Below, piece after piece: positions 1 through 64,000 of a stretch of DNA of 64,000 bases. Position 1 is the stretch's first letter. Each line of letters starts with the position of its first letter. Position numbers and translations under genes: made by a program. The notes beneath the pieces were generated by a model. It saw nothing but the letters and a program-made list of their open reading frames with translations. It ran no database searches and was not told the origin of the DNA. The stretch comes from an uncultured Selenomonadaceae bacterium (GTDB taxonomy: Bacteria; Bacillota; Negativicutes; Selenomonadales; Selenomonadaceae), in the NCBI GenBank assembly GCA_905233135.1, contig CAJOCQ010000001.1:124001-188000 (forward strand), read 5' to 3'.

Positions 1-1
1 T

Positions 2-1234
2 CCCGCTGAAGCTGAAGTTTTGATTGTGAATACTTGCGCGTTTATAACTTCTGCAAAGGAAGAATCAATTACAACGATTTTAAATCTTGCAGATTACAAG
101 GAAAACGGCAACTGCCGCGCGTTAATCGTTGCAGGCTGTCTCGGACAAAGATACAGGCAGGAACTGTTGGACGAAATGCCCGAAGTTGACGCTATTATTG
201 GGACGACCGCCTGGAATAAAATTGTTGAAGTCATTGAAGAAACTTTGAAGGGCAACCGCGTTATTTATATCGGCGAAGAAAAAATTATTTACAGCGCAAA
301 AACTCCGCGTATTTTAACCACGCCGAATTATACCGCTTATGTTAAAATTGCGGAAGGTTGCGACCACCGCTGCGCCTTTTGCGCAATTCCGCTGATTCGC
401 GGTAAACAAGTTTCACGCCCTATTGAAGATATTAAAGCTGAAGTCGAAAAGCTTGCTGAAAACGGCGTCAAAGAAATTAACCTCGTCGCGCAGGATTCCA
501 CAAATTACGGGCGGGATTTATACGGCAAGGTTAAACTCTGCGCACTTTTGCGCGAACTCGTCAAAGTCAAAAAAATTCATTGGATTAGAATTTTGTATTC
601 ATACCCGCAAAGTTTTACAGATGAATTGATTGAACTTATTGCAAGCGAACCTAAAATTTGTAACTATGTAGATTTGCCGCTTCAACACGCCGCCGACAGC
701 GTTTTGAAACGTATGCACCGCCCCGACACCCGCGCGCAGATTGAAACTCTTTTAAAGAAACTGCGCGAAAAAATTCCCGGCGTCTCAATTCGTTCAACTT
801 TCATTGTCGGTTATCCCGGCGAAACTGAAGAAGAATTTGAAACGCTGAAAAATTTTTTGCAGGAACAACGCCTCGATAAAGTCGGCGTGTTTGTTTATTC
901 GCCCGAAGAAGATACGCCCGCTTATTCAATGGAAAATCAAATTTCAGAAGAAGTCGCGCAGGAACGCTACCACGAATTGATGAGCATTCAATCTTTGATT
1001 TCGCAGGAAGTCAACGAATCTTTGAAGGGCAAAGAATTTGAAGTTTTGATTGAAGGGCGCGACGCCGAAGTTAAAGAAGTTGTTGAGGGACGCTCTTACC
1101 GCGAAGCCCCCGAAGTTGACGGGCAAATTTATATTGAAAACGATTGGAAAAGCAACGCGGGAGATATTGTGCGCGTGAAAATTCTTGACGGTTTTGTTTA
1201 TGATTTAGCCGCCGAAAAAATTAAAGTCCGATAA
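2..1234 (+). CDS. rimO: Ribosomal protein S12 methylthiotransferase RimO (5' truncated by window edge)
   Basis: RimO is a radical SAM enzyme that adds a methylthio group to an aspartate of ribosomal protein S12. The frame is open from base 2, so the true start and the first cluster cysteine lie outside the window. Visible are the NTC motif and a GC motif of the N-terminal MTTase domain, then the radical SAM CxxxCxxC motif in GCDHRCAFCAIP near nt 356-391 with the RimO-type continuation RGKQVSRP. A C-terminal TRAM-like part (from about EVLIEGRD) follows. The TTG at base 20 is internal, not a start. The family call is secure because RimO differs from MiaB in exactly this cysteine context. A PncC gene lies about 130 bp downstream on the same strand. 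Confidence 0.95.
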   Translation, partial: PAEAEVLIVNTCAFITSAKEESITTILNLADYKENGNCRALIVAGCLGQRYRQELLDEMPEVDAIIGTTAWNKIVEVIEETLKGNRVIYIGEEKIIYSAKTPRILTTPNYTAYVKIAEGCDHRCAFCAIPLIRGKQVSRPIEDIKAEVEKLAENGVKEINLVAQDSTNYGRDLYGKVKLCALLRELVKVKKIHWIRILYSYPQSFTDELIELIASEPKICNYVDLPLQHAADSVLKRMHRPDTRAQIETLLKKLREKIPGVSIRSTFIVGYPGETEEEFETLKNFLQEQRLDKVGVFVYSPEEDTPAYSMENQISEEVAQERYHELMSIQSLISQEVNESLKGKEFEVLIEGRDAEVKEVVEGRSYREAPEVDGQIYIENDWKSNAGDIVRVKILDGFVYDLAAEKIKVR

Positions 1235-1244
1235 CTTTTAAAAT

Positions 1245-1294
1245 GGCGTTAAAAGCGTCAAATTTCAACGCTACGCCACTTTCAAGCTTTTTTT
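1245..1294 (+). terminator. Weak hairpin plus T-run after rimO
   Basis: GGCGT/ACGCC and AGCGT/ACGCT arms form a bulged hairpin at 1245-1277. A run of seven T follows only about ten bases later, so this is a non-classical terminator at best and the downstream gene may still be cotranscribed. Confidence 0.3.
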
Positions 1295-1364
1295 AATATA
1301 AAACCTTGCGAGTAATTAAAAATTGCAAAATAAGCGTTTTAAACGCAATTCAAAGGAGAATCCT

Positions 1365-1835
1365 ATGGAAATTGAAATTGGGAATTTGTTGAAAGAAAAA
1401 AATTTAACCATATCCTGCGCCGAAAGTTGCACGGGCGGACTTTTGACTGACAGATTAACAAACGTTGCAGGAAGTTCCGCCTACGTCAAAGGCGCGGTTG
1501 TTGCCTACGCCAACGAAATTAAAATTAACGTCCTGCGCGTCAATGCAGAAACTGTAAAAAATTTCGGCGCGGTAAGCGAACAAACTGCAAAAGAAATGGC
1601 TGAAAATGTTCGCCAAATTTTAAATACAAATATTGGCGTAAGCATTACGGGAATTGCGGGACCCGGCGGCGGCACGCCCGAAAAACCCGTTGGCACTGTT
1701 TTTATTGGTATCAGCGGAGATAAAGGTGATAAAGTCGAAAAATTCCAATTCAACGGCTCCCGCACCGAAATTAAAGAAAAAACCGTTGAAGCCGCGCTCG
1801 TCCTGATTCAAGTTTATCTAACCAATAATTTTTAA
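1365..1835 (+). CDS. pncC: CinA C-terminal domain protein, nicotinamide-nucleotide amidohydrolase PncC
   Basis: This 156-residue protein consists only of the CinA C-terminal domain, which in PncC deamidates nicotinamide mononucleotide to recycle pyridine nucleotides. Family signatures are SCAESCTGG near the N-terminus, followed by GSSAYVKGAVVAYAN, and GIAGPGGGTPEKPVGTV further on. The ATG at 1365 is chosen because AAAGGAG sits 7 bases upstream and because family members begin just before the xxLLxxKxLTxxxAESCTGG block; the 14 residues possible upstream are unlike the family. It lacks the N-terminal MoCF-like domain of full-length CinA. rimO and cinA are often neighbours in Firmicutes, which fits. 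Confidence 0.92.
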   Translation: MEIEIGNLLKEKNLTISCAESCTGGLLTDRLTNVAGSSAYVKGAVVAYANEIKINVLRVNAETVKNFGAVSEQTAKEMAENVRQILNTNIGVSITGIAGPGGGTPEKPVGTVFIGISGDKGDKVEKFQFNGSRTEIKEKTVEAALVLIQVYLTNNF

Positions 1836-1850
1836 TGGAGTTGAAATTTA

Positions 1851-2540
1851 ATGCGTAAAATTTTTCTGTTAATGACGTTGATTTTTACTTTTATGACGGC
1901 TACAGCCTTCGCCGCCGAAAACGAAACTCAACCAAATCAAAATCAACCAATCCAAAATTCATCCTACGAATATACCAGCGAAGTTTACGGCTTTAAAATT
2001 AATTGCCCCGCAAAGCCGACGGTTGTAGTAAATCCCTTTGAAGACCCTAAACAGAAAGGCGAACTTTTGGTTTTCGCCAATGACGGTATGAAAATTATTT
2101 ACGGCTACCAAATTATGATTGACGCCTTCGATACGAAAACAGTTCCCGATTTCAACAAGGACAAGAAAAAAGTTATCGACGCTTACATTGAAAAATTAAA
2201 AGCCGATAACGCCTACGAATTTATAGGGCTCGAAACTGTTGCAAGATACAGCAACGGTAAAGAAAATAAAGGCGTTGTTTTATTTACCGCAAAAGAAATT
2301 GAAGTTAAAGACGATAACGGCGAAGTTGAAGGGACGCTTACAGCCGATGAACAAACTGCTTTTACTTTCTTTCGATCCAGAAGCGGGCGTTGCATTTCGA
2401 TTCAGCTGATAACTTCCGATTTCAACGAAGACAATATAATTGATTACAGAAAATCTGTTGCAACTTACCGCGATGCTACTGACCTTTCAATGCCGCCCGA
2501 AACTGACAACGATAAAAAATCTAAGAAAAAGAAAAAATAA
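1851..2540 (+). CDS. Secreted protein of unknown function
   Basis: The 229-residue product starts with a clear signal peptide: MRK, a hydrophobic stretch of about 16 residues, and an AFA-A cleavage site near residue 21. The mature part begins with a Gln/Asn/Pro-rich linker and then a mixed alpha/beta region with no motif I recognise. It ends in a very basic KKSKKKKK tail. It starts 15 bases after pncC behind TGGAG and is probably in the same transcript, which ends at the hairpin at 2563. There is no lipobox cysteine, so it should be periplasmic or secreted. No function is assigned. Confidence 0.8.
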   Translation: MRKIFLLMTLIFTFMTATAFAAENETQPNQNQPIQNSSYEYTSEVYGFKINCPAKPTVVVNPFEDPKQKGELLVFANDGMKIIYGYQIMIDAFDTKTVPDFNKDKKKVIDAYIEKLKADNAYEFIGLETVARYSNGKENKGVVLFTAKEIEVKDDNGEVEGTLTADEQTAFTFFRSRSGRCISIQLITSDFNEDNIIDYRKSVATYRDATDLSMPPETDNDKKSKKKKK

Positions 2541-2562
2541 TTTGCCCGTAAAATTTTTAAGT

Positions 2563-2588
2563 CTTGGCAGCACGTCAAGGCTTTTTTT
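2563..2588 (+). terminator. Intrinsic terminator
   Basis: A six-pair stem CTTGGC/GTCAAG (one G-U) with a five-base loop is followed by GC and seven T. It closes the rimO-pncC-secreted protein unit. Confidence 0.7.
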
Positions 2589-2624
2589 GTTATAATGATT
2601 GAAATTTTAAGCGAGGGGATTTTT

Positions 2625-3008
2625 ATGAAAATTGAACACGCCGCAATTTATTTCAAAGACTTGGAAGGCGCAAAAAATTTTTTTGTTAAATACTTCGACG
2701 CAAAATTTAATGAAATGTATCACAATCCGCGCACAAATTTTAAATCGTATTTTTTAAGTTTCGACGGCGGCGCACGCCTTGAAATTATGAACAAGCCGCA
2801 ACTTGAAGACGCGCCAAAAACTTTAAACCGTACAGGCTTTATACATTTGGCTTTCAGCGTCGGCAGCAAGGAAAAAGTTGACGCGCTGACTTTGCAACTT
2901 AAAAATGACGGATACGAAGTTATAAGCGGTCCGCGCACAACTGGCGACGGCTACTATGAAAGTTGCATCATTGCCTTTGAAAATAATCAAATTGAAATTA
3001 CTGTGTAG
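2625..3008 (+). CDS. VOC (glyoxalase/dioxygenase superfamily) protein
   Basis: This 127-residue single VOC-domain protein has the typical opening KIEHAAIYFKDLEGAKNFF and closing ENNQIEITV. Such proteins fold from two beta-alpha-beta-beta-beta modules and often bind a metal; the His near the start (EHAA), a central His (FIHLAFSV) and Glu (IEITV) are in the expected metal-ligand positions. The substrate cannot be told from sequence. The ATG at 2625 is preferred over the one 30 bases upstream because GAGGGG lies eight bases before it and because the family starts with this strand. The HAD gene follows after 12 bases with its own AGGAGG. Confidence 0.85.
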   Translation: MKIEHAAIYFKDLEGAKNFFVKYFDAKFNEMYHNPRTNFKSYFLSFDGGARLEIMNKPQLEDAPKTLNRTGFIHLAFSVGSKEKVDALTLQLKNDGYEVISGPRTTGDGYYESCIIAFENNQIEITV

Positions 3009-3020
3009 GAGGAAATTTTT

Positions 3021-3848
3021 ATGTCGAAAGTAATTTTTATTGACGTGGACGGAACTTTATTAACCTATGAAAATATTTTGCCGCCTTCGGCAACCGTTGC
3101 AATTCGCAGCGCGCGCAAAAACGGGCACAAAGTTTACATTTGCACGGGGCGCAGTCGCGCAGAAGTTTATGATTATATTTGGGAAATCGGTTTGGACGGA
3201 ATGATTGGCGGCAACGGCTCCTACGTTGAAAGCGGCGGCAAAGTTATTATGCACCAAGTTATTTCACTTGACGACGCAAAAAAAATTGTCGATTGGTTAC
3301 ACGGGCGCAAGCTTGAATTTTATCTTGAAAGTAACGCAGGGCTTTTTGCAAGCGAAAATTTTGAGACGCGCGGCGAAAGTACAATTCAAGAATATTCTGC
3401 GCGAAAGGGCAAAAATATGCAAACTGTACGCGACGCCTTCCCTGAAATGATTTTCGGTGAAAAAAATTTGTACCGCGCAGATTTAAACAAAGTCAGCTTT
3501 ATTTTGGAAAGTTACCAAGATTTTCTTGACGCGCAAAAAGAATTTCCTAACTTGAAAGTTGGAACTTGGGGCGGCGCGGGAGAAACTGCGCTTTTCGGCG
3601 ATATCGGCGTTGCGAACATTGACAAGGCGCACGCTATAGACGTACTTTTAAAATATCTCGGCGCAGATAAAAAAGATACAATAGCTTTCGGCGACGCAAA
3701 AATTGATATTCCAATGCTTGAGTACTGCGAAATTGGCGTTGCAGTTGCAAGCGGCGGCGATGAAGTTAAAGCTGTTGCAGATTTTGTTACTGACGCCGTT
3801 GCTGACGACGGGATTTTCAACGCCTTCAAAAAATTAAATTTAATCTGA
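3021..3848 (+). CDS. Cof-type HAD-superfamily hydrolase
   Basis: A 275-residue HAD phosphatase of the Cof/YidA type (cap type C2B). Motif I is the DVDGT at residues 8-12, motif II the T in CTGRS, and motif IV the GDAKIDIPML block near residue 230. These enzymes dephosphorylate small sugar or nucleotide phosphates, and the exact substrate is not predictable. AGGAGG overlaps the stop of the preceding VOC gene, so the two are likely translated from one mRNA. Confidence 0.92.
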   Translation: MSKVIFIDVDGTLLTYENILPPSATVAIRSARKNGHKVYICTGRSRAEVYDYIWEIGLDGMIGGNGSYVESGGKVIMHQVISLDDAKKIVDWLHGRKLEFYLESNAGLFASENFETRGESTIQEYSARKGKNMQTVRDAFPEMIFGEKNLYRADLNKVSFILESYQDFLDAQKEFPNLKVGTWGGAGETALFGDIGVANIDKAHAIDVLLKYLGADKKDTIAFGDAKIDIPMLEYCEIGVAVASGGDEVKAVADFVTDAVADDGIFNAFKKLNLI

Positions 3849-3884
3849 TTCTAATGAAGTTTTAAGATTCTTTTCAGTTTCCGG

Positions 3885-3893
3885 TGCTACAAT
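3885..3893 (+). promoter_or_regulatory. Extended -10 promoter for the 3.9-kb secreted protein gene
   Basis: TGCTACAAT is an extended -10 element (TGn plus TACAAT). No good -35 is visible 17 bases upstream. It lies about 25 bases before the ribosome binding site of the next gene. Confidence 0.45.
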
Positions 3894-3926
3894 AAAAAAA
3901 ATTCGGAAATTGAAAGGATGATTAAT

Positions 3927-4421
3927 TTGACGAAGGGTAAATTTTTTCCAATGATAATGTCCGCCGTAACAATGTTTTTTGCAAATACAAATTGCGCGTC
4001 AGCCGAATCTGTTTCTGTTTCGGCGTCAATTTCCACTCAAATAAGCGTTGAAGTAGCGGCGGATACTGCCGCACCCGTTGTACGGAAAACCGAAGGTTAC
4101 ACGGGCGTTATAGTTGATTGTCGAGGGCTCGATTTACGCCGCGCAATGTCGCCCGTCATTCAAGCTGAAAACGGTAAAATTATTTACGGCGACAAAGATT
4201 TAGATTTTGATAAAATTAACGAAATTGGAATGGCTGAATATGCTACAGATATTCATTCTGCTACTCGCGCAGGTTCCAATCCGCTGATTGTCAGAGCGGT
4301 CGGCTTAAGTAATTTTAACAGCAACCCCGTTTTAAGCAGTGCGGACGCAGAAAAAATTTTGATAACCAATCAAGACAGCGGCTATTTAAAAGATTTAAGC
4401 GTGGTTTTTCTTACGGATTAA
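3927..4421 (+). CDS. Conserved secreted protein of unknown function
   Basis: The product has an N-terminal signal sequence ending around NCASAES and a mature domain with VIVDCRGLDLRRAMSPVI and YGDKDLD segments. I associate this pattern with uncharacterised secreted proteins of Negativicutes, but I cannot name a function. Start choice: an ATG at 3918 directly abuts GAAAGG and leaves no spacing, whereas the TTG at 3927 lies nine bases after it, so 3927 is preferred. The gene is alone between an extended -10 promoter and a strong terminator. Confidence 0.7.
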   Translation: MTKGKFFPMIMSAVTMFFANTNCASAESVSVSASISTQISVEVAADTAAPVVRKTEGYTGVIVDCRGLDLRRAMSPVIQAENGKIIYGDKDLDFDKINEIGMAEYATDIHSATRAGSNPLIVRAVGLSNFNSNPVLSSADAEKILITNQDSGYLKDLSVVFLTD

Positions 4422-4435
4422 TTGCAAACTAAAAG

Positions 4436-4478
4436 CGCGGCAACTTGCCAAATTGGTAAGGAGCCGCGTTTTTTTTAT
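4436..4478 (+). terminator. Strong intrinsic terminator
   Basis: CGCGGC/GCCGCG outer arms and CTTGCCA/TGGTAAG inner arms (one G-U) form a nearly perfect hairpin followed by eight or more T. Confidence 0.9.
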
Positions 4479-4502
4479 TTTAAAAAATTTTTTTAACGCG
4501 GC

Positions 4503-4670
4503 TTTTCTTTCTTTAGTAGAAAGAAAACCCGCCCAAAAGAAAGAAGCGTCGCCCGTCCAGTGCGCCTTGCGTTGGTAACGCTCTTAGAACTGTCGATTCT
4601 GCATTCTAGTTTCTGTACGCACTAAGGCGGCGGGCAGCTGCGCTGAGAGGACGGGCGACCTTTTTTTTTA
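4503..4670. repeat. Structured intergenic repeat family A, copy 1 (diverged)
   Basis: A pyrimidine/purine hairpin (TTTTCTTTCT...AGAAAGAAAA, 4503-4527) is followed by a core closed by GTCGCCCGTCC (4548-4558) and GGACGGGCGAC (4649-4659). The core contains TTTCTGTACGCAC, which is shared with the copy at 58.5 kb. It lies downstream of hslU and of the converging secreted protein gene. The orientation matches the 58.5-kb copy and is opposite to those at 21.9 and 61.5 kb. Confidence 0.7.
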
Positions 4671-4686
4671 TAAAATTTTTTATTGC

Positions 4687-6135
4687 TTATAAAATGAATT
4701 GTGACAAGTCACGATTCTTGGCAATTTCTTTTAAGCGTTCATCAACGTACGCCGCGTCAATGTTAATTTCAGTTTTGCCTTCCTTGACCATATCAGGCGC
4801 GGAAAATGAAATTTCTTCCAACAATTTTTCAAGCATTGTATGAAGGCGGCGTGCGCCAATATCTTCGCTTTGTTCGTTGACGTCGAACGCCATTTCAGCA
4901 ATTCGTTCAATAGCTTCAGGCAAAAATTCCAGCGTCAAGCCTTCGGTTTTCAAAAGTTCTTTGTACTGTTTAATAAGCGCGTTTTGCGGTTCTGTAAGAA
5001 TTTTTTCAAAGTCTTCTTTGCGCAGTGATTTTAACTCAACGCGAATTGGAAAACGTCCCTGCAATTCGGGGATTAAATCTGAAGGTTTCGCCGTATGGAA
5101 CGCGCCCGCCGCTATGAATAAAATATAATCTGTTTTAACGGGACCGTATTTCGTCATAACGGTTGAGCCTTCGACAATCGGCAAAATATCACGTTGTACG
5201 CCTTCGCGGCTGACATCGGGACCTGCGCTGGAGCCTTTAACTGCAACTTTGTCAATTTCGTCCAAAAATACAATGCCGCTGCGTTCGGCAAGTTGCAAGG
5301 CAGTTTCTGCAACTTCTTCCATATCAATAAGTTTTTCGGCTTCTTCCTGTTCAAGAATTTTCCGAGCCGCCGCAACTGTAACTTTTCTTTTGCGCGTACG
5401 TTTGGGAACAAGCCCGCTAATCATATCTTGCAGATTATCGCCCATACTTTCAAGCGAGGAGCCGCTAAACATTCCAACCATAGGTTTTGCGTGGTCTGCA
5501 ACTTCCAATTCAATAATTTGTTCTTCGAGCTTGCCTGCTTCCAAACGTTTTTTGACAAAATCGCGCCCGGCGTTGCTTGCAGGCGTTTCTTCCGCGTCAA
5601 CAGTTTTGTTATCTTCGCCGTTATTTTCCACGCCGCCAAAAAGTTTACTCAAGGGATTTTGAGTGCGTTTAGGTTCGGGAACAAGAATATCTAAAAGGCG
5701 TTCGTTGGCGTTTTCGGTAGCTTTATCTTTAACTTCTTCGGTGCGTTGTTTGCGTACCATACGAACAGAAATTTGCATAAGGTCACGAATAATCGACTCA
5801 ACATCGCGCCCGACATAGCCGACTTCAGTAAATTTTGTAGCCTCAACTTTTACAAAAGGAGCTTTGACAAGTTTAGCCAATCTGCGTGCAATTTCAGTTT
5901 TGCCGACGCCCGTTGAACCAATCATTAAAATATTTTTCGGAATAACATCGTCTTTAATATCGTCAGAAAGTTTGCGGCTGCGCCAACGATTTCTTAACGC
6001 TATTGCAACAGACTTTTTAGCGTCTTCCTGCCCAACGATATACTTGTTGAGTTCTTCGACAATTTCGCGCGGCGTTTGTTCGTTTACGCCGAGTTCAGCA
6101 TTTTTATTTTTTTCGAGTTCAGCTTTTTTCGCCAA
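4687..6135 (-). CDS. hslU: ATP-dependent protease ATPase subunit HslU
   Basis: HslU is the AAA+ unfoldase of the HslUV (ClpYQ) protease and feeds substrates to the HslV peptidase. The 482-residue product has [10 protein letters not shown] near the N-terminus, Walker A GSTGVGKT at residues 73-80, Walker [11 protein letters not shown], and the I-domain between them. The C-terminal LSQFIL end, needed to dock into HslV, is intact. The start is a TTG with AGGAAG about nine bases upstream. It follows hslV by 47 bases on the same strand in the classical order trmFO-hslV-hslU. The codY gene often found next in Firmicutes is absent; a repeat element follows instead. Confidence 0.98.
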
Positions 6136-6182
6136 TTTTTAAAACTTCCTTTCGTTGTAGTGTAGTAGTTTTTACTACCCAA

Positions 6183-6719
6183 CTATTTAAGCTCTTCAAC
6201 GATAATATTTTGATTAGTGAAAACGCAAATGTCAGCCGCAATGGACAAAGATTCTTTGGCAATTTCCGCCGCCGTCATTTCGGTATGAGAAATAAGCGCA
6301 CGTCCTGCTGCAAGTGCGTAAAAGCCGCCCGAGCCTATCGCTGCAACGTCGCCGTCGGGTTCAATAACTTCGCCGTTGCCTGACAGCATTAAAATTGTAT
6401 CTTTGTCTGCAACCAAAAGCAACGCTTCTAACCTGCGTAAAATTTTATCGGTACGCCATTCTTTTGCAAGTGAAACTGCGGCGCGTTGTAAATGCCCGTG
6501 ACATTCCTCAAGCTTATCTTCAAACTTTTCAAAAAGTGTAAAGGCGTCTGCAACCGAGCCCGCAAATCCCGCAATGACTTTATCGTGGTAAAGGCGGCGA
6601 ACTTTTTTTGCGGTTGCTTTCATAATCGTATGTTCTCCAAATGTAACCTGCCCGTCGCCCGCAATGGCCGTTTGCCCGTTGCGTTTGACGGCTACTATTG
6701 TTGTTGAATGAAATTCCAT
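6183..6719 (-). CDS. hslV: ATP-dependent protease subunit HslV
   Basis: HslV is the Ntn-hydrolase peptidase ring of HslUV. The 178-residue product aligns along its length with the family, including [26 protein letters not shown] and ICVFTNQN. The catalytic threonine is expected at Thr6 (MEFHS-TTIV), which implies removal of a five-residue propeptide rather than only Met. The ATG at 6719 has TGGAG nine bases upstream. A longer open frame continues upstream but runs through a repeat element and is not coding. Confidence 0.97.
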
Positions 6720-6792
6720 TATGTCAACTCCAGTATAAAATTTTTTATGTCTAATGCCTATTGCCTGTTGGTAAAATAAAAAAATTAGCAAA

Positions 6793-6902
6793 CTTGAGGG
6801 TGCGCAGGACGCGCACCCGTTGACGCGCCCGAAACGCAGGATGCGTTTCCAGCGCGTCGAGTTTTTCTTTGGTTCTTTCTTTTGTCGGCACAAAAGAAAG
6901 AA
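6793..6902. repeat. Structured intergenic repeat family B, copy 1
   Basis: Three nested parts are seen. The first is hairpin GGGTGCGC/GCGCACCC (6798-6818). The second is the conserved block CGCGCCCGAAACGCAGGATG through CCAGCGCG (6824-6855), which holds AAACGC/GCGTTT. The third is a pyrimidine hairpin TTCTTTCTTTTG...CAAAAGAAAGAA. The same block recurs at 30.0 kb. It lies between trmFO and hslV. Confidence 0.75.
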
Positions 6903-6942
6903 TATTTATTTTATAAATTTAAAAATAATTTCCAAGCAACCT

Positions 6943-8250
6943 TTAGTGCCTATTAATAAAATTGTTCAAAGTTTCCAACGCCCGCTCCGCCAATTTAGAT
7001 TTTCTGTCAGATTTTTTTACTTTTATTTCAAAGGGCGGCAAAAGTCCGAATGTTATATTCATTGGCTGAAAATTTTTTGATTCAGCGGTTGTAATGTAAT
7101 TTGCCAACGCGCCGTGACAAGTTGTAACGGGGAAATTCAGCACGTCAAGATTTTTTGCAAGCCGCGCCGCGTTAATACCCGCAATTAATCCCGCCGCCGC
7201 CGATTCAACGTAACCTTCAACGCCCGTAATTTGCCCCGCAAAAAATATTTTAGGATTGGATTTCAGCTGAAAGGTCGGCAATAAAATTTTCGGCGAATTA
7301 ATGTAGGTGTTTCTATGCATTACGCCGAATCTTACAAATTCCGCGTTTTCAAGTCCCGGTATCATTCGGAAAACTCTTTTTTGTTCGCCCCAAAGTAAGT
7401 GCGTTTGAAAGCCAACTAAATTATACAACGTTGCAACTGCATTATCCTGCCGTAACTGTACGACGGCATAGGGCAAAATTCCCGTGCGCGGGTCGATTAA
7501 TCCTACAGGCTTTAACATTCCGAATCTTAAAGTTTCTTCGCCGCGCGCCGCCATAACTTCGACAGGCAGGCAACCTTCAAAGAAAATTTCCTGTTCAAAA
7601 TCGTGCGGTTTAGTTTTTTCGGCGGAAATTAATTCTGCGCGAAAGTTCAAATATTCTTCATGCGTCATTGGGCAATTTATATAAGATTTATCCGCGCCCT
7701 TGTCGTAGCGTGACGCAAAAAAAGCTTTTTCAAAATTTATTGATTCGGCAGTTACAATCGGAGCCGCCGCGTCATAAAAATAAAAATCGTCGCCGCCCGT
7801 CAACTTTTTAATTTCTTCGGCAAGTGCGCCCGCCGTCAATGGTCCGCTTGCAATAATCAAAATATCTTCGCCGCTTAAAAATTTTTCAAGGCTTGTAACT
7901 TCTTCGTTAATGACGTTGGCAACGGCTTTAACTTTTTGAGTGACAGCCGCGCCGAAATTTTCCCTGTCAACGGCAAGTGCGCCGCCTGCAGGAATTTTCG
8001 TTTCATCGGCGGCAGAAATTATAACAGAATCAAGGCGGCGCATTTCTTCCTTCAAAACACCAACGGCATTTGTAAGCCCCGCCGCGCGAAGAGAATTACT
8101 GCAGACCAATTCGGCAAAGTTGGCGGTTTTATGAGCGGGCGTTTGTTTAAGAGGGCGCATTTCATATAAATTAACTTCGACGCCGCGCCTTGCAATTTGC
8201 CACGCCGCCTCCGCGCCTGCAAGCCCCGCGCCTATTACATTTACTTTCAA
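6943..8250 (-). CDS. trmFO: Methylenetetrahydrofolate-tRNA-(uracil-5-)-methyltransferase TrmFO
   Basis: TrmFO makes 5-methyluridine at position 54 of tRNA using methylenetetrahydrofolate and FAD. The 435-residue protein opens with the FAD-binding [10 protein letters not shown] motif (residues 7-16), then [15 protein letters not shown], and the C-terminal [12 protein letters not shown] block, all diagnostic. The start is a TTG with AGGAG eight bases upstream. It begins 11 bases after the stop of the topA-like gene, so both are read from the promoter at 9.95 kb. Confidence 0.97.
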
Positions 8251-8260
8251 AAAATTTCTC

Positions 8261-9877
8261 CTAGCCTTTAGCTTTTATTTTTTCCCTGCGCAGTTTCAAA
8301 CTTTCCAAAATTTTATTAATAGGGTGTTCTTGGCGCGTTTCGCAATTTTCGTTGCCGCAATAAATCATTGACGCGCGCCCTTTGAATTTGTGCGCAAAAA
8401 CGGTTGAGCCGCAAGTTTTGCAAGGTTTTTCCAGCGGATTATCCCAAGTTCTGAAATCGCAAGTTGGATTTTCGCAAGCGTACAAATTGCGCCCGCCGCT
8501 GAAATTTCTTTTGGTAAGAGTGCCGCCGCACTTCGGGCATTTCTGCGCAATTTTTTCAACGTACGATTTAATATTCTTGCATTCGGGGTAATTTGAACAC
8601 GCCAAATAATTGCCGTATCTGCCGTGCTTTAAAAGCATTTTATGTCCGCACTTTTCGCAAATTTCGTCAGTTTCAATAACGGGGACTTCTTGAATTTGCG
8701 CGCCTTCGGGCAATGACGCCATAGCACTTTCAAAACTTTTATTAAAATTCGCGCAGTAATTTTCAATGACGGGAATTTTTTCGGCGGTACCTTCAACAAT
8801 TTTTTCAAGCTGCGAATTAAAATTGTTGTAAGCCTCCGCGCTGAAATCTTTATCAAAAAAGCCGTCCAACGCGCTTAAAACTTTTTCGCCAAGTTCTGTA
8901 ACTTTGTAAACAGAATCTTCAACCGTGATATATTGCCGCTTAATAAGGCTTAACATTCCCAACGAAAAATAATTTGCCCAATCGACTTTCAATTTATCGA
9001 GTGCGAGCATAATTGCCAAATTTGTATTTGCGCCGTCGAGTTTTACTGCAGTTGAAAAGCCGCCGTTAATTGCAGAAAAAATCAATTCGTACAGCTTGAA
9101 TTGGTTATCGGAAAGAAATTCTTTGACACTTTCGGGCGTGCGGTTTTCGGAAGTAATTTTAATTTCGCCTGCGGGGAATTTTATCAAGCCGGCGCAGGTT
9201 TTATCTAAAGTAATTCCCTCATAAAGCTGATTTAAAAGCAAGCGAGTTTTTGACGCGGAAAAATTTAAATCACGCGCCGCCAATTCCTGCAAAGTTGCCG
9301 CAGTAAGATTTTTTGAAATTTTGAAAGTTCCCGCCTTTTTATTTTCTGCAACAACTTTTAAAAGCATAGCGCGAAAACGCCCGACTTTATTGCCGCGCCA
9401 AATTTTGTAGGAAAAAAATTCGCCGACTTTATGGCTTGCGATTTTGTCAACAAGTTGTTTTGCCTGATAGGCGTCAACAAGCTTTTGATTAACGGGGCTT
9501 GCGTTTTGAATTGCGGCTTTAACGGCGTCTTTAGTCAATTCTTCGCAGATAACGCGGCAATGTCCCTGTTCGTTAATCCCGAAAAGTTCGCAGTACTGAT
9601 TAGCCAAAAATTCGCCTTCGGCGTTGGGATTTGTAGCAATGAAAATCAAGCCCGCGTCCATAGTTGCTTTTTTTAGCATTTGCAAAGTTGAACCTTGCCC
9701 GCGTATAGTTTTATAATCGGCGGCGTAATTATTTTCTTCGTCAACAGCCAAGCGGCTTTTGGGCATTGCCTTTAAAAATCCTTCGGTAGATAAAACGGAA
9801 TAGGAGCCGCCGAGCAATTTTTTCAGTGTTTTAGCTTTGTTGGCACTTTCAACCAATATCAAAGACTTTGCAGCCAT
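8261..9877 (-). CDS. Topoisomerase I (TopA) homologue lacking catalytic residues
   Basis: This gene occupies the place that topA holds upstream of trmFO in Firmicutes and is clearly homologous to bacterial type IA topoisomerase. The toprim-like start [13 protein letters not shown] keeps Glu10, and [18 protein letters not shown] and [10 protein letters not shown] match TopA. However, the acidic triad motif DxDxEGE is NPNAEGE (83-89), and the active-site GLITYMRTDS is [10 protein letters not shown], with Phe234 in place of the nucleophilic Tyr. The AHEAIRPT segment is deleted and GRPSTYA is replaced by DWANYFS. Three C4 zinc ribbons remain (Cys407-433, 447-473, 486-512). At 538 residues it is far shorter than the usual ~700. 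DNA cleavage is therefore not expected; a DNA-binding or regulatory role is my inference. The ATG has AAGGAG upstream. Confidence 0.85.
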
Positions 9878-9940
9878 TGAAAATTCTCCTTCGTCGCAAT
9901 TTGGGTTTTTGGGGATTTTGCCTAATCCCCAGATTTTAGG

Positions 9941-9969
9941 ATTATATTTTGAGAAAGATTTATTGTCAA
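9941..9969 (-). promoter_or_regulatory. Sigma-70 promoter of the topA-like/trmFO/hslVU operon
   Basis: On the minus strand TTGACA (9964-9969), a 17-base spacer and TATAAT (9941-9946) form a full-consensus promoter about 64 bases before the ATG. Confidence 0.85.
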
Positions 9970-10096
9970 GCGCGGGTTATCTGTTACTGACATACAGTTT
10001 TTATTTTGATATAAATTAATTCTAGTTATCTGATCCAATTAAAAACGCCGTTCGTTCAACGTTTTTTTTACGCCTAAAATAAGTTGAATTAAAAAA

Positions 10097-10122
10097 ATCC
10101 CCGACTTTCAAAGTTGGGGATT
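10097..10122. terminator. Bidirectional terminator after the first chemoreceptor gene
   Basis: ATCCCCGACTTT/AAAGTTGGGGAT is nearly a perfect palindrome flanked by A-run and T-run, so it can terminate in both directions. On the minus strand it follows the chemoreceptor gene. Confidence 0.8.
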
Positions 10123-10147
10123 TTTTCTTTGCATAAAAATTTTCAGA

Positions 10148-11944
10148 TTAAATTTTGAACTTGCCAATAATATCTTGCATTTGTTGTGCCATTTCTGCAA
10201 GAGAGCGGCTGGCGTCTGCAATTTCGTGCATAGTGGCTGATTGTTGTTCGCCCGAAGCAGAAACAGTTTCAGATTCACTTGCAACTTCGCGGCTCTTGGC
10301 GTTAATTCTGTCAACAGATTGAGTAATAACGTCGGTGCTTGCAACCAATTCCTGAACAATTTTCGCCATACGTTCGGAACTTCTTGAAACTTCGGTAACA
10401 CGTTCACTGATAGTTTCAAAAGTTTTGCCCGCCTCGTCAACGGCGTCCGCGCCTGTCTTGACGTTTTGAACGCCTTCTTGCATTGCGGTAACTGCGTCTT
10501 GCGATTTAGCTTGAATGGAGCCTATTAACGCGGAAATTTCTTTTGCGGAAGTTTGAGACTGTTCTGCAAGTTTTCTGACTTCATCTGCAACAACAGCAAA
10601 TCCGCGCCCGTGTTCGCCCGCGCGCGCCGCTTCAATAGCCGCATTCAACGCAAGCAAATTTGTTTGGTCAGCAATTTCTGAAATTGCGTCAACGATTTTA
10701 CCGATTTTTTCTGATTCTTCGCCAAGTTGCGAAATAACATCCGCCGAAGCACTGACTGAAGTTTCAATTCTTTCCATTTGGTCAATAGCGTGTTTGACGG
10801 CTTTATTTCCCGTATCTGCGGCGGCGTTGGTATGTTCAATTTCTTTTGAAGAACCCTGCAAAGTTTTTTTGAAGGTGTCCATATTCTGTTTAAGTTCTTC
10901 AGCTTTTGTGGTAGCGTTTTCGACTTCGGCGAATTGTTCGGTACACGCGCCGGCAACATTAACGATAGATTCTGCAACTTGATTAATGGCGGTTGTAGAT
11001 TGATCCGCACTTGCCGTTAATTGTTGAGAAGCGGCTGCAACTTGTTCGGCGGAAGTCATAACCTTACTAATCATTGTACTGACATTATCTTGAAGTTTGG
11101 TAACGGCGCGCGCCATAACGCCAATTTCGTCCGAGCGGTTCGGGTCAATGTCATTGTTAGTGCCTTTATTGCGAAAATCGCCAGTTGCCAAAACGTCCAA
11201 TGTTGAAGTTAAAGCGCGAATCGGAATAATAAGATAATTCGCAAAGAAAATTGCAATGAAAATCATAACTACTTCCAAAATGACACCTACAACGCACATT
11301 TTGATAACGATACCTTTTAAATTTTCGTCGGAGCGGGCTTGCATTTCGGCGGCTCTTGCGTCAATGTAATCAATCCAAACACCCGTACCAATTACCCATT
11401 GATAGGGCTCATAAGCCATAGTAAAATTTTTCTTCGGCAAAGATTCTGTTTGATTGGGCTTGGGGAACATTAAATCAGTAAAGCCGCCGCCTTGTTTTCT
11501 GCCGTTTTCAATCATTTCTTGAATAAATTTTCTGCCGCTTGGGTCAGTAGCGTCGATACGGGATTTACCTTCGGTATTTGCGCGCCCGAGCAAAACTACG
11601 TTGACGCCTTCATAGGTATCAATCCAGAAATAGCCGCCGTCGCCTTCGTAGCGCATTTCGCGCACAATATCGGCGGCTTGTTTTTTAGCCTGTTCTTCGG
11701 TAAGTTCGCCTGCGACTTGGCGTTTATGAATTTCATCAATAACGCTTATTGCAGAGAGAGTTTGGTTTTTTAATTGTTCCTCAACATCTTTAGTCAACAT
11801 TGCGCGAAATTCGACAAGTTCCGTTTTGTTGTTGTTGACAATATCCATTGTGAAAACCGTTGCTACAATGAATAAAGTTGCGAATGAAGCCCCAATCATC
11901 ATTAGCAAAAATTGAGTCTTCATGGACGATTTTGCACTATCCAA
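10148..11944 (-). CDS. Methyl-accepting chemotaxis protein with Cache sensor domain
   Basis: A 598-residue transmembrane chemoreceptor. TM1 lies at about residues 11-33 and an extracytoplasmic single Cache domain at about 37-195 ([10 protein letters not shown] and [15 protein letters not shown] are typical of Cache_2, which often senses small organic acids). TM2 is near 210-235, followed by HAMP and a signalling domain with the hairpin tip [20 protein letters not shown]. No C-terminal CheR/CheB-binding pentapeptide is seen; it ends in GKFKI. The TTG start has AGGAGG nine bases upstream; an ATG seven codons later is an alternative. The ligand is unknown. Confidence 0.95.
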
Positions 11945-12012
11945 AAAAATCTCCTCCTAAAACAAATAGTAGAAATAAATTCTATTCTACGCCAAAAATT
12001 TCCTGCAGAAAA

Positions 12013-12696
12013 TCAATTTGTTATAGCAGAAATTTTAATGTTGGAAATTTCGGCGGCAAGATTTTTTTTCAATTTAGATTCTAAATCTTTCAAAGTTTCA
12101 GCGTCGAAAAGGTAACTGACATTTGGCAAAAAATTAATTTTCGATTCGCCGCAAAAATTTTCGGTATACACGTTATAAAAAATCGTAAAATCGCTGTTGG
12201 TTGCAAAGTTGCTGTAATTTAAAATAATGTAGGAGCCGTTGGAAATTTTGGCGGGCTTATCGGGCGTTATGAAAAGTTGAAAACCTTCGATATTTGCGGG
12301 CAAAGTTTTCGGGTATTCCCAAGCGTCAAATTTTTTATCGGCAATAAGTAAATCTGTTACGGTATTTGCGGGCGCAGAAAGATTTTCAATGGAATTTTGC
12401 ATTTCGTCATTTAAAATTTTTGCGAAAGTTTCAAGCGTATTTGAAAAAAATTTCGTCAAACAAAATTCAGTTAAACCAATTTTGACGCGGACTTTATATT
12501 CTTGCGTTTCTTCGTGGAAGTACGCGGCAAAGGAGCGGTGGCTTTCTTCGTTATCGTAGCTGAAGTAGAAAAATTTATCGCCGTCTTCGGCAAAGATTTT
12601 TTTCAGCTTGTAGCCTGCAATTTCTTCGCGCAGGTTATCAAAAATTTTTGTACTTTCAAGTTCGGCAAGGATTTTATTTTTTGTATCGATTTTCAT
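12013..12696 (-). CDS. Hypothetical protein
   Basis: A 227-residue protein without signal peptide or membrane segment and rich in Phe, Asn and Lys. It looks like a soluble alpha/beta protein; a repeated pattern of NxSNFATNSDFTIFYNVY-type strands is visible near the C-terminus. I do not recognise a family. The ATG at 12696 has GAGAGG seven bases upstream. It lies downstream of the STAS-kinase gene across a terminator-like hairpin and 68 bases upstream of the first chemoreceptor gene, so cotranscription with either is uncertain. Confidence 0.75.
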   Translation of the reverse strand: MKIDTKNKILAELESTKIFDNLREEIAGYKLKKIFAEDGDKFFYFSYDNEESHRSFAAYFHEETQEYKVRVKIGLTEFCLTKFFSNTLETFAKILNDEMQNSIENLSAPANTVTDLLIADKKFDAWEYPKTLPANIEGFQLFITPDKPAKISNGSYIILNYSNFATNSDFTIFYNVYTENFCGESKINFLPNVSYLFDAETLKDLESKLKKNLAAEISNIKISAITN

Positions 12697-12708
12697 ATTT
12701 TACCTCTC

Positions 12709-12736
12709 AAAAAAAGCCGCCCTGTTATGAGCGGCT
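12709..12736 (-). terminator. Intrinsic terminator after the STAS-kinase gene
   Basis: On the minus strand AGCCGC/GCGGCT with a ten-base loop is followed by seven T. It sits just before the ribosome binding site of the next gene. Confidence 0.75.
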
Positions 12737-12747
12737 GAAATATTTTA

Positions 12748-13941
12748 TTAAAAAATTTCTTTCAAGCGTTCAACCTGTTTCATTGCCCAATCAAAATTCG
12801 GGAAGAAATTTTTTCTTGCGCCTTCGACATATAAAAGTTTTCTTTCTTCCGAAATTTGAACGTGTTTCATCGGGAAAACTGCCGCGCGTAAAAGTGCGAA
12901 TGCTTGAAAAATTCCTTTCAATTCGGCAATTTTGGCGGCGTCATTCGTTTCAAAATAATTTGCAAGCAAGCTGTTCCAAAATTTTATAATATTATCTTGA
13001 GACAAAGTTAAAGCCTTTTGAATAGATTCTTGGTCGCTGCAAAGCACGTGAAAAGCCCCTGCCGCAAAATCAAAAACAGGGTGCGCGTAGCCTATGTCCG
13101 CCATATCGATAACGACAATTTCGCCGTTTTGATAAAGCGTGTTGCCCGCGTGAAAATCGCAATGCACGATTGTATTTCTGTCAGGCACGGCGGAAATTAT
13201 TTTTTCAAGCATTGAATATTCTGCGGTGTTGTAAAATTGTTTCATACCTTCCGCCCAATCCAGCCACGTACCTTTTATCGAAGGGAAGCCGTCACTTTCT
13301 TCAATTTCTGTTTCGTGCATAAGTTTCAACAGCGCGGCAAATTTTTTCATAACTTCTTCAAAATGTGCGCCGTTATCGGCACTAAGCATATTTCCGACGG
13401 TTACGGCGTTTGCAATCATTTCAAAAACTACGCCGTAAGTTTCGCCGCAACGCACCAAGTCATATGAAATTGCGGTAGGAATGCCGGCAAGAAAAGCTTT
13501 TTTCGCCAAGTCAATTTCGCGGGTAATTTTGTACATTGGGACTTTTTTATCATAAACTTTAATGATTGTATCGGCGTCGATTCTGTAAACTTTGCTGCTC
13601 ATTCCAATTCCGACTTGTTGCAAGCCTTCGATTGAAACATTGCGCAATTTTTTTTGCACGTCAAACATTGTGGTAAATCCCGTCATTTCAAGTACTTCAA
13701 AAATTTCTTTTGATGCGTTTTCGATTTTAATTTTTTGTTTTTTCGACTTGCGAAATTTCATTAAAATTCTTAAGCCCGCGCTTGAAATATATTGAAGGTT
13801 GTCAACGTCAAAAATTAATTCGCAATTTGGATTTTCTGCAATAATTGTTTTAATGTTTTGTTCGACTTCGGCGGCGTTATTTGAATCAATGCGCCCTTCG
13901 AGGAAAATTTTCAGTTGACCGTCTTCAATTTTAAAATTCAT
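12748..13941 (-). CDS. STAS domain fused to an aminoglycoside-phosphotransferase-like kinase
   Basis: Residues 1-95 form a STAS domain of the anti-sigma-antagonist type, with the phosphoacceptor-like loop YISSAGLRIL (Ser53/Ser54). Residues from about 105 onward form an APH/choline-kinase-like fold. Its catalytic loop is HCDFHAGN (His260, Asp262, Asn267), its metal-binding Asp is in VIDMAD (Asp279), and a Lys lies in TIIKVY. This kinase half resembles the family TIGR02172, described as a paralogous family in Fibrobacter. The substrate is unknown. The ATG overlaps the end of mtlD by 11 bases and AGGAG lies inside mtlD, so the two are translationally coupled. This suggests a role tied to mannitol/fructose use, but that is inference. 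Confidence 0.85.
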   Translation of the reverse strand: MNFKIEDGQLKIFLEGRIDSNNAAEVEQNIKTIIAENPNCELIFDVDNLQYISSAGLRILMKFRKSKKQKIKIENASKEIFEVLEMTGFTTMFDVQKKLRNVSIEGLQQVGIGMSSKVYRIDADTIIKVYDKKVPMYKITREIDLAKKAFLAGIPTAISYDLVRCGETYGVVFEMIANAVTVGNMLSADNGAHFEEVMKKFAALLKLMHETEIEESDGFPSIKGTWLDWAEGMKQFYNTAEYSMLEKIISAVPDRNTIVHCDFHAGNTLYQNGEIVVIDMADIGYAHPVFDFAAGAFHVLCSDQESIQKALTLSQDNIIKFWNSLLANYFETNDAAKIAELKGIFQAFALLRAAVFPMKHVQISEERKLLYVEGARKNFFPNFDWAMKQVERLKEIF

Positions 13942-15082
13942 TGTAATTCTCCTTAATCATTGAAAAAAGTTTTGAATTTAAATTTAAGCCGGTATACTTT
14001 GAAATAGCGGCGTCGATACCGTTTTCTTTGATAAAGTTTTGAATTTCGGCGGCTTCATTATCGCCCGCTAAATCAAATTTAAAGGCGGCGGCGGCAACTT
14101 TCGCCAATGCAACGGGCAAAATTCCGCGCTCGATAAGTTGACTTGCAGGCGAAATAATTCTGTCAGCGGCTGAAAGTTTTCTTTTCGGCGAACGTGCAAC
14201 GCGCGAAACTTCGTCCGACAAATTGGGATTTGCAAAGCGGTTTTCTGTAGTTTGAACGTAATGACGGTGCGCGGCGGGCGCAAATTTATATTTGTCAATC
14301 AGCAACGCTGAAGTTTCCGCCCAAACGTCTCGCGCAGTTTCCAAAATTTCCGCGTCCTTCATTGCGCTTGAAATATCTTGAATCCCCTTCAAGTACGCAA
14401 GGTAAGCTATTGCGGCGTGTCCCGTGTTAATCGTAAAAATTTTTCTGTCAATGTAGGCGTTGAGATTTTCAACAACCGTCAAGCCTTGAATGTCAGATAA
14501 ATCGCCTTTAACCTGCGCGGCGTCAATATCCCATTCGGCGAACTCCTCAACAGTTACCAAAAGTTTTTCGCCGCCAATTTGATTTGGGACAATCCTGTCA
14601 ACTGCGGCGTCAGGGAAGCCTACAAATTTTTCAAGTTCAGATTTAATATCGTCAGAAAGTTTTGCGTAAACAAAATTTTTCAGCGCGGTGGAACTGCCGA
14701 ACATATTTTCACAAGCAATGATATTAAGCGGCTTTTTATTTTTGGCAAGGCGTCTTTTTAAACCCTGCGCGATATTTTCAGCAATAAATTTTAAAGCACT
14801 AGGACCAATAGCGGTTGTAATAATATCCGCGTCAACAATGGCGTCAACTACCGCGTCAACTGCAACGTCGTTTCTGTCGCTGTCAATCGCACTTACATTT
14901 TCGACAAGAATTTTTTCAGGCTTGCCCGTAATTTGTACGTGATATTTTTTCTGCGCGTTAATATCGTCAACAAGTTCATCAATAATATCAATGAAAGTTA
15001 CATGATAACCCGACTTTGATAAAAGCAAGCCGATAAATCCGCGCCCGATATTTCCCGCGCCGAAATGTACAGCATTTTTCAT
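13931..15082 (-). CDS. mtlD: Mannitol-1-phosphate 5-dehydrogenase
   Basis: MtlD interconverts mannitol 1-phosphate and fructose 6-phosphate with NAD. The 383-residue protein starts MKNAVHFGAGNIGRGF, the typical Rossmann dinucleotide motif, and contains DRIVPNQ and NTGHAAIAYLAYLKG, which match the family. The ATG at 15082 has GGGAGG eight bases upstream; the five extra residues possible upstream run into that site. No mannitol PTS genes are in the window, but fructose PTS genes are 2.5 kb upstream on the same strand. In a fructose-using anaerobe it could make mannitol as an electron sink. A 15-bp palindrome lies just upstream. Confidence 0.97.
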   Translation of the reverse strand: MKNAVHFGAGNIGRGFIGLLLSKSGYHVTFIDIIDELVDDINAQKKYHVQITGKPEKILVENVSAIDSDRNDVAVDAVVDAIVDADIITTAIGPSALKFIAENIAQGLKRRLAKNKKPLNIIACENMFGSSTALKNFVYAKLSDDIKSELEKFVGFPDAAVDRIVPNQIGGEKLLVTVEEFAEWDIDAAQVKGDLSDIQGLTVVENLNAYIDRKIFTINTGHAAIAYLAYLKGIQDISSAMKDAEILETARDVWAETSALLIDKYKFAPAAHRHYVQTTENRFANPNLSDEVSRVARSPKRKLSAADRIISPASQLIERGILPVALAKVAAAAFKFDLAGDNEAAEIQNFIKENGIDAAISKYTGLNLNSKLFSMIKENYNEF

Positions 15083-15105
15083 TTGAAAACCTCCCAAAAT
15101 TTTTT

Positions 15106-15120
15106 ATTGTAAATTACAAT
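15106..15120. promoter_or_regulatory. Perfect palindrome, possible operator upstream of mtlD
   Basis: ATTGTAAATTACAAT is a perfect 7+1+7 inverted repeat placed 24 bases before the mtlD start, where a repressor would overlap the transcription start. No regulator for it is encoded nearby. Confidence 0.45.
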
Positions 15121-15149
15121 ATTTTAATACATATTTTGAAAAAATTGCA

Positions 15150-15178
15150 ATAAAAGAGGGCGCACGTCCTGCGCGCCC
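15150..15178 (-). terminator. Intrinsic terminator of the second chemoreceptor gene
   Basis: On the minus strand GGGCGCGC/GTGCGCCC encloses a five-base loop and is followed by CTCTTTTATT. The arm sequence resembles the first hairpin of repeat family B. Confidence 0.75.
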
Positions 15179-15203
15179 GAATTTTTCTAAAAAATTTTAC
15201 TAA

Positions 15204-17219
15204 CTATCTGTCGATTTTAAATTTTGAAACAGATTTTTGCAACTCTTCGGCAAGTTGCGCCAAAGAGCGGCTTGCAGCGGCAACGTTATCCATAGTTGCA
15301 GATTGTTGCTCGGTGGCGGCTGAAACATTTTGCGCCTCGTTGGAATTTTTTTCGCTGATTTCTTTTATATTGTCCATTGAAGCGCGCATACCTTCCGCCG
15401 AATTTGCCATATCGTTAATTGAATGAGCGATTGAATCAACGTCGCTTGCAAGTGCCTGAATCGAAATTGAAATTTCGTCAAAAACTCTGTCAGCGTCTTC
15501 TACGGCGTGCAAGCCCGCTTGAACATTTTCGTTGCCTTCGGTAGTTGCCTCAAGTGCCTTTGACATAATCTCGGAATTTTTGGCGATTTGTTCGATAATC
15601 TTTTTTGAAGATTCGTCAGTTTCTTCAGCAAGTTTTCTAACTTCATCTGCAACAACAGAAAAACCTTTGCCCGCTTCGCCCGCGCGCGCCGCTTCAATAG
15701 CCGCGTTCAACGCCAAAAGATTTGTTTGCCCCGCAATGCTTGAAATCATTTCGACAATTTTATTAATTTCGCCGGAACTTTCAGCCATTCTGTTAGTAGC
15801 AAGTTGAATGGTTTGCATAGCGGTTGAAATATTTTCCATTTGATTTACGACGCCGCGAATTGAATTGCGCCCTTCTTCGGTACTTTGCACGGTTAAATGA
15901 GTAACGGTTGCAATAGCGTTTGTTTTTTCCATAATACCGTTGGCAGTGTCTGCAATGTTTATAGCTTCTTGATTGGTAGTTTCTGCGGCTTGTGATTGTT
16001 CAGCAACGCCGCTTGCAATAGCAACGATTGAATGTGCAACAAGATTTGACGCCTGCGAAGATTGATTTGCTGAAGTGGTCAATTCTTGGCTTGCGGAAGC
16101 AACTTTTTCTGCGTCAACAGTTATATCTTTTAAAAGGTTGCGCATAGTTTTTCGCATTTCGTTAAATCCGTTGGCAAGCACGCCAATTTCATCAGCAGTA
16201 TTAATGCTTGCATTTTCTTGGCGAAGGTCGCCGCTGTTAATAACTTCGCACTCGTCGCGCAGTTTAACAATCGGATCAGTCATTTTTGTACTGACAACAT
16301 AAATAATTACGGTTGCAACGCCGACAATTACCGCAGAAAGTCCCAACAAAATTTTCAGCAATTCATTTGACGCGGCTTCAATTTCGGAAACGGGAGCGGT
16401 TGCAATGGTTATCCAGCGTCTTTCGCCGAGATTTACGGGCGTGAAAACTGCCTTAGCCTCTTGCCCGTTCGTCATTTTATAATAGCAAGAATTTTGCTGA
16501 TTGGTTGAAACTGCCTGCTGAAAACCTTCGCGAAGGCGTTTATCAATTTGAAATTCTTCAGTTTCTTTGGTTAAATCGAGCTTGCCGACAAAATCGGGGT
16601 TTTTGTTATCGCCAATGCAAACGCCGCCTTCGTCGATAGCTGAAACGTAGCCGCTTTCCATAAAATGAAACGCGCCGACCATTTCAGAAAGAGTTCCCAA
16701 ATTTACCGTGCCGTAAACAATCCCAACAGTTTCGCCGTTATTTTTGACGGGATAAGCAAGAATGGTAATAAGTTTGCCCGTTGAACCTGAAATTGAAGGC
16801 CCCGTCATAAAGGGCTTGCCGCTTGCCATAACTTGCTTAAAATATTCGCGGGTGCCGCGCTCCATAATTTTATCTTTTTCGTTAAAAGCGGTGCCCTTGT
16901 TATCGGTAACAGCAACCATATCAAAGCCTGTAGTATGTTTTTGAACTTCTTGAAGGGCGGCAAGTTTAGCCGCGTGGTCGCCGCTGACAATAGCGGGATT
17001 GGTAGAAAGTTCATGCAGGCGAACAGATTTTTCTTGAATAAGTTTTTCCAACGATAAAGAAACTTGTTCGCCGAGTGCGCGGGCGTTTTGGTCTGAAGTT
17101 GCAATTAATTCGCTGTTACAAATTTGATAACTGACAACCGAAAAAAATATAAAACTGCAAAGGAAGAACGGCAACAACACCATTATAAATTTAGTTTTGA
17201 TACTTTTGATACTGTCCAA
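15204..17219 (-). CDS. Methyl-accepting chemotaxis protein with double Cache domain
   Basis: A 671-residue chemoreceptor. TM1 is at about residues 12-32 and a large periplasmic sensor at about 35-280 with dCache features ([47 protein letters not shown]). TM2 lies near 285-307, followed by HAMP and a signalling domain with the tip [20 protein letters not shown]. dCache sensors usually bind amino acids or related small ligands. It lies between the fructose PTS genes and mtlD, all on the minus strand. The start is a TTG with AAAGGAG eight bases upstream. It ends FKIDR without a methylation-enzyme tether. Confidence 0.95.
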
Positions 17220-17240
17220 TTATATCGCTCCTTTCATTTT

Positions 17241-17267
17241 ATATTGACTAACTTTAAAATCGGTTTA
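17241..17267 (-). promoter_or_regulatory. Possible sigma-28 (flagellar) promoter of the second chemoreceptor gene
   Basis: On the minus strand TAAA (17264-17267), exactly 15 bases, then GTCAATAT (17241-17248) resembles TAAA-N15-GCCGATAA. The -10 agreement is 5 of 8, so this is tentative. Confidence 0.35.
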
Positions 17268-17493
17268 AAGGCGGCTAATTTCGCCGCTAAGCAGGGTTTA
17301 AACTGTTTTTAGTATAAAATATCGTGAAAATATAAAAAGCCTGAAATGAGCCTTAAAAACGATTTGAGGGAACTAAAGAAAAAGGGTTCCAAGTTTTCAG
17401 TGAATAGCGGAATAATTTTTTTAATAAAAAAGCAGAAATGTTGCAGCTCTTCAAAAAAATAAAATTTCCAAAAAAGCTTAATAAGATAAAAAT
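17268..17493. other. Intergenic region with one hairpin only
   Basis: Between the second chemoreceptor and the fructose PTS gene I see a GCGGC/GCCGC hairpin (17271-17287) and otherwise AT-rich DNA with no open frame or recognised RNA. Confidence 0.5.
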
Positions 17494-17526
17494 AACGCCC
17501 TGCCGAAAAAATTCAAACAGGGCGTT
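17494..17526 (-). terminator. Terminator downstream of the fructose PTS gene
   Basis: AACGCCCTG/CAGGGCGTT forms a perfect nine-pair stem. On the minus strand it is followed by ATTTTTATCTT, a modest T-tract. Confidence 0.7.
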
Positions 17527-17562
17527 TATCAGTTAAAAATTTTTAACGCCAAAAATTTTAAA

Positions 17563-19470
17563 TTAATCTTGAGGACGCGGTTTTCTGATAAAGCCGAGAA
17601 TAACTGCGCCAACAACCGCGCCAACAATAATTGAAATAAGATACATACCGGGATTGCCGATAGTAGGAACAACGAAAATTCCGCCGTGCGGAGCGCGGAG
17701 CGTACAATCAAACATCATAGTTAATGCGCCTGCAAGTGCCGAGCCGACAACGCAGGAAGGTATAACGTGCAACGGGTCGCCCGCCGCAAAAGGTATCGCG
17801 CCTTCAGTAATGAATGACATACCCATAACAATATTTGTTGCAGAAGTACTTTGTTCTTGTTTGGTAAATTTGCTCTTGAAGAAAATCGTTGCAAGCGCAA
17901 TAGCCAAAGGCGGAACCATACCGCCCGCCATAACAGCCGCCATAACGCCATATTCGCCGCCTGCAAGTAAGCCTGTACCTGTAACATAAGCCGCCTTGTT
18001 GATAGGACCGCCCATATCAATAGCCATCATACCGCCGACAAGTGCGCCAATCATCAATTTAGCGGAAGGATCCATATTCTTCAAAGTGTCAATTAACCAT
18101 TCGTTGACAGCCGCAACAGGCGGACCAATAACGAGTTGGCAAATAACGCCGATAATCAAAATACCAAGCAACGGATAAAGCAAAATTGGTTTTGTGCCTT
18201 CCAATGCTTGAGGCAAAACAGAAAGTGCTTTTTTAAGCCAATTTACAACGAAACCTGCAATGAAACCTGCAACCAACGCGCCCAAAAAGCCTGAACCGTT
18301 GCCCGCAGAAAGTGCGCCGCCTACAAAGCCCGCCGCAAGTCCGGGACGGTCTGCGATTGACATTGCAATAAAGCCTGCAAGTACAGGCAACATAAATCCG
18401 AATGACGCGCCGCCTACAGTGTTAAAGAATTTTGCAACGGGCGTATTTGAACCGAAATGACTCGGGTCAATCGAATAATCGTCAAGCAGGAATGAAATTG
18501 CTATTAAAATACCGCCGCCAACAACGAACGGCAACATATGCGAAACGCCGTTCATTAAGTGCTTGTAAACTTGACGCCCGATACTTTCATTTTCGCCGCC
18601 GCCGCCGCCTTCAGTACCTGAACTTTCGCCGGCTTTTGCGTGATAAATTGGAGCCGAGCCGCTCAATGCTCTGTCAATCAATTCATCAGCTTTATTGATA
18701 CCGTCAGCAACTTTTGTAATAACAACAGGCTTGCCGTCAAAACGCGCCATAGCAACATTTTTATCAGCCGCAACAATGATACCGTCAGCCTTTGCAATTT
18801 CGTCAGCAGTCAAAACATTCTTTGCGCCGCCCGAGCCGTTAGTTTCAACTTTGATTGAAATACCACGCTTTTTGGCGTGTTGTTCCAAAGATTCAGCCGC
18901 CATAAATGTATGCGCAATACCCGTAGGACACGCAGTAACAGCCAAAATTTGAATGTGGTCAGCCGCCGCAGTAGGAGCCGCGCCTGCTGCGCCGCCGCCC
19001 GCCGCTTGAAATTTGCCGTCTTCTTTGTCGTCGATAAGTTTTAAAAATTCTTCTTTCGACTTCGCGGCAATTAAAGCCTCTTTAAAATCGGGATCCATAA
19101 TCATTGTAGCGAGTTTTGAAAGTATCATCAAATGTTCGTCCGCGCCCGTATCTGGAGCCGCAATAGCGAAGAACAAGCGGGCGGGGTTGCCGTCCATTGA
19201 TTGGAAGTCGATACCTTCGGGAATAGTCATTGCGGCAAGACCGGGAGCCTTAACGCCCGCTGATTTTGCGTGCGGCGTTGCAATACCGTCGCCGAGTCCC
19301 GTAGTGCCTGACGCTTCGCGCGCTTGTACGTCTTTTAGGTACTGCGCTTTGTTTTTGAGGTTGCCGCCTTTTTCCATCAAATCGGCAAGGTGCGCAATAG
19401 CGTCATCCTTGTTTTTGACGTGAGCACCGAGATCAATGCTGGCGTTTTTGAGTAATTCGGTAACTCTCAT
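17563..19470 (-). CDS. fruA: PTS fructose transporter subunit IIABC
   Basis: A 635-residue fused phosphotransferase transporter that takes up fructose and phosphorylates it to fructose 1-phosphate. The order is EIIA (1-150, active His67 in GIATPHAKS), EIIB (about 173-275, active Cys181 in AVTACPTGIAHTF) and membrane EIIC (about 300-635, with EGAIPFAAGDPLH). The linkers are Ala/Gly-rich. The ATG start has AAAGGAAG upstream. It lies downstream of fruK and of a second EIIAB gene on the same strand. HPr and EI are not in the window. Confidence 0.96.
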   Translation of the reverse strand: MRVTELLKNASIDLGAHVKNKDDAIAHLADLMEKGGNLKNKAQYLKDVQAREASGTTGLGDGIATPHAKSAGVKAPGLAAMTIPEGIDFQSMDGNPARLFFAIAAPDTGADEHLMILSKLATMIMDPDFKEALIAAKSKEEFLKLIDDKEDGKFQAAGGGAAGAAPTAAADHIQILAVTACPTGIAHTFMAAESLEQHAKKRGISIKVETNGSGGAKNVLTADEIAKADGIIVAADKNVAMARFDGKPVVITKVADGINKADELIDRALSGSAPIYHAKAGESSGTEGGGGGENESIGRQVYKHLMNGVSHMLPFVVGGGILIAISFLLDDYSIDPSHFGSNTPVAKFFNTVGGASFGFMLPVLAGFIAMSIADRPGLAAGFVGGALSAGNGSGFLGALVAGFIAGFVVNWLKKALSVLPQALEGTKPILLYPLLGILIIGVICQLVIGPPVAAVNEWLIDTLKNMDPSAKLMIGALVGGMMAIDMGGPINKAAYVTGTGLLAGGEYGVMAAVMAGGMVPPLAIALATIFFKSKFTKQEQSTSATNIVMGMSFITEGAIPFAAGDPLHVIPSCVVGSALAGALTMMFDCTLRAPHGGIFVVPTIGNPGMYLISIIVGAVVGAVILGFIRKPRPQD

Positions 19471-19505
19471 TTTTACACTTCCTTTAAAAAATGTGTATAA
19501 TTTCT

Positions 19506-19547
19506 AACGGCGGGGGATAAAATGAATAAAATAAATTTGCCGCCGTT
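19506..19547. repeat. Inverted repeat between PTS genes (upstream of EIIABC)
   Basis: AACGGCGG and CCGCCGTT are 26 bases apart. This long-loop hairpin in the leader of the EIIABC gene could modulate expression of the downstream gene. Confidence 0.4.
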
Positions 19548-19661
19548 GTAAGCTTAATTAAAATTTGTCAGTAATTTGTTTTTTATGATTTCAATAAATT
19601 ATTTTGACAAGTTGGCATTTATTTAAGCCAACATAAATTTTTAATTTTTTAAAAGTTTGAT

Positions 19662-19696
19662 AACGGCGGCTGAAATTTTTAAACAACCGCCGCGTT
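19662..19696 (-). terminator. Hairpin between EIIAB and EIIABC genes, possible attenuating terminator
   Basis: On the minus strand AACGCGGCGG pairs with a GCCGCCGTT arm (one bulge) immediately after the EIIAB stop; a broken T/A-rich tract follows. Partial termination would set the ratio of fruK/EIIAB to EIIABC. Confidence 0.45.
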
Positions 19697-19700
19697 TGCT

Positions 19701-20573
19701 TTAACTGAAAATGCTTTTAATCTTCTTAAAAATTTTGGAGCTGATAGGTTCGTCGTCTTCTGTTGCGTGGAAAACTTGCGCCTGCCCTGCCTTGATTCTT
19801 TCAAAAAGTTGTTCGGGCTTGCGAATAGCTGTACCAACTGCAGTTTGAATCATTTTTTTGCCGTCGAAACGCGAAATTGGAACTTTCTTGCTTGCCGCAA
19901 CAATTACAACATCCGCGTTTTGAATTTCTTCGTCTGTCAAAGAATGGTACACGCCCGCCGCGCCGTAAACTTCAACGCGCACATTCATTCCCAATTTCGC
20001 CGCGCAATTCTTCAAAGATTCACGCGCCATAAATGAAGAAGAAATACCCGTAGGGCAAGCGGTAACTGCAATAATTTTTGAATCGCCCGTAATTTCGGGA
20101 GTTTCAGATTTTGTGCGTTGGGATTCTTTTTCGTCGATAAGTTTCAAAACTTCGTCAACTGATTTTGCGGCAATTAATTTTTCCTTAAAATCAGAATCCA
20201 TTAACAAAACTGCGAAACGTCCCATTTCAGTCATTTCGCTAGCACCTGCTTTAAGCGGCGCGGCGAAAAGTACCAAAAGGCGCGCGGGTTTATTGTCGAT
20301 TGAATCAAAGTTGACGCCTTCGGGAACAGTGATAATTGAAATTGAAGTTTTCTTAACGGCGGCGTTTTGCGCGTGCGGCGTCGCCAAGCCGTCAGATAAA
20401 CCTGTTGATCCTTGCACTTCACGCGCCAAAACATCGCGGCGCACAACTTCTTTATCTTTGACTGCGCCCGCCGTCATCAGCAAGTCAATCAGCATATCAA
20501 TAGCTTCTTGTTTTGTCGAAGGGTGCACGTCCAACGCTACAGATTTTTTCGAGATAAAATTTGTAATTTTCAA
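19701..20573 (-). CDS. PTS fructose-type EIIA-EIIB protein without EIIC
   Basis: A soluble 290-residue protein with EIIA (active His67 in GLATPHAQN) followed by a fructose-type EIIB (active Cys173 in VTACPTGISSSF). It resembles the first half of the neighbouring EIIABC but has no membrane domain, so it must pass phosphate to another EIIC or act in regulation. Start choice: a GTG at 20582 overlaps the AGAGG site, whereas the TTG at 20573 is eight bases after it, so the TTG is used. It starts about 40 bases after fruK. A second EIIAB in the same locus is unusual; the call of domains is firm, the role is not. Confidence 0.9.
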   Translation of the reverse strand: MKITNFISKKSVALDVHPSTKQEAIDMLIDLLMTAGAVKDKEVVRRDVLAREVQGSTGLSDGLATPHAQNAAVKKTSISIITVPEGVNFDSIDNKPARLLVLFAAPLKAGASEMTEMGRFAVLLMDSDFKEKLIAAKSVDEVLKLIDEKESQRTKSETPEITGDSKIIAVTACPTGISSSFMARESLKNCAAKLGMNVRVEVYGAAGVYHSLTDEEIQNADVVIVAASKKVPISRFDGKKMIQTAVGTAIRKPEQLFERIKAGQAQVFHATEDDEPISSKIFKKIKSIFS

Positions 20574-20614
20574 CGGTATCACCTCTTTTCTAAAAAAAAT
20601 TTCCTAACACCTAA

Positions 20615-21523
20615 TTAAGCAATAGTTTTTAAAAGAGCCTCAACTTCGGGGCGGGTTGCAAGATTTACAGAAAATGCTGACGCCGAGCCGGTTGCAACGC
20701 CCATTTTAAAAGCTTTTTCGTAATCGCCGTTTGATTCTTCAAAGCCTGCAATAAAGCCTGCAACCATTGAATCGCCCGCGCCAATCGAATTAACAAGCGT
20801 ACCCTTCGGCGCGGGGGATTTATAAGATTTACCTTCGGCAGTCAGCAAAATTGCGCCGTCGCCCGCCATTGAAATTAAAACATTCTGCGCGCCCTTTTCC
20901 TGCAACTTTTTGGCGTAGGTAATAATTTCTTCGTCAGTCTTCAAAGTTACGCCGAACATATCGCCGAGTTCGTGATTATTCGGCTTAATCAGCCAAGGAT
21001 TGAATTTCAAGATTTTAAGCAGTAAACCTTTTTCAGCGTCAACAACTACGCGAATACCTTTGCCCTGCAACGGTTCCAAAGTTCTTTCGTACATATCATC
21101 GGGGAGCGTGTTGGGGACGGAGCCTGAAATAACAAGCGTATCGCCTTCGCCGAGTTTAGAAAGTTTTTCAAAAAGTTCATCGCGTTTCGCTTCGCTGATT
21201 TTCGGACCTTGCCCGTTAATTTCGGTTTCAATGTCAGCTTTAACTTTAACGTTGATTCTTGAAAAGCCTTCGTCAAGTTGAACAAAATCTTCATCAGCGT
21301 TGAAAGTGCGAAGTTGGCGGATAATTTCTTTGCCTGTGAAGCCCGCCAAAAAGCCCATAGCGGTTGATTTATGCCCCAAGTTTCCGAGCACGATTGAAAC
21401 ATTAATACCCTTGCCGCCGCCGAGAACCTGTTCAAAAGTTACGCGGTTAATTTTGCCCGGCGTCAACGTATCAAGCCTGACGTTGTAATCGAGCGCAGGG
21501 TTAAATGTAACAGTGTAAATCAA
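20615..21523 (-). CDS. fruK: 1-phosphofructokinase
   Basis: FruK phosphorylates fructose 1-phosphate to fructose 1,6-bisphosphate, the step after fructose PTS uptake. The 302-residue PfkB-family protein opens with VTFNPALDYNVRLD and has GGGKGINVS and the C-terminal NSIGAGDSMVAGFIAGF, which carries the catalytic Asp. The TTG start has GGGGAGG eight bases upstream. It is first in the locus and has its own consensus promoter. The FruR/DeoR-type repressor usually encoded first in such operons is not present here. Confidence 0.97.
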   Translation of the reverse strand: MIYTVTFNPALDYNVRLDTLTPGKINRVTFEQVLGGGKGINVSIVLGNLGHKSTAMGFLAGFTGKEIIRQLRTFNADEDFVQLDEGFSRINVKVKADIETEINGQGPKISEAKRDELFEKLSKLGEGDTLVISGSVPNTLPDDMYERTLEPLQGKGIRVVVDAEKGLLLKILKFNPWLIKPNNHELGDMFGVTLKTDEEIITYAKKLQEKGAQNVLISMAGDGAILLTAEGKSYKSPAPKGTLVNSIGAGDSMVAGFIAGFEESNGDYEKAFKMGVATGSASAFSVNLATRPEVEALLKTIA

Positions 21524-21567
21524 TTTAAAAACCTCCCCGAAAATATATTAAATTTTTTCCTGCGGGG

Positions 21568-21596
21568 ATTATACAATATCAAAAACTATATTTCAA
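21568..21596 (-). promoter_or_regulatory. Sigma-70 promoter of fruK
   Basis: On the minus strand TTGAAA (21591-21596), 17 bases, TATAAT (21568-21573). Transcription should start near 21561, giving a leader of about 40 bases. Confidence 0.85.
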
Positions 21597-21615
21597 CGAA
21601 AAATTTTCTGCAAAC

Positions 21616-21747
21616 TAAAAAAGCTCCCGCGTTGGCAGGAACTCTTTCAGCTGTCAGGTTTCGGATTAAATTCCGCTAATGTTGAAATATCATTGCAGTA
21701 AAATTCTGCGTAAAGATACACTCTTTGAACTTAATCTCTCCCTTGAC
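21616..21747 (-). ncRNA. Candidate small noncoding RNA of about 130 nt, family unknown
   Basis: A free-standing transcription unit lies between hisD and fruK. A full promoter ends at 21754, and a strong terminator (21617-21643) stops 20 bases before the fruK promoter. The transcript has no credible reading frame. It can form small hairpins AAAGA/TCTTT, GCAG/CTGC and CGGA/TCCG before the terminator stem. I do not recognise a known family: it does not fit tmRNA, RNase P, SRP or 6S RNA in length or motifs. It could be a trans-acting sRNA or a regulatory leader whose gene has been lost. Confidence 0.6.
21617..21643 (-). terminator. Intrinsic terminator of the small RNA
   Basis: On the minus strand AGTTCCTGC, CAAC loop, GCGGGAGCT (nine pairs, two G-U) followed by six T. 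Confidence 0.85.
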
Positions 21748-21753
21748 GGCGTT

Positions 21754-21782
21754 ATTATAAATTTTTCTTATGAAATTTTCAA
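21754..21782 (-). promoter_or_regulatory. Sigma-70 promoter of the small RNA
   Basis: On the minus strand TTGAAA (21777-21782), 17 bases, TATAAT (21754-21759); identical boxes and spacing to the fruK promoter. Confidence 0.8.
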
Positions 21783-21893
21783 GTTGCATTTTGCGGTGGC
21801 GTTCGCAGTTAAATTTTTTAGTTAAAAATAAAAAAGGCGCACGGCAATTTACAATTCATAATCCGAAAACTGCAACCCGTTAATGCTTGTAAT

Positions 21894-22064
21894 ACGCCCG
21901 TCTCTCAGCCGCAGCACGCGGTAATGTTGGAGCGTCGGAAAAAGTTGAGGCCCCAAAGGGGGCCACCAGTTACTAAGAGCGTACAGAAACCGAGCGGCCC
22001 TGACGGGCGAAAAGTTTTTTTCTTTTAGGTGGCTTTTCTTTTTTTACAAAAAAAGAAAAACCAC
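21894..22064. repeat. Structured intergenic repeat family A, copy 2
   Basis: The core is closed by CGCCCGTC (21895-21902) and GACGGGCG (22002-22009), contains CCGCAGC, GAGCGTCGGAAAAAGT and GGCCCCAAAGGGGGCC, and is followed by a pyrimidine/purine hairpin GGTGGCTTTTC...GAAAAACCAC (22028-22064). It lies between hisD and the small RNA. The sequence is very close to the copy at 61.5 kb and inverted relative to the one at 58.5 kb. Confidence 0.85.
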
Positions 22065-22103
22065 ATTTAATTAAAAAAAAAAAAACTTTCCAACTTGTTA
22101 AAT

Positions 22104-23444
22104 TTAAAAATTTTTGCGCTTGAGAATGGCGGCGGCGTGCGCAGTCAATCCTTCGGCGTTCGCAAGTTCAACAATATTTTCTGCAACGCTCAATAAATCT
22201 GCGCGAGTGTAAGAAATTAAACTTGTACGCTTTAAAAAAGTTTCCACGTTCAACACCGAGAAAAATTTCGCAGTGCCGCCCGTCGGCAAAACGTGATTCG
22301 GTCCCGCCAAATAATCTCCCAACGGCTCGGGCGAATACGCGCCCAAAAATACCGCGCCTGCATTTTTTATTTTCGGCAACAAGTTAAACGGCGAATCCGT
22401 CAACAATTCCAAATGTTCAGGCGCAGAAATATTCGCAAATTCAATCGCCGCGTTTAAATCCTGCGCGACGATAATTAAGCCGTTGGAATTAATCGACGCC
22501 TCCGCAATTTCACGGCGCGGCAAGCTTGCAAGTTGCTTTTCAACTTCGGCGGAAATTTTTTCAGCCAAAATTTTATCGGTAGTAATGACGATACTGCAAG
22601 CAAGCGGGTCATGCTCGGCTTGGCTCAACATATCGGCGGCGGCGTAAACAGGGTTTGCATTTTCATCGGCAATAATCAAAATTTCGCTCGGTCCCGCCAA
22701 CATATCAATATCGCAATGTCCGAAAACTTCTTTCTTTGCAAGTGTAACAAAAATATTTCCCGGTCCCGTAATTTTGTTGACGCGCGGAATTGTTTCAGTT
22801 CCAAAAGCCATTGCCGCTATTGCCTGCGCGCCGCCAATTTTATAAATTTTGTCCGCGCCCGCAATTTTCGCCGCTATTAAAACATACGGATTAATTTTGC
22901 CGTTTTTGGCAGGAACGCACATAATAATTTCATTGACGCCCGCAACCTTCGCAGGGATAATGTTCATTAAAACGCTCGAAGGGTATGCGGCAAGCCCGCC
23001 GGGTACGTACACGCCGACTCTTTCAAGCGCAATTATCGATTGCCCCAAAATTGAATTTTCGTTGCGGTAAGTTATCCAGGATTTTGGCAACTGTTCGACG
23101 TGATAAGATTTAATATTTTCGGCGGCAATTTTCAGCGCGTCAACAATTTTTGAATCAGCCTGCTTTGCGGCGGCTTGAATTTCTTCCGCCGTTACCAAAA
23201 AGTTTTCGGCTGAAATTTCTGCGCCGTCAAATTTTTTTGTGTAGTCAATAACCGCGCTGTCGCCGAATTTTCTAACGTCATTAACAATTTTTCGTACAAG
23301 TTCGGAGGCGGTTAAATCTGCGCCGAAAAGTTTTTTGTTGGCTTCACGAATTTTAGGCGGCAGTTCAATTTCATCAAAAGATTTTTTTGTTAAAAGTTTA
23401 ACAATTTCTGCGCACGGAATTTTTTGGCTGTCAATTATTTTCAT
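22104..23444 (-). CDS. hisD: Histidinol dehydrogenase
   Basis: HisD oxidises histidinol to histidine in two NAD-dependent steps, the last of the pathway. The 446-residue protein carries [28 protein letters not shown] and the zinc/catalytic region SQAEHDP, then SAPEHLEL near the C-terminus. Its ATG overlaps the stop of the upstream glycosyltransferase-like gene by ATGA, so it is translationally coupled. It is the last gene of the his-containing operon, and repeat family A follows. Confidence 0.98.
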
Positions 23445-24655
23445 AAAATTTTCTCCTGTAAAATGGTAAAAGTCATTTCAATAAAAATATTAAGGACGTT
23501 GGCAACTTGCGAAACGTTGTCAAGTTTTGCCGTGTTGTAAGCAATCAATTTGCCCTTTGAACTTTGCAGGATTTGTACCGAGTTCATTTGGCTTAAATCA
23601 ATGTACTGTTCCATTAATTTAAAATATTTCAAATATTCGTCCTCAAAAACAACAGCCGCATAAAGCGTCTCATTAATAAACCACGCTTCGCAACGCAAGC
23701 TGCCGCCCTGCAAGTCAATTACCATAGATTTAAAATTTTCGTCAAATTTTAGCGGAAAATCTTTCAAGTTGACAGCGGAGCTTGAAATTAATTTTTCAGC
23801 AAGCGCAGTCAAAAAAAGTTTCCTGCAACAAAAAAATATATTATCGTACTGCTTTTTTAATTTTGAAACTTCAGCTTTGACAGATTTAACGGGGTGGTAT
23901 AAATGATTGTCAGGCTTAAGGAAAATTCTTTCGTCGTTTAAATAAATGTTCGGCAAAAAATTTACGTGATTTTCATTTAAATTTTCGCAGGAAAAGCCGC
24001 CGTTCATTAATTCTGTAGGTACAAAAATTTCACAATAAGTCCAACTTTTATTTTGTTCGGTAGAATTTTGGAAAATTTCTTTTTGCTCCAAACGCCGCTT
24101 ATATAAAAAATCAATCGCTCGCGCAGAAAGTCTTACAACGGCGAAAAGCCCCGCATAAATTTCTTCGGCGTCGCTGTAAATCCAATCCAATCCTTTATAA
24201 TAATCGATACTGTTTTTTTCGCCCTTTTGCAAAGATTGAATCAATAAATCTGCGCGGTTGTCAGCAAATTTATCTAAAAAGCCCGCGTAAATTTCGGCGT
24301 TGCAGAAAACGTCATATTCAATCAACCAATAATAATCATAATCAGGAAAAAATTTTCTCAAATAATAAAATCTGCTGTCGGCGTGATGCAATGTAGTTCT
24401 AGCAAAATTTTCATTGCCGTTTTCGATAAAATGCGGGAGATTCATTTCGTCATTAATTCTTGAATCGAAGAAAAAACATTTGCAATTTGTATCAAAAAAA
24501 TTTTTATCTTCGACGCGGCTTTTAAAATCAAATTTTAAGTTGGTATTGTCAATCATCAAAACGGCGTCAACATTTGGCGTATTTTTCATTTTGCGATATT
24601 CGGAAATAACAGCCTCGTCAATAAAATGCGTGCCAAATACAAGCAAAGTTTTCAT
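23441..24655 (-). CDS. Glycosyltransferase-like protein inside the his operon (unassigned)
   Basis: A 404-residue soluble protein with no signal peptide. The N-terminal half has GT-A-like features: a first strand TLLVFGTHF, VLMIDNTN, and YYWLIEYDVFCNAE, an E-x-D-V type motif reminiscent of the metal-binding DxD of glycosyltransferases. I do not recognise the exact family. It overlaps both hisG (upstream) and hisD (downstream) by ATGA, so it is embedded in the translation chain of the his operon. That placement is unusual and its function there is unknown. No hisD/hisG residues are duplicated in it. Confidence 0.7.
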   Translation of the reverse strand: MKTLLVFGTHFIDEAVISEYRKMKNTPNVDAVLMIDNTNLKFDFKSRVEDKNFFDTNCKCFFFDSRINDEMNLPHFIENGNENFARTTLHHADSRFYYLRKFFPDYDYYWLIEYDVFCNAEIYAGFLDKFADNRADLLIQSLQKGEKNSIDYYKGLDWIYSDAEEIYAGLFAVVRLSARAIDFLYKRRLEQKEIFQNSTEQNKSWTYCEIFVPTELMNGGFSCENLNENHVNFLPNIYLNDERIFLKPDNHLYHPVKSVKAEVSKLKKQYDNIFFCCRKLFLTALAEKLISSSAVNLKDFPLKFDENFKSMVIDLQGGSLRCEAWFINETLYAAVVFEDEYLKYFKLMEQYIDLSQMNSVQILQSSKGKLIAYNTAKLDNVSQVANVLNIFIEMTFTILQEKIL

Positions 24656-25287
24656 AAAAATTTCTCCAGCTCATTGACAAGATTATTAATGCGTTGAAAT
24701 TTTAACCTGTAGCTTACACGATTGGCAATAAGCCGCGCGGTTGCGTCCATAATGTGTACAATTTCTTCCAAATTATTTTCGCGCAGGGTTGTCCCAGTTT
24801 CAACAATGTCAACGATACTTTCACTCAAGCCGACGATTGGTCCGAGTTCGATTGAGCCGTTGAGTTTGATATATTCCATTTGCATACCGCGCGCGGCGAA
24901 AAATTTTTCTGCAATGTGCGGAAATTTCGTTGCAACGCGCGTATGAGAATAATCTTCAAGCGTTGCACGTTTTTTGTCTTTCGGTACAGCCATCATTAAA
25001 TGACACTTGCCAAAACCTAAATCTAAAAGCTCATAAACATCTTTGCCCGATTCCAAAATAACGTCCTTGCCGATAATCCCGATATCCGCCGCGCCGTTTT
25101 CAACATAAGTTGGAACATCTGCGGTTTTCGTGATAATGAATTTTAATTTTTCGGCGTCATTGGTTATGACAAGTTTTCTTGATTTTTCGTGAAGCCCTTC
25201 AGCCGTCCAGCCGATTTTTTTCAAAAGTTCGGTTGACAAGCCGAAAAGTTTACCCTTCGGCAGGGCGATTGTTATATAATCGTTCGT
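24652..25287 (-). CDS. hisG: ATP phosphoribosyltransferase catalytic subunit (short form), non-canonical start
   Basis: HisG joins ATP and PRPP in the first step of histidine synthesis; the short form needs HisZ, which is encoded two genes upstream. The product has ALPKGKLFGLS, GAADIGIIGKDV, DLGFGKCHLM and GIVDIVETGTTLRENNL-like blocks. The first ordinary start codon (TTG at 25239) would remove the essential LPKGKL strand. Coding homology extends to an ACG at 25287 placed seven bases after AGGGGG, and no ATG, GTG or TTG exists in frame before the upstream stop. I therefore place the start at the ACG (211 residues). A sequence error or a rare start codon is possible. Confidence 0.9.
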   Translation of the reverse strand, partial: TNDYITIALPKGKLFGLSTELLKKIGWTAEGLHEKSRKLVITNDAEKLKFIITKTADVPTYVENGAADIGIIGKDVILESGKDVYELLDLGFGKCHLMMAVPKDKKRATLEDYSHTRVATKFPHIAEKFFAARGMQMEYIKLNGSIELGPIVGLSESIVDIVETGTTLRENNLEEIVHIMDATARLIANRVSYRLKFQRINNLVNELEKFL

Positions 25288-25298
25288 AAAAATTCCCC

Positions 25299-25811
25299 CT
25301 AATTTTCCTCGTCGGCAAGGCGCAAAAGTTTTAGTTCTTTAGAATCATCTGCACGCGGCGGCGAATGATGACGCGCAATAATTTTCGCCTCGTTAAACAA
25401 GCCCATTTTCTGCAACTTTTGCCCGCCCAATTCGGCGTGGTTCCTGTAAATGTAAATTGCGCGATTGCCGCGCAGTTCCAACTTATCGGCAAGGCGCGGA
25501 AAAAGTGCCGTTACCAAAACGGCAAAAATTTTATCCCAAACGCTTGCCTTGAAATTAATTTTTCCAATATCGTGCAGGAGCGCGCAGCGTATCAAAAATT
25601 CTCTGTCAATGCCCTGCTTGCCTTGAATAATCAGCCGCTCAATCGTGTAAGCAACGTTCAAGCTGTGAAATTGGTCAATCAAGCCCATTTGTAAAAATAA
25701 TTTCTGCTCTTCGGTGTTCAAATGTTGCATTAAATATTTTTCGTCGTCAACCGAAATATCAGCCGTCAAGGCGCGGTAAAATTGTTTTGCGCGTTTTAAA
25801 ATCCAGCTCAT
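25299..25811 (-). CDS. HD-domain phosphohydrolase-like protein
   Basis: A 170-residue protein with the HD motif in ALLHDIGK, a downstream His pair in RNHAELGG, and ARHHSP, consistent with a metal-dependent HD/HDIG phosphohydrolase. The substrate is unknown; small HD proteins of this type are often nucleotide phosphohydrolases. Its ATG overlaps the hisZ stop by ATGA and it ends 11 bases before the hisG start, so it sits between the two subunits of ATP phosphoribosyltransferase. Confidence 0.85.
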   Translation of the reverse strand: MSWILKRAKQFYRALTADISVDDEKYLMQHLNTEEQKLFLQMGLIDQFHSLNVAYTIERLIIQGKQGIDREFLIRCALLHDIGKINFKASVWDKIFAVLVTALFPRLADKLELRGNRAIYIYRNHAELGGQKLQKMGLFNEAKIIARHHSPPRADDSKELKLLRLADEEN

Positions 25812-26974
25812 TTTAAATAAATCAACTCGTCATAATTTTTTTCGGTTTGAGAAATTTTGGCGGCGTCGAAATTTTGCGGCGTCAAAGAAAGTTCAACAAC
25901 TTTACCTTCTGCGCGAAGTTCGGACGCTTTTTTAATTGCCGCGCCGATATTTTTTTCATTGTAGCCGATATAAATATTTTTGTTTTGTACATTGCCCAAA
26001 ATTCCCTGCCGCTCGCAAGCTTGCAAAATTCTTTCAATGCCGAGCGCAAAACCCGTAGCAGGGCAAAAATCTTTCAGCATATTATCATAACGCCCGCCGC
26101 CCGCCAAGCTATAACCGACGCCCGGCGCGTACGCCTCAAAAACCATTCCCGTATAATATTCAAAATCCCGAATAATCCCCAAGTCGAAAATAATTTTGTC
26201 AGCAACGCCGTAAATTTCGGCAAGTTTATAAATTTCCTCAAGATTTTTTAAAGCGTCGAGAGATTTTTTATTTTTAACAAAGGCACGCGCAGTTTCCAAA
26301 ATTTCAATACCGCCGTTGAGTTTGGGAATTTTTTTGAGAGAATTTGCGGCGTTTTTATCGAGTTCCAGTGCGTCAACAAATTTTTCAAGTTCAACAATAT
26401 TATGACGTTCAAGAAAATTTTTAATTTCGGAAATTGCGGCGGCGGACAAATTATTTTCTTCCATTAAGCCGTTGGCAAATTCGACTTGCCCCAAGCAAAT
26501 TGTAAAATCTTTCAGCCCTGCAACTTTCAAACTTTGCGCGGCAAGTGCGATAATTTCCGCGTCGGCAAAGGCATTTGATACGCCCAAAAGTTCCACGCCC
26601 GCCTGATAAAATTCGCATTGCCTGTCGGGTTGATTTTTTCTGAATCTGAAAACGCTTGTATTGTAAGAAAGTTTCAGCGGCAGCGGCGAATTTTTTAACC
26701 TGCTCATAACGAGCCGCGCAATAGGCGTTGTCATTTCGTGATGCAATGCAAGCGTGCGGTTATTTTGGTCGAACATTTTAAATAAATTCGATTCAATTTC
26801 GAGCCCGCCCGCGTTGGTCAAAGTTTCCAAAAATTCCATTGTCGGCGTTACAACTTCTTCGTAGCCGAATGCTGAAAAAAGTTGCGCCAATTTATTTTCA
26901 ATGGCGCGTTTAGCCGCCGCCTCACGCGGCAGAAAATCCCGCGTCCCGTACGGTGTTTCCAAAATTTTTGACAA
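25808..26974 (-). CDS. hisZ: ATP phosphoribosyltransferase regulatory subunit HisZ
   Basis: HisZ is a catalytically inactive histidyl-tRNA synthetase paralogue that activates short-form HisG. The 388-residue protein begins with TPYGTRDFLPREAA and has the class II synthetase-like segments TPIARLVMSRL and AGGGRYDNM, but it lacks the C-terminal anticodon-binding domain of HisS. The TTG start has GGGAG eight bases upstream, inside the end of pgeF, and the intergenic gap is three bases. Confidence 0.95.
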   Translation of the reverse strand: MSKILETPYGTRDFLPREAAAKRAIENKLAQLFSAFGYEEVVTPTMEFLETLTNAGGLEIESNLFKMFDQNNRTLALHHEMTTPIARLVMSRLKNSPLPLKLSYNTSVFRFRKNQPDRQCEFYQAGVELLGVSNAFADAEIIALAAQSLKVAGLKDFTICLGQVEFANGLMEENNLSAAAISEIKNFLERHNIVELEKFVDALELDKNAANSLKKIPKLNGGIEILETARAFVKNKKSLDALKNLEEIYKLAEIYGVADKIIFDLGIIRDFEYYTGMVFEAYAPGVGYSLAGGGRYDNMLKDFCPATGFALGIERILQACERQGILGNVQNKNIYIGYNEKNIGAAIKKASELRAEGKVVELSLTPQNFDAAKISQTEKNYDELIYLK

Positions 26975-26977
26975 TTT

Positions 26978-27796
26978 TTACTCTCCCTTCAACGCAATAA
27001 CAGCGGCAATGCGTCCCGTTTCGCCGTGCGCCGCCCTGTACGAAAAATACCAATTAGAATTGCAACAAGTACATTCGCCCGCCACGTCAATATTTTTTGC
27101 AGGCAAGCCAATTTCCATAAGCTGAATTTTATTCGCCTGCCACAAGTCAAGAAAAGTTTTGCCGTCGCGTTCAATAATTAATTCGGAATTATTGGGAAAA
27201 GTTTCCGCGCAAATTTTTTTAACTTCTTCGCCAATTTCGTAACAGCAAGGACCGATTGAGGGCGCAATTCCTACCAAACAATTTTCAGGCGTTGTGCCGA
27301 AATTTTCAGCCATTGCAAGGAAAGTTTTCGCCGCAATTTTTTTCATAGTGCCCTTCCAGCCGCCGTGCGCAATTCCTACCGCCAAATTTTCAGTGTCAAC
27401 AAAAAGAATCGGTACACAATCTGCAAAGCAAAGCATTAACGGCAAATTTTTAACATTGGTAATAAGTGCGTCAGTTTCAGAGATTGAATCGGAATAGTTG
27501 AGACTGCCGCGCCCCCTGTGTTTTTCTTCAACTTTGAAAACTTTATCGCCGTGAATTTGATTCGGCGTAACAATATCTTCAAGATTAAATCCCAATGACA
27601 GCATAAATTTTTTTCTGTTAGCCAAAACATTTTCAGCGTTATCGCCGACGTGCAACGCCAAATTTAAACTGTCAAAAGGTTTTTGGCTGTAGCCGCCGAG
27701 CCGCGTGGAAATTGCGTGCGTTACCAATTCTTCAGGAAAACTTGAAAATTTCCCGTGCCAAAGATTTTGCTCATTTCGCTTTAAAAAATAACTCAT
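26978..27796 (-). CDS. pgeF: PgeF/YfiH-family purine nucleoside phosphorylase (laccase domain)
   Basis: This 272-residue protein belongs to the multicopper-polyphenol-oxidase-like (YfiH) family, shown in other bacteria to phosphorolyse purine nucleosides and, in E. coli, linked to peptidoglycan editing. Diagnostic are TRLGGYSQKPFDSLNLALHVGD, the zinc-site residues in FADCVPIL and AHGGWKGT, and GPSIGPCCYEIG-like GIAPSIGPCC. The ATG overlaps the preceding PIN gene stop by ATGA. Confidence 0.94.
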   Translation of the reverse strand: MSYFLKRNEQNLWHGKFSSFPEELVTHAISTRLGGYSQKPFDSLNLALHVGDNAENVLANRKKFMLSLGFNLEDIVTPNQIHGDKVFKVEEKHRGRGSLNYSDSISETDALITNVKNLPLMLCFADCVPILFVDTENLAVGIAHGGWKGTMKKIAAKTFLAMAENFGTTPENCLVGIAPSIGPCCYEIGEEVKKICAETFPNNSELIIERDGKTFLDLWQANKIQLMEIGLPAKNIDVAGECTCCNSNWYFSYRAAHGETGRIAAVIALKGE

Positions 27797-28101
27797 TCAG
27801 TAAAACTCCATTCTTCAACCGTCGCGCAGGTAATTTCTTTAAAATTTTTCAACTGCTTATCGTTCGTCAAAAATAAATCGCAATCGTTAATACTTGCCGC
27901 CGCCAACTGTAAAGAGTCAGGCGTTTTGAAGTGCTGGTATTCTGCGCGGATTTCTGCCGCTTTTATTGCTGTTGTTATATCGATATTGCAAATATCAATT
28001 TGACATTCGTCCAAAAATTTCAAAAATGCATTTTCCGCCTTAAGATTTTTTGTGCGGTATGGATAAACCAAATATTCAGTGCAAGTAATGCTTGAAGTCA
28101 T
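27793..28101 (-). pseudogene. PIN-domain (VapC-like) toxin lacking its N-terminus
   Basis: The 102 readable residues match a PIN ribonuclease: the conserved Glu in TCTEYLVYPYR, the Asp in TPDSLQLAAAS and the C-terminal LTNDKQLKNF. The first strand with the essential IDTN-type Asp is missing. In the same frame, homology continues upstream for about 15 residues (IFDLIFNESS) with no ATG, GTG or TTG and runs directly into the antitoxin gene. I infer a deletion of about 25 codons at the junction. With one of the metal-binding acidic residues gone, it should be inactive. The remaining frame stays coupled to pgeF by an ATGA overlap. Confidence 0.65.
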
Positions 28102-28144
28102 AACAGCGGCTGAACTTTCATTAAATATTAAATCAAAAATTTTT

Positions 28145-28360
28145 TTAAAATTCCCTGTCGTCGCGCAACTCCTTTATATAATTTTCAACTTTTTCTACAC
28201 TGCCGAATAAATCGCCGGCACTTCCTGCATATTTTTCAATGTCAATTTTTCTTTTTGGCGGATTTAAATTTTGTTCTTGAATCAGCTTGAGTAACGCCAA
28301 TAAATTTTTTTCCGGCATTTCTTCAACCAATTTCAATGCTTGTTGTCTTAAATCTGTCAT
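28145..28360 (-). CDS. Small antitoxin-like protein paired with the PIN gene
   Basis: A 71-residue protein that starts TDLRQQALKLVEEMPEKNLLALLKLIQE and ends ENYIKELRDDREF. This organisation is seen in antitoxins encoded immediately before PIN toxins: a helical N-terminus and a short charged tail ending in a R-x-D-R-E-F-like motif. The ATG has AAAGGAAG upstream. Since the toxin is truncated, it is probably an orphan antitoxin. The identification rests on pattern and position, not on a named family. Confidence 0.65.
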   Translation of the reverse strand: MTDLRQQALKLVEEMPEKNLLALLKLIQEQNLNPPKRKIDIEKYAGSAGDLFGSVEKVENYIKELRDDREF

Positions 28361-28374
28361 TTTTTACACTTCCT

Positions 28375-29949
28375 TTAAATACAAACGCCGCAACGCTTGC
28401 AGCCGTCGAAACAAGCGGGCGTAGATTTTAAAGCCGCTGCCCGTTCAAATTCTGCGCGAAGATATTTTTTGCTGAATCCCATATCCAAAAAATCCCACGC
28501 CAAAATTTCGTCAGCCGCCCGCGCCTGCAAGTATAAATTTTCGTCAACTTGATTTTCGCGCAGGACTTGTAAAAATTTCTGCGGCGAATCTGATTGTATT
28601 ACAAATTCCGCAATTCGTCTATCACCACGCGAAAGTATCGCCTGCACTTCGGCGGCTTTTATTGATTCTGAAATTATTTCGACGCCGCGCAGATTTTTTA
28701 AGCCCGTGCGCAAAATTTTTAATGCCGCGTTCAAATATTTTTTATCTGCGAAGTTCGCCCATTGAAACGGCGTAAAAGGTTTTGGTACAAAGGGATTGAC
28801 GCTCAAAGTTAATTTGCCCGCGCCGACAAATTTTTTCAGCCGCGCCGTCAAGTTTACAATTTCTTCAACGTCAGCAAGTTCTTCAAACGGCAAGCCTATC
28901 ATAAAATAAAGTTTGAAATTTTTAATCCCCGCCGCAATTCCCAACTCAACCGCCGTAAAAATATTTTCTTCAGTGATTGACTTGTTGACGACGGCGCGCA
29001 TTTTTTCGCTTCCGACTTCGGGCGCAACCGTCAAAGTTTTCAAGCCGCTTTTAACCAACGCCTCAACCAATTCTTTAGTAACTGAATCTGCGCGAAATGA
29101 CGCAACAGACATTTCCAAATTTGCGTCGAGAATATATTTGCAAAGTTCGTTAATCTGCGGATAATCTGAAATTGCCGCGCCCATTAAGCCAATTTTTTTA
29201 CCGTAAATTTTGGCGGCGTCAACTTCAGCCTTCAAAGTTTCAAGCGAACGGTTACGCGGTTTTCTGAAACAATAGCCCGCCATACAAAAGCGGCAATGGT
29301 GCCCGCAGCCGCGCGCAGTTTCAATCAGATACATATTAAATTCTGTATCGTCAGTGATAATCACGGAGTGTGCGGGGAACTCGTCAAGATTTTTCAACCA
29401 TTGGCGCGAAACTTTTTTCTTAAAAATTGGAACGTACACGCCCGCAATTTGCGAAAGTTTTTCCAATGTTTCAAGGCGCGGCAAATTTTCTTGCAAAACT
29501 TCCATTAGCGGCGGCAAAATTACTTCACCTTCGCCGATAACAAAGGCGTCAAAAATCAATGACAGCGGCTCAGGGTTGAAAGTTGCACAAGGTCCGCCCG
29601 CAATAATTATCGGGTCAAATTTCGTACGTTCGGCGGCGCGAAGTTTTATTTTCGCAAGCTGCAACATTTTTACAACGTTGAAATAATCTTGCTCGAATGA
29701 AACCGCAAAACCTATTGCGTTAAATTTGTTCAGCGGCGTTTTAGTTTCGACGCTTGCAACTTCAGGCAAAAAAAATCTTTCGCACGAAACATTTTGCATT
29801 TCGTTCAACAGTTTGTAAATTATGTGAATCCCCAAGTTCGACATTCCGACGTTGTACAAATTCGGATAAACCAACGCAAATTTAAATTGTGCGCCGCTTT
29901 TTAAAATGTAGCCGCGTTCTTTTGATAATCTTGAAAAATCTTGCCGCAA
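28375..29949 (-). CDS. TIGR03960-type B12-binding/radical SAM protein
   Basis: A 524-residue radical SAM protein. Its N-terminal part (VYPNLYNVGMSNLGIHIIYKLLN and a GGP-containing strand) resembles cobalamin-binding domains. The cluster motif is CGHHCRFCMAGY (CxxxCxxC), followed by the radical SAM barrel (SVASFRADSVT, LTVAPEVGSEKMR). It ends with a Cys-rich tail CFDGCKRCGVCI. This is the N-terminal half of a family often adjacent or fused to a DUF2344 protein (TIGR03936), and that partner is not here. The reaction is not known. The start is the TTG at 29949, five bases after GGAGG; a longer frame upstream only translates repeat family B. Confidence 0.9.
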   Translation of the reverse strand: MRQDFSRLSKERGYILKSGAQFKFALVYPNLYNVGMSNLGIHIIYKLLNEMQNVSCERFFLPEVASVETKTPLNKFNAIGFAVSFEQDYFNVVKMLQLAKIKLRAAERTKFDPIIIAGGPCATFNPEPLSLIFDAFVIGEGEVILPPLMEVLQENLPRLETLEKLSQIAGVYVPIFKKKVSRQWLKNLDEFPAHSVIITDDTEFNMYLIETARGCGHHCRFCMAGYCFRKPRNRSLETLKAEVDAAKIYGKKIGLMGAAISDYPQINELCKYILDANLEMSVASFRADSVTKELVEALVKSGLKTLTVAPEVGSEKMRAVVNKSITEENIFTAVELGIAAGIKNFKLYFMIGLPFEELADVEEIVNLTARLKKFVGAGKLTLSVNPFVPKPFTPFQWANFADKKYLNAALKILRTGLKNLRGVEIISESIKAAEVQAILSRGDRRIAEFVIQSDSPQKFLQVLRENQVDENLYLQARAADEILAWDFLDMGFSKKYLRAEFERAAALKSTPACFDGCKRCGVCI

Positions 29950-29992
29950 ATTTTTACCTCCAAAAAAAATTTTTTTATTGAATAAAAACAAA

Positions 29993-30107
29993 GGGCGGTC
30001 ACGGATGACCGCCCGCTCGCCGCGCCCGAAACGCAGGATGCGTTTCCAGCGCGGCTGTTTTCTTTCTTTGCTAGGCGTTTCTTTCTTTTGCGCCAAAAGA
30101 AAGAAAT
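29993..30107. repeat. Structured intergenic repeat family B, copy 2
   Basis: GGGCGGTCACGGATGACCGCCC hairpin (29993-30014) is followed by the block CGCGCCCGAAACGCAGGATG to CCAGCGCG, identical in its core to the copy at 6.8 kb, and by a pyrimidine hairpin TTTCTTTCTTTTG...CAAAAGAAAGAAA. It lies between the rodZ-like gene and the radical SAM gene. Confidence 0.8.
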
Positions 30108-30135
30108 GCCGACTTGAAAAAATTGCAAACAGCCC

Positions 30136-30951
30136 TTAATTAATCGTAAAAGTTCTTCTGACAACCGCGCCTGCGTCACCGAGCGTGCCGATATTTTCGC
30201 CGTTCATAGTGAATTGCGCCGCGCCCGCGTTGCCGACTAAAACGCTGATACTTTGGTTGCCTTTCCACGCTTGAGTTTGCCCCGCGTTAAACATTCCTTC
30301 AAACGCCACGTTGCCGTCAACAATAACGCGCGTCCAGCAATCGCCCGAAAAAGTTGCTTGGAGATTGACATCATTAACAGGCGGCGGAGCAACGGGCGCG
30401 GGCGGCGGAGTTTGCGGCACTTCGACAACCTGCGCGACTTGTTGGGGTTCAACTGCAGGTTTTTCAACGGCGGGCGCAGTAACTTTTTCTTTTTGCGCAA
30501 CTTCAACAGTTTCAGAATCCGAGCCGCTGAAGGCGTAAAAAATCCCGCCAAATAAAACAGCTATAAGTGCAACAGCCGCCGCAAGATATTTCCTTGAATC
30601 GGATTTAACATTTTCGGTTGAATCAGTTTGCTTTGAAGGATATTTTTGGCTGATATTTTTGGCGGCAATTTTATTTTCCGAATTTAAATTTTCGGGTTGA
30701 GAATCTTCGATTGCGCTTGCAACCGGCGTAATTTCGATAATGAATTGGCGGACTAAATCTTCGCCGTTGAGTTCCAAAAAATTCCCGTAATTTTTAATAA
30801 AGCCTTTGGCGTAAACTTCGCCCGGCAATTTGTCATATTCGCCTTTTTCGAGAGCTTCAAGATAAACGGAACGAATACTTGTACCTTCTTCGACGTCACG
30901 GAGTGAAAGTTTCTGCTTTTCGCGTTCTTTACGTAAAATGTCACCTATCAT
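30136..30951 (-). CDS. rodZ: RodZ-like helix-turn-helix membrane protein
   Basis: RodZ links the MreB cytoskeleton to the cell wall machinery. The 271-residue product has an N-terminal Cro-type HTH (IGDILRKEREKQKLSLRDVEEGTSIRSVYLEALEKG split over residues 2-37) and a single membrane segment near residues 125-145. A Pro/Val-rich periplasmic linker follows, then a DUF4115-like beta domain containing CWTRVIVDG and GNAGAAQFTMNGENIG. The ATG at 30951 is chosen by homology. AAAGGAAG is 32 bases upstream, but a small hairpin (CGAC/GTCG) between them could shorten the effective distance; an in-frame ACG eight bases after AAAGGAAG is the alternative. Confidence 0.88.
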   Translation of the reverse strand: MIGDILRKEREKQKLSLRDVEEGTSIRSVYLEALEKGEYDKLPGEVYAKGFIKNYGNFLELNGEDLVRQFIIEITPVASAIEDSQPENLNSENKIAAKNISQKYPSKQTDSTENVKSDSRKYLAAAVALIAVLFGGIFYAFSGSDSETVEVAQKEKVTAPAVEKPAVEPQQVAQVVEVPQTPPPAPVAPPPVNDVNLQATFSGDCWTRVIVDGNVAFEGMFNAGQTQAWKGNQSISVLVGNAGAAQFTMNGENIGTLGDAGAVVRRTFTIN

Positions 30952-31083
30952 AAAAGTGGCGCGACAGTAAGTCGTGCCGTTCGCTTCCTTTCTTTTAAGG
31001 TTTGAAAATTTCTTTCGGGCGTTAATTCTACAGTAAAATATTAATAAATGCAAGTTATAAAAAATTCTGCCAATTTGCGTAAC

Positions 31084-31111
31084 AAAAAAGGAAAGTGCAA
31101 TAACACTTTCC
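31084..31111 (-). terminator. Intrinsic terminator
   Basis: On the minus strand GGAAAGTG/CACTTTCC with a six-base loop followed by six T. It ends the three-gene unknown cluster before rodZ. Confidence 0.85.
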
Positions 31112-31124
31112 CAACAATAAAAAA

Positions 31125-31601
31125 TTATTTTTCGGTTTTAATGCCCGTCAATTCGTCAAATTTTTGTTCAACGGGTTTTTCGGCGTCAGCCTTTGCAACT
31201 TTTTCCTTTTCGGCTTCAATTTTAACTTCGGGGGTAATTTCGGGGGCGGAAATTGGAAATTCGATAATTTTTAATTTCTGAATAGTTTTAGCCGCGCCTT
31301 CTTCCAAGAGTGAAATATCGCGCAATTCGCTTTCATTGGCGAGCTTGTGCCATTTATCTTCGTCATCTTTGAAGAACATTTCAAAGGCAAGGTAAAAATG
31401 TTTTTCTTCGGCGGCTTTGATATAAAATTTGCCCGCGCTGTAATGCAAGCCCTTTTTTTCGTGTTCAATAATAACATCGTCGAGGCGGCTTGAAACAACG
31501 TCCGCAATATCTTCGATTTTCATATTGGGGTTAATCAAATTTTTAAAGAAGTCCTTGATATTCTCAACAGCCATTTCGATTGATTTTTTTGTAATAGCCA
31601 C
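31125..31601 (-). CDS. Hypothetical soluble protein
   Basis: A 158-residue charged protein with no membrane segment. The N-terminal half is helical (EMAVENIKDFFKNLINPNMKIEDIADVV), the middle is alpha/beta, and the C-terminus is a Glu/Lys/Ala/Pro-rich tail ending in FDELTGIKTEK. I do not recognise a family. The GTG at 31601 has GAGG nine bases upstream. It follows a small membrane protein gene by 15 bases and is probably cotranscribed with it. Confidence 0.75.
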   Translation of the reverse strand: MAITKKSIEMAVENIKDFFKNLINPNMKIEDIADVVSSRLDDVIIEHEKKGLHYSAGKFYIKAAEEKHFYLAFEMFFKDDEDKWHKLANESELRDISLLEEGAAKTIQKLKIIEFPISAPEITPEVKIEAEKEKVAKADAEKPVEQKFDELTGIKTEK

Positions 31602-31616
31602 AGCAATTCACCTCGC

Positions 31617-31964
31617 TTAAACTTGTAATTGAAGTTCTTGTTCATAACGGGCGGTAACGTCGGTTTCTTTTTCGGTTAAGCCGGCTTTAGCCCATTCGGG
31701 AACTTGCGATTCGTCAATTTCGCGCGTGGTAGTTTTTTCAATCCATTTGCCGTTTTCCTTGTAATAAAGGCGGTGTACAAGTTTTAATGCGCCGTCTTGA
31801 ATGTTGGAAAAAAGTTTTGCGGTGTAGCCTTCGACGCCCAATTTTTTCAATGAGGCTTGAAGTTCCGTCATTAATTCTTGAAGCCACTTTGTGACTTCTT
31901 CCCAATTTGTGACGACCAAATAGCCGCCGACGAGTGCGCCCAATCCTACCAAAACAGGAATCAT
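31617..31964 (-). CDS. Small membrane-anchored hypothetical protein
   Basis: A 115-residue protein with one N-terminal membrane segment (about residues 2-20, IPVLVGLGALVGGYLVVT). It is followed by an amphipathic region (WEEVTKWLQELMTELQASLKKL) and a soluble tail with VHRLYYKENGKWIEKTTT. No family is recognised. AAAGGAGAGG lies eight bases before the ATG. Together with the next gene it may form a membrane protein and soluble partner pair. Confidence 0.75.
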   Translation of the reverse strand: MIPVLVGLGALVGGYLVVTNWEEVTKWLQELMTELQASLKKLGVEGYTAKLFSNIQDGALKLVHRLYYKENGKWIEKTTTREIDESQVPEWAKAGLTEKETDVTARYEQELQLQV

Positions 31965-31980
31965 TGAAAACCTCTCCTTT

Positions 31981-32056
31981 TGTAGTGTTATAGTGGTGTA
32001 GTGTTATAGTGTGATAGTAATAAAATTATCGCACTATCCGACTACCAAACTATCTG
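31981..32056. repeat. Simple-repeat hairpin at a gene end
   Basis: Several variants of TAGTGTTATAG and TAGTGTGATAG are followed by complementary CACTATC, ACTACC and CTATC units, so the region folds back on itself. Its last bases overlap the stop codon of the next gene. Confidence 0.6.
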
Positions 32057-32961
32057 ATTGAAATTCTCGCGTATTCTTCAAGATAATCTGCAAAAGTCAT
32101 ATGCCCGTTTTCTGAAGAGCCGCTCTTGCCGACTTCTTTCAGTGTCATATTATAAATTACAGATTCAATGCTGCCCGGCACCAAATATTCCCAATTTTTA
32201 TAATCGTAAGCGCGTTCGGAAATTGTATTTTGCGGATGCCCAATAACTTCCAATTCGCTCAAAAATTGAATTTGTTTAGTTTTCGGGCGAAGGTAATAAT
32301 GTTCCAAGAAAAATTTTTTGTGTTGCAAAACGTCAGTATCGACGGGATTAAATTTTTTGCCTTTTTCCTCTGCAACCGAAATTTCGCCGTTGGTTGTATC
32401 GTTGATATATTCTGCCAAATCGTCGGGCAAATCCGAATTATCGGGATTAATTTCAATCATTCTAATCCAAACATCCAACATATATTCGCTCGCCGAATAC
32501 GGCACGCGCCGCCAAGAAACGCTCTGCTTGTCAAGATAATATGTGTAAGTATCGTCCATAGCCAATTTTACAAAGCGGGATTTTTGCGTTTTCAAATGTT
32601 TCTTTTTTTCGTTATCGCGCAGGCGGTCATTGACGCGGCTCGGCGGCAAAATTTTTTCATTTTTTGAAGCTGCAGGTTTATCAATTACTACAACTGCATT
32701 TTCGTCTTCAAAATTATTTTTTGGCTGAACGTTTTCTGTTACGGGATTTTCGGAATTATTTTTGGAAGTCTTATTGAAAACCAAAGTTTCGCCAAAATCC
32801 GCGTTGTCAGAAAATTCGCCTTTGAAGGGCGTATCGACAGATTTATTTTCGTTTTCAAAATTTTCGCCGAAAGTTTCAACCTTGTCCGCCGAAACTTGAG
32901 GAGCATTTATAAACAACGCCGTTGCAACCGCTGCGCAGGCGAAATATTTTTTATTTTTCAA
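32050..32961 (-). CDS. Secreted hypothetical protein
   Basis: A 303-residue exported protein: signal peptide MKNKKYFACAAVATALFINA-PQVSA, then a low-complexity Asn/Glu-rich region to about residue 120, then a folded domain with YTYYLDKQSVSWRRVPYS and MLDVWIRMIEI. This domain is typical of secreted proteins that describe a DUF-like beta domain in Negativicutes, and no function is known to me. The GTG at 32970 is part of the ribosome binding site, whereas the TTG at 32961 is eight bases after GAGG, so the latter is used. Confidence 0.75.
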   Translation of the reverse strand: MKNKKYFACAAVATALFINAPQVSADKVETFGENFENENKSVDTPFKGEFSDNADFGETLVFNKTSKNNSENPVTENVQPKNNFEDENAVVVIDKPAASKNEKILPPSRVNDRLRDNEKKKHLKTQKSRFVKLAMDDTYTYYLDKQSVSWRRVPYSASEYMLDVWIRMIEINPDNSDLPDDLAEYINDTTNGEISVAEEKGKKFNPVDTDVLQHKKFFLEHYYLRPKTKQIQFLSELEVIGHPQNTISERAYDYKNWEYLVPGSIESVIYNMTLKEVGKSGSSENGHMTFADYLEEYARISIR

Positions 32962-33006
32962 GGGAATCACCTCGCTTTTAAATTCTACTTTACAAAAAAA
33001 ATTCCT

Positions 33007-33711
33007 TTAAAGCAACGGATTTTTTGAAGGAGTTCCGGCTTTGCGTGGAAATTTTTTTGGCGTAGATTTTTTCTTTTCGATATAAATAACTGCGCGATTG
33101 TCGGGAATTTCGGGCAAAGTTTTTTCAGCGCAAATAATTTTTCCGCCGCCGAGAATTTTTACCGCGTTTTCAGCCTCTGCAACCTCTTCCAAAAATTGTT
33201 TGCCCTTCAACGCCGCAAAAGTTCCGCCAATCTTTACAAACGGCAAGCAGTATTCAGAAATAATATTAAGCTTTGCAACAGCCCGCGCCGTTACCAAATC
33301 AAAACTTTCACGAAAATTATTTTCCCGCGCCAAATCTTCCGCGCGCCCGTGTATGCAAGTTACTTTTTGTAAATTTAATTCTGCAACAACTTTTTTTAAA
33401 AATTCTACGCGCTTTGAAAGTGAATCAAGCAAAAAAATTTCTACATTCGGCTTGAAAATTTTTATTGGAATTGCGGGGAATCCTGCGCCCGTTCCAACGT
33501 CCAAAATTTTTTTGACGCCTGCAAATTTTTCTTCGTTCCACAATTTCAACGAGTCCATAACGTGTTTTATTGCAAATTCTTTTTCGTCCGTTATCGCCGT
33601 CAAATTTATTTTCGTGTTCCAGTCTATTACCAATTCGTAAAATTTTTGAAATTGATTTAACTGCTCTTCGCGCAGATTTACGTATTTTGACAAAATTTCG
33701 CTAAACATCAT
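33007..33711 (-). CDS. rsmG: 16S rRNA (guanine-527-N7) methyltransferase
   Basis: RsmG (GidB) methylates G527 of 16S rRNA with SAM. The 234-residue protein has INLTAI near residue 35, the SAM-binding motif [25 protein letters not shown] and the TARAVAKL motif, all diagnostic. A basic tail [14 protein letters not shown] follows the family domain. The ATGATG start overlaps the guaA stop, so translation is coupled to guaA, an uncommon partner for rsmG, which is often next to mnmG. Confidence 0.96.
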
Positions 33712-35276
33712 TCAAACTCAATCGTAGCAGGCGGCTTTGAAGTGCAATCGTACAGAACGCGGTTTACGCCTTTAACTTCATTAACAATTCTGTTTGCAAC
33801 GGTGTTTAAAATTTTCCAGTCAAGCTGCGCTGCCTCCGCCGTCATAAAATCGCTCGTCAAAACTGCGCGAAGTACAATCGCAAAATCATAAGTGCGCCCG
33901 TCGCCCATAACTCCGACACTGCGCATATTTGTAAGCGCGGCGAAATATTGTCCCAACTCCTGCGCAATTCCCGCGCGCGCAATTTCTTCCCTGTAAATAA
34001 AATCCGCGTCTTGTACTATTTTAATTTTTTCGGCGGTAACTTCGCCAATAATTCTAATCCCCAAGCCGGGTCCGGGAAATGGTTGACGGCTGACGATATT
34101 TTCAGGCAAGCCGAGTTGACGCCCCGCCTCTCTTACTTCGTCTTTGAATAAAAGTCTTAAAGGTTCAACAATTTCTTTAAAGTCAACAAAATCAGGCAAG
34201 CCGCCGACATTGTGATGAGATTTTATCACGGCAGATTTTCCCAAGCCACTCTCGATAACGTCGGGGTAAATCGTGCCTTGAACAAGATAATCAACCGCGC
34301 CGATTTTTTTGGCAATTTCTTCAAAGACTCTTATAAATTCTTCGCCGATAATTTTTCTTTTGCGTTCAGGGTCTGTAACGCCTTGCAACTTGCTTAAAAA
34401 TCTTTCGCCCGCGTCAACTTTTATAAAATTTAAATCGTAATTCTTGAAAACTTCTTCGACTTCGACGGCTTCATTTTTTCTCAATAAGCCGTGATCCACG
34501 AACACGCAAGTTAAATTTTTGCCGACAGCTTTACTCAACATAACCGCCGCAACGCTTGAATCGACGCCGCCGCTCAACGCACATAAAACTTTGCCGCCGC
34601 CGATTTTATTTTTGAGTTCGGAAATTGTATCGGCAACGAAAGTATCCATTTTCCAATTTCTTTTACAGCCGCAAATTTCCACGAAGTTTGACAAAATTTT
34701 TTTACCTTCGACAGTATGCAAGACTTCGGGGTGAAATTGCACGGCGTAAAGATTTTTGGCGGGATTTTCAGCCGCCGCAACGGGGCAATTTTCGCTCGAC
34801 GCGGTTGCAACAAAATCTTTTGGCAAATCAAAAATTCTGTCAGTATGACTCATCCAAACAACGGTATTTTTTTCGACGCCGCTAAAAAGTTTTGACGCGC
34901 CGCTAATTTTAATTTGAGTTTTGCCGTATTCGCTGACTTCAGATTTTTTTACACTGCCGCCCAAAACGTGCGTCATTGCCTGCGCACCGTAACAAATCCC
35001 CAAAACAGGTACATTCAAATTAAAAAGTTCGGCAGGCGGCAAGCTGGAATTTTTTTCGTAAACGCTCTGCGGTCCGCCCGTCAAAATAATTCCTTCGAGC
35101 GGCAAATTTTTTATCGCAGAAAAATTTATCGCAGTACCCAAGCCGCTTTTAACGTTTTTATCAGATTTACTTTCGCCGTCGGTCAAGGTATGAACTTCGC
35201 AGTAAACGTTATTTTCACGCACGCGCCGCGCTATCAGTTGGTTGTATTGCCCGCCAAAATCTAATACTAAAATCAT
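33708..35276 (-). CDS. guaA: GMP synthase (glutamine-hydrolysing)
   Basis: GuaA converts XMP to GMP using glutamine and ATP. Residues 1-195 are the class I amidotransferase (catalytic Cys in GICYGAQ, His in QFHPEVLHT). The ATP-pyrophosphatase domain follows with the P-loop LSGGVDSS, then the dimerisation domain ending [11 protein letters not shown]. It is 522 residues, close to the usual length. The ATG has GGGAG upstream. Upstream lies a simple-repeat hairpin rather than a recognisable guanine riboswitch. Confidence 0.98.
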
Positions 35277-35300
35277 AAAAAATCTCCCTTCGGTCGTTTT

Positions 35301-35360
35301 TTAGGTGCTAGGTTTTAGGTGTCAGGTGTTAGGGACTTTTGCCTAATGCCTAAATCTAAA
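35301..35360. repeat. Simple-repeat hairpin upstream of guaA
   Basis: TAGGTGCTAGGTTTTAGGTG and CAGGTGTTAGG units (35301-35333) are followed by GCCTAATGCCTAAATCTAAA, which can pair back to them. It probably terminates the preceding GHKL gene. Confidence 0.6.
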
Positions 35361-35388
35361 TTCGCAACGTCAAAATTTTTTCCTGCCT

Positions 35389-36687
35389 TCAGGTTGCGAA
35401 ATGCAACGCGCTTTTTTCTTGCCAAGAAATAAAAATTTTAAAGCCGTCGTCCGTCTGCGAAGTTTTAATATTGGCGGAATATTTTTCGGCGAAAGTTTCT
35501 GCAACGGACATATCTTGAACGGGCGAATTTTCAAGCGGCACAAGAATTTCAAGCGCAATTTGATTTTCCAAGCCTTGAATGCCTATAAAAAATTCGCGCA
35601 GATTTTCCGGCGCAGATTTTAATTTTTCAAAAGTTTGTCCGATTAAATCCGCCAATAAAACCGCAAAGTCCATTTCCTCGACAAAAAGATTTTCAGGCAA
35701 AAATATTTTCTGCGTGACTTTGATTTTAAATTCTTCCGCCTTGCGCTTGTAAATCAAAAATACGGCGTTCAACAGCGGTATCGACGTAAAAAAATTATTG
35801 TGCATTTCGCGCAGAGTTTTAATTTGTTCCTTGATAAAATTCAGCGCGTCATTTTTTTTGCCGCCGTCCAACATTTCAGAAATTTTCCCGTAATTGCGCC
35901 GCAAATATAATCTGTAGCTGTCAACTTGTTTTTGGTTTTCCCTAATCAGTGAATCATAAAGTTTCAGCGTTTCCAGTTGGTGATTTAAAATTTTCGTAAC
36001 GGCTGAATTTTGTTGCAGTTCTTCAAGTTGCCTGTTTGAAATTCTAACCGCGCGGTACATTAAAAAGAAAAACAGCGGGATTAAAAAGCGCAAAATTTGT
36101 TCTTTGAAAGTCACGTAATTTTCAACGCCCGCTATTGGCAACACGCAACCTATAAAAATTGCAACGGGCATTACCGTTATATATTTGCTTAACGGACTGT
36201 TAAAAAGTTCCCGCGAAAACCAAAGTAAGTTGCCAAAAATTTCTATTTCTTTGCGAATTAAAAGCAGTACCGTCGAAATATACCAAACGCCTTGAAAAAA
36301 CATTGCCTCAAGCGGCACTTCAATTTGAAAAATTTTCACGCCCATTGCAACAACCGTATGAATCATTATGCTCCAAAGTGCTTGAATCCCGATAACAAAA
36401 ATATGCAGAGAAATTTTCGCCCGTATCATAACGATTGAAATTAAAGCGTACGGCAACCAGCCGACTATAAAAATTATTTTGTACAGCCAAACATTTAAGC
36501 CGACTTGCAAAAATATCGCCGCAATAATTCCGAAACTTGCGACGCTCCAAATTAAAATTCGCTGCCAAAATTTTTCAATTTCGCCCGCCGTCATTTCTGC
36601 GCGAAATGGTAAGTATCTGAAGTACGCGCCCGAAATTTGAATTAATGTTACATTGAATGCAAACCATAACGCCGCAAGCATAATCAA
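35389..36687 (-). CDS. Membrane protein, degenerate GHKL sensor-kinase paralogue
   Basis: A 432-residue protein with about six to seven membrane segments in residues 1-220 and a cytoplasmic C-terminal part. It has the same layout as its upstream neighbour. The position of the GHKL N-box reads LLADLIGQTFEKLKSA, without the Asn residues needed to bind Mg-ATP, and no glycine-rich G-box is present. The helical region before it (SYRLYLRRNYGKI) lacks a phosphoacceptor His. It is therefore probably a pseudokinase that pairs with the upstream protein; the pairing is inference. Its ATG overlaps the upstream stop by ATGA. Confidence 0.75.
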   Translation of the reverse strand: MIMLAALWFAFNVTLIQISGAYFRYLPFRAEMTAGEIEKFWQRILIWSVASFGIIAAIFLQVGLNVWLYKIIFIVGWLPYALISIVMIRAKISLHIFVIGIQALWSIMIHTVVAMGVKIFQIEVPLEAMFFQGVWYISTVLLLIRKEIEIFGNLLWFSRELFNSPLSKYITVMPVAIFIGCVLPIAGVENYVTFKEQILRFLIPLFFFLMYRAVRISNRQLEELQQNSAVTKILNHQLETLKLYDSLIRENQKQVDSYRLYLRRNYGKISEMLDGGKKNDALNFIKEQIKTLREMHNNFFTSIPLLNAVFLIYKRKAEEFKIKVTQKIFLPENLFVEEMDFAVLLADLIGQTFEKLKSAPENLREFFIGIQGLENQIALEILVPLENSPVQDMSVAETFAEKYSANIKTSQTDDGFKIFISWQEKSALHFAT

Positions 36688-37979
36688 GCCTCCTTGTACA
36701 GCATAACGTGTACATAATCTTCAATGTGCAAAAATTCAACGTGTACTTTGTACTTGCTGATAAAATTTTTTAGCGTAGTCATTCCGACGCCGTGATTTTC
36801 TGGCAAGCCGTCCGTGCCAATTTTTAAATCGCCTTCAAAGTGGTTGGAAATTTCAAGGACAGATTTTTCAGTTGTAGTGTTGATAATAACTGAGATACTG
36901 CGCCGCCCTTGCGGCTGAATTTTCGAGGCGTTAATTGCATTTTCTAAAAGGTTTGAAAGTAAAATTGCAAAATCTTTTTCGTCGGCGGGATTGAGTTCCA
37001 ACAAATTTATTTCGTGCGAAAATTTAATATCGTAATGTTTCGCTTGTTCGGCGTAAATCGAAAGTGAAGCATTAATCAGCGGCGCGGCGCAGAAAGAAAT
37101 TATTTTCGTTGCCTGAAGTTTTTCCGCCTGTTGCTTAATAAAATTTTGCGCGTCGTCAACTTCATCGTTCAAAATCATTTGGTAAAGTTGCAGATAATTT
37201 TGCTGAAGATTTTCGCGCAGGTTCTGCATTTGCCGCGCCGAATCTTGAATTAAATTGCTGTGATAATTCAGCGAAGCAACCTGCTCCTCAAGCAAGCGCA
37301 CATTGTTAAAAGTTTTTTGGTTATCGTAAAAAAGTTTGGAGCCGAGCGAAACATATTTATGAATTAAAATAAATGCAACCAACAAGTACAGCCGCGAAAA
37401 TCTTTCTGTCCACGAATGAAATAATTCCGCGTCCGCCCATAAAAATAAATGCCCCGTCATCATTACAAGCGGCAAAATCGCAATGTACAAGCCGAGCGGG
37501 CGACTTTCAAAAAGTTGCGTTTCAGGCAATATTTGAGTAAAAATTTTTTTCTCAAGCGGCAACATTAAAATAAAAAGCGTCAAGTACATCGCCGAATGAC
37601 GCAATAAAATTTCTTCAGGCGACAATTTTTCAAAAAATGCAACGTCGATTAATGCCGCCCAATTATTTTGCAGGATTGACCAAATTGCAACCATTCCCAA
37701 AACAAAAATATGCTGCGCCTTCGGGCGGCGAATCGTCCACATTAAAATTACAAAATGCGGCAACCATAAAATCATTAAAATTGCTTTGTACGTTGCCGCC
37801 GTCGCGCCGAATGTGTCGAAAATTAAACAGTACACCAAAATTAAAAAAGCACTTAATATACAAGACCTGTAGAAAAAGTGCCGTGATTCAGTTTTTGAAA
37901 TTTGCGCGTTGAACGCCAAATAGCGGAGGTACGAATCCGAAAGTTGCATAAGCGCAACGAGCGCGGACAGCAAAACCAT
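36684..37979 (-). CDS. Membrane GHKL-domain protein (AgrC/LytS-like) without phosphoacceptor His
   Basis: A 431-residue protein with about six membrane segments (1-215), a helical linker and a C-terminal GHKL ATPase domain. The N-box is LLSNLLENAINASK and the G-box is NHGVGMTTLKNFI, so ATP binding looks intact. Where AgrC-type kinases have a RHD motif, the linker reads NLRENLQQNY, so no dimerisation-domain His is visible. No response regulator is adjacent. It lies between a symporter gene and its degenerate paralogue, so these three may form one sensing unit. Confidence 0.78.
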   Translation of the reverse strand: MVLLSALVALMQLSDSYLRYLAFNAQISKTESRHFFYRSCILSAFLILVYCLIFDTFGATAATYKAILMILWLPHFVILMWTIRRPKAQHIFVLGMVAIWSILQNNWAALIDVAFFEKLSPEEILLRHSAMYLTLFILMLPLEKKIFTQILPETQLFESRPLGLYIAILPLVMMTGHLFLWADAELFHSWTERFSRLYLLVAFILIHKYVSLGSKLFYDNQKTFNNVRLLEEQVASLNYHSNLIQDSARQMQNLRENLQQNYLQLYQMILNDEVDDAQNFIKQQAEKLQATKIISFCAAPLINASLSIYAEQAKHYDIKFSHEINLLELNPADEKDFAILLSNLLENAINASKIQPQGRRSISVIINTTTEKSVLEISNHFEGDLKIGTDGLPENHGVGMTTLKNFISKYKVHVEFLHIEDYVHVMLYKEA

Positions 37980-38021
37980 TTAATTCGCTCCTTTCGTTTT
38001 GCTGAATACCAATGTTAAATA

Positions 38022-38076
38022 AAGGAAACAGGAAAGCAGGGGACAGTTTTTTTTTAGCTCCTGTATCCTGTTTCCT
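38022..38076. repeat. Simple-repeat hairpin after the symporter gene
   Basis: AGGAAACAGGAAAGCAGGGGACAG (arm, 38023-38046) is separated by nine T from CTCCTGTATCCTGTTTCCT. On the minus strand it acts as a long terminator-like hairpin. Confidence 0.65.
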
Positions 38077-39649
38077 AATTTACTTTTTGCGCAAAATCGT
38101 ATAAATCGCAATCACGAATTATAAGCGCGGCAATTCCCGAAGCATTTACAACAAAAATATCTGCAATCATCATTGTGCCTATTGCGTCCAAAGAAAATTC
38201 AAGTTGCGTCAGTAAAAGCCCCAACATTGCAAGAGTCCCGCCGCTGCCGCTGCTCGCCGAAATTGCAAGCTGTATCGACAAAAACACAATTATAAATAAT
38301 TGCGGAATTGTAATTTGCGCCCCCGAAAATTCCGCCGCAAAAAATGCACAAGTTACAAAACCTATCAACATTGTTGCAGGGCAAAGCGCGTGCGAAAGCG
38401 GTATATAAAAATCACAAAGCAACGGCGACATTTTCAATTCTTTTTTGCAAATGTCAATGTTTTTGGGCATTGCCGCCGCGCCGCTGCCCGTCGTAAACGA
38501 AATTAAAACGGCAGGGTAAATTTTTTTCAGGAAGTCCGAAATTTTCACGCCGTGTTGAATCGAAATTTTTAACAGCATTATCAAACTTACGAAAATAAAC
38601 AAAACATATTCCGCCGCAATAACTTTCCAAACGCTTAAAATTTCCGAAATTGAATACAACAAAATTGTTTTGAAGATACAAAGAAAAATTATCGCAGGAA
38701 TTATTTTGAAAATTATCTGCACCAATTCAAAAATAATCTGTTGCGCGTTTATAATTAATTTTTTAATTTCGCTGATGCGGTCGCCCAAAATCGTTATACA
38801 AATTCCCGTAAGCAATGCCATAAATACAATTTGCAAAACTTTTCCGTCGTAGAAAGGCTCAATGATATTTTGCGGGATTATCGACAAAATTAATGCAAAA
38901 ATTTTTTGCAGTTCAATGGAATTACCTTGCAAGAATTGTCCCTGAAAATCAAAATTTATTACGGGGAAAAATATAGAACAAACTAAAATTGAAACAACTG
39001 CAATAAAAATTAAAATTGCCAAAAATCTTTTTAAAGTTTTTGCGCCGAGTTCGTGCAGTACCGTTACATTTTCAATCGCGCTGATACTTGCAACGATAGA
39101 AATAAAAATCAGCGGGGTATTTACCGCAATAATTGCGCCGAACAATGAATTTAAAAGCGGCGTCACGAAACTTTCAATAATAATTTTTTGCGTCGGTTCA
39201 GAAAAATTATCTGCAAGCAGCGCGGTAAAAATTGCAAGCAAAATTGAAATGGTAACCGAGCCGCCGGGAATTTTTAATTTTTTAATTTCTTTGGCGGCGA
39301 AGGCGTTAATTTCGTTGCAGCCGTTTTCATAGCTGTAAACTACGCCTGCCTGTTCGTAGTTCAAAAGATTCTGCATAACGTTTGCAGAAAAAATATTTTC
39401 TTCGCTGTCGTCTTCAAGCGGATTGTAAGGAGTGCCTTTGATTTTTATTAAAATTTTCGGCGTGCCGAACCATTTTCTGACAAAAAATTTAAATTCGTAG
39501 TCTTCACCAAATTTTTCTTGATAACGCAATAAAGATTCTTCCAAAATCAAACAAAGTTTTAATTTGTCTTTTTTCGGAACTTTTACTGCGTCAAAAAATT
39601 TTTCAACGGTTGCGATAGCAGCGTCAATATTTTTGTTGCTAAGTTTCAA
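38075..39649 (-). CDS. Dicarboxylate/amino acid:cation symporter with fused N-terminal HATPase-like domain
   Basis: Residues from about 130 onward form an SDF/DAACS transporter (Glt family). It has eight or more membrane segments and re-entrant loop motifs SFTTGSGAAAMP and SASSGSGGTLAM, corresponding to the serine-rich and substrate/cation sites. This family couples uptake of glutamate, aspartate or C4-dicarboxylates to Na+ or H+. The first 130 residues are soluble; KLKLCLILEESLLRYQEK resembles the helix of GHKL/anti-sigma ATPase domains, but a complete ATP site is not evident. The ATG/leader lies close after the FkbM gene stop. Two GHKL membrane proteins follow. Confidence 0.85.
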   Translation of the reverse strand: MKLSNKNIDAAIATVEKFFDAVKVPKKDKLKLCLILEESLLRYQEKFGEDYEFKFFVRKWFGTPKILIKIKGTPYNPLEDDSEENIFSANVMQNLLNYEQAGVVYSYENGCNEINAFAAKEIKKLKIPGGSVTISILLAIFTALLADNFSEPTQKIIIESFVTPLLNSLFGAIIAVNTPLIFISIVASISAIENVTVLHELGAKTLKRFLAILIFIAVVSILVCSIFFPVINFDFQGQFLQGNSIELQKIFALILSIIPQNIIEPFYDGKVLQIVFMALLTGICITILGDRISEIKKLIINAQQIIFELVQIIFKIIPAIIFLCIFKTILLYSISEILSVWKVIAAEYVLFIFVSLIMLLKISIQHGVKISDFLKKIYPAVLISFTTGSGAAAMPKNIDICKKELKMSPLLCDFYIPLSHALCPATMLIGFVTCAFFAAEFSGAQITIPQLFIIVFLSIQLAISASSGSGGTLAMLGLLLTQLEFSLDAIGTMMIADIFVVNASGIAALIIRDCDLYDFAQKVN

Positions 39650-39664
39650 AGAGTTATCACCTTT

Positions 39665-40573
39665 TTAAGATTTTTTAATTAAAAAAATATCGCCTACTTG
39701 ACGGGGATAATCTTGATATTCCCAAAGTTTTTCAATCGGCTGTACTTCCAAATTACTGAAATTTTTAGAACCGGGAAGTAAAATATAACTGCCGTAAAGT
39801 TCAGATAAAAGCGACATCCATTTTTCAAAAAAGCCTGATTTTTTGTAAACGTGCGGATTAAATTCCATAAAAATTGGCGCGGGATTTTTGCGCAAAATAT
39901 TTTGCGCACCAATTAAAACTTGCGGCTCAAATCCTTCAGTATCAATCCAAATGTATCTTATATCTTCCGCCGCCAAGTTTTTTTCTTCAAAATATTTATC
40001 CAGCGAAATAATTTTTATTATTTCAGACGGCGAATTTTTATCGCCCAAAATACTGTTACCGCCGGGATTGGTAGGATTCCGATACATAGTTTCTTCGCTT
40101 TCTTCAAGACCTAGCCCGAAATTTTCAGCAGTAGCTTTTTCTTCTATATCGTTAAGAATTAAGTTTACGCGGAGGAGTTTAAAATTTTCGGCGTCAGGTT
40201 CAAAGGCAAGCAGTTTTAAATTCGGCGTCAACTTTTTCAAAAAATAAATTCCCGTCGTACCGATATTCGCGCCCAAATCCAAAAATAAGCCGTTGCTGTC
40301 ATCAACTTGATAATATTTTTGCGCCAATTCGTGGAAAATTTTCATATCGTTTTCAGCCCAATTTCGGCGACAGTCACACATATAAGCTATAATTGTAATA
40401 TCATTGGATGTTGCAATATAATTTAAACCATCATCCGTTGTGCAAGTTGTAAAATAATTAAGCTGTCTGCCTAATTGAAACAACAAATGGCGGTATATCA
40501 CCGCCCTCCCCCCCGTTGGGGTTGACAATTCCAAAAACTGCGGCGGGGTGATTAAGCCAACTTGAAATATCAA
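39665..40573 (-). CDS. FkbM-family methyltransferase, C-terminal part of a frameshifted gene
   Basis: The SAM-dependent FkbM domain is intact: LFLDLGANIGTTGIYF, LLAFEPDAENFKLLRVNL, a DTEG motif in WIDTEGFEP and MEFNPH. Such enzymes O-methylate sugars or lipids of cell-surface or secondary products. The 5' boundary of this frame is artificial: residues upstream of RAVIYRH are out of frame with the real N-terminus encoded by 40458-40802. Removing one G from the seven-G run (minus strand, 40508-40514) would join both frames into a 378-residue protein. It may be a phase-variable gene, a pseudogene or a sequence error. Confidence 0.8.
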   Translation of the reverse strand: MIFQVGLITPPQFLELSTPTGGRAVIYRHLLFQLGRQLNYFTTCTTDDGLNYIATSNDITIIAYMCDCRRNWAENDMKIFHELAQKYYQVDDSNGLFLDLGANIGTTGIYFLKKLTPNLKLLAFEPDAENFKLLRVNLILNDIEEKATAENFGLGLEESEETMYRNPTNPGGNSILGDKNSPSEIIKIISLDKYFEEKNLAAEDIRYIWIDTEGFEPQVLIGAQNILRKNPAPIFMEFNPHVYKKSGFFEKWMSLLSELYGSYILLPGSKNFSNLEVQPIEKLWEYQDYPRQVGDIFLIKKS

Positions 40574-40802
40574 GCGCGAAAATTACACGTTCCGCCGCAA
40601 TGTTCATAAACTGAATCATTGTATTAAAAAATTGGCGCGCGCCCTGTTCAAAAATAAAAAGATAATCCCAAGATTTTTCAAGCAATAAATTTTTGTCGCT
40701 TGCAGGAGTAATGGTGCCGACGATTTCATAATTTTTCGTAATGGTAATTTGTTCCAGCCATTGCTTGGAATTTCCAACATAATCACAAACTAAAATTTTC
40801 AT
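40458..40802 (-). CDS. N-terminal part of the frameshifted FkbM-family gene
   Basis: This 114-residue frame begins with the true start (ATG at 40802, GAGGTGG seven bases upstream, one base after the argH stop). It reads MKILVCDYVGNSKQWL as a Rossmann-like opening and continues to WLNHPAAVFGIVNPNGG, where it meets a run of seven G and shifts out of frame, ending after about 18 unrelated residues. The remaining protein is encoded by 39665-40573. As read, it lacks the methyltransferase domain. Confidence 0.75.
   Translation of the reverse strand: MKILVCDYVGNSKQWLEQITITKNYEIVGTITPASDKNLLLEKSWDYLFIFEQGARQFFNTMIQFMNIAAERVIFALDISSWLNHPAAVFGIVNPNGGEGGDIPPFVVSIRQTA
40508..40514. repeat. Homopolymer C7/G7 at the FkbM frameshift
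   Basis: Seven consecutive C on the plus strand (G on the coding strand). A six-base tract would restore one continuous frame, so this is a candidate slipped-strand switch. Confidence 0.7.
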
Positions 40803-40803
40803 T

Positions 40804-42195
40804 TTATTCCACCTCGCTAATCCATTCTCGCGCAGATTTAATTTGCATTTTGACTTGCTCGGCTGAAGTGCCGCCCAAAGAATTTCTGCTGTTTACGCAA
40901 GTTTCAGGCTTTATCGCTTCAAAAATATTTTCGTCAAATTCTGCGCAGAAATTTTTAAATTCTTCCAGCGTCAAATCTTTTAAGTAGCAATTTTTTTCAA
41001 TGCAATAATGGACGATTTTACCGCTGATTTCGTGCGCTTGCCTGAATGGAATATTTTTCTTAACAAGATAATCTGCAAGGTCTGTAGCGTTGGAAAAATC
41101 TTCCTCGACTGCGCGGCGCATATTTTCGGCTTTAACTTTCATACCCGCTACAATCTGCGCGAAGACAGCCAAACTAAATTTAACAGTGTCTATTGCGTCA
41201 AAAAGCCCTTCCTTATCTTCTTGTAAATCTTTGTTGTAAGCAAGCGGCAAGGCTTTAACCGTCGTCAACATTGCCGTTAAGTGCCCGATAACGCGCCCCG
41301 TTTTGCCGCGTACAAGTTCGGGAACGTCAGGATTTTTTTTCTGCGGCATCATTGAAGAGCCCGTGCAGTGCGCGTCGTCAAGTTCAATAAAATTAAATTC
41401 CCTGCTGCACCATAAAATAATTTCTTCGCTGAATCTTGAAAGGTGTACCATTAAAATTGACGCCGCCGCCAAAAATTCCAAAATATAATCCCTGTCTGAA
41501 ACCGCGTCCAAACTGTTTAAATAAATTGCGTCAAAGTCCAATTCGTCCGCAACAAATTTTCTGTCAATCGGCAAAGTTGTCCCCGCCAACGCGCCCGCGC
41601 CGAGCGGCATTATATCTGCCCTGTCGTACACGCCGCAAAATCTGTCAGAATCCCTTTGCAACATTTCAAAATACGCCATTAAATGATGAGAAAATAAAAT
41701 TGGCTGCGCCCTTTGCAAGTGCGTATAGCCCGGCATTATTACCGAAATATTTTTTTCAGCCGCGCTGACCAATTCTTTCTGCAACGCAATTATCAAGCTT
41801 TGAATTTCTGTAACCTGCCGCCTGACGTATAAATGCATATCAAGCGCAACTTGGTCATTGCGACTGCGCGCCGTATGCAAACGCCCGCCCGCGTCTCCAA
41901 TTTCTTTTGTAAGTGCGCTTTCAATGTTCATATGAATATCTTCAAGTTCGGATTTAAATTCAAATTCGTCCGCCTTAATCTGCGCCTTAATTTTTTTCAA
42001 GCCCGCAATAATTTTTTCGGCGTCGTCATTTGAAATAATTCCGCACTTCGCAAGCATTTTTGCATGAGCGATTGAGCCTTTAATATCTTCGCGGTAAAGT
42101 CTTTTATCAAAATCTATCGACGCCTGAAAATCGTTAATCATTTCGTCGGTAGATTTTTCAAAACGCCCGCCCCAAAGTTTTTCGCTAATGATCAT
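40804..42195 (-). CDS. argH: Argininosuccinate lyase
   Basis: ArgH splits argininosuccinate into arginine and fumarate. The 463-residue protein carries [37 protein letters not shown] and the signature [12 protein letters not shown] with the catalytic Ser. The ATG at 42195 follows AAAGGGGACG; the 19 residues possible upstream are translated simple repeat and are not coding. It follows argG on the same strand, with a repeat hairpin in between. Confidence 0.97.
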
Positions 42196-42210
42196 CGTCC
42201 CCTTTCTACT

Positions 42211-42296
42211 AAAAAGGGGAGAGTGAAAAGTGAAAAGTGGAAAGTTTTCCAAATCACTTTTCCCTTTTCCCTTTACACTTTCCCCTAAAAAATAAT
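42211..42296. repeat. Simple-repeat hairpin between argG and argH
   Basis: GGGGAGAGTGAAAAGTGAAA and AGTGGAAAG units (42216-42244) are followed by CACTTTTCCC, TTTTCCC, ACACTTTCCCC units (42255-42296), so the region forms a long purine/pyrimidine hairpin. Confidence 0.65.
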
Positions 42297-42309
42297 TTTT
42301 TCCGAAAAA

Positions 42310-43509
42310 TTATTTTTTATTTACCAATGCACGAACTTTAAGCGGTAAACCGAAAAGATTAATAAAGCCCGTAGCGTCCGCTTGGTTGTAAACGTCGTCA
42401 TGCTCGAATGTTACAAATTCTTGACTGTACAAAGAATATTGAGACTTCGCGCCCGCTGAAATAATATTGCCCTTGTAAAGTTTAAGTTTGACAGTGCCTG
42501 TAACTGTTTTTTGTGTTTCGTCAACAAACGCCGCCAACGCCTCGCGCAGCGGTGCAAACCACATACCGTCATAAACCAATTCGCCGTATTTAATCCCAAC
42601 GTGTTGCTTGAAGTGGAAAGTTGCGCGGTCAAGGCACAAATATTCAAGTTCACGATGTGCATAATACAAAATTGAACCTGCAGGATTTTCATAAACGCCG
42701 CGACTTTTCATACCTACCAAACGATTTTCGCAAATGTCAACAATTCCAATTCCGTTACGTGCGCCAATTTCATTAAGCTCCGTAACAAGTGCAACAGAAT
42801 CTTTCTTGACGCCGTTAATTGCAACGGGAATACCTTTTTCAAAATCGACGGTAATTTCTTCGGGTTTATCGGGCGCGTCTTCGGGAGCCTTTGAAATTAA
42901 AAACATTGAATTATTCGGCGCGTTCCACGTGTCCTCAAGGTCGGAGCCTTCGTGCGACAAGTGCCAAATATTTCTGTCCATACTATATTTTTTATTATCG
43001 GTAGGAATTTCGATATTGTGCGCCTTTGCATATTCAATTTCGGCGGTACGTGAATCTAAATTCCATTCACGCCAAGGCGCAATAATTTTCAATTCGGGCG
43101 CAAGAGCTTTAACAGTCAATTCAAAGCGAACTTGATCATTGCCCTTGCCGGTTGCGCCGTGAGCAATGGCGTCCGCGCCTTCAGCCTTTGCAATTTCTAC
43201 AAGCTTTTTGGCAATTATCGGACGCGCAAAACTTGTACCGAGCAAATATTTTTCTTCGTAAACTGCGCCCGCCTTCAAAGTCGGGAAAATATAATTTTCA
43301 ATAAAATCTTTGGTCAAGTCTTCAATGAAAACTTTCGACGCACCGGATTTTAAAGCTTTATCGTGAACAACGTTTAACTCATCGCCCTGTCCAACGTCCG
43401 CGCAAACTGCAATAACTTCGCAGCCGTAATTTTCTTTCAGCCAAGGAATAATAACCGAAGTATCGAGCCCGCCCGAATATGCAAGTACAACTTTTTTAAC
43501 TTTTTCCAT
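42310..43509 (-). CDS. argG: Argininosuccinate synthase
   Basis: ArgG condenses citrulline and aspartate with ATP. The 399-residue protein begins [20 protein letters not shown] with the PP-loop SGGLDTS, and contains [13 protein letters not shown] and the [12 protein letters not shown] block. The ATG at 43509 has AAGGAAG nine bases upstream; upstream residues of the frame overlap the promoter and are not coding. A promoter lies 40-70 bases upstream. It probably heads an argG-argH-fkbM unit. Confidence 0.98.
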
Positions 43510-43549
43510 TTTAAAACTTCCTTCCAAAATCCAATTAATTAACGGCGAA

Positions 43550-43578
43550 AGTTTAGCAAAAAATTTATCAAGCGTCAA
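43550..43578 (-). promoter_or_regulatory. Sigma-70 promoter of argG
   Basis: On the minus strand TTGACG (43573-43578), 17 bases, TAAACT (43550-43555). No ARG-box-like operator is evident. Confidence 0.6.
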
Positions 43579-43593
43579 ATTATCTGTAAAATA

Positions 43594-43665
43594 AGAAACA
43601 GGAATTAGGGAACAGGGAACAGGGAACAGGGAATTTAAAAACTGTCTCCTGTCAACTGTTTCCTA
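43594..43665. repeat. Simple-repeat hairpin between divergent argG and chemoreceptor genes
   Basis: AAACAGGAATTAGGG and four GGGAACA units (43596-43632) face ACTGTCTCCTGTCAACTGTTTCCT (43641-43664). This is unusual because it lies between two divergent genes, not at a gene end. Confidence 0.65.
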
Positions 43666-43726
43666 AAAATCCGACTTGTCATAAAAAAATTTAAAAATGT
43701 AAATTGTAAGCCATATTCTAGCAGGA

Positions 43727-43753
43727 TAAACTTGACTAAATGTGGTAAGATAT
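43727..43753 (+). promoter_or_regulatory. Possible sigma-28 promoter of the third chemoreceptor gene
   Basis: TAAA (43727-43730), exactly 15 bases, then TAAGATAT, which matches the GATA core of the flagellar GCCGATAA box. A sigma-70 reading (TTGACT at 43732, 17 bases, CATATT) overlaps it, so the sigma factor is uncertain. Confidence 0.35.
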
Positions 43754-43858
43754 ACATATTAATTTTTGAGGTACGCGGTTGACAATGTTTATTGCCGTTG
43801 TCGTAAAATCTCAAGCACTTATCAAAAATTTTTCAACCGCAAGAAGGGGGAAAGGTGT

Positions 43859-45607
43859 ATGGATAATTTAAGCGTAAATGTTAAGTTAATTATTCTTAAC
43901 GTTGTAGCACTTATCGGTCTTGCAATTATAGCTATATTCGGCTATAACGGCGTTATGACTGCAAAGGAAGATATGGATTTAATGTACAATCGTTATTTCC
44001 ATTCAATGTATTATGTGGCGCGTTGCCGCTATAATGTACGTTACGCGCAGGTTCAAGCGACTATTGGACCAATGAGCGACGACGTACAATTATTTCAATC
44101 GCGCAGCCAAAAATACAAAGACGCTATAGCTTCCTTTGAAAAAAATTTTGCAGGCTATGAAGGCAATATTTCAAAAGACCCTGATTTAGTTGCAGAACTT
44201 GCGCCCGTTAAAGAAGATTGGGCAAAATTTAAAGAATCAAGCCAACATTTAATTGATATGCGTCCGCCGGCGGACGCCGCAACAAACAGAATGGCAATGA
44301 GTGACCACCGTAACGCCGCTATGGCTTACTACGAAGATAATTGTATGCCTTATGCAGTTGCAGTCAGTGAAAAATTGGCAAAAGTTCAAGAAGGCGTTAT
44401 GAGCCGTTCTGAAGCTATGTTCACAAAGAGCGAAGAAGCCGTTAGCGGAATTACAATGCAATTATTTATGGCTATTGCAATAGTTGTTGTTGCTCTCGTA
44501 GTTATCAGCCGTTTAATTGCCAATGGTATTACAAACCCGTTGTCAAATATGGTTGAACTTTTCCATTTGCTCAGAAAAGGCGACTTCAGAAAGAGCGATT
44601 TAATTGACCCGAATCGCGGCGACGAATTTGGTATTATGTCTCAAGCTATTCGCGATATGCGTCAAACTGTAGCAGACCTTTTGAAGAAAACTGCCAACTC
44701 TTCCGAACAATTAGCGGCGTCTTCACAAGAATTGACTGCAAGTGCTCACCAATCCGCGCAAGCGTCCGAACAAGTTGCTCAATCTGTTACAAATTCTGCA
44801 AGTTCAGTTGTCGAACAACAGCAAAACGTTGGCGAAGCTATGGAATCTATTGACAGTGCTATGGTTTCAATTAACAACCTTAACAAAACTGCAAATGTTG
44901 TTTCTGACCACGCCTCACGCGCCAACAATCAAGCTACTACAGGCAGCGGCGCAGTTGATAACGCCGTTCAACAAATTATCAGCGTTGAAAAAATTGTTAA
45001 TGATTCTGCGGCTACCGTTGATAAACTTGGCAAACGTTCTCAAGAAATTGGGCAAATCGTTGAAGCTATTTCGGGAATTGCGGAACAAACAAACTTGCTT
45101 GCGTTGAATGCGGCTATTGAAGCGGCGCGCGCGGGCGAACATGGACGCGGCTTTGCAGTTGTTTCTGAAGAAGTTCGTAAACTTGCCGAAGAATCACAAA
45201 ACGCGGCTCAACAAATTGCAACGCTTATCGGAGCTATTCAAGCTGACACAACGGCGGCGGTTGATTCAATGCAAAAAGGTACCGATGCAGTTCGTACCGG
45301 CAGCGAATCAGTCCAAAAACTCAGTGAAACTTTCGACCAAATCAAAGAAGCTACTGACAACGTTGCTCACGAAGCAAAGAATATGGTTCAGGAACTTGTC
45401 CTCGTTTCTCAAGCTACTGAAAAAATTCGTACAAATTCTCAAAAAATCGACGAAAAGAGTGCGCACGTTTCACGCGAAATGGAAAGCGTTTCTGCGGCGT
45501 CCGAACAACAATCAGCCTCTGCTGAAGAAATTGCTTCCGCTTCTGACGAACTTTCCAAACTTGCTCAAGATTTGCAGAACTCTTTGCAAGCATTCAAATA
45601 CGACTGA
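43859..45607 (+). CDS. Methyl-accepting chemotaxis protein with four-helix-bundle sensor
   Basis: A 582-residue chemoreceptor. TM1 is at about residues 9-30 and a helical periplasmic domain at about 31-190 of the 4HB_MCP type ([20 protein letters not shown]). TM2 lies near 197-217, followed by HAMP ([20 protein letters not shown]) and a signalling domain with [20 protein letters not shown]. The ATG at 43859 is preceded by GGGGGAAAGG; the upstream 31 residues of the frame overlap the promoter and are not coding. A strong terminator follows. The ligand is unknown. Confidence 0.95.
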
Positions 45608-45632
45608 CATATTTTTTACCGAAAAATTTTTA

Positions 45633-45666
45633 AATCGACGGGGGTTCTGCCCTGTCGATTTTTTTT
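45633..45666 (+). terminator. Intrinsic terminator of the third chemoreceptor gene
   Basis: AATCGACGGGG, six-base loop, CCCTGTCGATT (one G-U pair) followed by a T-run. Confidence 0.9.
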
Positions 45667-45766
45667 CTAATTTTTAATTTTATTTTTTAAAAATACGGCA
45701 TTTCAAGTTGCACTTTCAAGCTTAGTAAATGGAAGTTGCCGCGCGTCCTGCCTTTTTTTCAACAAA

Positions 45767-45793
45767 AAAACCGCCCGCAATTCGGACGGTTTA
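45767..45793 (-). terminator. Intrinsic terminator of the sorbitol-type EIIA gene
   Basis: On the minus strand AACCGTCCG, short loop, CGGGCGGTT followed by seven T. Confidence 0.85.
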
Positions 45794-45816
45794 ATTTTTT
45801 TATGTAATTTGAAAAA

Positions 45817-46332
45817 TTATTTCACATTAACGATAATTTCAGCCGCTTCTTCGCCGACAATTTCCGCGCCGCTGTCAAGCAAAACTTGAGTAACTTTTTT
45901 GCTCAATTCGCCGCCCGCGCCCGTAATTGCAACTTTGTTACCTTTGAGAGCCGCCGTGCCTGCTTCGTTGAAAGAAATTTCGTCGCCAACTTGAATTTCG
46001 GGAATTTTTTTATCTTCGACGTGAATACTGCCCGCCAAAAGTTCGCCGTGCCCGCCGTCAAATTTAATAATCATATGCCCGAGCGTGCGAATGTTGCTGT
46101 GGACATCTTCGCCGACTTTGATAACTTCAAATTCGCTGTCTGCAACTTTAAGAATATCGCCCGGCTTAATTTCGCCCTCAAGTTTATTGCCGCTGTGCAA
46201 CACCGAAAATTCACGAAGTTCCGGCAAAACCATTGAATCGTCAAACATAACGAGCATTTTAACCACGTTCAAAAACTTCGGTACATCGCCGCCAATTCCA
46301 ACAATTTTTGTGCTGTAATATTTTTTCGACAT
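45817..46332 (-). CDS. PTS glucitol/sorbitol-type EIIA protein with C-terminal extension
   Basis: Residues 1-120 match the glucitol/sorbitol EIIA (SrlB) family: YYSTKIVGIG, FSVLHSGNKLEGEI with the candidate phosphorylated His in VLHSG, IRTLGHMIIKFDG and GSIHVE. In SrlB this domain passes phosphate from HPr to the sorbitol EIIB. About 50 extra residues follow (LKGNKVAITGAGGELSKKV region) and do not belong to the usual 120-residue domain. No sorbitol EIIB, EIIC or dehydrogenase is adjacent, so it may be an orphan or regulatory EIIA. The ATG has TTGGAGGG upstream. Confidence 0.85.
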   Translation of the reverse strand: MSKKYYSTKIVGIGGDVPKFLNVVKMLVMFDDSMVLPELREFSVLHSGNKLEGEIKPGDILKVADSEFEVIKVGEDVHSNIRTLGHMIIKFDGGHGELLAGSIHVEDKKIPEIQVGDEISFNEAGTAALKGNKVAITGAGGELSKKVTQVLLDSGAEIVGEEAAEIIVNVK

Positions 46333-46356
46333 TCAGAACCCTCCAATACTACAAAA

Positions 46357-46385
46357 AATCTAAACTTTAAATTAAAATTCGGCAA
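46357..46385 (-). promoter_or_regulatory. Sigma-70 promoter of the EIIA gene
   Basis: On the minus strand TTGCCG (46380-46385), 17 bases, TAGATT (46357-46362), about 25 bases before the ATG. Confidence 0.45.
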
Positions 46386-46449
46386 GCCTATAATTTATCC
46401 TGCCGCCCGTTAAAAATTTTCTGTAAATTTCTTGCAGAATATTTTTTGC

Positions 46450-46478
46450 TTGACAATTTGAAATGTTGGTGTTATTAT
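46450..46478 (+). promoter_or_regulatory. Sigma-70 promoter of tRNA-Leu
   Basis: TTGACA (46450-46455), 17 bases, TATTAT (46473-46478), ending 12 bases before the tRNA. Confidence 0.85.
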
Positions 46479-46490
46479 TACCGCCGTAAT

Positions 46491-46577
46491 GCCGAAGTGG
46501 CGGAATTGGCAGACGCAGCAGACTCAAAATCTGCCGTAGGCGACTACGTGCCGGTTCGAGTCCGGCCTTCGGCACCA
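46491..46577 (+). tRNA. tRNA-Leu (anticodon CAA)
   Basis: Acceptor arms GCCGAAG and CTTCGGC pair perfectly, the CCA end is encoded (46575-46577), and the T arm CCGGTTCGAGTCCGG is canonical. The anticodon loop CTCAAAA between CAGA and TCTG gives anticodon CAA, which reads TTG codons. A long variable arm, as expected for leucine tRNAs, lies between. Confidence 0.97.
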
Positions 46578-46654
46578 TTTTTTTGTGCTAAAAAAGCACG
46601 TGGATTGAAACGGCACTATTTTTTTTTGCAAATAAAATTTTTAAATATACGCTT

Positions 46655-46686
46655 AGCGGTTGAGTAATTTTACTTGACCGCTTTTT
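46655..46686 (+). terminator. Intrinsic terminator of tRNA-Leu
   Basis: AGCGGTTGAGTA pairs with TACTTGACCGCT (two G-U pairs) and four to five T follow. It ends about ten bases before the ribosome binding site of the next gene. Confidence 0.8.
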
Positions 46687-46706
46687 CAGTTTTAAGGAGG
46701 CAAATT

Positions 46707-47306
46707 TTGAACTTCGGAATACTTGACCTTGAAATGACTTGCGACGGTAAACAAGTTGGCAAAAAATTTATCGATGACGGGCGAATGAGACATTTTCTGC
46801 GCGAAATTATTTCTGTAGGCTTTATCGTTACAGACGAAAATTTCAGCGTCAAAAAATCTTATCAAAATTTCGTAAAACCTGCGCGAAATTCCACGCTAAC
46901 CGAATACTGCAAAAATTTAACGAGAATCACTCAAGCCGAAATTGACGGCGGCAAAATGTGCAATGAAGTTTTCGGCGATATTTTAAAAATCTGCCGAAAT
47001 TTTTCTGTAGAAATTATTTTTACTTTTGACAGATTCGATAAAGCGGGGATTTTAAATTCTGCGCGATTCTGCGAAGAGGCAAAAGAACCTTCCGAAAATA
47101 TTTACGCCGTTGCAGAAAAAATTTTGGACGTTAAGCCGATAATTCTTTCAGCCGTAAGCAGCGGCAACAAAAAACGTTTGAGCTTGTCAAAAATTTTTCA
47201 AATGTTGCAGATTGAAATTGACGCGACGAAACATAACGCCTTGAATGACGCTTTAACATTGTGTAAAATTTGCAAGCGTGTAAATTTTAAAATCAGGAGG
47301 ATTTAA
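46707..47306 (+). CDS. DEDDh-type 3'-5' exonuclease
   Basis: A 199-residue exonuclease-fold protein like DnaQ/KapD. Exo I is DLEMTC (Asp/Glu), a middle Asp lies in FTFDRFDK, and Exo III is KHNALNDALTL with the catalytic His and Asp five residues apart. Such proteins trim RNA or DNA 3' ends, and the substrate is not predictable. The TTG at 46707 is used because AAGGAGG lies seven bases upstream and because the domain starts exactly there (NFGILDLE). It lies just downstream of the tRNA-Leu terminator and two bases before the next gene. Confidence 0.85.
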   Translation: MNFGILDLEMTCDGKQVGKKFIDDGRMRHFLREIISVGFIVTDENFSVKKSYQNFVKPARNSTLTEYCKNLTRITQAEIDGGKMCNEVFGDILKICRNFSVEIIFTFDRFDKAGILNSARFCEEAKEPSENIYAVAEKILDVKPIILSAVSSGNKKRLSLSKIFQMLQIEIDATKHNALNDALTLCKICKRVNFKIRRI

Positions 47307-47307
47307 C

Positions 47308-48915
47308 TTGAAAAAATTTTTTATGATATTGGCGGGAATAATTTTATTTGCGTCAATGAACTCGGCGGGCGCGGCGCGTACGAAAATTTTATTTATTCCG
47401 CACGATGACCGCCCCGTTTCTTGCCAACAAACAGCGGAAATTGTCAAGGAAACGGGCGCAAATATCGTAATGCCGCCGATTGAACTTTTGGGGCTTGCAG
47501 GTTGCAACGAACACCCCGACCAACTTTGGAAATGGTTTGAAGAAAATGCAAAGGACGCGCGTGCGGCTGTCATTGCGTCCGATTCGCTTTTATACGGCGG
47601 CTTGATTCCTTCGCGCAAACACGAATTTTCGCAGGAAAAAATTTCGGCTTGGGTTGAAAATTTCCAAAAGATTCGTGAACAAAATCCCGAAATGAAATTG
47701 TACGTTTTCGCCTCGTTAATGCGTACGCCTTTATTCGGCACGAAGGGCGATATTGAAGAGCCCGAATATTACGCAGAGTACGGCGATGAAATTCACCAGT
47801 ACACCGCGCTTTTGGACAAGCAGGAAATTTCCAAACTTACCAACGACGAAAAAATTTATTTGCGTCAATTAAAAAATTCCATTCCGCAAAATTTTTTAAA
47901 TGATTGGTTGCAACGCCGCGCAAAAAATTTTTCTGCAACAAAAAAACTCGTTGACTTCACAAGCGCGGGCGTTATCGATTATTTAATAATTGGGCGTGAC
48001 GATAACGCGCCGCTTTGTCAAACTCATAAGGAAAACCGCGCGCTTTTAAACTACGCAAAAAATAAAAATCTTCCTAAAGAAAAATTTCAATCTTTGGCGG
48101 GGATTGACGAATTTAATTTGTTGCTGTTGACGCGCGCAATTAATGACATTCGCGGCAAAGTTCCAAAAATCAATGTACAATTCAACAAGGGCAAAGGCGG
48201 CAAAACTGTTCCGATGTTTTCTGATGAACCTGTTGCAACTTCGATTGAGGACGAAATTATTATTGCGGGCGGGCAAATGGTTAAAAGTCCCAATGACGCG
48301 GATTTTGTTTTATTGTTCAACACTGATATTAACGGCGAAACTTTGGGCGGACACAATATGCCGCCGAGCGATAAGCCTTTTGTACCGAATTTAATTCCAA
48401 CTGACAGCACAAATAATTTTGTAGCGTTGGTTGAGGAAAATTTGCAGCGCGGTTACAAAGTCGGAATTGCGGATATAGCTTACTGCAACGGCGCGGATAA
48501 TGCTTTAATGAAAATTTTGCACGATAAAAATTTATTGTTCAAGTTGCAATCGTACGCGGGCTGGAACACTGCAACTAATTCAAGCGGCTTTGCTCTTTCG
48601 ACGGGGATTTTGGCAAATTATATGATGCCTGATTCAAAGAACAAATTGCTTGTTCGCCGCTATTTGGACGATTGGGCGTATCAGGCAAATATTCGCTCGA
48701 TTATAGGGCACGAATTATTTTATATGCCGCGCGGCGCGGTTGCCTATTACCAATTTGACGGCGAAAGGGAATATGTCGAACAACGCGAAACTGAATTGTT
48801 GCAGGATTGGGCAGAAAAAAATTTGCCGCCTTATAAATATTTGCGCGGCTTGAAAGTTTCCAACACGTGGAACAGAATGTTTGAATGTCACATTGAGTTT
48901 GGCGAAGATGAGTAA
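47308..48915 (+). CDS. DUF4127 family exported protein
   Basis: A 535-residue protein with a signal peptide (residues 1-23, ending AGA-AR) followed by the DUF4127 hallmark ILFIPHDDRPVSC. Further conserved-looking blocks are ASDSLLYGGLIPSRK, YLIIGRDDNAPL and the GWNTATNSSG motif. The family is widespread in Firmicutes, and its molecular function is not established to my knowledge. The TTG start has AGGAGG seven bases upstream. Its end overlaps the start of the acyltransferase gene by eight bases. Confidence 0.88.
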   Translation: MKKFFMILAGIILFASMNSAGAARTKILFIPHDDRPVSCQQTAEIVKETGANIVMPPIELLGLAGCNEHPDQLWKWFEENAKDARAAVIASDSLLYGGLIPSRKHEFSQEKISAWVENFQKIREQNPEMKLYVFASLMRTPLFGTKGDIEEPEYYAEYGDEIHQYTALLDKQEISKLTNDEKIYLRQLKNSIPQNFLNDWLQRRAKNFSATKKLVDFTSAGVIDYLIIGRDDNAPLCQTHKENRALLNYAKNKNLPKEKFQSLAGIDEFNLLLLTRAINDIRGKVPKINVQFNKGKGGKTVPMFSDEPVATSIEDEIIIAGGQMVKSPNDADFVLLFNTDINGETLGGHNMPPSDKPFVPNLIPTDSTNNFVALVEENLQRGYKVGIADIAYCNGADNALMKILHDKNLLFKLQSYAGWNTATNSSGFALSTGILANYMMPDSKNKLLVRRYLDDWAYQANIRSIIGHELFYMPRGAVAYYQFDGEREYVEQRETELLQDWAEKNLPPYKYLRGLKVSNTWNRMFECHIEFGEDE

Positions 48916-49957
48916 CAGAATTTTTGAACTTGACATATTGCGCGGATTGACTGTTGCATTAATGATAATTGTTGACGCGCCGCCCGACGTAATGTATAAA
49001 TTTTTACAGCACGCGCAATGGGAAGGAATTAACGCGGCGGATTTAATTTTCCCTGCGTTTGTCTTTGCAATGGGAATGGCGGCGGCAATTTCAACTTCAA
49101 AGCGTCAACCTTCGCCGAAAAAAATATTTCTTCGCGCAGGAATTTTATTTTTTGTAGGATTTTTGCTGAACGTCTTAATATATTTTTGTTTTGATTGGGC
49201 GAACTTGAGACTTTTCGGCGTCTTGCAAAGATTGGCTTTAACATATTTTTTTGGAATGATAATTTTTCTGAAATTAAAAAATGCCGCGCAAATTTCGGCG
49301 GCGGCAATTTTGCTTTTAATAATTTCTTCGGCGGGCTTTCACATTTACGCGCCCGAAAATCCTTTTGACGAAATGCACAATATCAGCGGCGCAGTTGACA
49401 AAATTTTTCCCGGCGTCAATCACATTTACACGCCAACGCACGACCCCGAAGGCTTGTATGGAATTTTTGCAAGTGTCGCTTCAATGCTTTTTGGAATATT
49501 GGCGGGGAAATTTTTGCTGAAAAATGAATTGCGAAAAATAATTTTATGCGGCGCGGCGATTTTAATTTTGGGGTATTGTTGGAGCTTTTTTGACATTGTA
49601 GCGAAAAAAATTTGGACTGCGCCTTTTGCGCTGTTGAACGCGGGCGGCGATATGATTTTCATTGCGGCGTTGGTAATTTTGTTTAAAAATTTTCCGCGCT
49701 TGAGAAAATATTTTCGCCCGCTTGAATCTTTGGGGAAGAATCCGTTTTTCTTTTTTGTGGCAATGAATGTTTCATTAATTTTTTTATGTTCGACAATGAT
49801 TTTTGGGACGCCGCTTTGGCTTTTACTGTACAGAATAACTTTTCAAGGATTTATCAGCGCGGAATTTGGAACTTTAGTTTTTTGTGTAACGTGGTGTTTA
49901 ATTTGGCTGATACCCGCAGAAATTTTTAACAGGCGCGGGATTATTTTAAAAATATAA
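48908..49957 (+). CDS. HGSNAT-like membrane acyltransferase family protein
   Basis: A 349-residue integral membrane protein with about ten segments. The opening FELDILRGLTVALMIIVDAP and the block HAQWEGINAADLIFPAFVFAMG match the family of heparan-alpha-glucosaminide N-acetyltransferase-like proteins (DUF5009/DUF1624). These move acetyl groups across membranes onto sugars, and the conserved His is present. The substrate here is unknown; the translational overlap with a DUF4127 protein suggests a shared envelope role. The ATG lies inside the last codons of the preceding gene. Confidence 0.82.
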   Translation: MSNRIFELDILRGLTVALMIIVDAPPDVMYKFLQHAQWEGINAADLIFPAFVFAMGMAAAISTSKRQPSPKKIFLRAGILFFVGFLLNVLIYFCFDWANLRLFGVLQRLALTYFFGMIIFLKLKNAAQISAAAILLLIISSAGFHIYAPENPFDEMHNISGAVDKIFPGVNHIYTPTHDPEGLYGIFASVASMLFGILAGKFLLKNELRKIILCGAAILILGYCWSFFDIVAKKIWTAPFALLNAGGDMIFIAALVILFKNFPRLRKYFRPLESLGKNPFFFFVAMNVSLIFLCSTMIFGTPLWLLLYRITFQGFISAEFGTLVFCVTWCLIWLIPAEIFNRRGIILKI

Positions 49958-49985
49958 AAGCCGTCAACAATTGGCGGCTCTTTTT

Positions 49986-50015
49986 TTGACAAAAAAAATT
50001 AACGCCTGCTACAAT
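49986..50015 (+). promoter_or_regulatory. Sigma-70 promoter of the small ORF unit
   Basis: TTGACA (49986-49991), 18 bases, TACAAT (50010-50015). An AACGCCTG/CAGGCGTT palindrome (50001-50024) overlaps the -10 and the start point and could be an operator. Confidence 0.75.
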
Positions 50016-50063
50016 ACAGGCGTTGCTACCAACCACTCTTGCAACGGAGGGGAGGTGGTATAT

Positions 50064-50249
50064 ATGGAGTTTTTGCTCGGCTTGCTGACAGTTGTCGGAG
50101 GAAATTTGCTTACCAAAATTATCTGGAGCAAAATTAAAAAGTACTTCGACGAAGAAAAACAGCAAGCACAAATTGCGCCTCTTGTAGACGCAACCCCCAA
50201 GCCTCTTTTGAACGTTTTGAGGTCTTGGGGGCTTTTTCTTACGCCGTGA
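50064..50249 (+). CDS. Small membrane peptide whose frame runs through its own terminator
   Basis: A 61-residue product with a hydrophobic N-terminal segment (MEFLLGLLTVVGGNLLTKII) and a charged tail (KKYFDEEKQQ). This layout recalls small membrane toxins of type I toxin-antitoxin systems such as Fst, but I see no direct match. GGAGGGGAGG lies about nine bases before the ATG and can pair with ACCACTC upstream, which would hide it; CGTTGC/GCAACG offers a competing hairpin. The stop (50247-50249) lies after the terminator T-run, so a terminated mRNA would have no stop codon. It has its own promoter. Confidence 0.6.
   Translation: MEFLLGLLTVVGGNLLTKIIWSKIKKYFDEEKQQAQIAPLVDATPKPLLNVLRSWGLFLTP
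50194..50237 (+). terminator. Intrinsic terminator inside the small ORF
   Basis: CCCCCAAG with CCTC pairs with GAGG and CTTGGGGG (one bulge), followed by CTTTTTC. It ends ten bases before the stop codon of the small ORF. Confidence 0.85.
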
Positions 50250-50340
50250 TAATTTTGGAGCTTTTACGCGACTTTTATTTATCTAATTCACGCCAAAATA
50301 TTAACACGCCGCTAAAATTTTTGCAAGTATTTTTATTGAA

Positions 50341-50703
50341 TCAGCGTCCGTAAGTATCCCACGCAATTTCAGTAAAATAAATTACAGTAACAACTTCATC
50401 GGCGGTTATGCGGCGTTTGTAAATTTCTTCAAAATCTTTCATTAAAGCTTCTTTGGTATTAATTTCGGGGTTTTGGTGTTCAAGGTCGATTGAAGACAAA
50501 GTGCCCATAGTTTTAACGCGAACTTTATCCAAAAAAGCGCGGTATAAAAATTCTTTTGTTTCGCCGTTTTTGCCGACGGTTATCCAGACAACCGAACTTT
50601 CAGGGTAAAGGCTTGAAATATCGCCGAGCCGTACGGTACAATTTTTACTGCGCGCCATTAACATTTCGCGGTGTTTAGGGTCTCTGAAATTTAACGCCAT
50701 CAT
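50341..50703 (-). CDS. Small ASCH-like protein (tentative)
   Basis: A 120-residue soluble protein. CTVRLGDISSLYPESSVVWITVG followed by a strand ending FLDKVRVKTMG resembles the ASCH/PUA-like RNA-binding fold, in which a compact beta barrel begins with a basic strand. The assignment is by pattern only. An ATGATG start is preceded by GGAAG. It lies alone between the small ORF unit and a repeat hairpin that ends the aminotransferase gene. Confidence 0.7.
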   Translation of the reverse strand: MMALNFRDPKHREMLMARSKNCTVRLGDISSLYPESSVVWITVGKNGETKEFLYRAFLDKVRVKTMGTLSSIDLEHQNPEINTKEALMKDFEEIYKRRITADEVVTVIYFTEIAWDTYGR

Positions 50704-50740
50704 TTTGAAAAACTTCCTTTCAGTCAGTTTTTAGGAAAAA

Positions 50741-50805
50741 GGAAGAAGGAAGAAGGAAGAAGGAAGAAGGAATAACTTTCTCCTTTCTCCTTTCTTCTGA
50801 ATCCT
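50741..50805. repeat. Simple-repeat hairpin after the aminotransferase gene
   Basis: Five GGAAGAA units (50741-50775) are followed by TTTCTCC, TTTCTCC, TTTCTTC units (50777-50797), giving a long purine/pyrimidine hairpin. Confidence 0.7.
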
Positions 50806-50811
50806 TAATCC

Positions 50812-51996
50812 TTATCCCTTATATTCAGCCGCCAATTTTTTAAACAGCGGCAAAGATTTTTCAATCGTTTCAGTTTTGATACAGTACGCAGCGCGGAAAT
50901 ATCCCGCGCAACCGAAATCTGCGCCCGGTACCAAAAGCAAGTCATATTTTTTGGCGCGTTCGCAAAAAGCATAATCGTCCGCCTCAAGTGCCTTCGGGAA
51001 AAGATAAAACGCGCCTTGCGGCTTGACGCATTCAAAGCCCGCCGCAATTAAACCTTCGTACAAAAGTTTTGCATTGCGTTCATAAATCGAAATATCAGAA
51101 GGCTTGCCTGCGCACTTTGCAATTACCAACTGCCAAAGGCTCGGCGCGTTGACGTGCGTTAAAACTCTCGCCGCGCCTGCAACCGCGCCAAAAATTTTTC
51201 CGAAATCTGCAACAGAATCAGGAACAACTATATAGCCGATTCTTTCGCCCGGCAAAGAAAAAGATTTGCTGTAAGAATAGCAAACTAAAGTATTTTCGTA
51301 AAAATTCGGAACGTAGGGAACTTCAACGCCGTAAGCAATTTCCCTGTACGGTTCATCAGAAATTATAAAAATTTCGCGGTTAAATTCGGCGGATTTTTTC
51401 TTGAGAATCTGCGCGAGGTTTTTAATAGTATCGACTGAATAAACCGCGCCCGAAGGATTGTTGGGCGAATTGATAATGACTGCCTTAACATTCGGCGTCA
51501 ACATTTTTTCAAAGGCGTCAAAGTCAATCTGCCAATCTTTAGGCTGTGCGGGTACAACTTTCAAAGTTGCGCCGACTGATTCAACAAAAACTTTGTATTC
51601 GGGGAAATACGGCGCAAAAGTTATAAATTCGTCATTGGGTTCTGCAAGTGCCTTGAAAGAAATTGTAATAGCCGCCGCCGCGCCCGCCGTAATAAAAATA
51701 TTTTTGCCCGCAAAATTCGTGTTGAATCGTTCGTTGATACTTTTCGCCAAAATTTCCCTGACCTGCGGGTTGCCGGGTGCGACGGTGTAGCCGTGCACTG
51801 CCGAAGGTTCGCAATTTTGCAGAATGTCAATCACGGCGTTTTTAACAAATTCGGGCGTTGGAACATTCGGGTTGCCCAAACTGAAATCAAAAATATTTTC
51901 TTCGCCGACTTCCGCCGCGCGTTTTCTGCCAAATTCAAAAATCGTGCGAATTGTAGATTTTTTGGTTCCCAACTCGTACATTTTTTCTGAAACCAT
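50812..51996 (-). CDS. Class I/II pyridoxal-phosphate aminotransferase
   Basis: A 394-residue fold-type I aminotransferase of the AspC-like group. It has FDFSLGNPNVPTPEFV near the N-terminus, NSPNNPSGAVY, the Asp/Tyr in SDEPYRE, the PLP-binding Lys in YSYSKSFSLPGERIGY, and the C-terminal Arg region GYFRAAYC. The substrate may be aspartate or an aromatic amino acid; sequence alone does not decide. The ATG at 51996 has GGAGG eleven bases upstream; ten upstream residues of the frame are less likely. Confidence 0.93.
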   Translation of the reverse strand: MVSEKMYELGTKKSTIRTIFEFGRKRAAEVGEENIFDFSLGNPNVPTPEFVKNAVIDILQNCEPSAVHGYTVAPGNPQVREILAKSINERFNTNFAGKNIFITAGAAAAITISFKALAEPNDEFITFAPYFPEYKVFVESVGATLKVVPAQPKDWQIDFDAFEKMLTPNVKAVIINSPNNPSGAVYSVDTIKNLAQILKKKSAEFNREIFIISDEPYREIAYGVEVPYVPNFYENTLVCYSYSKSFSLPGERIGYIVVPDSVADFGKIFGAVAGAARVLTHVNAPSLWQLVIAKCAGKPSDISIYERNAKLLYEGLIAAGFECVKPQGAFYLFPKALEADDYAFCERAKKYDLLLVPGADFGCAGYFRAAYCIKTETIEKSLPLFKKLAAEYKG

Positions 51997-52103
51997 AAAA
52001 AATTTCACCTCCAAAATTTTTGACATATTAGCACATTCAAAAAATTTTTTAAAGCAGGATTTATTTAGATTTTGTATAAAAATTTTTTAGAGGAGGTTGC
52101 AAA

Positions 52104-52664
52104 GTGAAAAAATTTTTGGCGATATTTTTAATAATAATTGCGGCGAATGTTTCAACGGCAAGCGCGGCAATGTTGCCTGTTGCAGAGGTCGGCGTCAATG
52201 AATTCGTAAAGTCAATAACCGACATAGTTTACAGCGAAAATTTTCAAAAAGAAAAGCCGTTCTTGATAACCAACGCGGTAAAAATCGAAAATACGGAATT
52301 GCCGGAAATTGGCGCGTATTCTTGGGCTTGTCAATACGGCTTGAAAACTTCTGCGCAGCCTGAAGGCGAAATTATATTTTTCGTTGACGGCGCGGAAAAA
52401 GTTTCAGCAGTAAAAATAGTTTGCTATTCCGAACAGTACGCAGAAAACGCAGGCGTTTTATTTGCGGTAATAACTCAAGCATTGGGGATAAGACAGGCGG
52501 ACGCCGAATTTTTGTTAAGCAATTTAAATGACGACGAAATTTTGGCAAGTTCTGTAGTTTGGAGCGAAGAAAGGCAACGCTGCTTTGTATTAATGGCGGG
52601 TGCGCGTGCGCAGGCGGCGGAAGGTTTTCAGTTTATGTTAATGGCAAGCGATAAGCAAAATTAA
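52104..52664 (+). CDS. Secreted hypothetical protein
   Basis: A 186-residue exported protein with signal peptide MKKFLAIFLIIIAANVSTASA. The mature part alternates strands and helices and contains AYSWACQYG and ADAEFLLSNLNDDEILASS. No family is recognised. The GTG start has AGGAGG seven bases upstream. It precedes the nitroreductase gene by 14 bases and is likely cotranscribed with it. Confidence 0.75.
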   Translation: MKKFLAIFLIIIAANVSTASAAMLPVAEVGVNEFVKSITDIVYSENFQKEKPFLITNAVKIENTELPEIGAYSWACQYGLKTSAQPEGEIIFFVDGAEKVSAVKIVCYSEQYAENAGVLFAVITQALGIRQADAEFLLSNLNDDEILASSVVWSEERQRCFVLMAGARAQAAEGFQFMLMASDKQN

Positions 52665-52678
52665 TTGGGGGCGGTAAA

Positions 52679-53206
52679 ATGACAGATTTAATTGAAGTAA
52701 TGCGTTCGCGCAGGAGTGTTCGGCAGTACACCGACGAAAAAATTTCTGACGAACAAATTAAAAAAATTGTAAGCGCGGCGTTGCTTGCGCCTTCGGGGCA
52801 TTCAAAATATCCGTGCGAATTTATCATTGTAAAAAATTCTGAAACGCTTGAAAAAATGTCACATTGCCGCGTCGGCGTTGCAAAAATGTTGGCAAGCGCG
52901 GCGGCAGCTGTTGTTGTCATTGCCGATAAAGAAAAATCTGATACAGTTGTTGAAGATTCGGCGGTTGCAATGATGAATATGGAATTAATGGCGGCGTCAT
53001 TGGGAATTGGAAATTGTTGGATACAGGTTAGAAATCGTGACGCGGAAAATAATTCGCCGAGTGAAAATTTTTTGAGAGAAATTTTAAAGTTCCCCGAAAA
53101 TTTTATGTGCCAAGCAATTTTATCGTTGGGAATGCCTTCAAAATTGCCGCGTGCGCGTGAATTGGAAAAATTAAACTTTTCAAAAGTTCACGAAGAAATT
53201 TTTTAA
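52679..53206 (+). CDS. Nitroreductase family protein
   Basis: A 175-residue FMN-dependent nitroreductase-like flavoprotein: the opening RSRRSVRQYTDEKISDEQI places the FMN phosphate-binding Arg residues, APSGHSKYPCEFIIV follows, and the late GIGNCWIQVR and LSLGMPS blocks match short members of the family. Such enzymes reduce nitro compounds, quinones or flavins with NAD(P)H; the natural substrate is unknown. The ATG has GGGGG eight bases upstream, and a convergent terminator follows. Confidence 0.92.
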   Translation: MTDLIEVMRSRRSVRQYTDEKISDEQIKKIVSAALLAPSGHSKYPCEFIIVKNSETLEKMSHCRVGVAKMLASAAAAVVVIADKEKSDTVVEDSAVAMMNMELMAASLGIGNCWIQVRNRDAENNSPSENFLREILKFPENFMCQAILSLGMPSKLPRARELEKLNFSKVHEEIF

Positions 53207-53226
53207 AATAATTTTTTGCAAACAAA

Positions 53227-53250
53227 AAACCCGCTCCAAAGGCGGGCTTT
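53227..53250. terminator. Bidirectional terminator between converging genes
   Basis: AACCCGC/GCGGGCTT stem with A-run on the left and T-run on the right serves both the nitroreductase (+) and GNAT (-) genes. Confidence 0.85.
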
Positions 53251-53256
53251 TTTATT

Positions 53257-53748
53257 TTATGTCAAAGAAATATATTGCGGGACAATATCTTCAAAGGTGC
53301 CGTCCTTCATACGAAAACCGCCGGGAATTTTTCCCAACTCGATAAATCCCAAACGCTGGTACAAATTGCGCGCGTGAATGTTCGACGCAACAACCGCGTT
53401 AAATTGCAAAATCCTGAATCCCAACTCTCGCGCCTTTTCAATGCAATGTTTAACAATAATTTCGCCAATGTGCCGCCCGCGTAAATCTGCGCGAACGGCA
53501 TAGCTTGCGTTGGAAATGTGACTGCAACGCCCGACGTTATTCGGGTGCAAAATGTACAACGCCAAAATTTCGCCGCTTGCCTCGTCAACTGCAAGCCCCG
53601 TGAAAGATTGCGCCTTTAAAAATTCATCGCCTGTTATTTCGTCAAGTTCTTCTTCTTGCGGAAAAGCAATTCCTGCGCGAACAACTTCATTCCAAATTCC
53701 AACGGCGGCTTTAACATTTTTTGTTTCGTACGGCTTAACAATTATCAT
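53257..53748 (-). CDS. GNAT family N-acetyltransferase
   Basis: A 163-residue GNAT protein. The acetyl-CoA-binding motif A is YAVRADLRGRHIGEIIVKHCIE (R/Q-x-x-G-x-G/A type), and the motif B region NIHARNLYQRLGF ends in the characteristic Y-x-x-x-GF. It transfers an acetyl group to an unknown amine. It is 14 bases upstream of the GGDEF gene end; both lie on the minus strand. Confidence 0.9.
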   Translation of the reverse strand: MIIVKPYETKNVKAAVGIWNEVVRAGIAFPQEEELDEITGDEFLKAQSFTGLAVDEASGEILALYILHPNNVGRCSHISNASYAVRADLRGRHIGEIIVKHCIEKARELGFRILQFNAVVASNIHARNLYQRLGFIELGKIPGGFRMKDGTFEDIVPQYISLT

Positions 53749-53761
53749 AAATCCTCAATCC

Positions 53762-55594
53762 TTAATCATTATTTTCAATTTCTTCAAACAAAGTATGGCA
53801 GTTGCCCTGAACTTTTTTGCTTTGGTAAGTGCCCGAATCCGCGCGCTTGTAAACTTCCTCGAAAGAAATATTTTCTTCGCCGTCGAAAAACGCACTGCCT
53901 AAACTGATTGTAATTTTTCTTTTGCCTGCAAGTTCGGAAATGTAAATATCGTTAATTTCGTTGAAGAGTCGCTGAATAAGAGCCTTGCCGCGCTCCACGT
54001 CAGTAACGCCGACAGCGTAAACTGCGTACTCATCGCCGCCGAGTCTCATAACAATATCATTATTTCTGAAAGTGCGTTTCAGCGCGTTTGCAATGGCTTT
54101 AATAACTTTGTCGCCGACATCATGCCCGAAGTTATCATTTATCGATTTAAATTTATCGGCGTCCATCAAGCAAAACATTCCTGCAACTTTGCCTGCAATT
54201 AATTCACGAATAGCCTTTTCACCGCTGCCGCGATTTCTCAAGCCCGTCATTAAATCAGTTTCAGATTTGCGCTTCAATTCGTCGGCGCGGCGTTTTTCTT
54301 CTTCGATAACTTCAATAGCGAAAACCATTTGTTCGCCGGATTTTTTACCAATGTTATCAAGCAAAAGGAAATTCGCCCGACACCAGCCGTATTCTTTGCT
54401 CAAAAATTCGTAGCTGATAGCGCGTTTGCCTTCAATTCGGTGTGCCAAAGTTTCAAAGTCAATGAAGTAAAGCAAACTGCGCAAAGTTTCATATTTCGTA
54501 GTTGAAATAAGAGAATTTTTAATTTTCCGCGCGGCGTTGCCGCCGTCCCTAATCTGCAACAAATTAAATCCTTCGTGGCGGCTGATTTCGCGTACGGTGT
54601 TATATTTCAAATCGATAACGTGCATTGAGGCGTATTTATCGGCGTGGCTTGTAAGTCCTTGACGCTTTGATTCTTCGGTTATTTTGGTATGTTCCTTGCC
54701 GACTTTAAATTGAACGAAAAGCAAAAGTATGACAAGTACAACGCCCGAATAGCCTAAAATTTGTAAGACCAAATCCGAAAAAATTCCCTGATTATGCGCG
54801 TCTTCGCGGCGAATGATTAAATAGGTATTTGTTTCGGGAATGTAACGCCCTGCAAAAAAATTGTCGTCAATCGTTTCCAAAAAAATTTCGTTAATGTCGA
54901 AAGTTTCGCTTTGTTGCAACTTCAAAATAATATCTTTCAGGTAGGGGTCTTTGAATTTTACCGCGTTTGTATCAATATCAAAATTTTCTTCAGCGTGGAA
55001 TAAATCGATTTTAATTTTGTGCGCGTCTTCTTTTTGGGTCAAAATTGCTTGTAAATTTTCAATAGGCAGACCAATTCCGCAAATGCCGAGCAAATTGCCC
55101 GCTTCGTCTTCAATGCGCGAATTTATAAAAACGTTCCACGAATCTTTATTAAATTCATTCGGTTCTACTAAAACGGCTTGCGGGAGATTTTTATCAAGAA
55201 AATTTTTATACCAAAAATCGTTGGGATTATTTTCAACGTCAACTTTTTTGTTAAATCCGCCGTCGTAATAATAATTTTTTGTAGCGGCAGAAACTACGAA
55301 AGTTATATTGTAGCCGAAATTTTCTTTAATGCCGCTTAAATAATTTTGCATTATTGAAATTTCTTCATTGGGCGCAAAGTTCAATTCGTTCTTCAAATTC
55401 TGTTTCAAAAAGCTGTCGTGCGCCATTGTGTTTGAAACCATTGTTGATTTCAAAATTTCGTTGTGCATTGTGTCATAAACATCGGCGACAACCAATTTTG
55501 CAACTTCTTCATCGTGCGTTTTTATAACGTCATTCAGGAAGTAACACGAAACGCAAACTGAAATTGTATACGTTACAAAAATTACAAGTGCCAA
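53762..55594 (-). CDS. Membrane diguanylate cyclase with extracytoplasmic sensor
   Basis: A GGDEF protein that should make cyclic di-GMP. TM1 is near residues 2-20, with a dCache-like extracytoplasmic domain at about 25-275 (FGYNITFVVSAATKNYYYDG, GIGLPIENLQAI), TM2 near 283-300, a PAS-like linker and the catalytic domain at about 445-600. The active site reads RLGGDEY, and the inhibitory-site RxxD is present as RNND exactly five residues before it. The N-terminus is uncertain: this frame is open further upstream to TTG codons at 55648 and 55672, and a better-looking peptide is encoded out of frame nearby. Confidence 0.9.
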   Translation of the reverse strand: MALVIFVTYTISVCVSCYFLNDVIKTHDEEVAKLVVADVYDTMHNEILKSTMVSNTMAHDSFLKQNLKNELNFAPNEEISIMQNYLSGIKENFGYNITFVVSAATKNYYYDGGFNKKVDVENNPNDFWYKNFLDKNLPQAVLVEPNEFNKDSWNVFINSRIEDEAGNLLGICGIGLPIENLQAILTQKEDAHKIKIDLFHAEENFDIDTNAVKFKDPYLKDIILKLQQSETFDINEIFLETIDDNFFAGRYIPETNTYLIIRREDAHNQGIFSDLVLQILGYSGVVLVILLLFVQFKVGKEHTKITEESKRQGLTSHADKYASMHVIDLKYNTVREISRHEGFNLLQIRDGGNAARKIKNSLISTTKYETLRSLLYFIDFETLAHRIEGKRAISYEFLSKEYGWCRANFLLLDNIGKKSGEQMVFAIEVIEEEKRRADELKRKSETDLMTGLRNRGSGEKAIRELIAGKVAGMFCLMDADKFKSINDNFGHDVGDKVIKAIANALKRTFRNNDIVMRLGGDEYAVYAVGVTDVERGKALIQRLFNEINDIYISELAGKRKITISLGSAFFDGEENISFEEVYKRADSGTYQSKKVQGNCHTLFEEIENND

Positions 55595-55796
55595 TGTTTT
55601 AGGTGCCTCAAAGTACTTGGAAAATTCTTCGCCGATATATTGTGCAATTTTTTCGCCGAAGTAGTCTTCAACTATTGGTTTATTACTCGTCGGAGCTCCC
55701 TCCCTTTAAGCCGCCTTCCCTAAGTTTTTCGGTAAAAATTTTTAAATCCCTACTGCCTTAATTAATAAATACTTTAACGATAAAATTAATTTAAAC

Positions 55797-57341
55797 TTAA
55801 GCCGCCTTTCTTTCTGCAACATTTTCAGATAAATTTTTAATGCGCCCTTCGACTTCAATTCCCTTAGTGCCGTTTTCGTTAATATATTCTGTCAAAACAA
55901 CGTCCATAGTTTCAAATTCGCCGACAACTTTTAAATCTTTCAACATTGTATAATCGTCGCCGCCCATTAAAGTAAAATCTAATGCGCTCATTGTATAAAT
56001 TTTATTTTCGTCAAGCGGTGCGCCGTTAATAAAAATTTCTTGGACGCGCTGTCCTACAGGTTGCGAAGGGTCAAAAGTAAAATTCATACCGCTTACAGCC
56101 AAAAAGCCGCCAAATGTTGCAGGGTAGCCGAAAACCGAATGTTCAAGCATTGCACGAACAGTTTTACCGTCAATTTCAACTTTTTTGGCAAGGTTGCCGA
56201 AAGGTGCAATTTCCAAAATATTGCCGCGCGTAATATCGCCCGCAGGTAAGCTTGTGCGAATGCCGCCGCAATTCATAACCGCAAAATCTGCGCCGCTTTT
56301 CCAACGCAGAGCATCTGCGCAAAGGTTGCCGATTTCGGATTCTTGTCGGCGAATAATTTCTCTTTCGCCCGTTAATGCTTTATCGCTATGTGCAACAACT
56401 TCGTCGAGGATTTTTTTATTTTTCTTTTCCATTTTTATAACTTGATTAATAATTCTTTTATCGGGCGTAGGATTAATTTTTTTGACATCTTCAGCCGTCA
56501 AAAGTTTTGCGCTTTTAGAAATAATTTTACCGTCGCGCAGATTTATTTTGACTTGTCCCAAAAAATGTTCGTAGCAGCCCGTTTGCGCAATTAAAGTATT
56601 TTTGACGGTTAAACCTTCGGGCAATTCCGTATGGCTGTGCCCGTCAATTATAACGTCAATTCCTTCAGTTTCTGCGGCAATCCTTTCGCTTGTAAATTCG
56701 GAACTTTTATCAACGCCCATATGCATAACGGCAATTAAAACGTCACATTGCGGGCGAAGAATTTTAATTTGTTCCTTCGCAGATTCAACGGGGTTTATAA
56801 AATCAAGTTTAGCAAATTTGACAATCGAAGATTTATAGGCAGTTTCAGGCGTTGCAAGTCCGAAGACGCCGATTTTAATATTGCCCTGTTTGAAAATTTT
56901 GTACGCGGGGAAAAGTTTTGCTCCGTTGTTTGAGTATGCAACATTGGCGGCAAGGAGGGAAAATTTAAATTTTTTCGCCAATTTCAAAAGTTGGTCGGAG
57001 CCGTAATTAAAATCGTGGTTGCCGGGAACAAATAAATCAATTCCCGCCGCGTTTAAAAGCGGAATCATATTTTCGCCCTTGCTGATATTAATTCGCGGCA
57101 TCCCGTGTAAAGTGTCGCCCGCGTCGAACCAATAAGTAAGCTTGTTTTGTTTTTTAACGGTTTTAACCGCCGCCGCCATTTCGGCAAGCCCTATACTTTT
57201 ATTGCTGTCGTCGCTGTTTACAATTCGGCTGTGCATATCGTTTGTATGGAAAATTATAATTTCTTCCGCGTTGACGCCGCGCGGTATAAAAAAAATCAGC
57301 AATATTGCTGACAGTGCTAAAATTTTTATTTGCTTTAACAA
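55797..57341 (-). CDS. 5'-nucleotidase/2',3'-cyclic phosphodiesterase (UshA-like), exported
   Basis: A 514-residue periplasmic nucleotidase. The signal peptide ends near NA-EE. The metallophosphatase domain has FHTNDMHSR, GDTLHG, GNHDFNYG, VMHMG and GHSHTELP as metal ligands. The C-terminal 5'-nucleotidase domain has NCGGIR and the substrate-stacking region SGMNFTFDPS. It salvages nucleotides outside the cytoplasm. A TTG at 57347 is two bases after GGAG, whereas the TTG at 57341 has eight-base spacing, so 57341 is preferred. It follows tatC by about 45 bases, which is notable since Tat can export folded enzymes, but its signal lacks a twin Arg. Confidence 0.92.
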   Translation of the reverse strand: MLKQIKILALSAILLIFFIPRGVNAEEIIIFHTNDMHSRIVNSDDSNKSIGLAEMAAAVKTVKKQNKLTYWFDAGDTLHGMPRINISKGENMIPLLNAAGIDLFVPGNHDFNYGSDQLLKLAKKFKFSLLAANVAYSNNGAKLFPAYKIFKQGNIKIGVFGLATPETAYKSSIVKFAKLDFINPVESAKEQIKILRPQCDVLIAVMHMGVDKSSEFTSERIAAETEGIDVIIDGHSHTELPEGLTVKNTLIAQTGCYEHFLGQVKINLRDGKIISKSAKLLTAEDVKKINPTPDKRIINQVIKMEKKNKKILDEVVAHSDKALTGEREIIRRQESEIGNLCADALRWKSGADFAVMNCGGIRTSLPAGDITRGNILEIAPFGNLAKKVEIDGKTVRAMLEHSVFGYPATFGGFLAVSGMNFTFDPSQPVGQRVQEIFINGAPLDENKIYTMSALDFTLMGGDDYTMLKDLKVVGEFETMDVVLTEYINENGTKGIEVEGRIKNLSENVAERKAA

Positions 57342-57386
57342 ATTCAAGTCTCCTTTTTGGTTGAATTATTTTAATTAAATGTTTGT

Positions 57387-58136
57387 TCATTTTCTCAAAA
57401 TGTGTTTAACAATTCTGTAACCTGCTTCATAAAGTAAAATTATTGGGAACGCCAAAGAAATTTGGCTGATAACATCGGGCGGCGTAATTATTGCGCCAAT
57501 TACAAACGCTGCAAAAAAAATTATTCGGCGGTACTTGCCCAAAAATTCACTCGTCAAAATTCCCAACTGCGCCAAAACTATTACAACCAACGGTAATTCA
57601 AACACAAAGCCGAAAGGCAACAAAAATGTTATCACGAAGTCAAAATAATTTCGGAATGAAAACATTGTTTGCAAATCTTCGGAGCTGAATCCCATAAAAA
57701 ATTTCAGTGCAAGCGGCAGAATTAAGAAAAATGCAAACGCAAGCCCCGCAAAAAATAAAATAACGGACGCCGGCACAAGTACGCCCAAAACTGCGCGCTC
57801 GGATTTTGTCAGCGCAGGCAGGAAGAATTGCCATACGTGAAAAAAAATTATCGGAAGGGCTATTAAAAACCCTGCGACAATATCTATTTTCAAATATGTA
57901 AAAAACGCTTCGCCCGGCTGCATATAGTAAAGTTTGCCGACGGGCGCAGTTAAAAATTTTGTAATTTCGTCAAGAAAAAAATACGCAACGCCGCTACCCG
58001 CCGCTATTGCAAGCAAACTTTTTATAATGCGGGAGCGCAATTCTTCCAAATGCGCCGTAATTGACATTGTGCCGTCATCAGTTGGCGCGGAATTTTCTTC
58101 TGTTTGAGTTGTCAATTTATCTTCGCTTGAAGTCAT
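57387..58136 (-). CDS. tatC: Sec-independent protein translocase TatC
   Basis: TatC is the receptor of the twin-arginine pathway. The 249-residue protein has a charged N-terminal extension, then [17 protein letters not shown], the conserved first helix, and five further membrane segments with [11 protein letters not shown] and [11 protein letters not shown]. Its ATG overlaps the tatA stop by ATGA. There is no tatB, which is normal in Firmicutes with a minimal TatAC system. Confidence 0.97.
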
Positions 58137-58312
58137 TTTTTCTCGGTTTTTTCAGGTACTTCAATGGTTTTTTCGTCTTCAGAATTTGCCTGCTTAAATT
58201 CTTTGATACTTTGCCCTAAAGCCTTACCTACGCCGGGAAGTTTGCCGGGACCGAAAATCACCAATCCTATAACCAAAATTAAAATCAGTTCCGGCACGCC
58301 TATTCCAAACAT
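58133..58312 (-). CDS. tatA: Sec-independent protein translocase TatA
   Basis: A 59-residue protein read [20 protein letters not shown], then [20 protein letters not shown], the canonical TatA membrane helix, hinge and amphipathic helix, followed by a short acidic/basic tail. TatA forms the translocation pore. AAAGGAG lies eight bases before the ATG, and the stop overlaps the tatC start. Confidence 0.96.
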
Positions 58313-58344
58313 AATAACGCTCCTTTCAAATTTTTCTTTTGCAA

Positions 58345-58372
58345 ATTATACCATAAAAAATTTTTACAACAA
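58345..58372 (-). promoter_or_regulatory. Sigma-70 promoter of tatAC
   Basis: On the minus strand TTGTTG (58367-58372), 16 bases, TATAAT (58345-58350), about 32 bases before the tatA ATG. Confidence 0.65.
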
Positions 58373-58470
58373 CAAGAAAAAAATTTTTTTTGCAGGAAAA
58401 TTTTCTGAAAATATTTTCAGGTAGCGTTAATGATTTATAATTTTTTTATTTTAAATTTTAAATTTTAAAT

Positions 58471-58644
58471 GTGGTTTTTCTTTTTTTTGTAAAAAAAGAA
58501 AAGCCACCTAAAAGAAAAAAACTTGCCGCCCGTCAGGGCCGCTCGGTTTCTGTACGCACGTAGTAACAGGATGCCCCCTTTGGGGCGCAAACTTTTTCCC
58601 ACGCTCGTAAAAAACGTCAAGCTGCGGCTTTAATGACGGGCGGC
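58471..58644. repeat. Structured intergenic repeat family A, copy 3
   Basis: A pyrimidine/purine hairpin GTGGTTTTTC...GAAAAGCCAC (58471-58507) is followed by a core closed by GCCGCCCGTCA (58525-58535) and TGACGGGCGGC (58634-58644). The core contains TTTCTGTACGCACGTAGTAA, GCCCCCTTTGGGGC and GCTGCGGC. It is the reverse complement of the copies at 21.9 and 61.5 kb and fills most of the 435-base gap between tatA and the next gene. Confidence 0.85.
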
Positions 58645-58747
58645 TTTTTATTTTTCTAAAACCTAAAAAGCAACAAAAAAACTCTCCGCCAATTTGACGA
58701 AGAGTTAATTTTTTTTCGGGATTCGGAAAAATCCTTATTCCGTAAAA

Positions 58748-59464
58748 CTATTCTAAATTGCCGCTCGTAAGTTTGCTCATAACTGTATCGAAACGGTGCA
58801 TTAATTCTTGATAAGTTTGTTGGGTAATGTCGGGCATTTCGTTGCTGCCTGTAGCGTCTTTCCACGCCATACCCGCTTGCTTGAATCCTTCTTCAACTGC
58901 CGCGCGCATTTCTTCAAGCTTTTCGGGGTTGCCGCCTGCCAATGTTTCAGCAAGTCCAAAAATTCTGTCTGAAACTGCGCCAACTGACCATTCGCCGCCT
59001 TCAGCAACTGCCTTTGCCGCGTCTTCGGGATTGGTTGCAACTTCAGGCAAGGCAAATCTTGAGGCGTCAACTTGAATACCGCCGAAATTCAAAATTCCAA
59101 TACCTTCATCAAGCCAACCTTGCAATTTGTCATTGTTTGAAGACAAAGTTTGAATCATAAGGTTGAGCATAGCCTGTTCTTGCATAGCCGCCGCGTCTTT
59201 TAACGCGCCAATTTGTTCTTCAGTGAGCCCTTTGGATTTTTCAACTTTTGAATCTTTGGCTACAGTTTCGGTGGATTTTTGCGCCGCCGCCAATTTTGCC
59301 GCGTCAGAAATTTCAATTTCGTAAGCGTTGCCGATTGAATTTGTTGCTGAATCTGATTTTTGCGCGGCGTTGTTTGAATACGCGCCGTAAGCAGATTTTG
59401 CAACTGCCGAATTAACATTGGTATTAACTTGAGCAGTCATTTTGGAAATTGCATTTACATCCAT
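58748..59464 (-). CDS. Hypothetical protein, possibly motility-linked
   Basis: A 238-residue soluble protein. The N-terminal 80 residues are Ala/Asn/Ser-rich and flexible; then AAAMQEQAMLNLMIQTLSS and a C-terminal helical part GLAETLAGGNPEKLEEMRAAV with DITQQTYQELMHRFD. This C-terminal pattern recalls DUF5610-type proteins seen near flagellar genes, but I cannot confirm it. It lies 59 bases after the preceding gene in the same direction, and that gene has a possible sigma-28 promoter, which is the only other hint of motility. Confidence 0.75.
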   Translation of the reverse strand: MDVNAISKMTAQVNTNVNSAVAKSAYGAYSNNAAQKSDSATNSIGNAYEIEISDAAKLAAAQKSTETVAKDSKVEKSKGLTEEQIGALKDAAAMQEQAMLNLMIQTLSSNNDKLQGWLDEGIGILNFGGIQVDASRFALPEVATNPEDAAKAVAEGGEWSVGAVSDRIFGLAETLAGGNPEKLEEMRAAVEEGFKQAGMAWKDATGSNEMPDITQQTYQELMHRFDTVMSKLTSGNLE

Positions 59465-59523
59465 GTTAAAAACCTCCCGTAATAGAAAAAAATATCGTAA
59501 GGCGAAATTGCCGTTACTTCAAA

Positions 59524-59949
59524 TTACAACATTAAAAGTTCTGCCAAAGTGAAACGTTGAACATATTTAATTTCGGTATCGCCTTCGGGCGTTGGCGGCG
59601 CGGAATAATCAGGCATTGGTACAAGGTGCGGTTTAATTTTTTGCGTTGAGGAAATTTTGCCGTCTTCATAAGTTGTAATCATAATTGAACCGTCGGGGCG
59701 AAATCTTTTGACAGTCTCGATAACGGGCATATTTGTTTCAACGTTAATATCTTGATTAAAATTATTTTCGGAAGCGGCTTTAAATTCGTTTTGCATTTCG
59801 GCGATTTTTTCTGATAAAATTTTTGCGTAGTCTGAAGAAAATCCTGCAGAATTAACGGCTGAAAAATTATTGCCTTGATTTTTGGAAATTGAAACCTTCG
59901 CCAAAGTTGCAAGTAAATCTTTTGACGCCGTGATATTCCACGAGTCCAT
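59524..59949 (-). CDS. Hypothetical protein behind a possible flagellar promoter
   Basis: A 141-residue soluble protein: the N-terminus is helical and Ser/Asn-rich (LLATLAKVSISKNQGNNFSA), followed by VKRFRPDGSIMITTYEDGKI, a short beta region, and a C-terminus ending LAELLML. Similar short proteins with an -RPDGSI- strand occur near flagellar genes, but I have no firm family. The ATG at 59949 has AAAGGAG upstream. It is the first gene of a two-gene minus-strand unit. Confidence 0.75.
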   Translation of the reverse strand: MDSWNITASKDLLATLAKVSISKNQGNNFSAVNSAGFSSDYAKILSEKIAEMQNEFKAASENNFNQDINVETNMPVIETVKRFRPDGSIMITTYEDGKISSTQKIKPHLVPMPDYSAPPTPEGDTEIKYVQRFTLAELLML

Positions 59950-59990
59950 TTTCAACGCTCCTTTCAAAATTATAAATCAATTCAACAGTT

Positions 59991-60017
59991 TTATCGTTGT
60001 TTTTAGTTTAGTGCTTA
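59991..60017 (-). promoter_or_regulatory. Possible sigma-28 promoter
   Basis: On the minus strand TAAG (60014-60017), exactly 15 bases, AACGATAA (59991-59998); six of eight -10 bases agree with GCCGATAA. Confidence 0.45.
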
Positions 60018-60033
60018 ACAGAAATTTTTTGCC

Positions 60034-60062
60034 TTGAAAATAAAATTCGGCGTTGCTATAAT
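60034..60062 (+). promoter_or_regulatory. Sigma-70 promoter of the pilin-like gene
   Basis: TTGAAA (60034-60039), 17 bases, TATAAT (60057-60062), about 28 bases before the ATG. Confidence 0.8.
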
Positions 60063-60089
60063 TTTTAAAAATTTTTTGGAGGGTACAAA

Positions 60090-60470
60090 ATGAATCAGAA
60101 AGGATTTGCTACGCTTGAAATTATTTTAATGGTTATGGTAGTTGCAATTTTGGCGACAATGGCAGTGCCGCAATTTGAAAAAATTACCGCGCAAGCCAAT
60201 ACTTCAAAAGTTCAATCAGATTTGGCGGCGATTCAATCTGCAGCGGCAGTTTATCAAATGGAAAAAGGCGAAGTTGCAACTTATGACAAATTAACGACAA
60301 ATAATGCTGCTTACTTTGAAAACGGCGCACCGCAAGCTCCGACGGGCAAAATTTATGTTGACGGTAATTTAACGCAAATAGGCACTACAGGTTATGGACT
60401 TACGACTGACGGCAAGGCAACTTTTGACGGAAAAACGGCGGAGCATTTTACTTCAAGAAGTTCAAGCTAA
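60090..60470 (+). CDS. Type IV pilin-like (prepilin) protein
   Basis: A 126-residue protein with a class III signal: MNQKG followed by FATLEIILMVMVVAILATMA. Cleavage after Gly5 would leave Phe1 and Glu5 as in type IV pilins. The remaining globular part has SKVQSDLAAIQSAAAVYQMEKG and small strands rich in Gly/Thr. It may be a pilus or a competence or type II secretion pseudopilin; no assembly genes are in the window. GGAGGG lies before the ATG, with its own promoter and terminator. Confidence 0.88.
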   Translation: MNQKGFATLEIILMVMVVAILATMAVPQFEKITAQANTSKVQSDLAAIQSAAAVYQMEKGEVATYDKLTTNNAAYFENGAPQAPTGKIYVDGNLTQIGTTGYGLTTDGKATFDGKTAEHFTSRSSS

Positions 60471-60485
60471 ATAAAAATTTTTTTA

Positions 60486-60520
60486 GCGATTGAGTAAAAA
60501 AACTTGGTCGCAATTTTTTT
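60486..60520 (+). terminator. Intrinsic terminator of the pilin-like gene
   Basis: GCGATTGAGT and ACTTGGTCGC pair over ten positions (with G-U pairs) around an A-rich loop; seven T follow. The arrangement is similar to the tRNA-Leu terminator. Confidence 0.8.
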
Positions 60521-60529
60521 GCGCAGTTA

Positions 60530-60558
60530 TCGACGTGATTAAATATAAATGATATAAT
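60530..60558 (+). promoter_or_regulatory. Sigma-70 promoter of lpxC
   Basis: TCGACG (60530-60535), 17 bases, TATAAT (60553-60558), about 30 bases before the start. Confidence 0.6.
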
Positions 60559-60590
60559 AATTGAAATTTTTTTTGAAAGGAGAAAGGATT

Positions 60591-61421
60591 TTGCCAAAAC
60601 AAAAAACTTTAAAAAGTTCAGTCGGCGTGACGGGCAAAGGTTTACATTCTGGCGTTGAAGTGCAAATGATTTTGAAACCTGCTGAAGTGGACAGCGGAAT
60701 TTTTTTTGTGCGAACAGATTTAGTGGAAAAAAATAAAATCTGCGCGACGCCCGCAAATGTAACTTCAACAATACGTGCGACAACTTTGGAAGAAAACGGC
60801 GTAAAAGTTTTTACCATAGAACATTTAATGAGTGCGCTTGCAGCTTGCGGAATTGATAATTGCGCGGTTGAAATGAACGCCGAAGAGCCGCCCGTGCTTG
60901 AAGGAAATTCCATAGGTTTTTTTGAAATGATAAAATCAGCCGGGATTTTGGAACAGCCCGCCGAGCGTAAAGAAATTCGGCTTGAAAAAATTTATCGCGC
61001 AGATTCTGACGACGGAAAAAAATTTATAATAGCCCTGCCGTATGACGGCTTTAAAATAAGTTTCACTTCAATAAATCCGCACCCTTTGATTGGCATTCAA
61101 TTTGAAGACTTTGAAATTACCGAAGAAATTTACAAAAAAGAAATTGCGCCTGCGCGGACAATCGCCTATGAAAGGGAAGTTGAGGCGTTGCACGCGGCGG
61201 GATTGGGGCGCGGCGGCAATTTAAATAACGTGATTGTTTACAATGACAACGGCTGGCTTAACGAACTGAAATTCTCAGATGAACTTGTCCGCCATAAAAT
61301 TTTGGACGTTATAGGCGATTTGCGTTTAATTGGTTTTTTGAAATGTCATATAATAGCAGTTGCGTCGGGGCACGCGCTGAACGCCAAACTTGCAAAAAAA
61401 ATTTACGCAGATTTTTTATAG
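60591..61421 (+). CDS. lpxC: UDP-3-O-acyl-N-acetylglucosamine deacetylase LpxC
   Basis: LpxC catalyses the committed, zinc-dependent deacetylation in lipid A synthesis. The 276-residue protein opens PKQKTLKSSVGVTGKGLHSG and has the zinc His in IEHLMSAL, the HKILDVIGD motif (His and Asp) and the C-terminal catalytic His in VASGHALN. The TTG at 60591 is chosen because AAAGGAG lies eight bases upstream and homology begins there. It is a stand-alone LpxC, not an LpxC-FabZ fusion, although fabZ follows. Confidence 0.96.
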   Translation: MPKQKTLKSSVGVTGKGLHSGVEVQMILKPAEVDSGIFFVRTDLVEKNKICATPANVTSTIRATTLEENGVKVFTIEHLMSALAACGIDNCAVEMNAEEPPVLEGNSIGFFEMIKSAGILEQPAERKEIRLEKIYRADSDDGKKFIIALPYDGFKISFTSINPHPLIGIQFEDFEITEEIYKKEIAPARTIAYEREVEALHAAGLGRGGNLNNVIVYNDNGWLNELKFSDELVRHKILDVIGDLRLIGFLKCHIIAVASGHALNAKLAKKIYADFL

Positions 61422-61464
61422 AAGGCAAGAGGCAGTAGGGAATTGAAGTAATCAAGTGAAAAAA

Positions 61465-61637
61465 CCGCCCGTCATTAAAGCCGCAGCTTGCGGTAATTTT
61501 AGAGCGTCGGAAAAAGTAGAGGCCCCAAAGGGGGCCGCCTGTTACTACGTGCGTACTTGACCTTAGCGGCCCTGACGGGCGATAAAAGCACTTTTCTTTT
61601 GGTTCTTTTCTTTTTTGCTTTGGAAAAAGAAAAGAAC
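61465..61637. repeat. Structured intergenic repeat family A, copy 4
   Basis: The core from CCGCCCGTCA (61465-61474) to TGACGGGCG (61573-61581) contains AGCCGCAGCTTGCGG, GAGCGTCGGAAAAAGT, GGCCCCAAAGGGGGCC and GTTACTACGTGCGTAC. A pyrimidine/purine hairpin GTTCTTTTCTTTT...AAAAGAAAAGAAC follows to 61637. It lies between lpxC and fabZ, inside a same-strand lipid A cluster. Confidence 0.85.
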
Positions 61638-61654
61638 ATTTAAAATTTTAAAAC

Positions 61655-61710
61655 ATTAAAATATTAAAACATTAAAATATTAAAATATTAAAATATTAAA
61701 ACATTAAAAT
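61655..61710. repeat. Tandem repeat of an 8-bp unit
   Basis: Seven direct copies of ATTAAAAY (Y = T or C) lie between repeat copy 4 and fabZ. Such a tract could vary in length. Confidence 0.8.
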
Positions 61711-61752
61711 AAAAAAAATTCTAATTTTCAAAAAAAGACAGGAGCGTTATAA

Positions 61753-62214
61753 ATGATACTTGAGATTGAAGAAATTATGAAAATACTTCCGCACCGCCCG
61801 CCAATGTTATTGGTTGACAGAATTTTAGAAATTGAGCCGTTTAAATCGGCAACAGGCTTAAAAAATATCACAATGAATGAGCCGCAATTTATGGGGCATT
61901 TCCCGAATCACCCAATTTTTCCGGGTGTGTTGCAACTTGAGGCAATGGCGCAAGTTGGCGGCGTTGCAATGCTTTACCCCGAAGAACATCGCGGCAAAAT
62001 TGCGCTTTTCGGCGGTATGGATAACATTAAATTTAAACGCCCGATTGTACCCGGCGACACTTTAATTACTAAGGCGGAAATTGTAAAAGTGCGCGGCGTT
62101 TTCGGCGTACTTCACGCCGACGGTTATGTTGAAGATAAGCTTGTTTCGTCCGCAGATTTTAAATTTGCGCTTAAAACCAACGAAGAGCTTTTTGGTTTAC
62201 GGAATAAGGATTAA
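61753..62214 (+). CDS. fabZ: 3-hydroxyacyl-ACP dehydratase FabZ
   Basis: FabZ dehydrates 3-hydroxyacyl-ACP in fatty acid synthesis and shares its substrate with LpxA. The 153-residue hotdog-fold protein has MKILPHRPPMLLVDRI and the catalytic HFPNHPIFPGVLQLEAMAQ with His and Glu. The ATG has AGGAG seven bases upstream. Its place between lpxC and lpxA is the usual one in lipid A clusters. Confidence 0.98.
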   Translation: MILEIEEIMKILPHRPPMLLVDRILEIEPFKSATGLKNITMNEPQFMGHFPNHPIFPGVLQLEAMAQVGGVAMLYPEEHRGKIALFGGMDNIKFKRPIVPGDTLITKAEIVKVRGVFGVLHADGYVEDKLVSSADFKFALKTNEELFGLRNKD

Positions 62215-62260
62215 GGGCTGAGGATTAAGATTTTTCTTAACCCTAACCTAAATTCCTAAA
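62203..62260. repeat. Simple-repeat hairpin between fabZ and lpxA
   Basis: AATAAGGATTAAGGGCTGAG and GATTAAG are followed by CTTAACCCTAACCT and AATTCCT. It starts inside the last codons of fabZ. Confidence 0.55.
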
Positions 62261-62280
62261 CAAGGAGCTGGGTAAAAAAA

Positions 62281-63096
62281 ATGATAAATTTAGAAAATAC
62301 GGGCGAAAATTTAATTCATCCTACGGCGGTAATTGCGCCGAGCGCAAAAATCGGGCAAAATGTCATTATCGGACCTTATACGGTTATTGGCGACGAAGTG
62401 GAAATTGGAGACGGATCCAACATCGGACCAAACGCCGTTGTTGCAAATTATACAACTATTGGAAAGGACTGCAGAATTTTTCAATTTGCGTCAGTTGGCG
62501 AAATGCCGCAGGATTTAAAATTTAAAGGCGAAAAAAGCTATACATTTATCGGCGACAGGACTGTTATTCGTGAAGGCGCAACGATTCACCGCGCAACGGG
62601 CGAAGGCAATGAAACGCGAATCGGCAGTGACTGCCTTTTAATGGCGTACATTCACATTGCGCATAATTGCACGCTCGGCAATCACGTTATTATGTCGAAT
62701 CTTGCAAGTTGCGCGGGGCATGCTACCGTTGAAGACAGAGTTGTTATCGGCGGAATGGCGGGTGTTCATCAGTTCGTTAAAATCGGGCGAAATGCAATGG
62801 TCGGCGGTATGAGTAAACTTGTTCAAGACGTTGTACCTTATACCATTGTTGACGGACACCCCGCAAAAGTTGTTGGCTTAAATAATGTTGGAATTTCGCG
62901 CGCGGGTATTCCGCTTGAATCGCGCCGCCTCATTAAAAAGGCGTACAAAATTTTATATCGTTCGGGCTTGAGTTTGGCTGAAGCTATTGCGGTAATTGAG
63001 CAGGAAGTTGATTCTTGCGAAGAAGTAGAACACTTTTTAAGATTTTTGAGAAATGCTGAACGCGGTATTTGCAGGGAACGCCGCGACGTTGAATAG
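62281..63096 (+). CDS. lpxA: UDP-N-acetylglucosamine O-acyltransferase LpxA
   Basis: LpxA transfers a 3-hydroxyacyl chain to UDP-GlcNAc, the first step of lipid A synthesis. The 271-residue protein has left-handed beta-helix hexapeptide repeats from IHPTAVIAPSAKIGQNV onward, the catalytic His in MAYIHIAHNCTLGNHV, and the C-terminal helical domain (RRLIKKAYKILYRSGLSLAEA). GGAGCTGG precedes the ATG. Confidence 0.98.
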   Translation: MINLENTGENLIHPTAVIAPSAKIGQNVIIGPYTVIGDEVEIGDGSNIGPNAVVANYTTIGKDCRIFQFASVGEMPQDLKFKGEKSYTFIGDRTVIREGATIHRATGEGNETRIGSDCLLMAYIHIAHNCTLGNHVIMSNLASCAGHATVEDRVVIGGMAGVHQFVKIGRNAMVGGMSKLVQDVVPYTIVDGHPAKVVGLNNVGISRAGIPLESRRLIKKAYKILYRSGLSLAEAIAVIEQEVDSCEEVEHFLRFLRNAERGICRERRDVE

Positions 63097-63180
63097 GGGC
63101 TAAAGAATAAAGAATAAGATTTAGGAGAGGGATTAGGGAAAAATCCCTAGTCTCTTTAGGCTTTAACCCTTAGTCTTTAA
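63097..63180. repeat. Simple-repeat hairpin between lpxA and lpxI
   Basis: GGGGCTAAAGAATAAAGAAT, TAAGATTTAGGAGAGGGATT and AGGG units (63097-63139) are followed by ATCCCTAGTCTCTTTAGGCT, TTAACCCTTAGTCTTTA. The arms pair over a short A-rich loop. Confidence 0.65.
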
Positions 63181-63204
63181 AATTGACTGAAAGGAAGTTT
63201 TTTA

Positions 63205-64000
63205 ATGGAAAAATTGGGGATATTGGCGGGCGTTGGCAAATTGCCTGTTGAATGTGCGCGGGCAGCGTGTCAACTCGGCTATGAAGTTTACGCCGTCGGA
63301 CTTTTGCCTGACAGTGATTCTGAAATTGCGAACTTCGCAAAAGATTTTAAAAGTATCAGCGTTGCACAACTTGACGCTATTTTAAATTACTTGAAAGAAA
63401 ACGAAATTACGCGCGTTACAATGATTGGTAAAGTTACCAAAGAATTGCTTTTCAACGGCGCGGTAGTACCTGACGCCCGAATGTTGCAACTGATAATGTC
63501 ATTGCCAGACCGTAACGACGATACAATTATGATGGCGTTCGTGCGTGAATTGGCAATGGCGGGGATTCAAGCATTTGACCAAACTGCACTTATAAGAAAA
63601 TTAATTCCGCGACGCGGCACAATTACAAGCCGCGAACCAACAAGCGTTGAGCGGCAAGATATGGAATTTGGTTTTATGGTTGCAAAGGAACTCGGACGCC
63701 TTGACATCGGGCAAACTGTAGTTGTTAAAAATCGCGCGGTTATGGCACTTGAAGCTATTGAAGGAACTGACGCCTGCATTTTGCGCGGCGGCAAACTTGC
63801 AAACGCGGGCGCGGTTGTTGCAAAAGTTTCAAAGCCGAATCAAGATAACCGTTTTGACGTGCCGACAGTCGGCAAAAGAACTTTGGAAGTTATGGCGGAA
63901 GTCGGAGCAACTGCGCTTGCTATTGAGGCGGAAAAAACTTTGATGGTTGACCGCGCGGGAATGGTTGCCTTCGCTGACGAAAAGGGAATTGCTATTATTG
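63205..64000 (+). CDS. lpxI: UDP-2,3-diacylglucosamine pyrophosphatase LpxI (3' truncated by window edge)
   Basis: LpxI hydrolyses UDP-2,3-diacylglucosamine to lipid X, the step done by LpxH in many Proteobacteria. The visible 265 residues begin MEKLGILAGVGKLPVECARAA and contain VTMIGKVTKELLF, a DRNDDTIM segment, GFMVAKELGRLDIGQTVVV and FDVPTVGKRTLEVM, typical of the DUF1009/LpxI family. The ATG has AAAGGAAG upstream. Only the last few residues are missing. It continues the lpxC-fabZ-lpxA order. Confidence 0.96.
   Translation, partial: MEKLGILAGVGKLPVECARAACQLGYEVYAVGLLPDSDSEIANFAKDFKSISVAQLDAILNYLKENEITRVTMIGKVTKELLFNGAVVPDARMLQLIMSLPDRNDDTIMMAFVRELAMAGIQAFDQTALIRKLIPRRGTITSREPTSVERQDMEFGFMVAKELGRLDIGQTVVVKNRAVMALEAIEGTDACILRGGKLANAGAVVAKVSKPNQDNRFDVPTVGKRTLEVMAEVGATALAIEAEKTLMVDRAGMVAFADEKGIAII

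Follow-up and report, generated by a model that had tools for sequence, protein, structure and literature searches.

The gene at the topA locus of an uncultured Selenomonadaceae bacterium encodes a dead homologue of topoisomerase I, an observation made in an initial annotation of this DNA and confirmed here. Our comparison of gene sequences demonstrates that three deletions, which took away the two arch halves and the portion of domain III that bears the His, occurred within one Selenomonadaceae genus before the dead clade diversified, that the remaining catalytic residues changed repeatedly after these deletions, that the gene has remained at the topA locus and under purifying selection, and that the genomes searched contain no other TopA. 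We consider it fairly probable that the protein (hereafter pseudo-TopA) has been re-specialised as a pseudo-topoisomerase that binds ssDNA without catalysis, while TopB does the relaxing. Because the dead gene is still preserved by selection, a whole lineage seems to live without a working topoisomerase I and to have reused its remains.

The degenerate gene at the topA locus

The window (the whole stretch of DNA analysed, 64,000 nucleotides) carries this gene as an intact frame, as had been annotated, with an ATG start, and the features of the gene and its locus are listed in Table 1. That topA is expected in this place, which the initial annotation had read from the order topA-trmFO-hslV-hslU, is borne out by the profile matches of the three neighbours and by synteny: the same order, with a canonical TopA, is found in one genome of the genus (G068), and trmFO adjoins the dead gene in nine of the 11 dead-gene loci read for synteny, while no trmFO was found beside the dead gene of L136 and L145 within the stretches fetched. 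From this shared neighbourhood we conclude that the locus is the ancestral topA site. The perfect promoter reported upstream of the gene is real in the window (12 of 12 positions) but did not hold up as a feature of the clade, where a 12/12 match occurs in two of 49 upstream stretches and at least 10 positions match in 10 of 49 (at least 10 also match in 62 of 980 shuffled control stretches); a strong promoter conserved across the clade was therefore rejected. Compared with the PADLOC models, the window protein matched no family at an E-value of 0.01 and so was not recognised as an anti-phage defence protein.

Table 1. Features of the pseudo-topoisomerase I gene and its locus (positions in the window)
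Feature	Position	Strand	Basis or remark
hslU	4687..6135	-	TIGR00390, 643.5 bits
hslV	6183..6716	-	Start taken at MEFHSTT; NF003964, 286 bits from residue 59 of longer ORF
trmFO	6943..8250	-	NF003739, 678 bits, and synteny; 10 bp downstream of pseudo-topoisomerase I gene
Pseudo-topoisomerase I gene, 538 aa	8261..9877	-	Ancestral topA position
C4 zinc ribbon 3, residues 483-525	8303..8431	-	Alignment
C4 zinc ribbon 2, residues 443-480	8438..8551	-	Pfam and alignment
C4 zinc ribbon 1, residues 403-437	8567..8671	-	Pfam and alignment
DWANYFS, residues 299-305, replaces GRPSTYA	8963..8983	-	Trp300 new conserved residue, 48/49
Deletion 3 junction, after residue 275, about 63 aa gone	9052..9053	-	Alignment; second arch half
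Deletion 2 junction, after residue 238, 43 aa gone with DAHEA/His365 motif, domain III	9163..9164	-	
Phe234 at nucleophile position (canonical Tyr)	9176..9178	-	Alignment
Deletion 1 junction, after residue 184, about 60 aa gone	9325..9326	-	Alignment; first arch half
Toprim domain, residues 1-126, metal site altered	9500..9877	-	Pfam Toprim and site table
NPNAEGE, residues 83-89, replaces DxDxEGE	9611..9631	-	Alignment; canonical DPDREGE
Sigma-70 consensus promoter TTGACA-N17-TATAAT	9941..9969	-	12/12 positions; upstream of gene

Pfam recognises in the window protein a Toprim domain (3.1e-9, residues 6-109), Zn_ribbon_Top1 and a Topoisom_bac match that is degenerate and weak (37.1 bits, cut-off 35.1). 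The protein falls below the cut-offs of both the topA equivalog TIGR01051 (217.8 against 456.4 bits) and the TopB model TIGR01056 (25.9 against 515.75 bits), and L136, which retains more catalytic residues than any other copy, also stays below the former (310.1 bits). Alignment of the window protein with 33 canonical TopA proteins bore out the replacements of DxDxEGE and GRPSTYA that had been noticed initially, and with them E, N, N and E stand where the acidic Toprim Glu and DxDxE would be; the catalytic Tyr is Phe, the Arg two residues after it is Ala, and the His-bearing AHEAIRPT segment, correctly described as deleted, is gone in 50 of 50 aligned orthologues. The lesions are larger than that list, which had missed two arch deletions. 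The clade-wide deletions correspond to residues 191-250, 304-346 and 385-447 of the G068 TopA, the first and last of which we take, from alignment to E. coli-type TopA and the TopA domain limits, to form the arch (domain II), one half each. With both stretches deleted, on these limits, the four-domain toroid would not be retained, and because the arch is absent we would expect no usual toroidal gate. In the samples compared, the dead proteins are about 540-590 aa long and canonical TopA proteins of the family 657-785 aa.

The Phe at the nucleophile position, stressed in the initial annotation, holds for the window protein but not as a general feature: the position is Tyr in 37 of 50 orthologues, Phe in eight, Cys in three and Trp in two. 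At the metal site the Toprim Glu is kept in 38/50, D111 in 6/50 (38/50 have Asn there), D113 in 43/50 and E115 in 7/50, and the neighbouring Arg is kept in four and lost in 46. All six catalytic residues (Toprim Glu, the two Asp, Glu, Tyr and Arg) are kept in none of 49 proteins (the partial L007 is left out of counts given per 49); three are retained in 33 proteins, two in 11, four in two, and five, one and none in one each, the copy with five being L136. We asked how far these remnants speak for a protein that has kept enzymatic activity through a rebuilt active site and relies on the retained Tyr, for instance as an ssDNA nickase or as a weak topoisomerase. The Tyr, Toprim Glu and second Asp retained in most copies, together with L136, would fit such an enzyme, as would the E. 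coli D111N variant, which according to the accessible part of PMC7587558 still cleaves DNA, accumulates covalent complexes and is lethal. Against it stand the Phe of the window protein, a Tyr column that changed at least eight times on the tree described below, and the loss of the proton-relay His, of nearly every neighbouring Arg and of both arch stretches; a cleavage-only enzyme would, moreover, be expected to be toxic. We therefore regard a rebuilt enzyme as quite unlikely. Because Asn at D111 and Tyr are each so common in the clade while D111N is lethal in E. coli, we take cleavage to be lost too.

The predicted fold remains that of a TopA lacking the arch stretches, as emerged from the comparison of predicted structures that had been proposed. 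An AlphaFold2 model built on a 49-sequence alignment (mean pLDDT 88.8, pTM 0.77) gave topoisomerase I structures as the first 26 PDB matches in Foldseek, led by 9gdc (an RNAP-TopoI complex, 1.9e-29), 6ozw (TM 0.64) and 4rul, and then reverse gyrases and topoisomerases III. All three C4 zinc ribbons are kept, as had been claimed, with 12 of 12 Cys in the window protein and in 50/50 aligned dead copies. Counted by sequence position, the third Cys is closely preceded (at -3, -2 or -1) by a Phe or Tyr in 50/50 copies for ribbon 1, 49/50 for ribbon 2 and 50/50 for ribbon 3, and the aromatic at -3 of ribbon 2 is present in 30/50 dead compared with 33/33 canonical proteins. In E. coli TopA the ribbons bind ssDNA and aromatics of the ribbon strands stack on it (PMC4678816, accessible portion), and the kept ribbons suggest that pseudo-TopA would bind DNA as well. 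E. coli TopA also binds RNAP, in part through a 14 kDa zinc-ribbon-like C-terminal part (stated in the accessible text of PMC9352719) that is absent from the window protein; a link of pseudo-TopA to RNAP is suggested by homology with the E. coli enzyme, and the absence of this part weighs against it.

Spread, ancestry and selection

When 189 genomes of the family were searched at the protein level (66 from the window's GTDB genus and 123 from other genera; most resemble MAGs, and completeness is 60-90% for many), open-frame orthologues with 39-77% identity to the window protein turned up in 59 of the 66 genus genomes, and 50 of these orthologues form the aligned set; the matches in G061 and G113 are partial. 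The relatives that carry a name are assemblies of Selenomonadaceae from goat, sheep and red deer. Besides the canonical G068, six genus genomes have no such orthologue. One of them, G091, was rejected as a natural knock-out and is counted as a gap, because its contig ends inside a broken-up trmFO. The other five (G056, G058, G059, G073 and G102) are without both the dead gene and trmFO and give only weak matches to a related protein, yet contain hslU, the context of which is changed on the three contigs examined in detail. These absences are likely real losses, and possible natural knock-outs, although assembly error is possible too. As a separate observation, G065, a genome with 6% contamination, holds two extra partial dead-topA copies (contigs C30 and C161), probably from a second species in the bin.

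Beyond the family, a dead-protein profile was run against 300 genomes of the class (24 of them from the window's genus; 54 of the 300 gave no match at 1e-60): among the matches listed, all 21 full-length ones fall in this genus, and the others are partial and lie within frames of about 700 aa or more, as with canonical TopA. One stop lies inside five of the 21 listed full-length matches (G000, G075, G076, G086 and G088); in G000 it is the gene's own stop, passed since the profile is longer, and by coordinates the other four look the same. On a tree of 49 dead, 14 of the 33 canonical and seven outgroup proteins, the dead copies form one group (SH-aLRT 100) and join the TopA of their own family against clostridial TopA, so that common descent is found together with the shared locus; this was a quick search with SH-aLRT as the sole support measure and the catalytic columns kept in, and the tool warned of long branches. 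The minimum number of changes on the tree is eight for the Tyr column, 14 for E115 and 12 for R321, by which measure the catalytic positions drift across the clade.

The initial annotation had proposed selection for a non-catalytic function rather than decay and had called for a dN/dS measurement. By the NG86 method, dN/dS was 0.110-0.224 in the 14 closest dead pairs and 0.010-0.020 in the 14 closest canonical pairs (pairs within a set share species and are not independent), with 12 of the dead pairs giving a lower value for the ribbons than for the core; as estimated in this way, the dead gene is under purifying selection roughly ten times weaker than that on canonical TopA. Neutral decay with stops was not found in the orthologues, none of the 59 matches (two of them partial) having a stop inside, and the proposal is thus supported. 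It might still be argued that the gene is a relic in slow decay, or is kept only through translational coupling to the trmFO that follows it; it does evolve faster than TrmFO (see below), and five genomes seem to have lost it along with trmFO. However, open frames throughout, a dN/dS far below 1 and the complete set of ribbon Cys in every aligned copy all speak against a relic, and coupling would require an open frame only, not conserved residues, which makes this explanation highly improbable.

Relative to TrmFO of the same loci, the dead core evolves at 2.64 times and the dead ribbons at 1.5 times the rate (42 loci, 858 pairs), compared with 0.92 times and 0.95 times for canonical core and ribbons (30 loci, 435 pairs). 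At a TrmFO identity of 0.6-0.7 the median identity is 0.62 (dead) and 0.65 (canonical) for the ribbons and 0.36 and 0.68, respectively, for the core. The majority-residue frequency in ribbons 1, 2 and 3 is 0.85, 0.72 and 0.76 in the dead clade and 0.89, 0.85 and 0.79 in canonical TopA, and in the core parts 0.75 (Toprim), 0.71, 0.68 and 0.62 compared with 0.89, 0.93, 0.87 and 0.89. From these frequencies and the TrmFO scaling it follows that the core lost the most constraint and ribbons 1 and 3 the least, although the Toprim part of the dead clade is about as conserved as ribbons 2 and 3. We considered the 227 columns that hardly vary in canonical TopA (at least 94% one residue) and that the dead clade has not lost. 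At 68 of them the canonical residue survives in at least 90% of dead proteins, and at 31, all in the core, the dead clade has another dominant residue, shared by at least 85% of the whole clade at 16 columns and by at least 95% of the main subclade of 41 at the other 15. Such new residues include Arg-to-Trp at GRPST (48/49) and His-to-Phe at GHLRDL (46/49), and in the main subclade a Pro directly follows the Tyr position (9173-9178 in the window) in 41 of 41 dead proteins. With new, nearly fixed residues at these 31 positions, the old core has taken on a new conserved form, and this suggests that it gained a new function too. With catalytic residues lost and both fold and gene apparently kept under purifying selection, the protein has the attributes of a pseudoenzyme derived from TopA.

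The remaining topoisomerases

The TIGR01051 cut-off is passed in one of the 66 genus genomes (G068, 823.6 bits); in the other genera 117 of 123 genomes reach it, which makes 118 of 189 overall. A canonical topA might be present and have been missed through incomplete genomes, the window genome being 86% complete in 35 contigs and many others incomplete as well. Yet the same search succeeds in nearly all genomes of the other genera, and of the 14 genus genomes that reach 90% completeness with no more than 5% contamination, 13 belong to the 65 below the cut-off; one of these 13, G079 (99% complete), has the dead gene and a TopB. The dead gene itself, moreover, occupies the topA place, and for 42 of 49 dead loci the stretch fetched includes trmFO as well. 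A missed topA is, on these grounds, hardly credible. In the window genome, the search for a second full-length topA that had been suggested yielded one other type IA protein, which is TopB and not TopA (PRK07726, 753.5 bits, cut-off 597).

In 63 of the 66 genus genomes (all but G068, G098 and G106) a type IA protein matches strongly without reaching the TopA cut-off, and this we read as TopB. In the 34 genus TopB sequences read, YPRSDC is found in 34 and DPDREG in 33, the exception (L187) being partial; TopB of the genus is accordingly intact, and in the window's genome it is the only type IA enzyme found whose active site is intact. A type IB enzyme was found in none of the 66 genus genomes (the control matched in one of 14 genomes). 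The GyrA/ParC-type subunit (PF00521) was matched in 60 of 66, with exactly one in 57 and two in G059, G069 and G095, so that with usually a single such subunit no topoisomerase IV was detected in the genus. The single PF00521 subunit, TopB in 63 genomes and the lack of a type IB match together give a picture of gyrase plus TopB. Across the whole family most genomes likewise have one GyrA/ParC-type subunit, even when their TopA is canonical, and topoisomerase IV therefore seems absent family-wide. The one canonical TopA of the genus (L143, on contig C64 of G068) is without the third ribbon, and its genome has no TopB match (one PF01131 match in all).

Two possible compensations were tried and rejected. 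Complete TopBs of the genus carry one to four ribbon repeats (that of the window genome, L001:1057-3366 on contig C6 of G000, ends in three nearly identical C4 zinc-ribbon repeats), an expansion that may tune ssDNA binding; as a gain special to the genus it was rejected, since TopBs from 15 loci of other genera mostly have one to three repeats too (L169 and L179 being of a different, weakly matching type). Conversion of gyrase into a relaxing enzyme through loss of the GyrA box was likewise dropped, because a QxRGGxG-like box is present in 24 of 24 GyrA sequences (13 from the genus and 11 from other genera, one partial).

Because 63 of the 66 genus genomes give no strong type IA match other than a TopB-like enzyme, something may have to couple that enzyme to transcription. 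Pseudo-TopA might then be a dedicated partner of TopB, a non-catalytic subunit bringing it to transcribing RNA polymerase or ssDNA, much as RMI and TDRD3 proteins serve Top3 in eukaryotes, and the new, nearly fixed core residues do suggest a new interface. We judge this rather improbable: neither a physical nor a genetic link to TopB came to light, the genus TopB has C4 ribbons of its own (as have most TopBs of other genera) and may need no adaptor, and five genomes with a TopB-like match seem to be without pseudo-TopA.

Proposed role and known counterparts

According to the ssDNA-binding reading that we favour, pseudo-TopA would no longer cut or pass DNA. Its ribbons, perhaps with the remnant domain IV groove, would bind melted, negatively supercoiled DNA behind RNA polymerase, on which the protein may dock like E. 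coli TopA; R-loops could be limited through capture of single strands, or such sites could be marked for TopB, and relaxation would be done by TopB, working against gyrase where topoisomerase IV was undetected. Several observations weigh against this reading. Overproduced inactive TopoI is toxic in E. coli (PMC9352719, accessible text), which suggests by analogy that an inactive polymerase-bound TopA could be harmful; there are also the five apparent losses, the incomplete genomes, the 37 orthologues with Tyr, the near-complete residue set of L136, the ribbon 2 aromatic present at -3 in 30 of 50, and a Toprim part conserved like ribbons 2 and 3. A wider version, which we hold possible but doubtful, is that the genus has been without topoisomerase I (apparently also without topoisomerase IV) since the dead-TopA clade arose, that its chromosome is run on gyrase and TopB alone, and that the old TopA is a non-catalytic factor recognising melted DNA at the transcribing polymerase and handing it to TopB.

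With bacterial TopA (E. coli, PDB 4rul; 6ozw; 9gdc) pseudo-TopA shares ancestry, gene position, Toprim, domain IV, part of domain III and C4 ribbons, but it is without the arch and the His segment, the metal site and the Tyr/Arg pair are not maintained, and no strand passage would be expected. The inactive laboratory TopoI Y319F of E. coli (PMC9352719, in the part accessible) indicates that a non-catalytic TopA is able to keep its binding parts, and the window copy has the same Tyr-to-Phe change; Y319F, however, is an engineered single substitution that is toxic in E. coli, whereas pseudo-TopA is natural, bears many lesions and occurs in cells without another TopA. The TopB of the same genomes is, like pseudo-TopA, a type IA family member with C4 ribbons, and the Pro after the Tyr position that marks the main dead subclade is found in Topo III and not in bacterial Topo I (PMC10969213, as far as its accessible text goes); unlike pseudo-TopA, TopB is intact, and the dead protein scores far higher with the TopA than with the TopB model. 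YrdD-type proteins, with four TopA-type C4 ribbons, bind ssDNA without topoisomerase chemistry (accessible portion of PMC4678816), whereas pseudo-TopA keeps an N-terminal TopA remnant of about 400 aa that is itself under selection.

Topoisomerase I is described as present in all bacteria in the accessible parts of two reviews (PMC7140829; PMC10969213) and appears essential where topoisomerase IV is missing (PMC7140829, same part), and Topo III is named the universal type IA enzyme in what is accessible of another (PMC8185306). The genus appears to break the rule for topoisomerase I, since of the enzymes looked for gyrase and TopB were found and TopA only as a dead protein. Searches of the open full-text literature turned up no account of a dead TopA shared by a whole clade, which is not proof of absence; pseudoenzymes are a known category, and one that is a topoisomerase and a genus-wide state looks new. 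The clade amounts to a natural separation-of-function experiment, in which non-catalytic parts of TopA have been kept without catalysis in some 60 species, and it makes directly testable whether TopA does anything beyond relaxation and how TopB could balance gyrase alone. Elsewhere in the window, an unusual gene (12748-13941, minus strand) encodes a STAS domain fused to an APH-type phosphotransferase, beside an ORF that we take to be mannitol-1-phosphate dehydrogenase-like.
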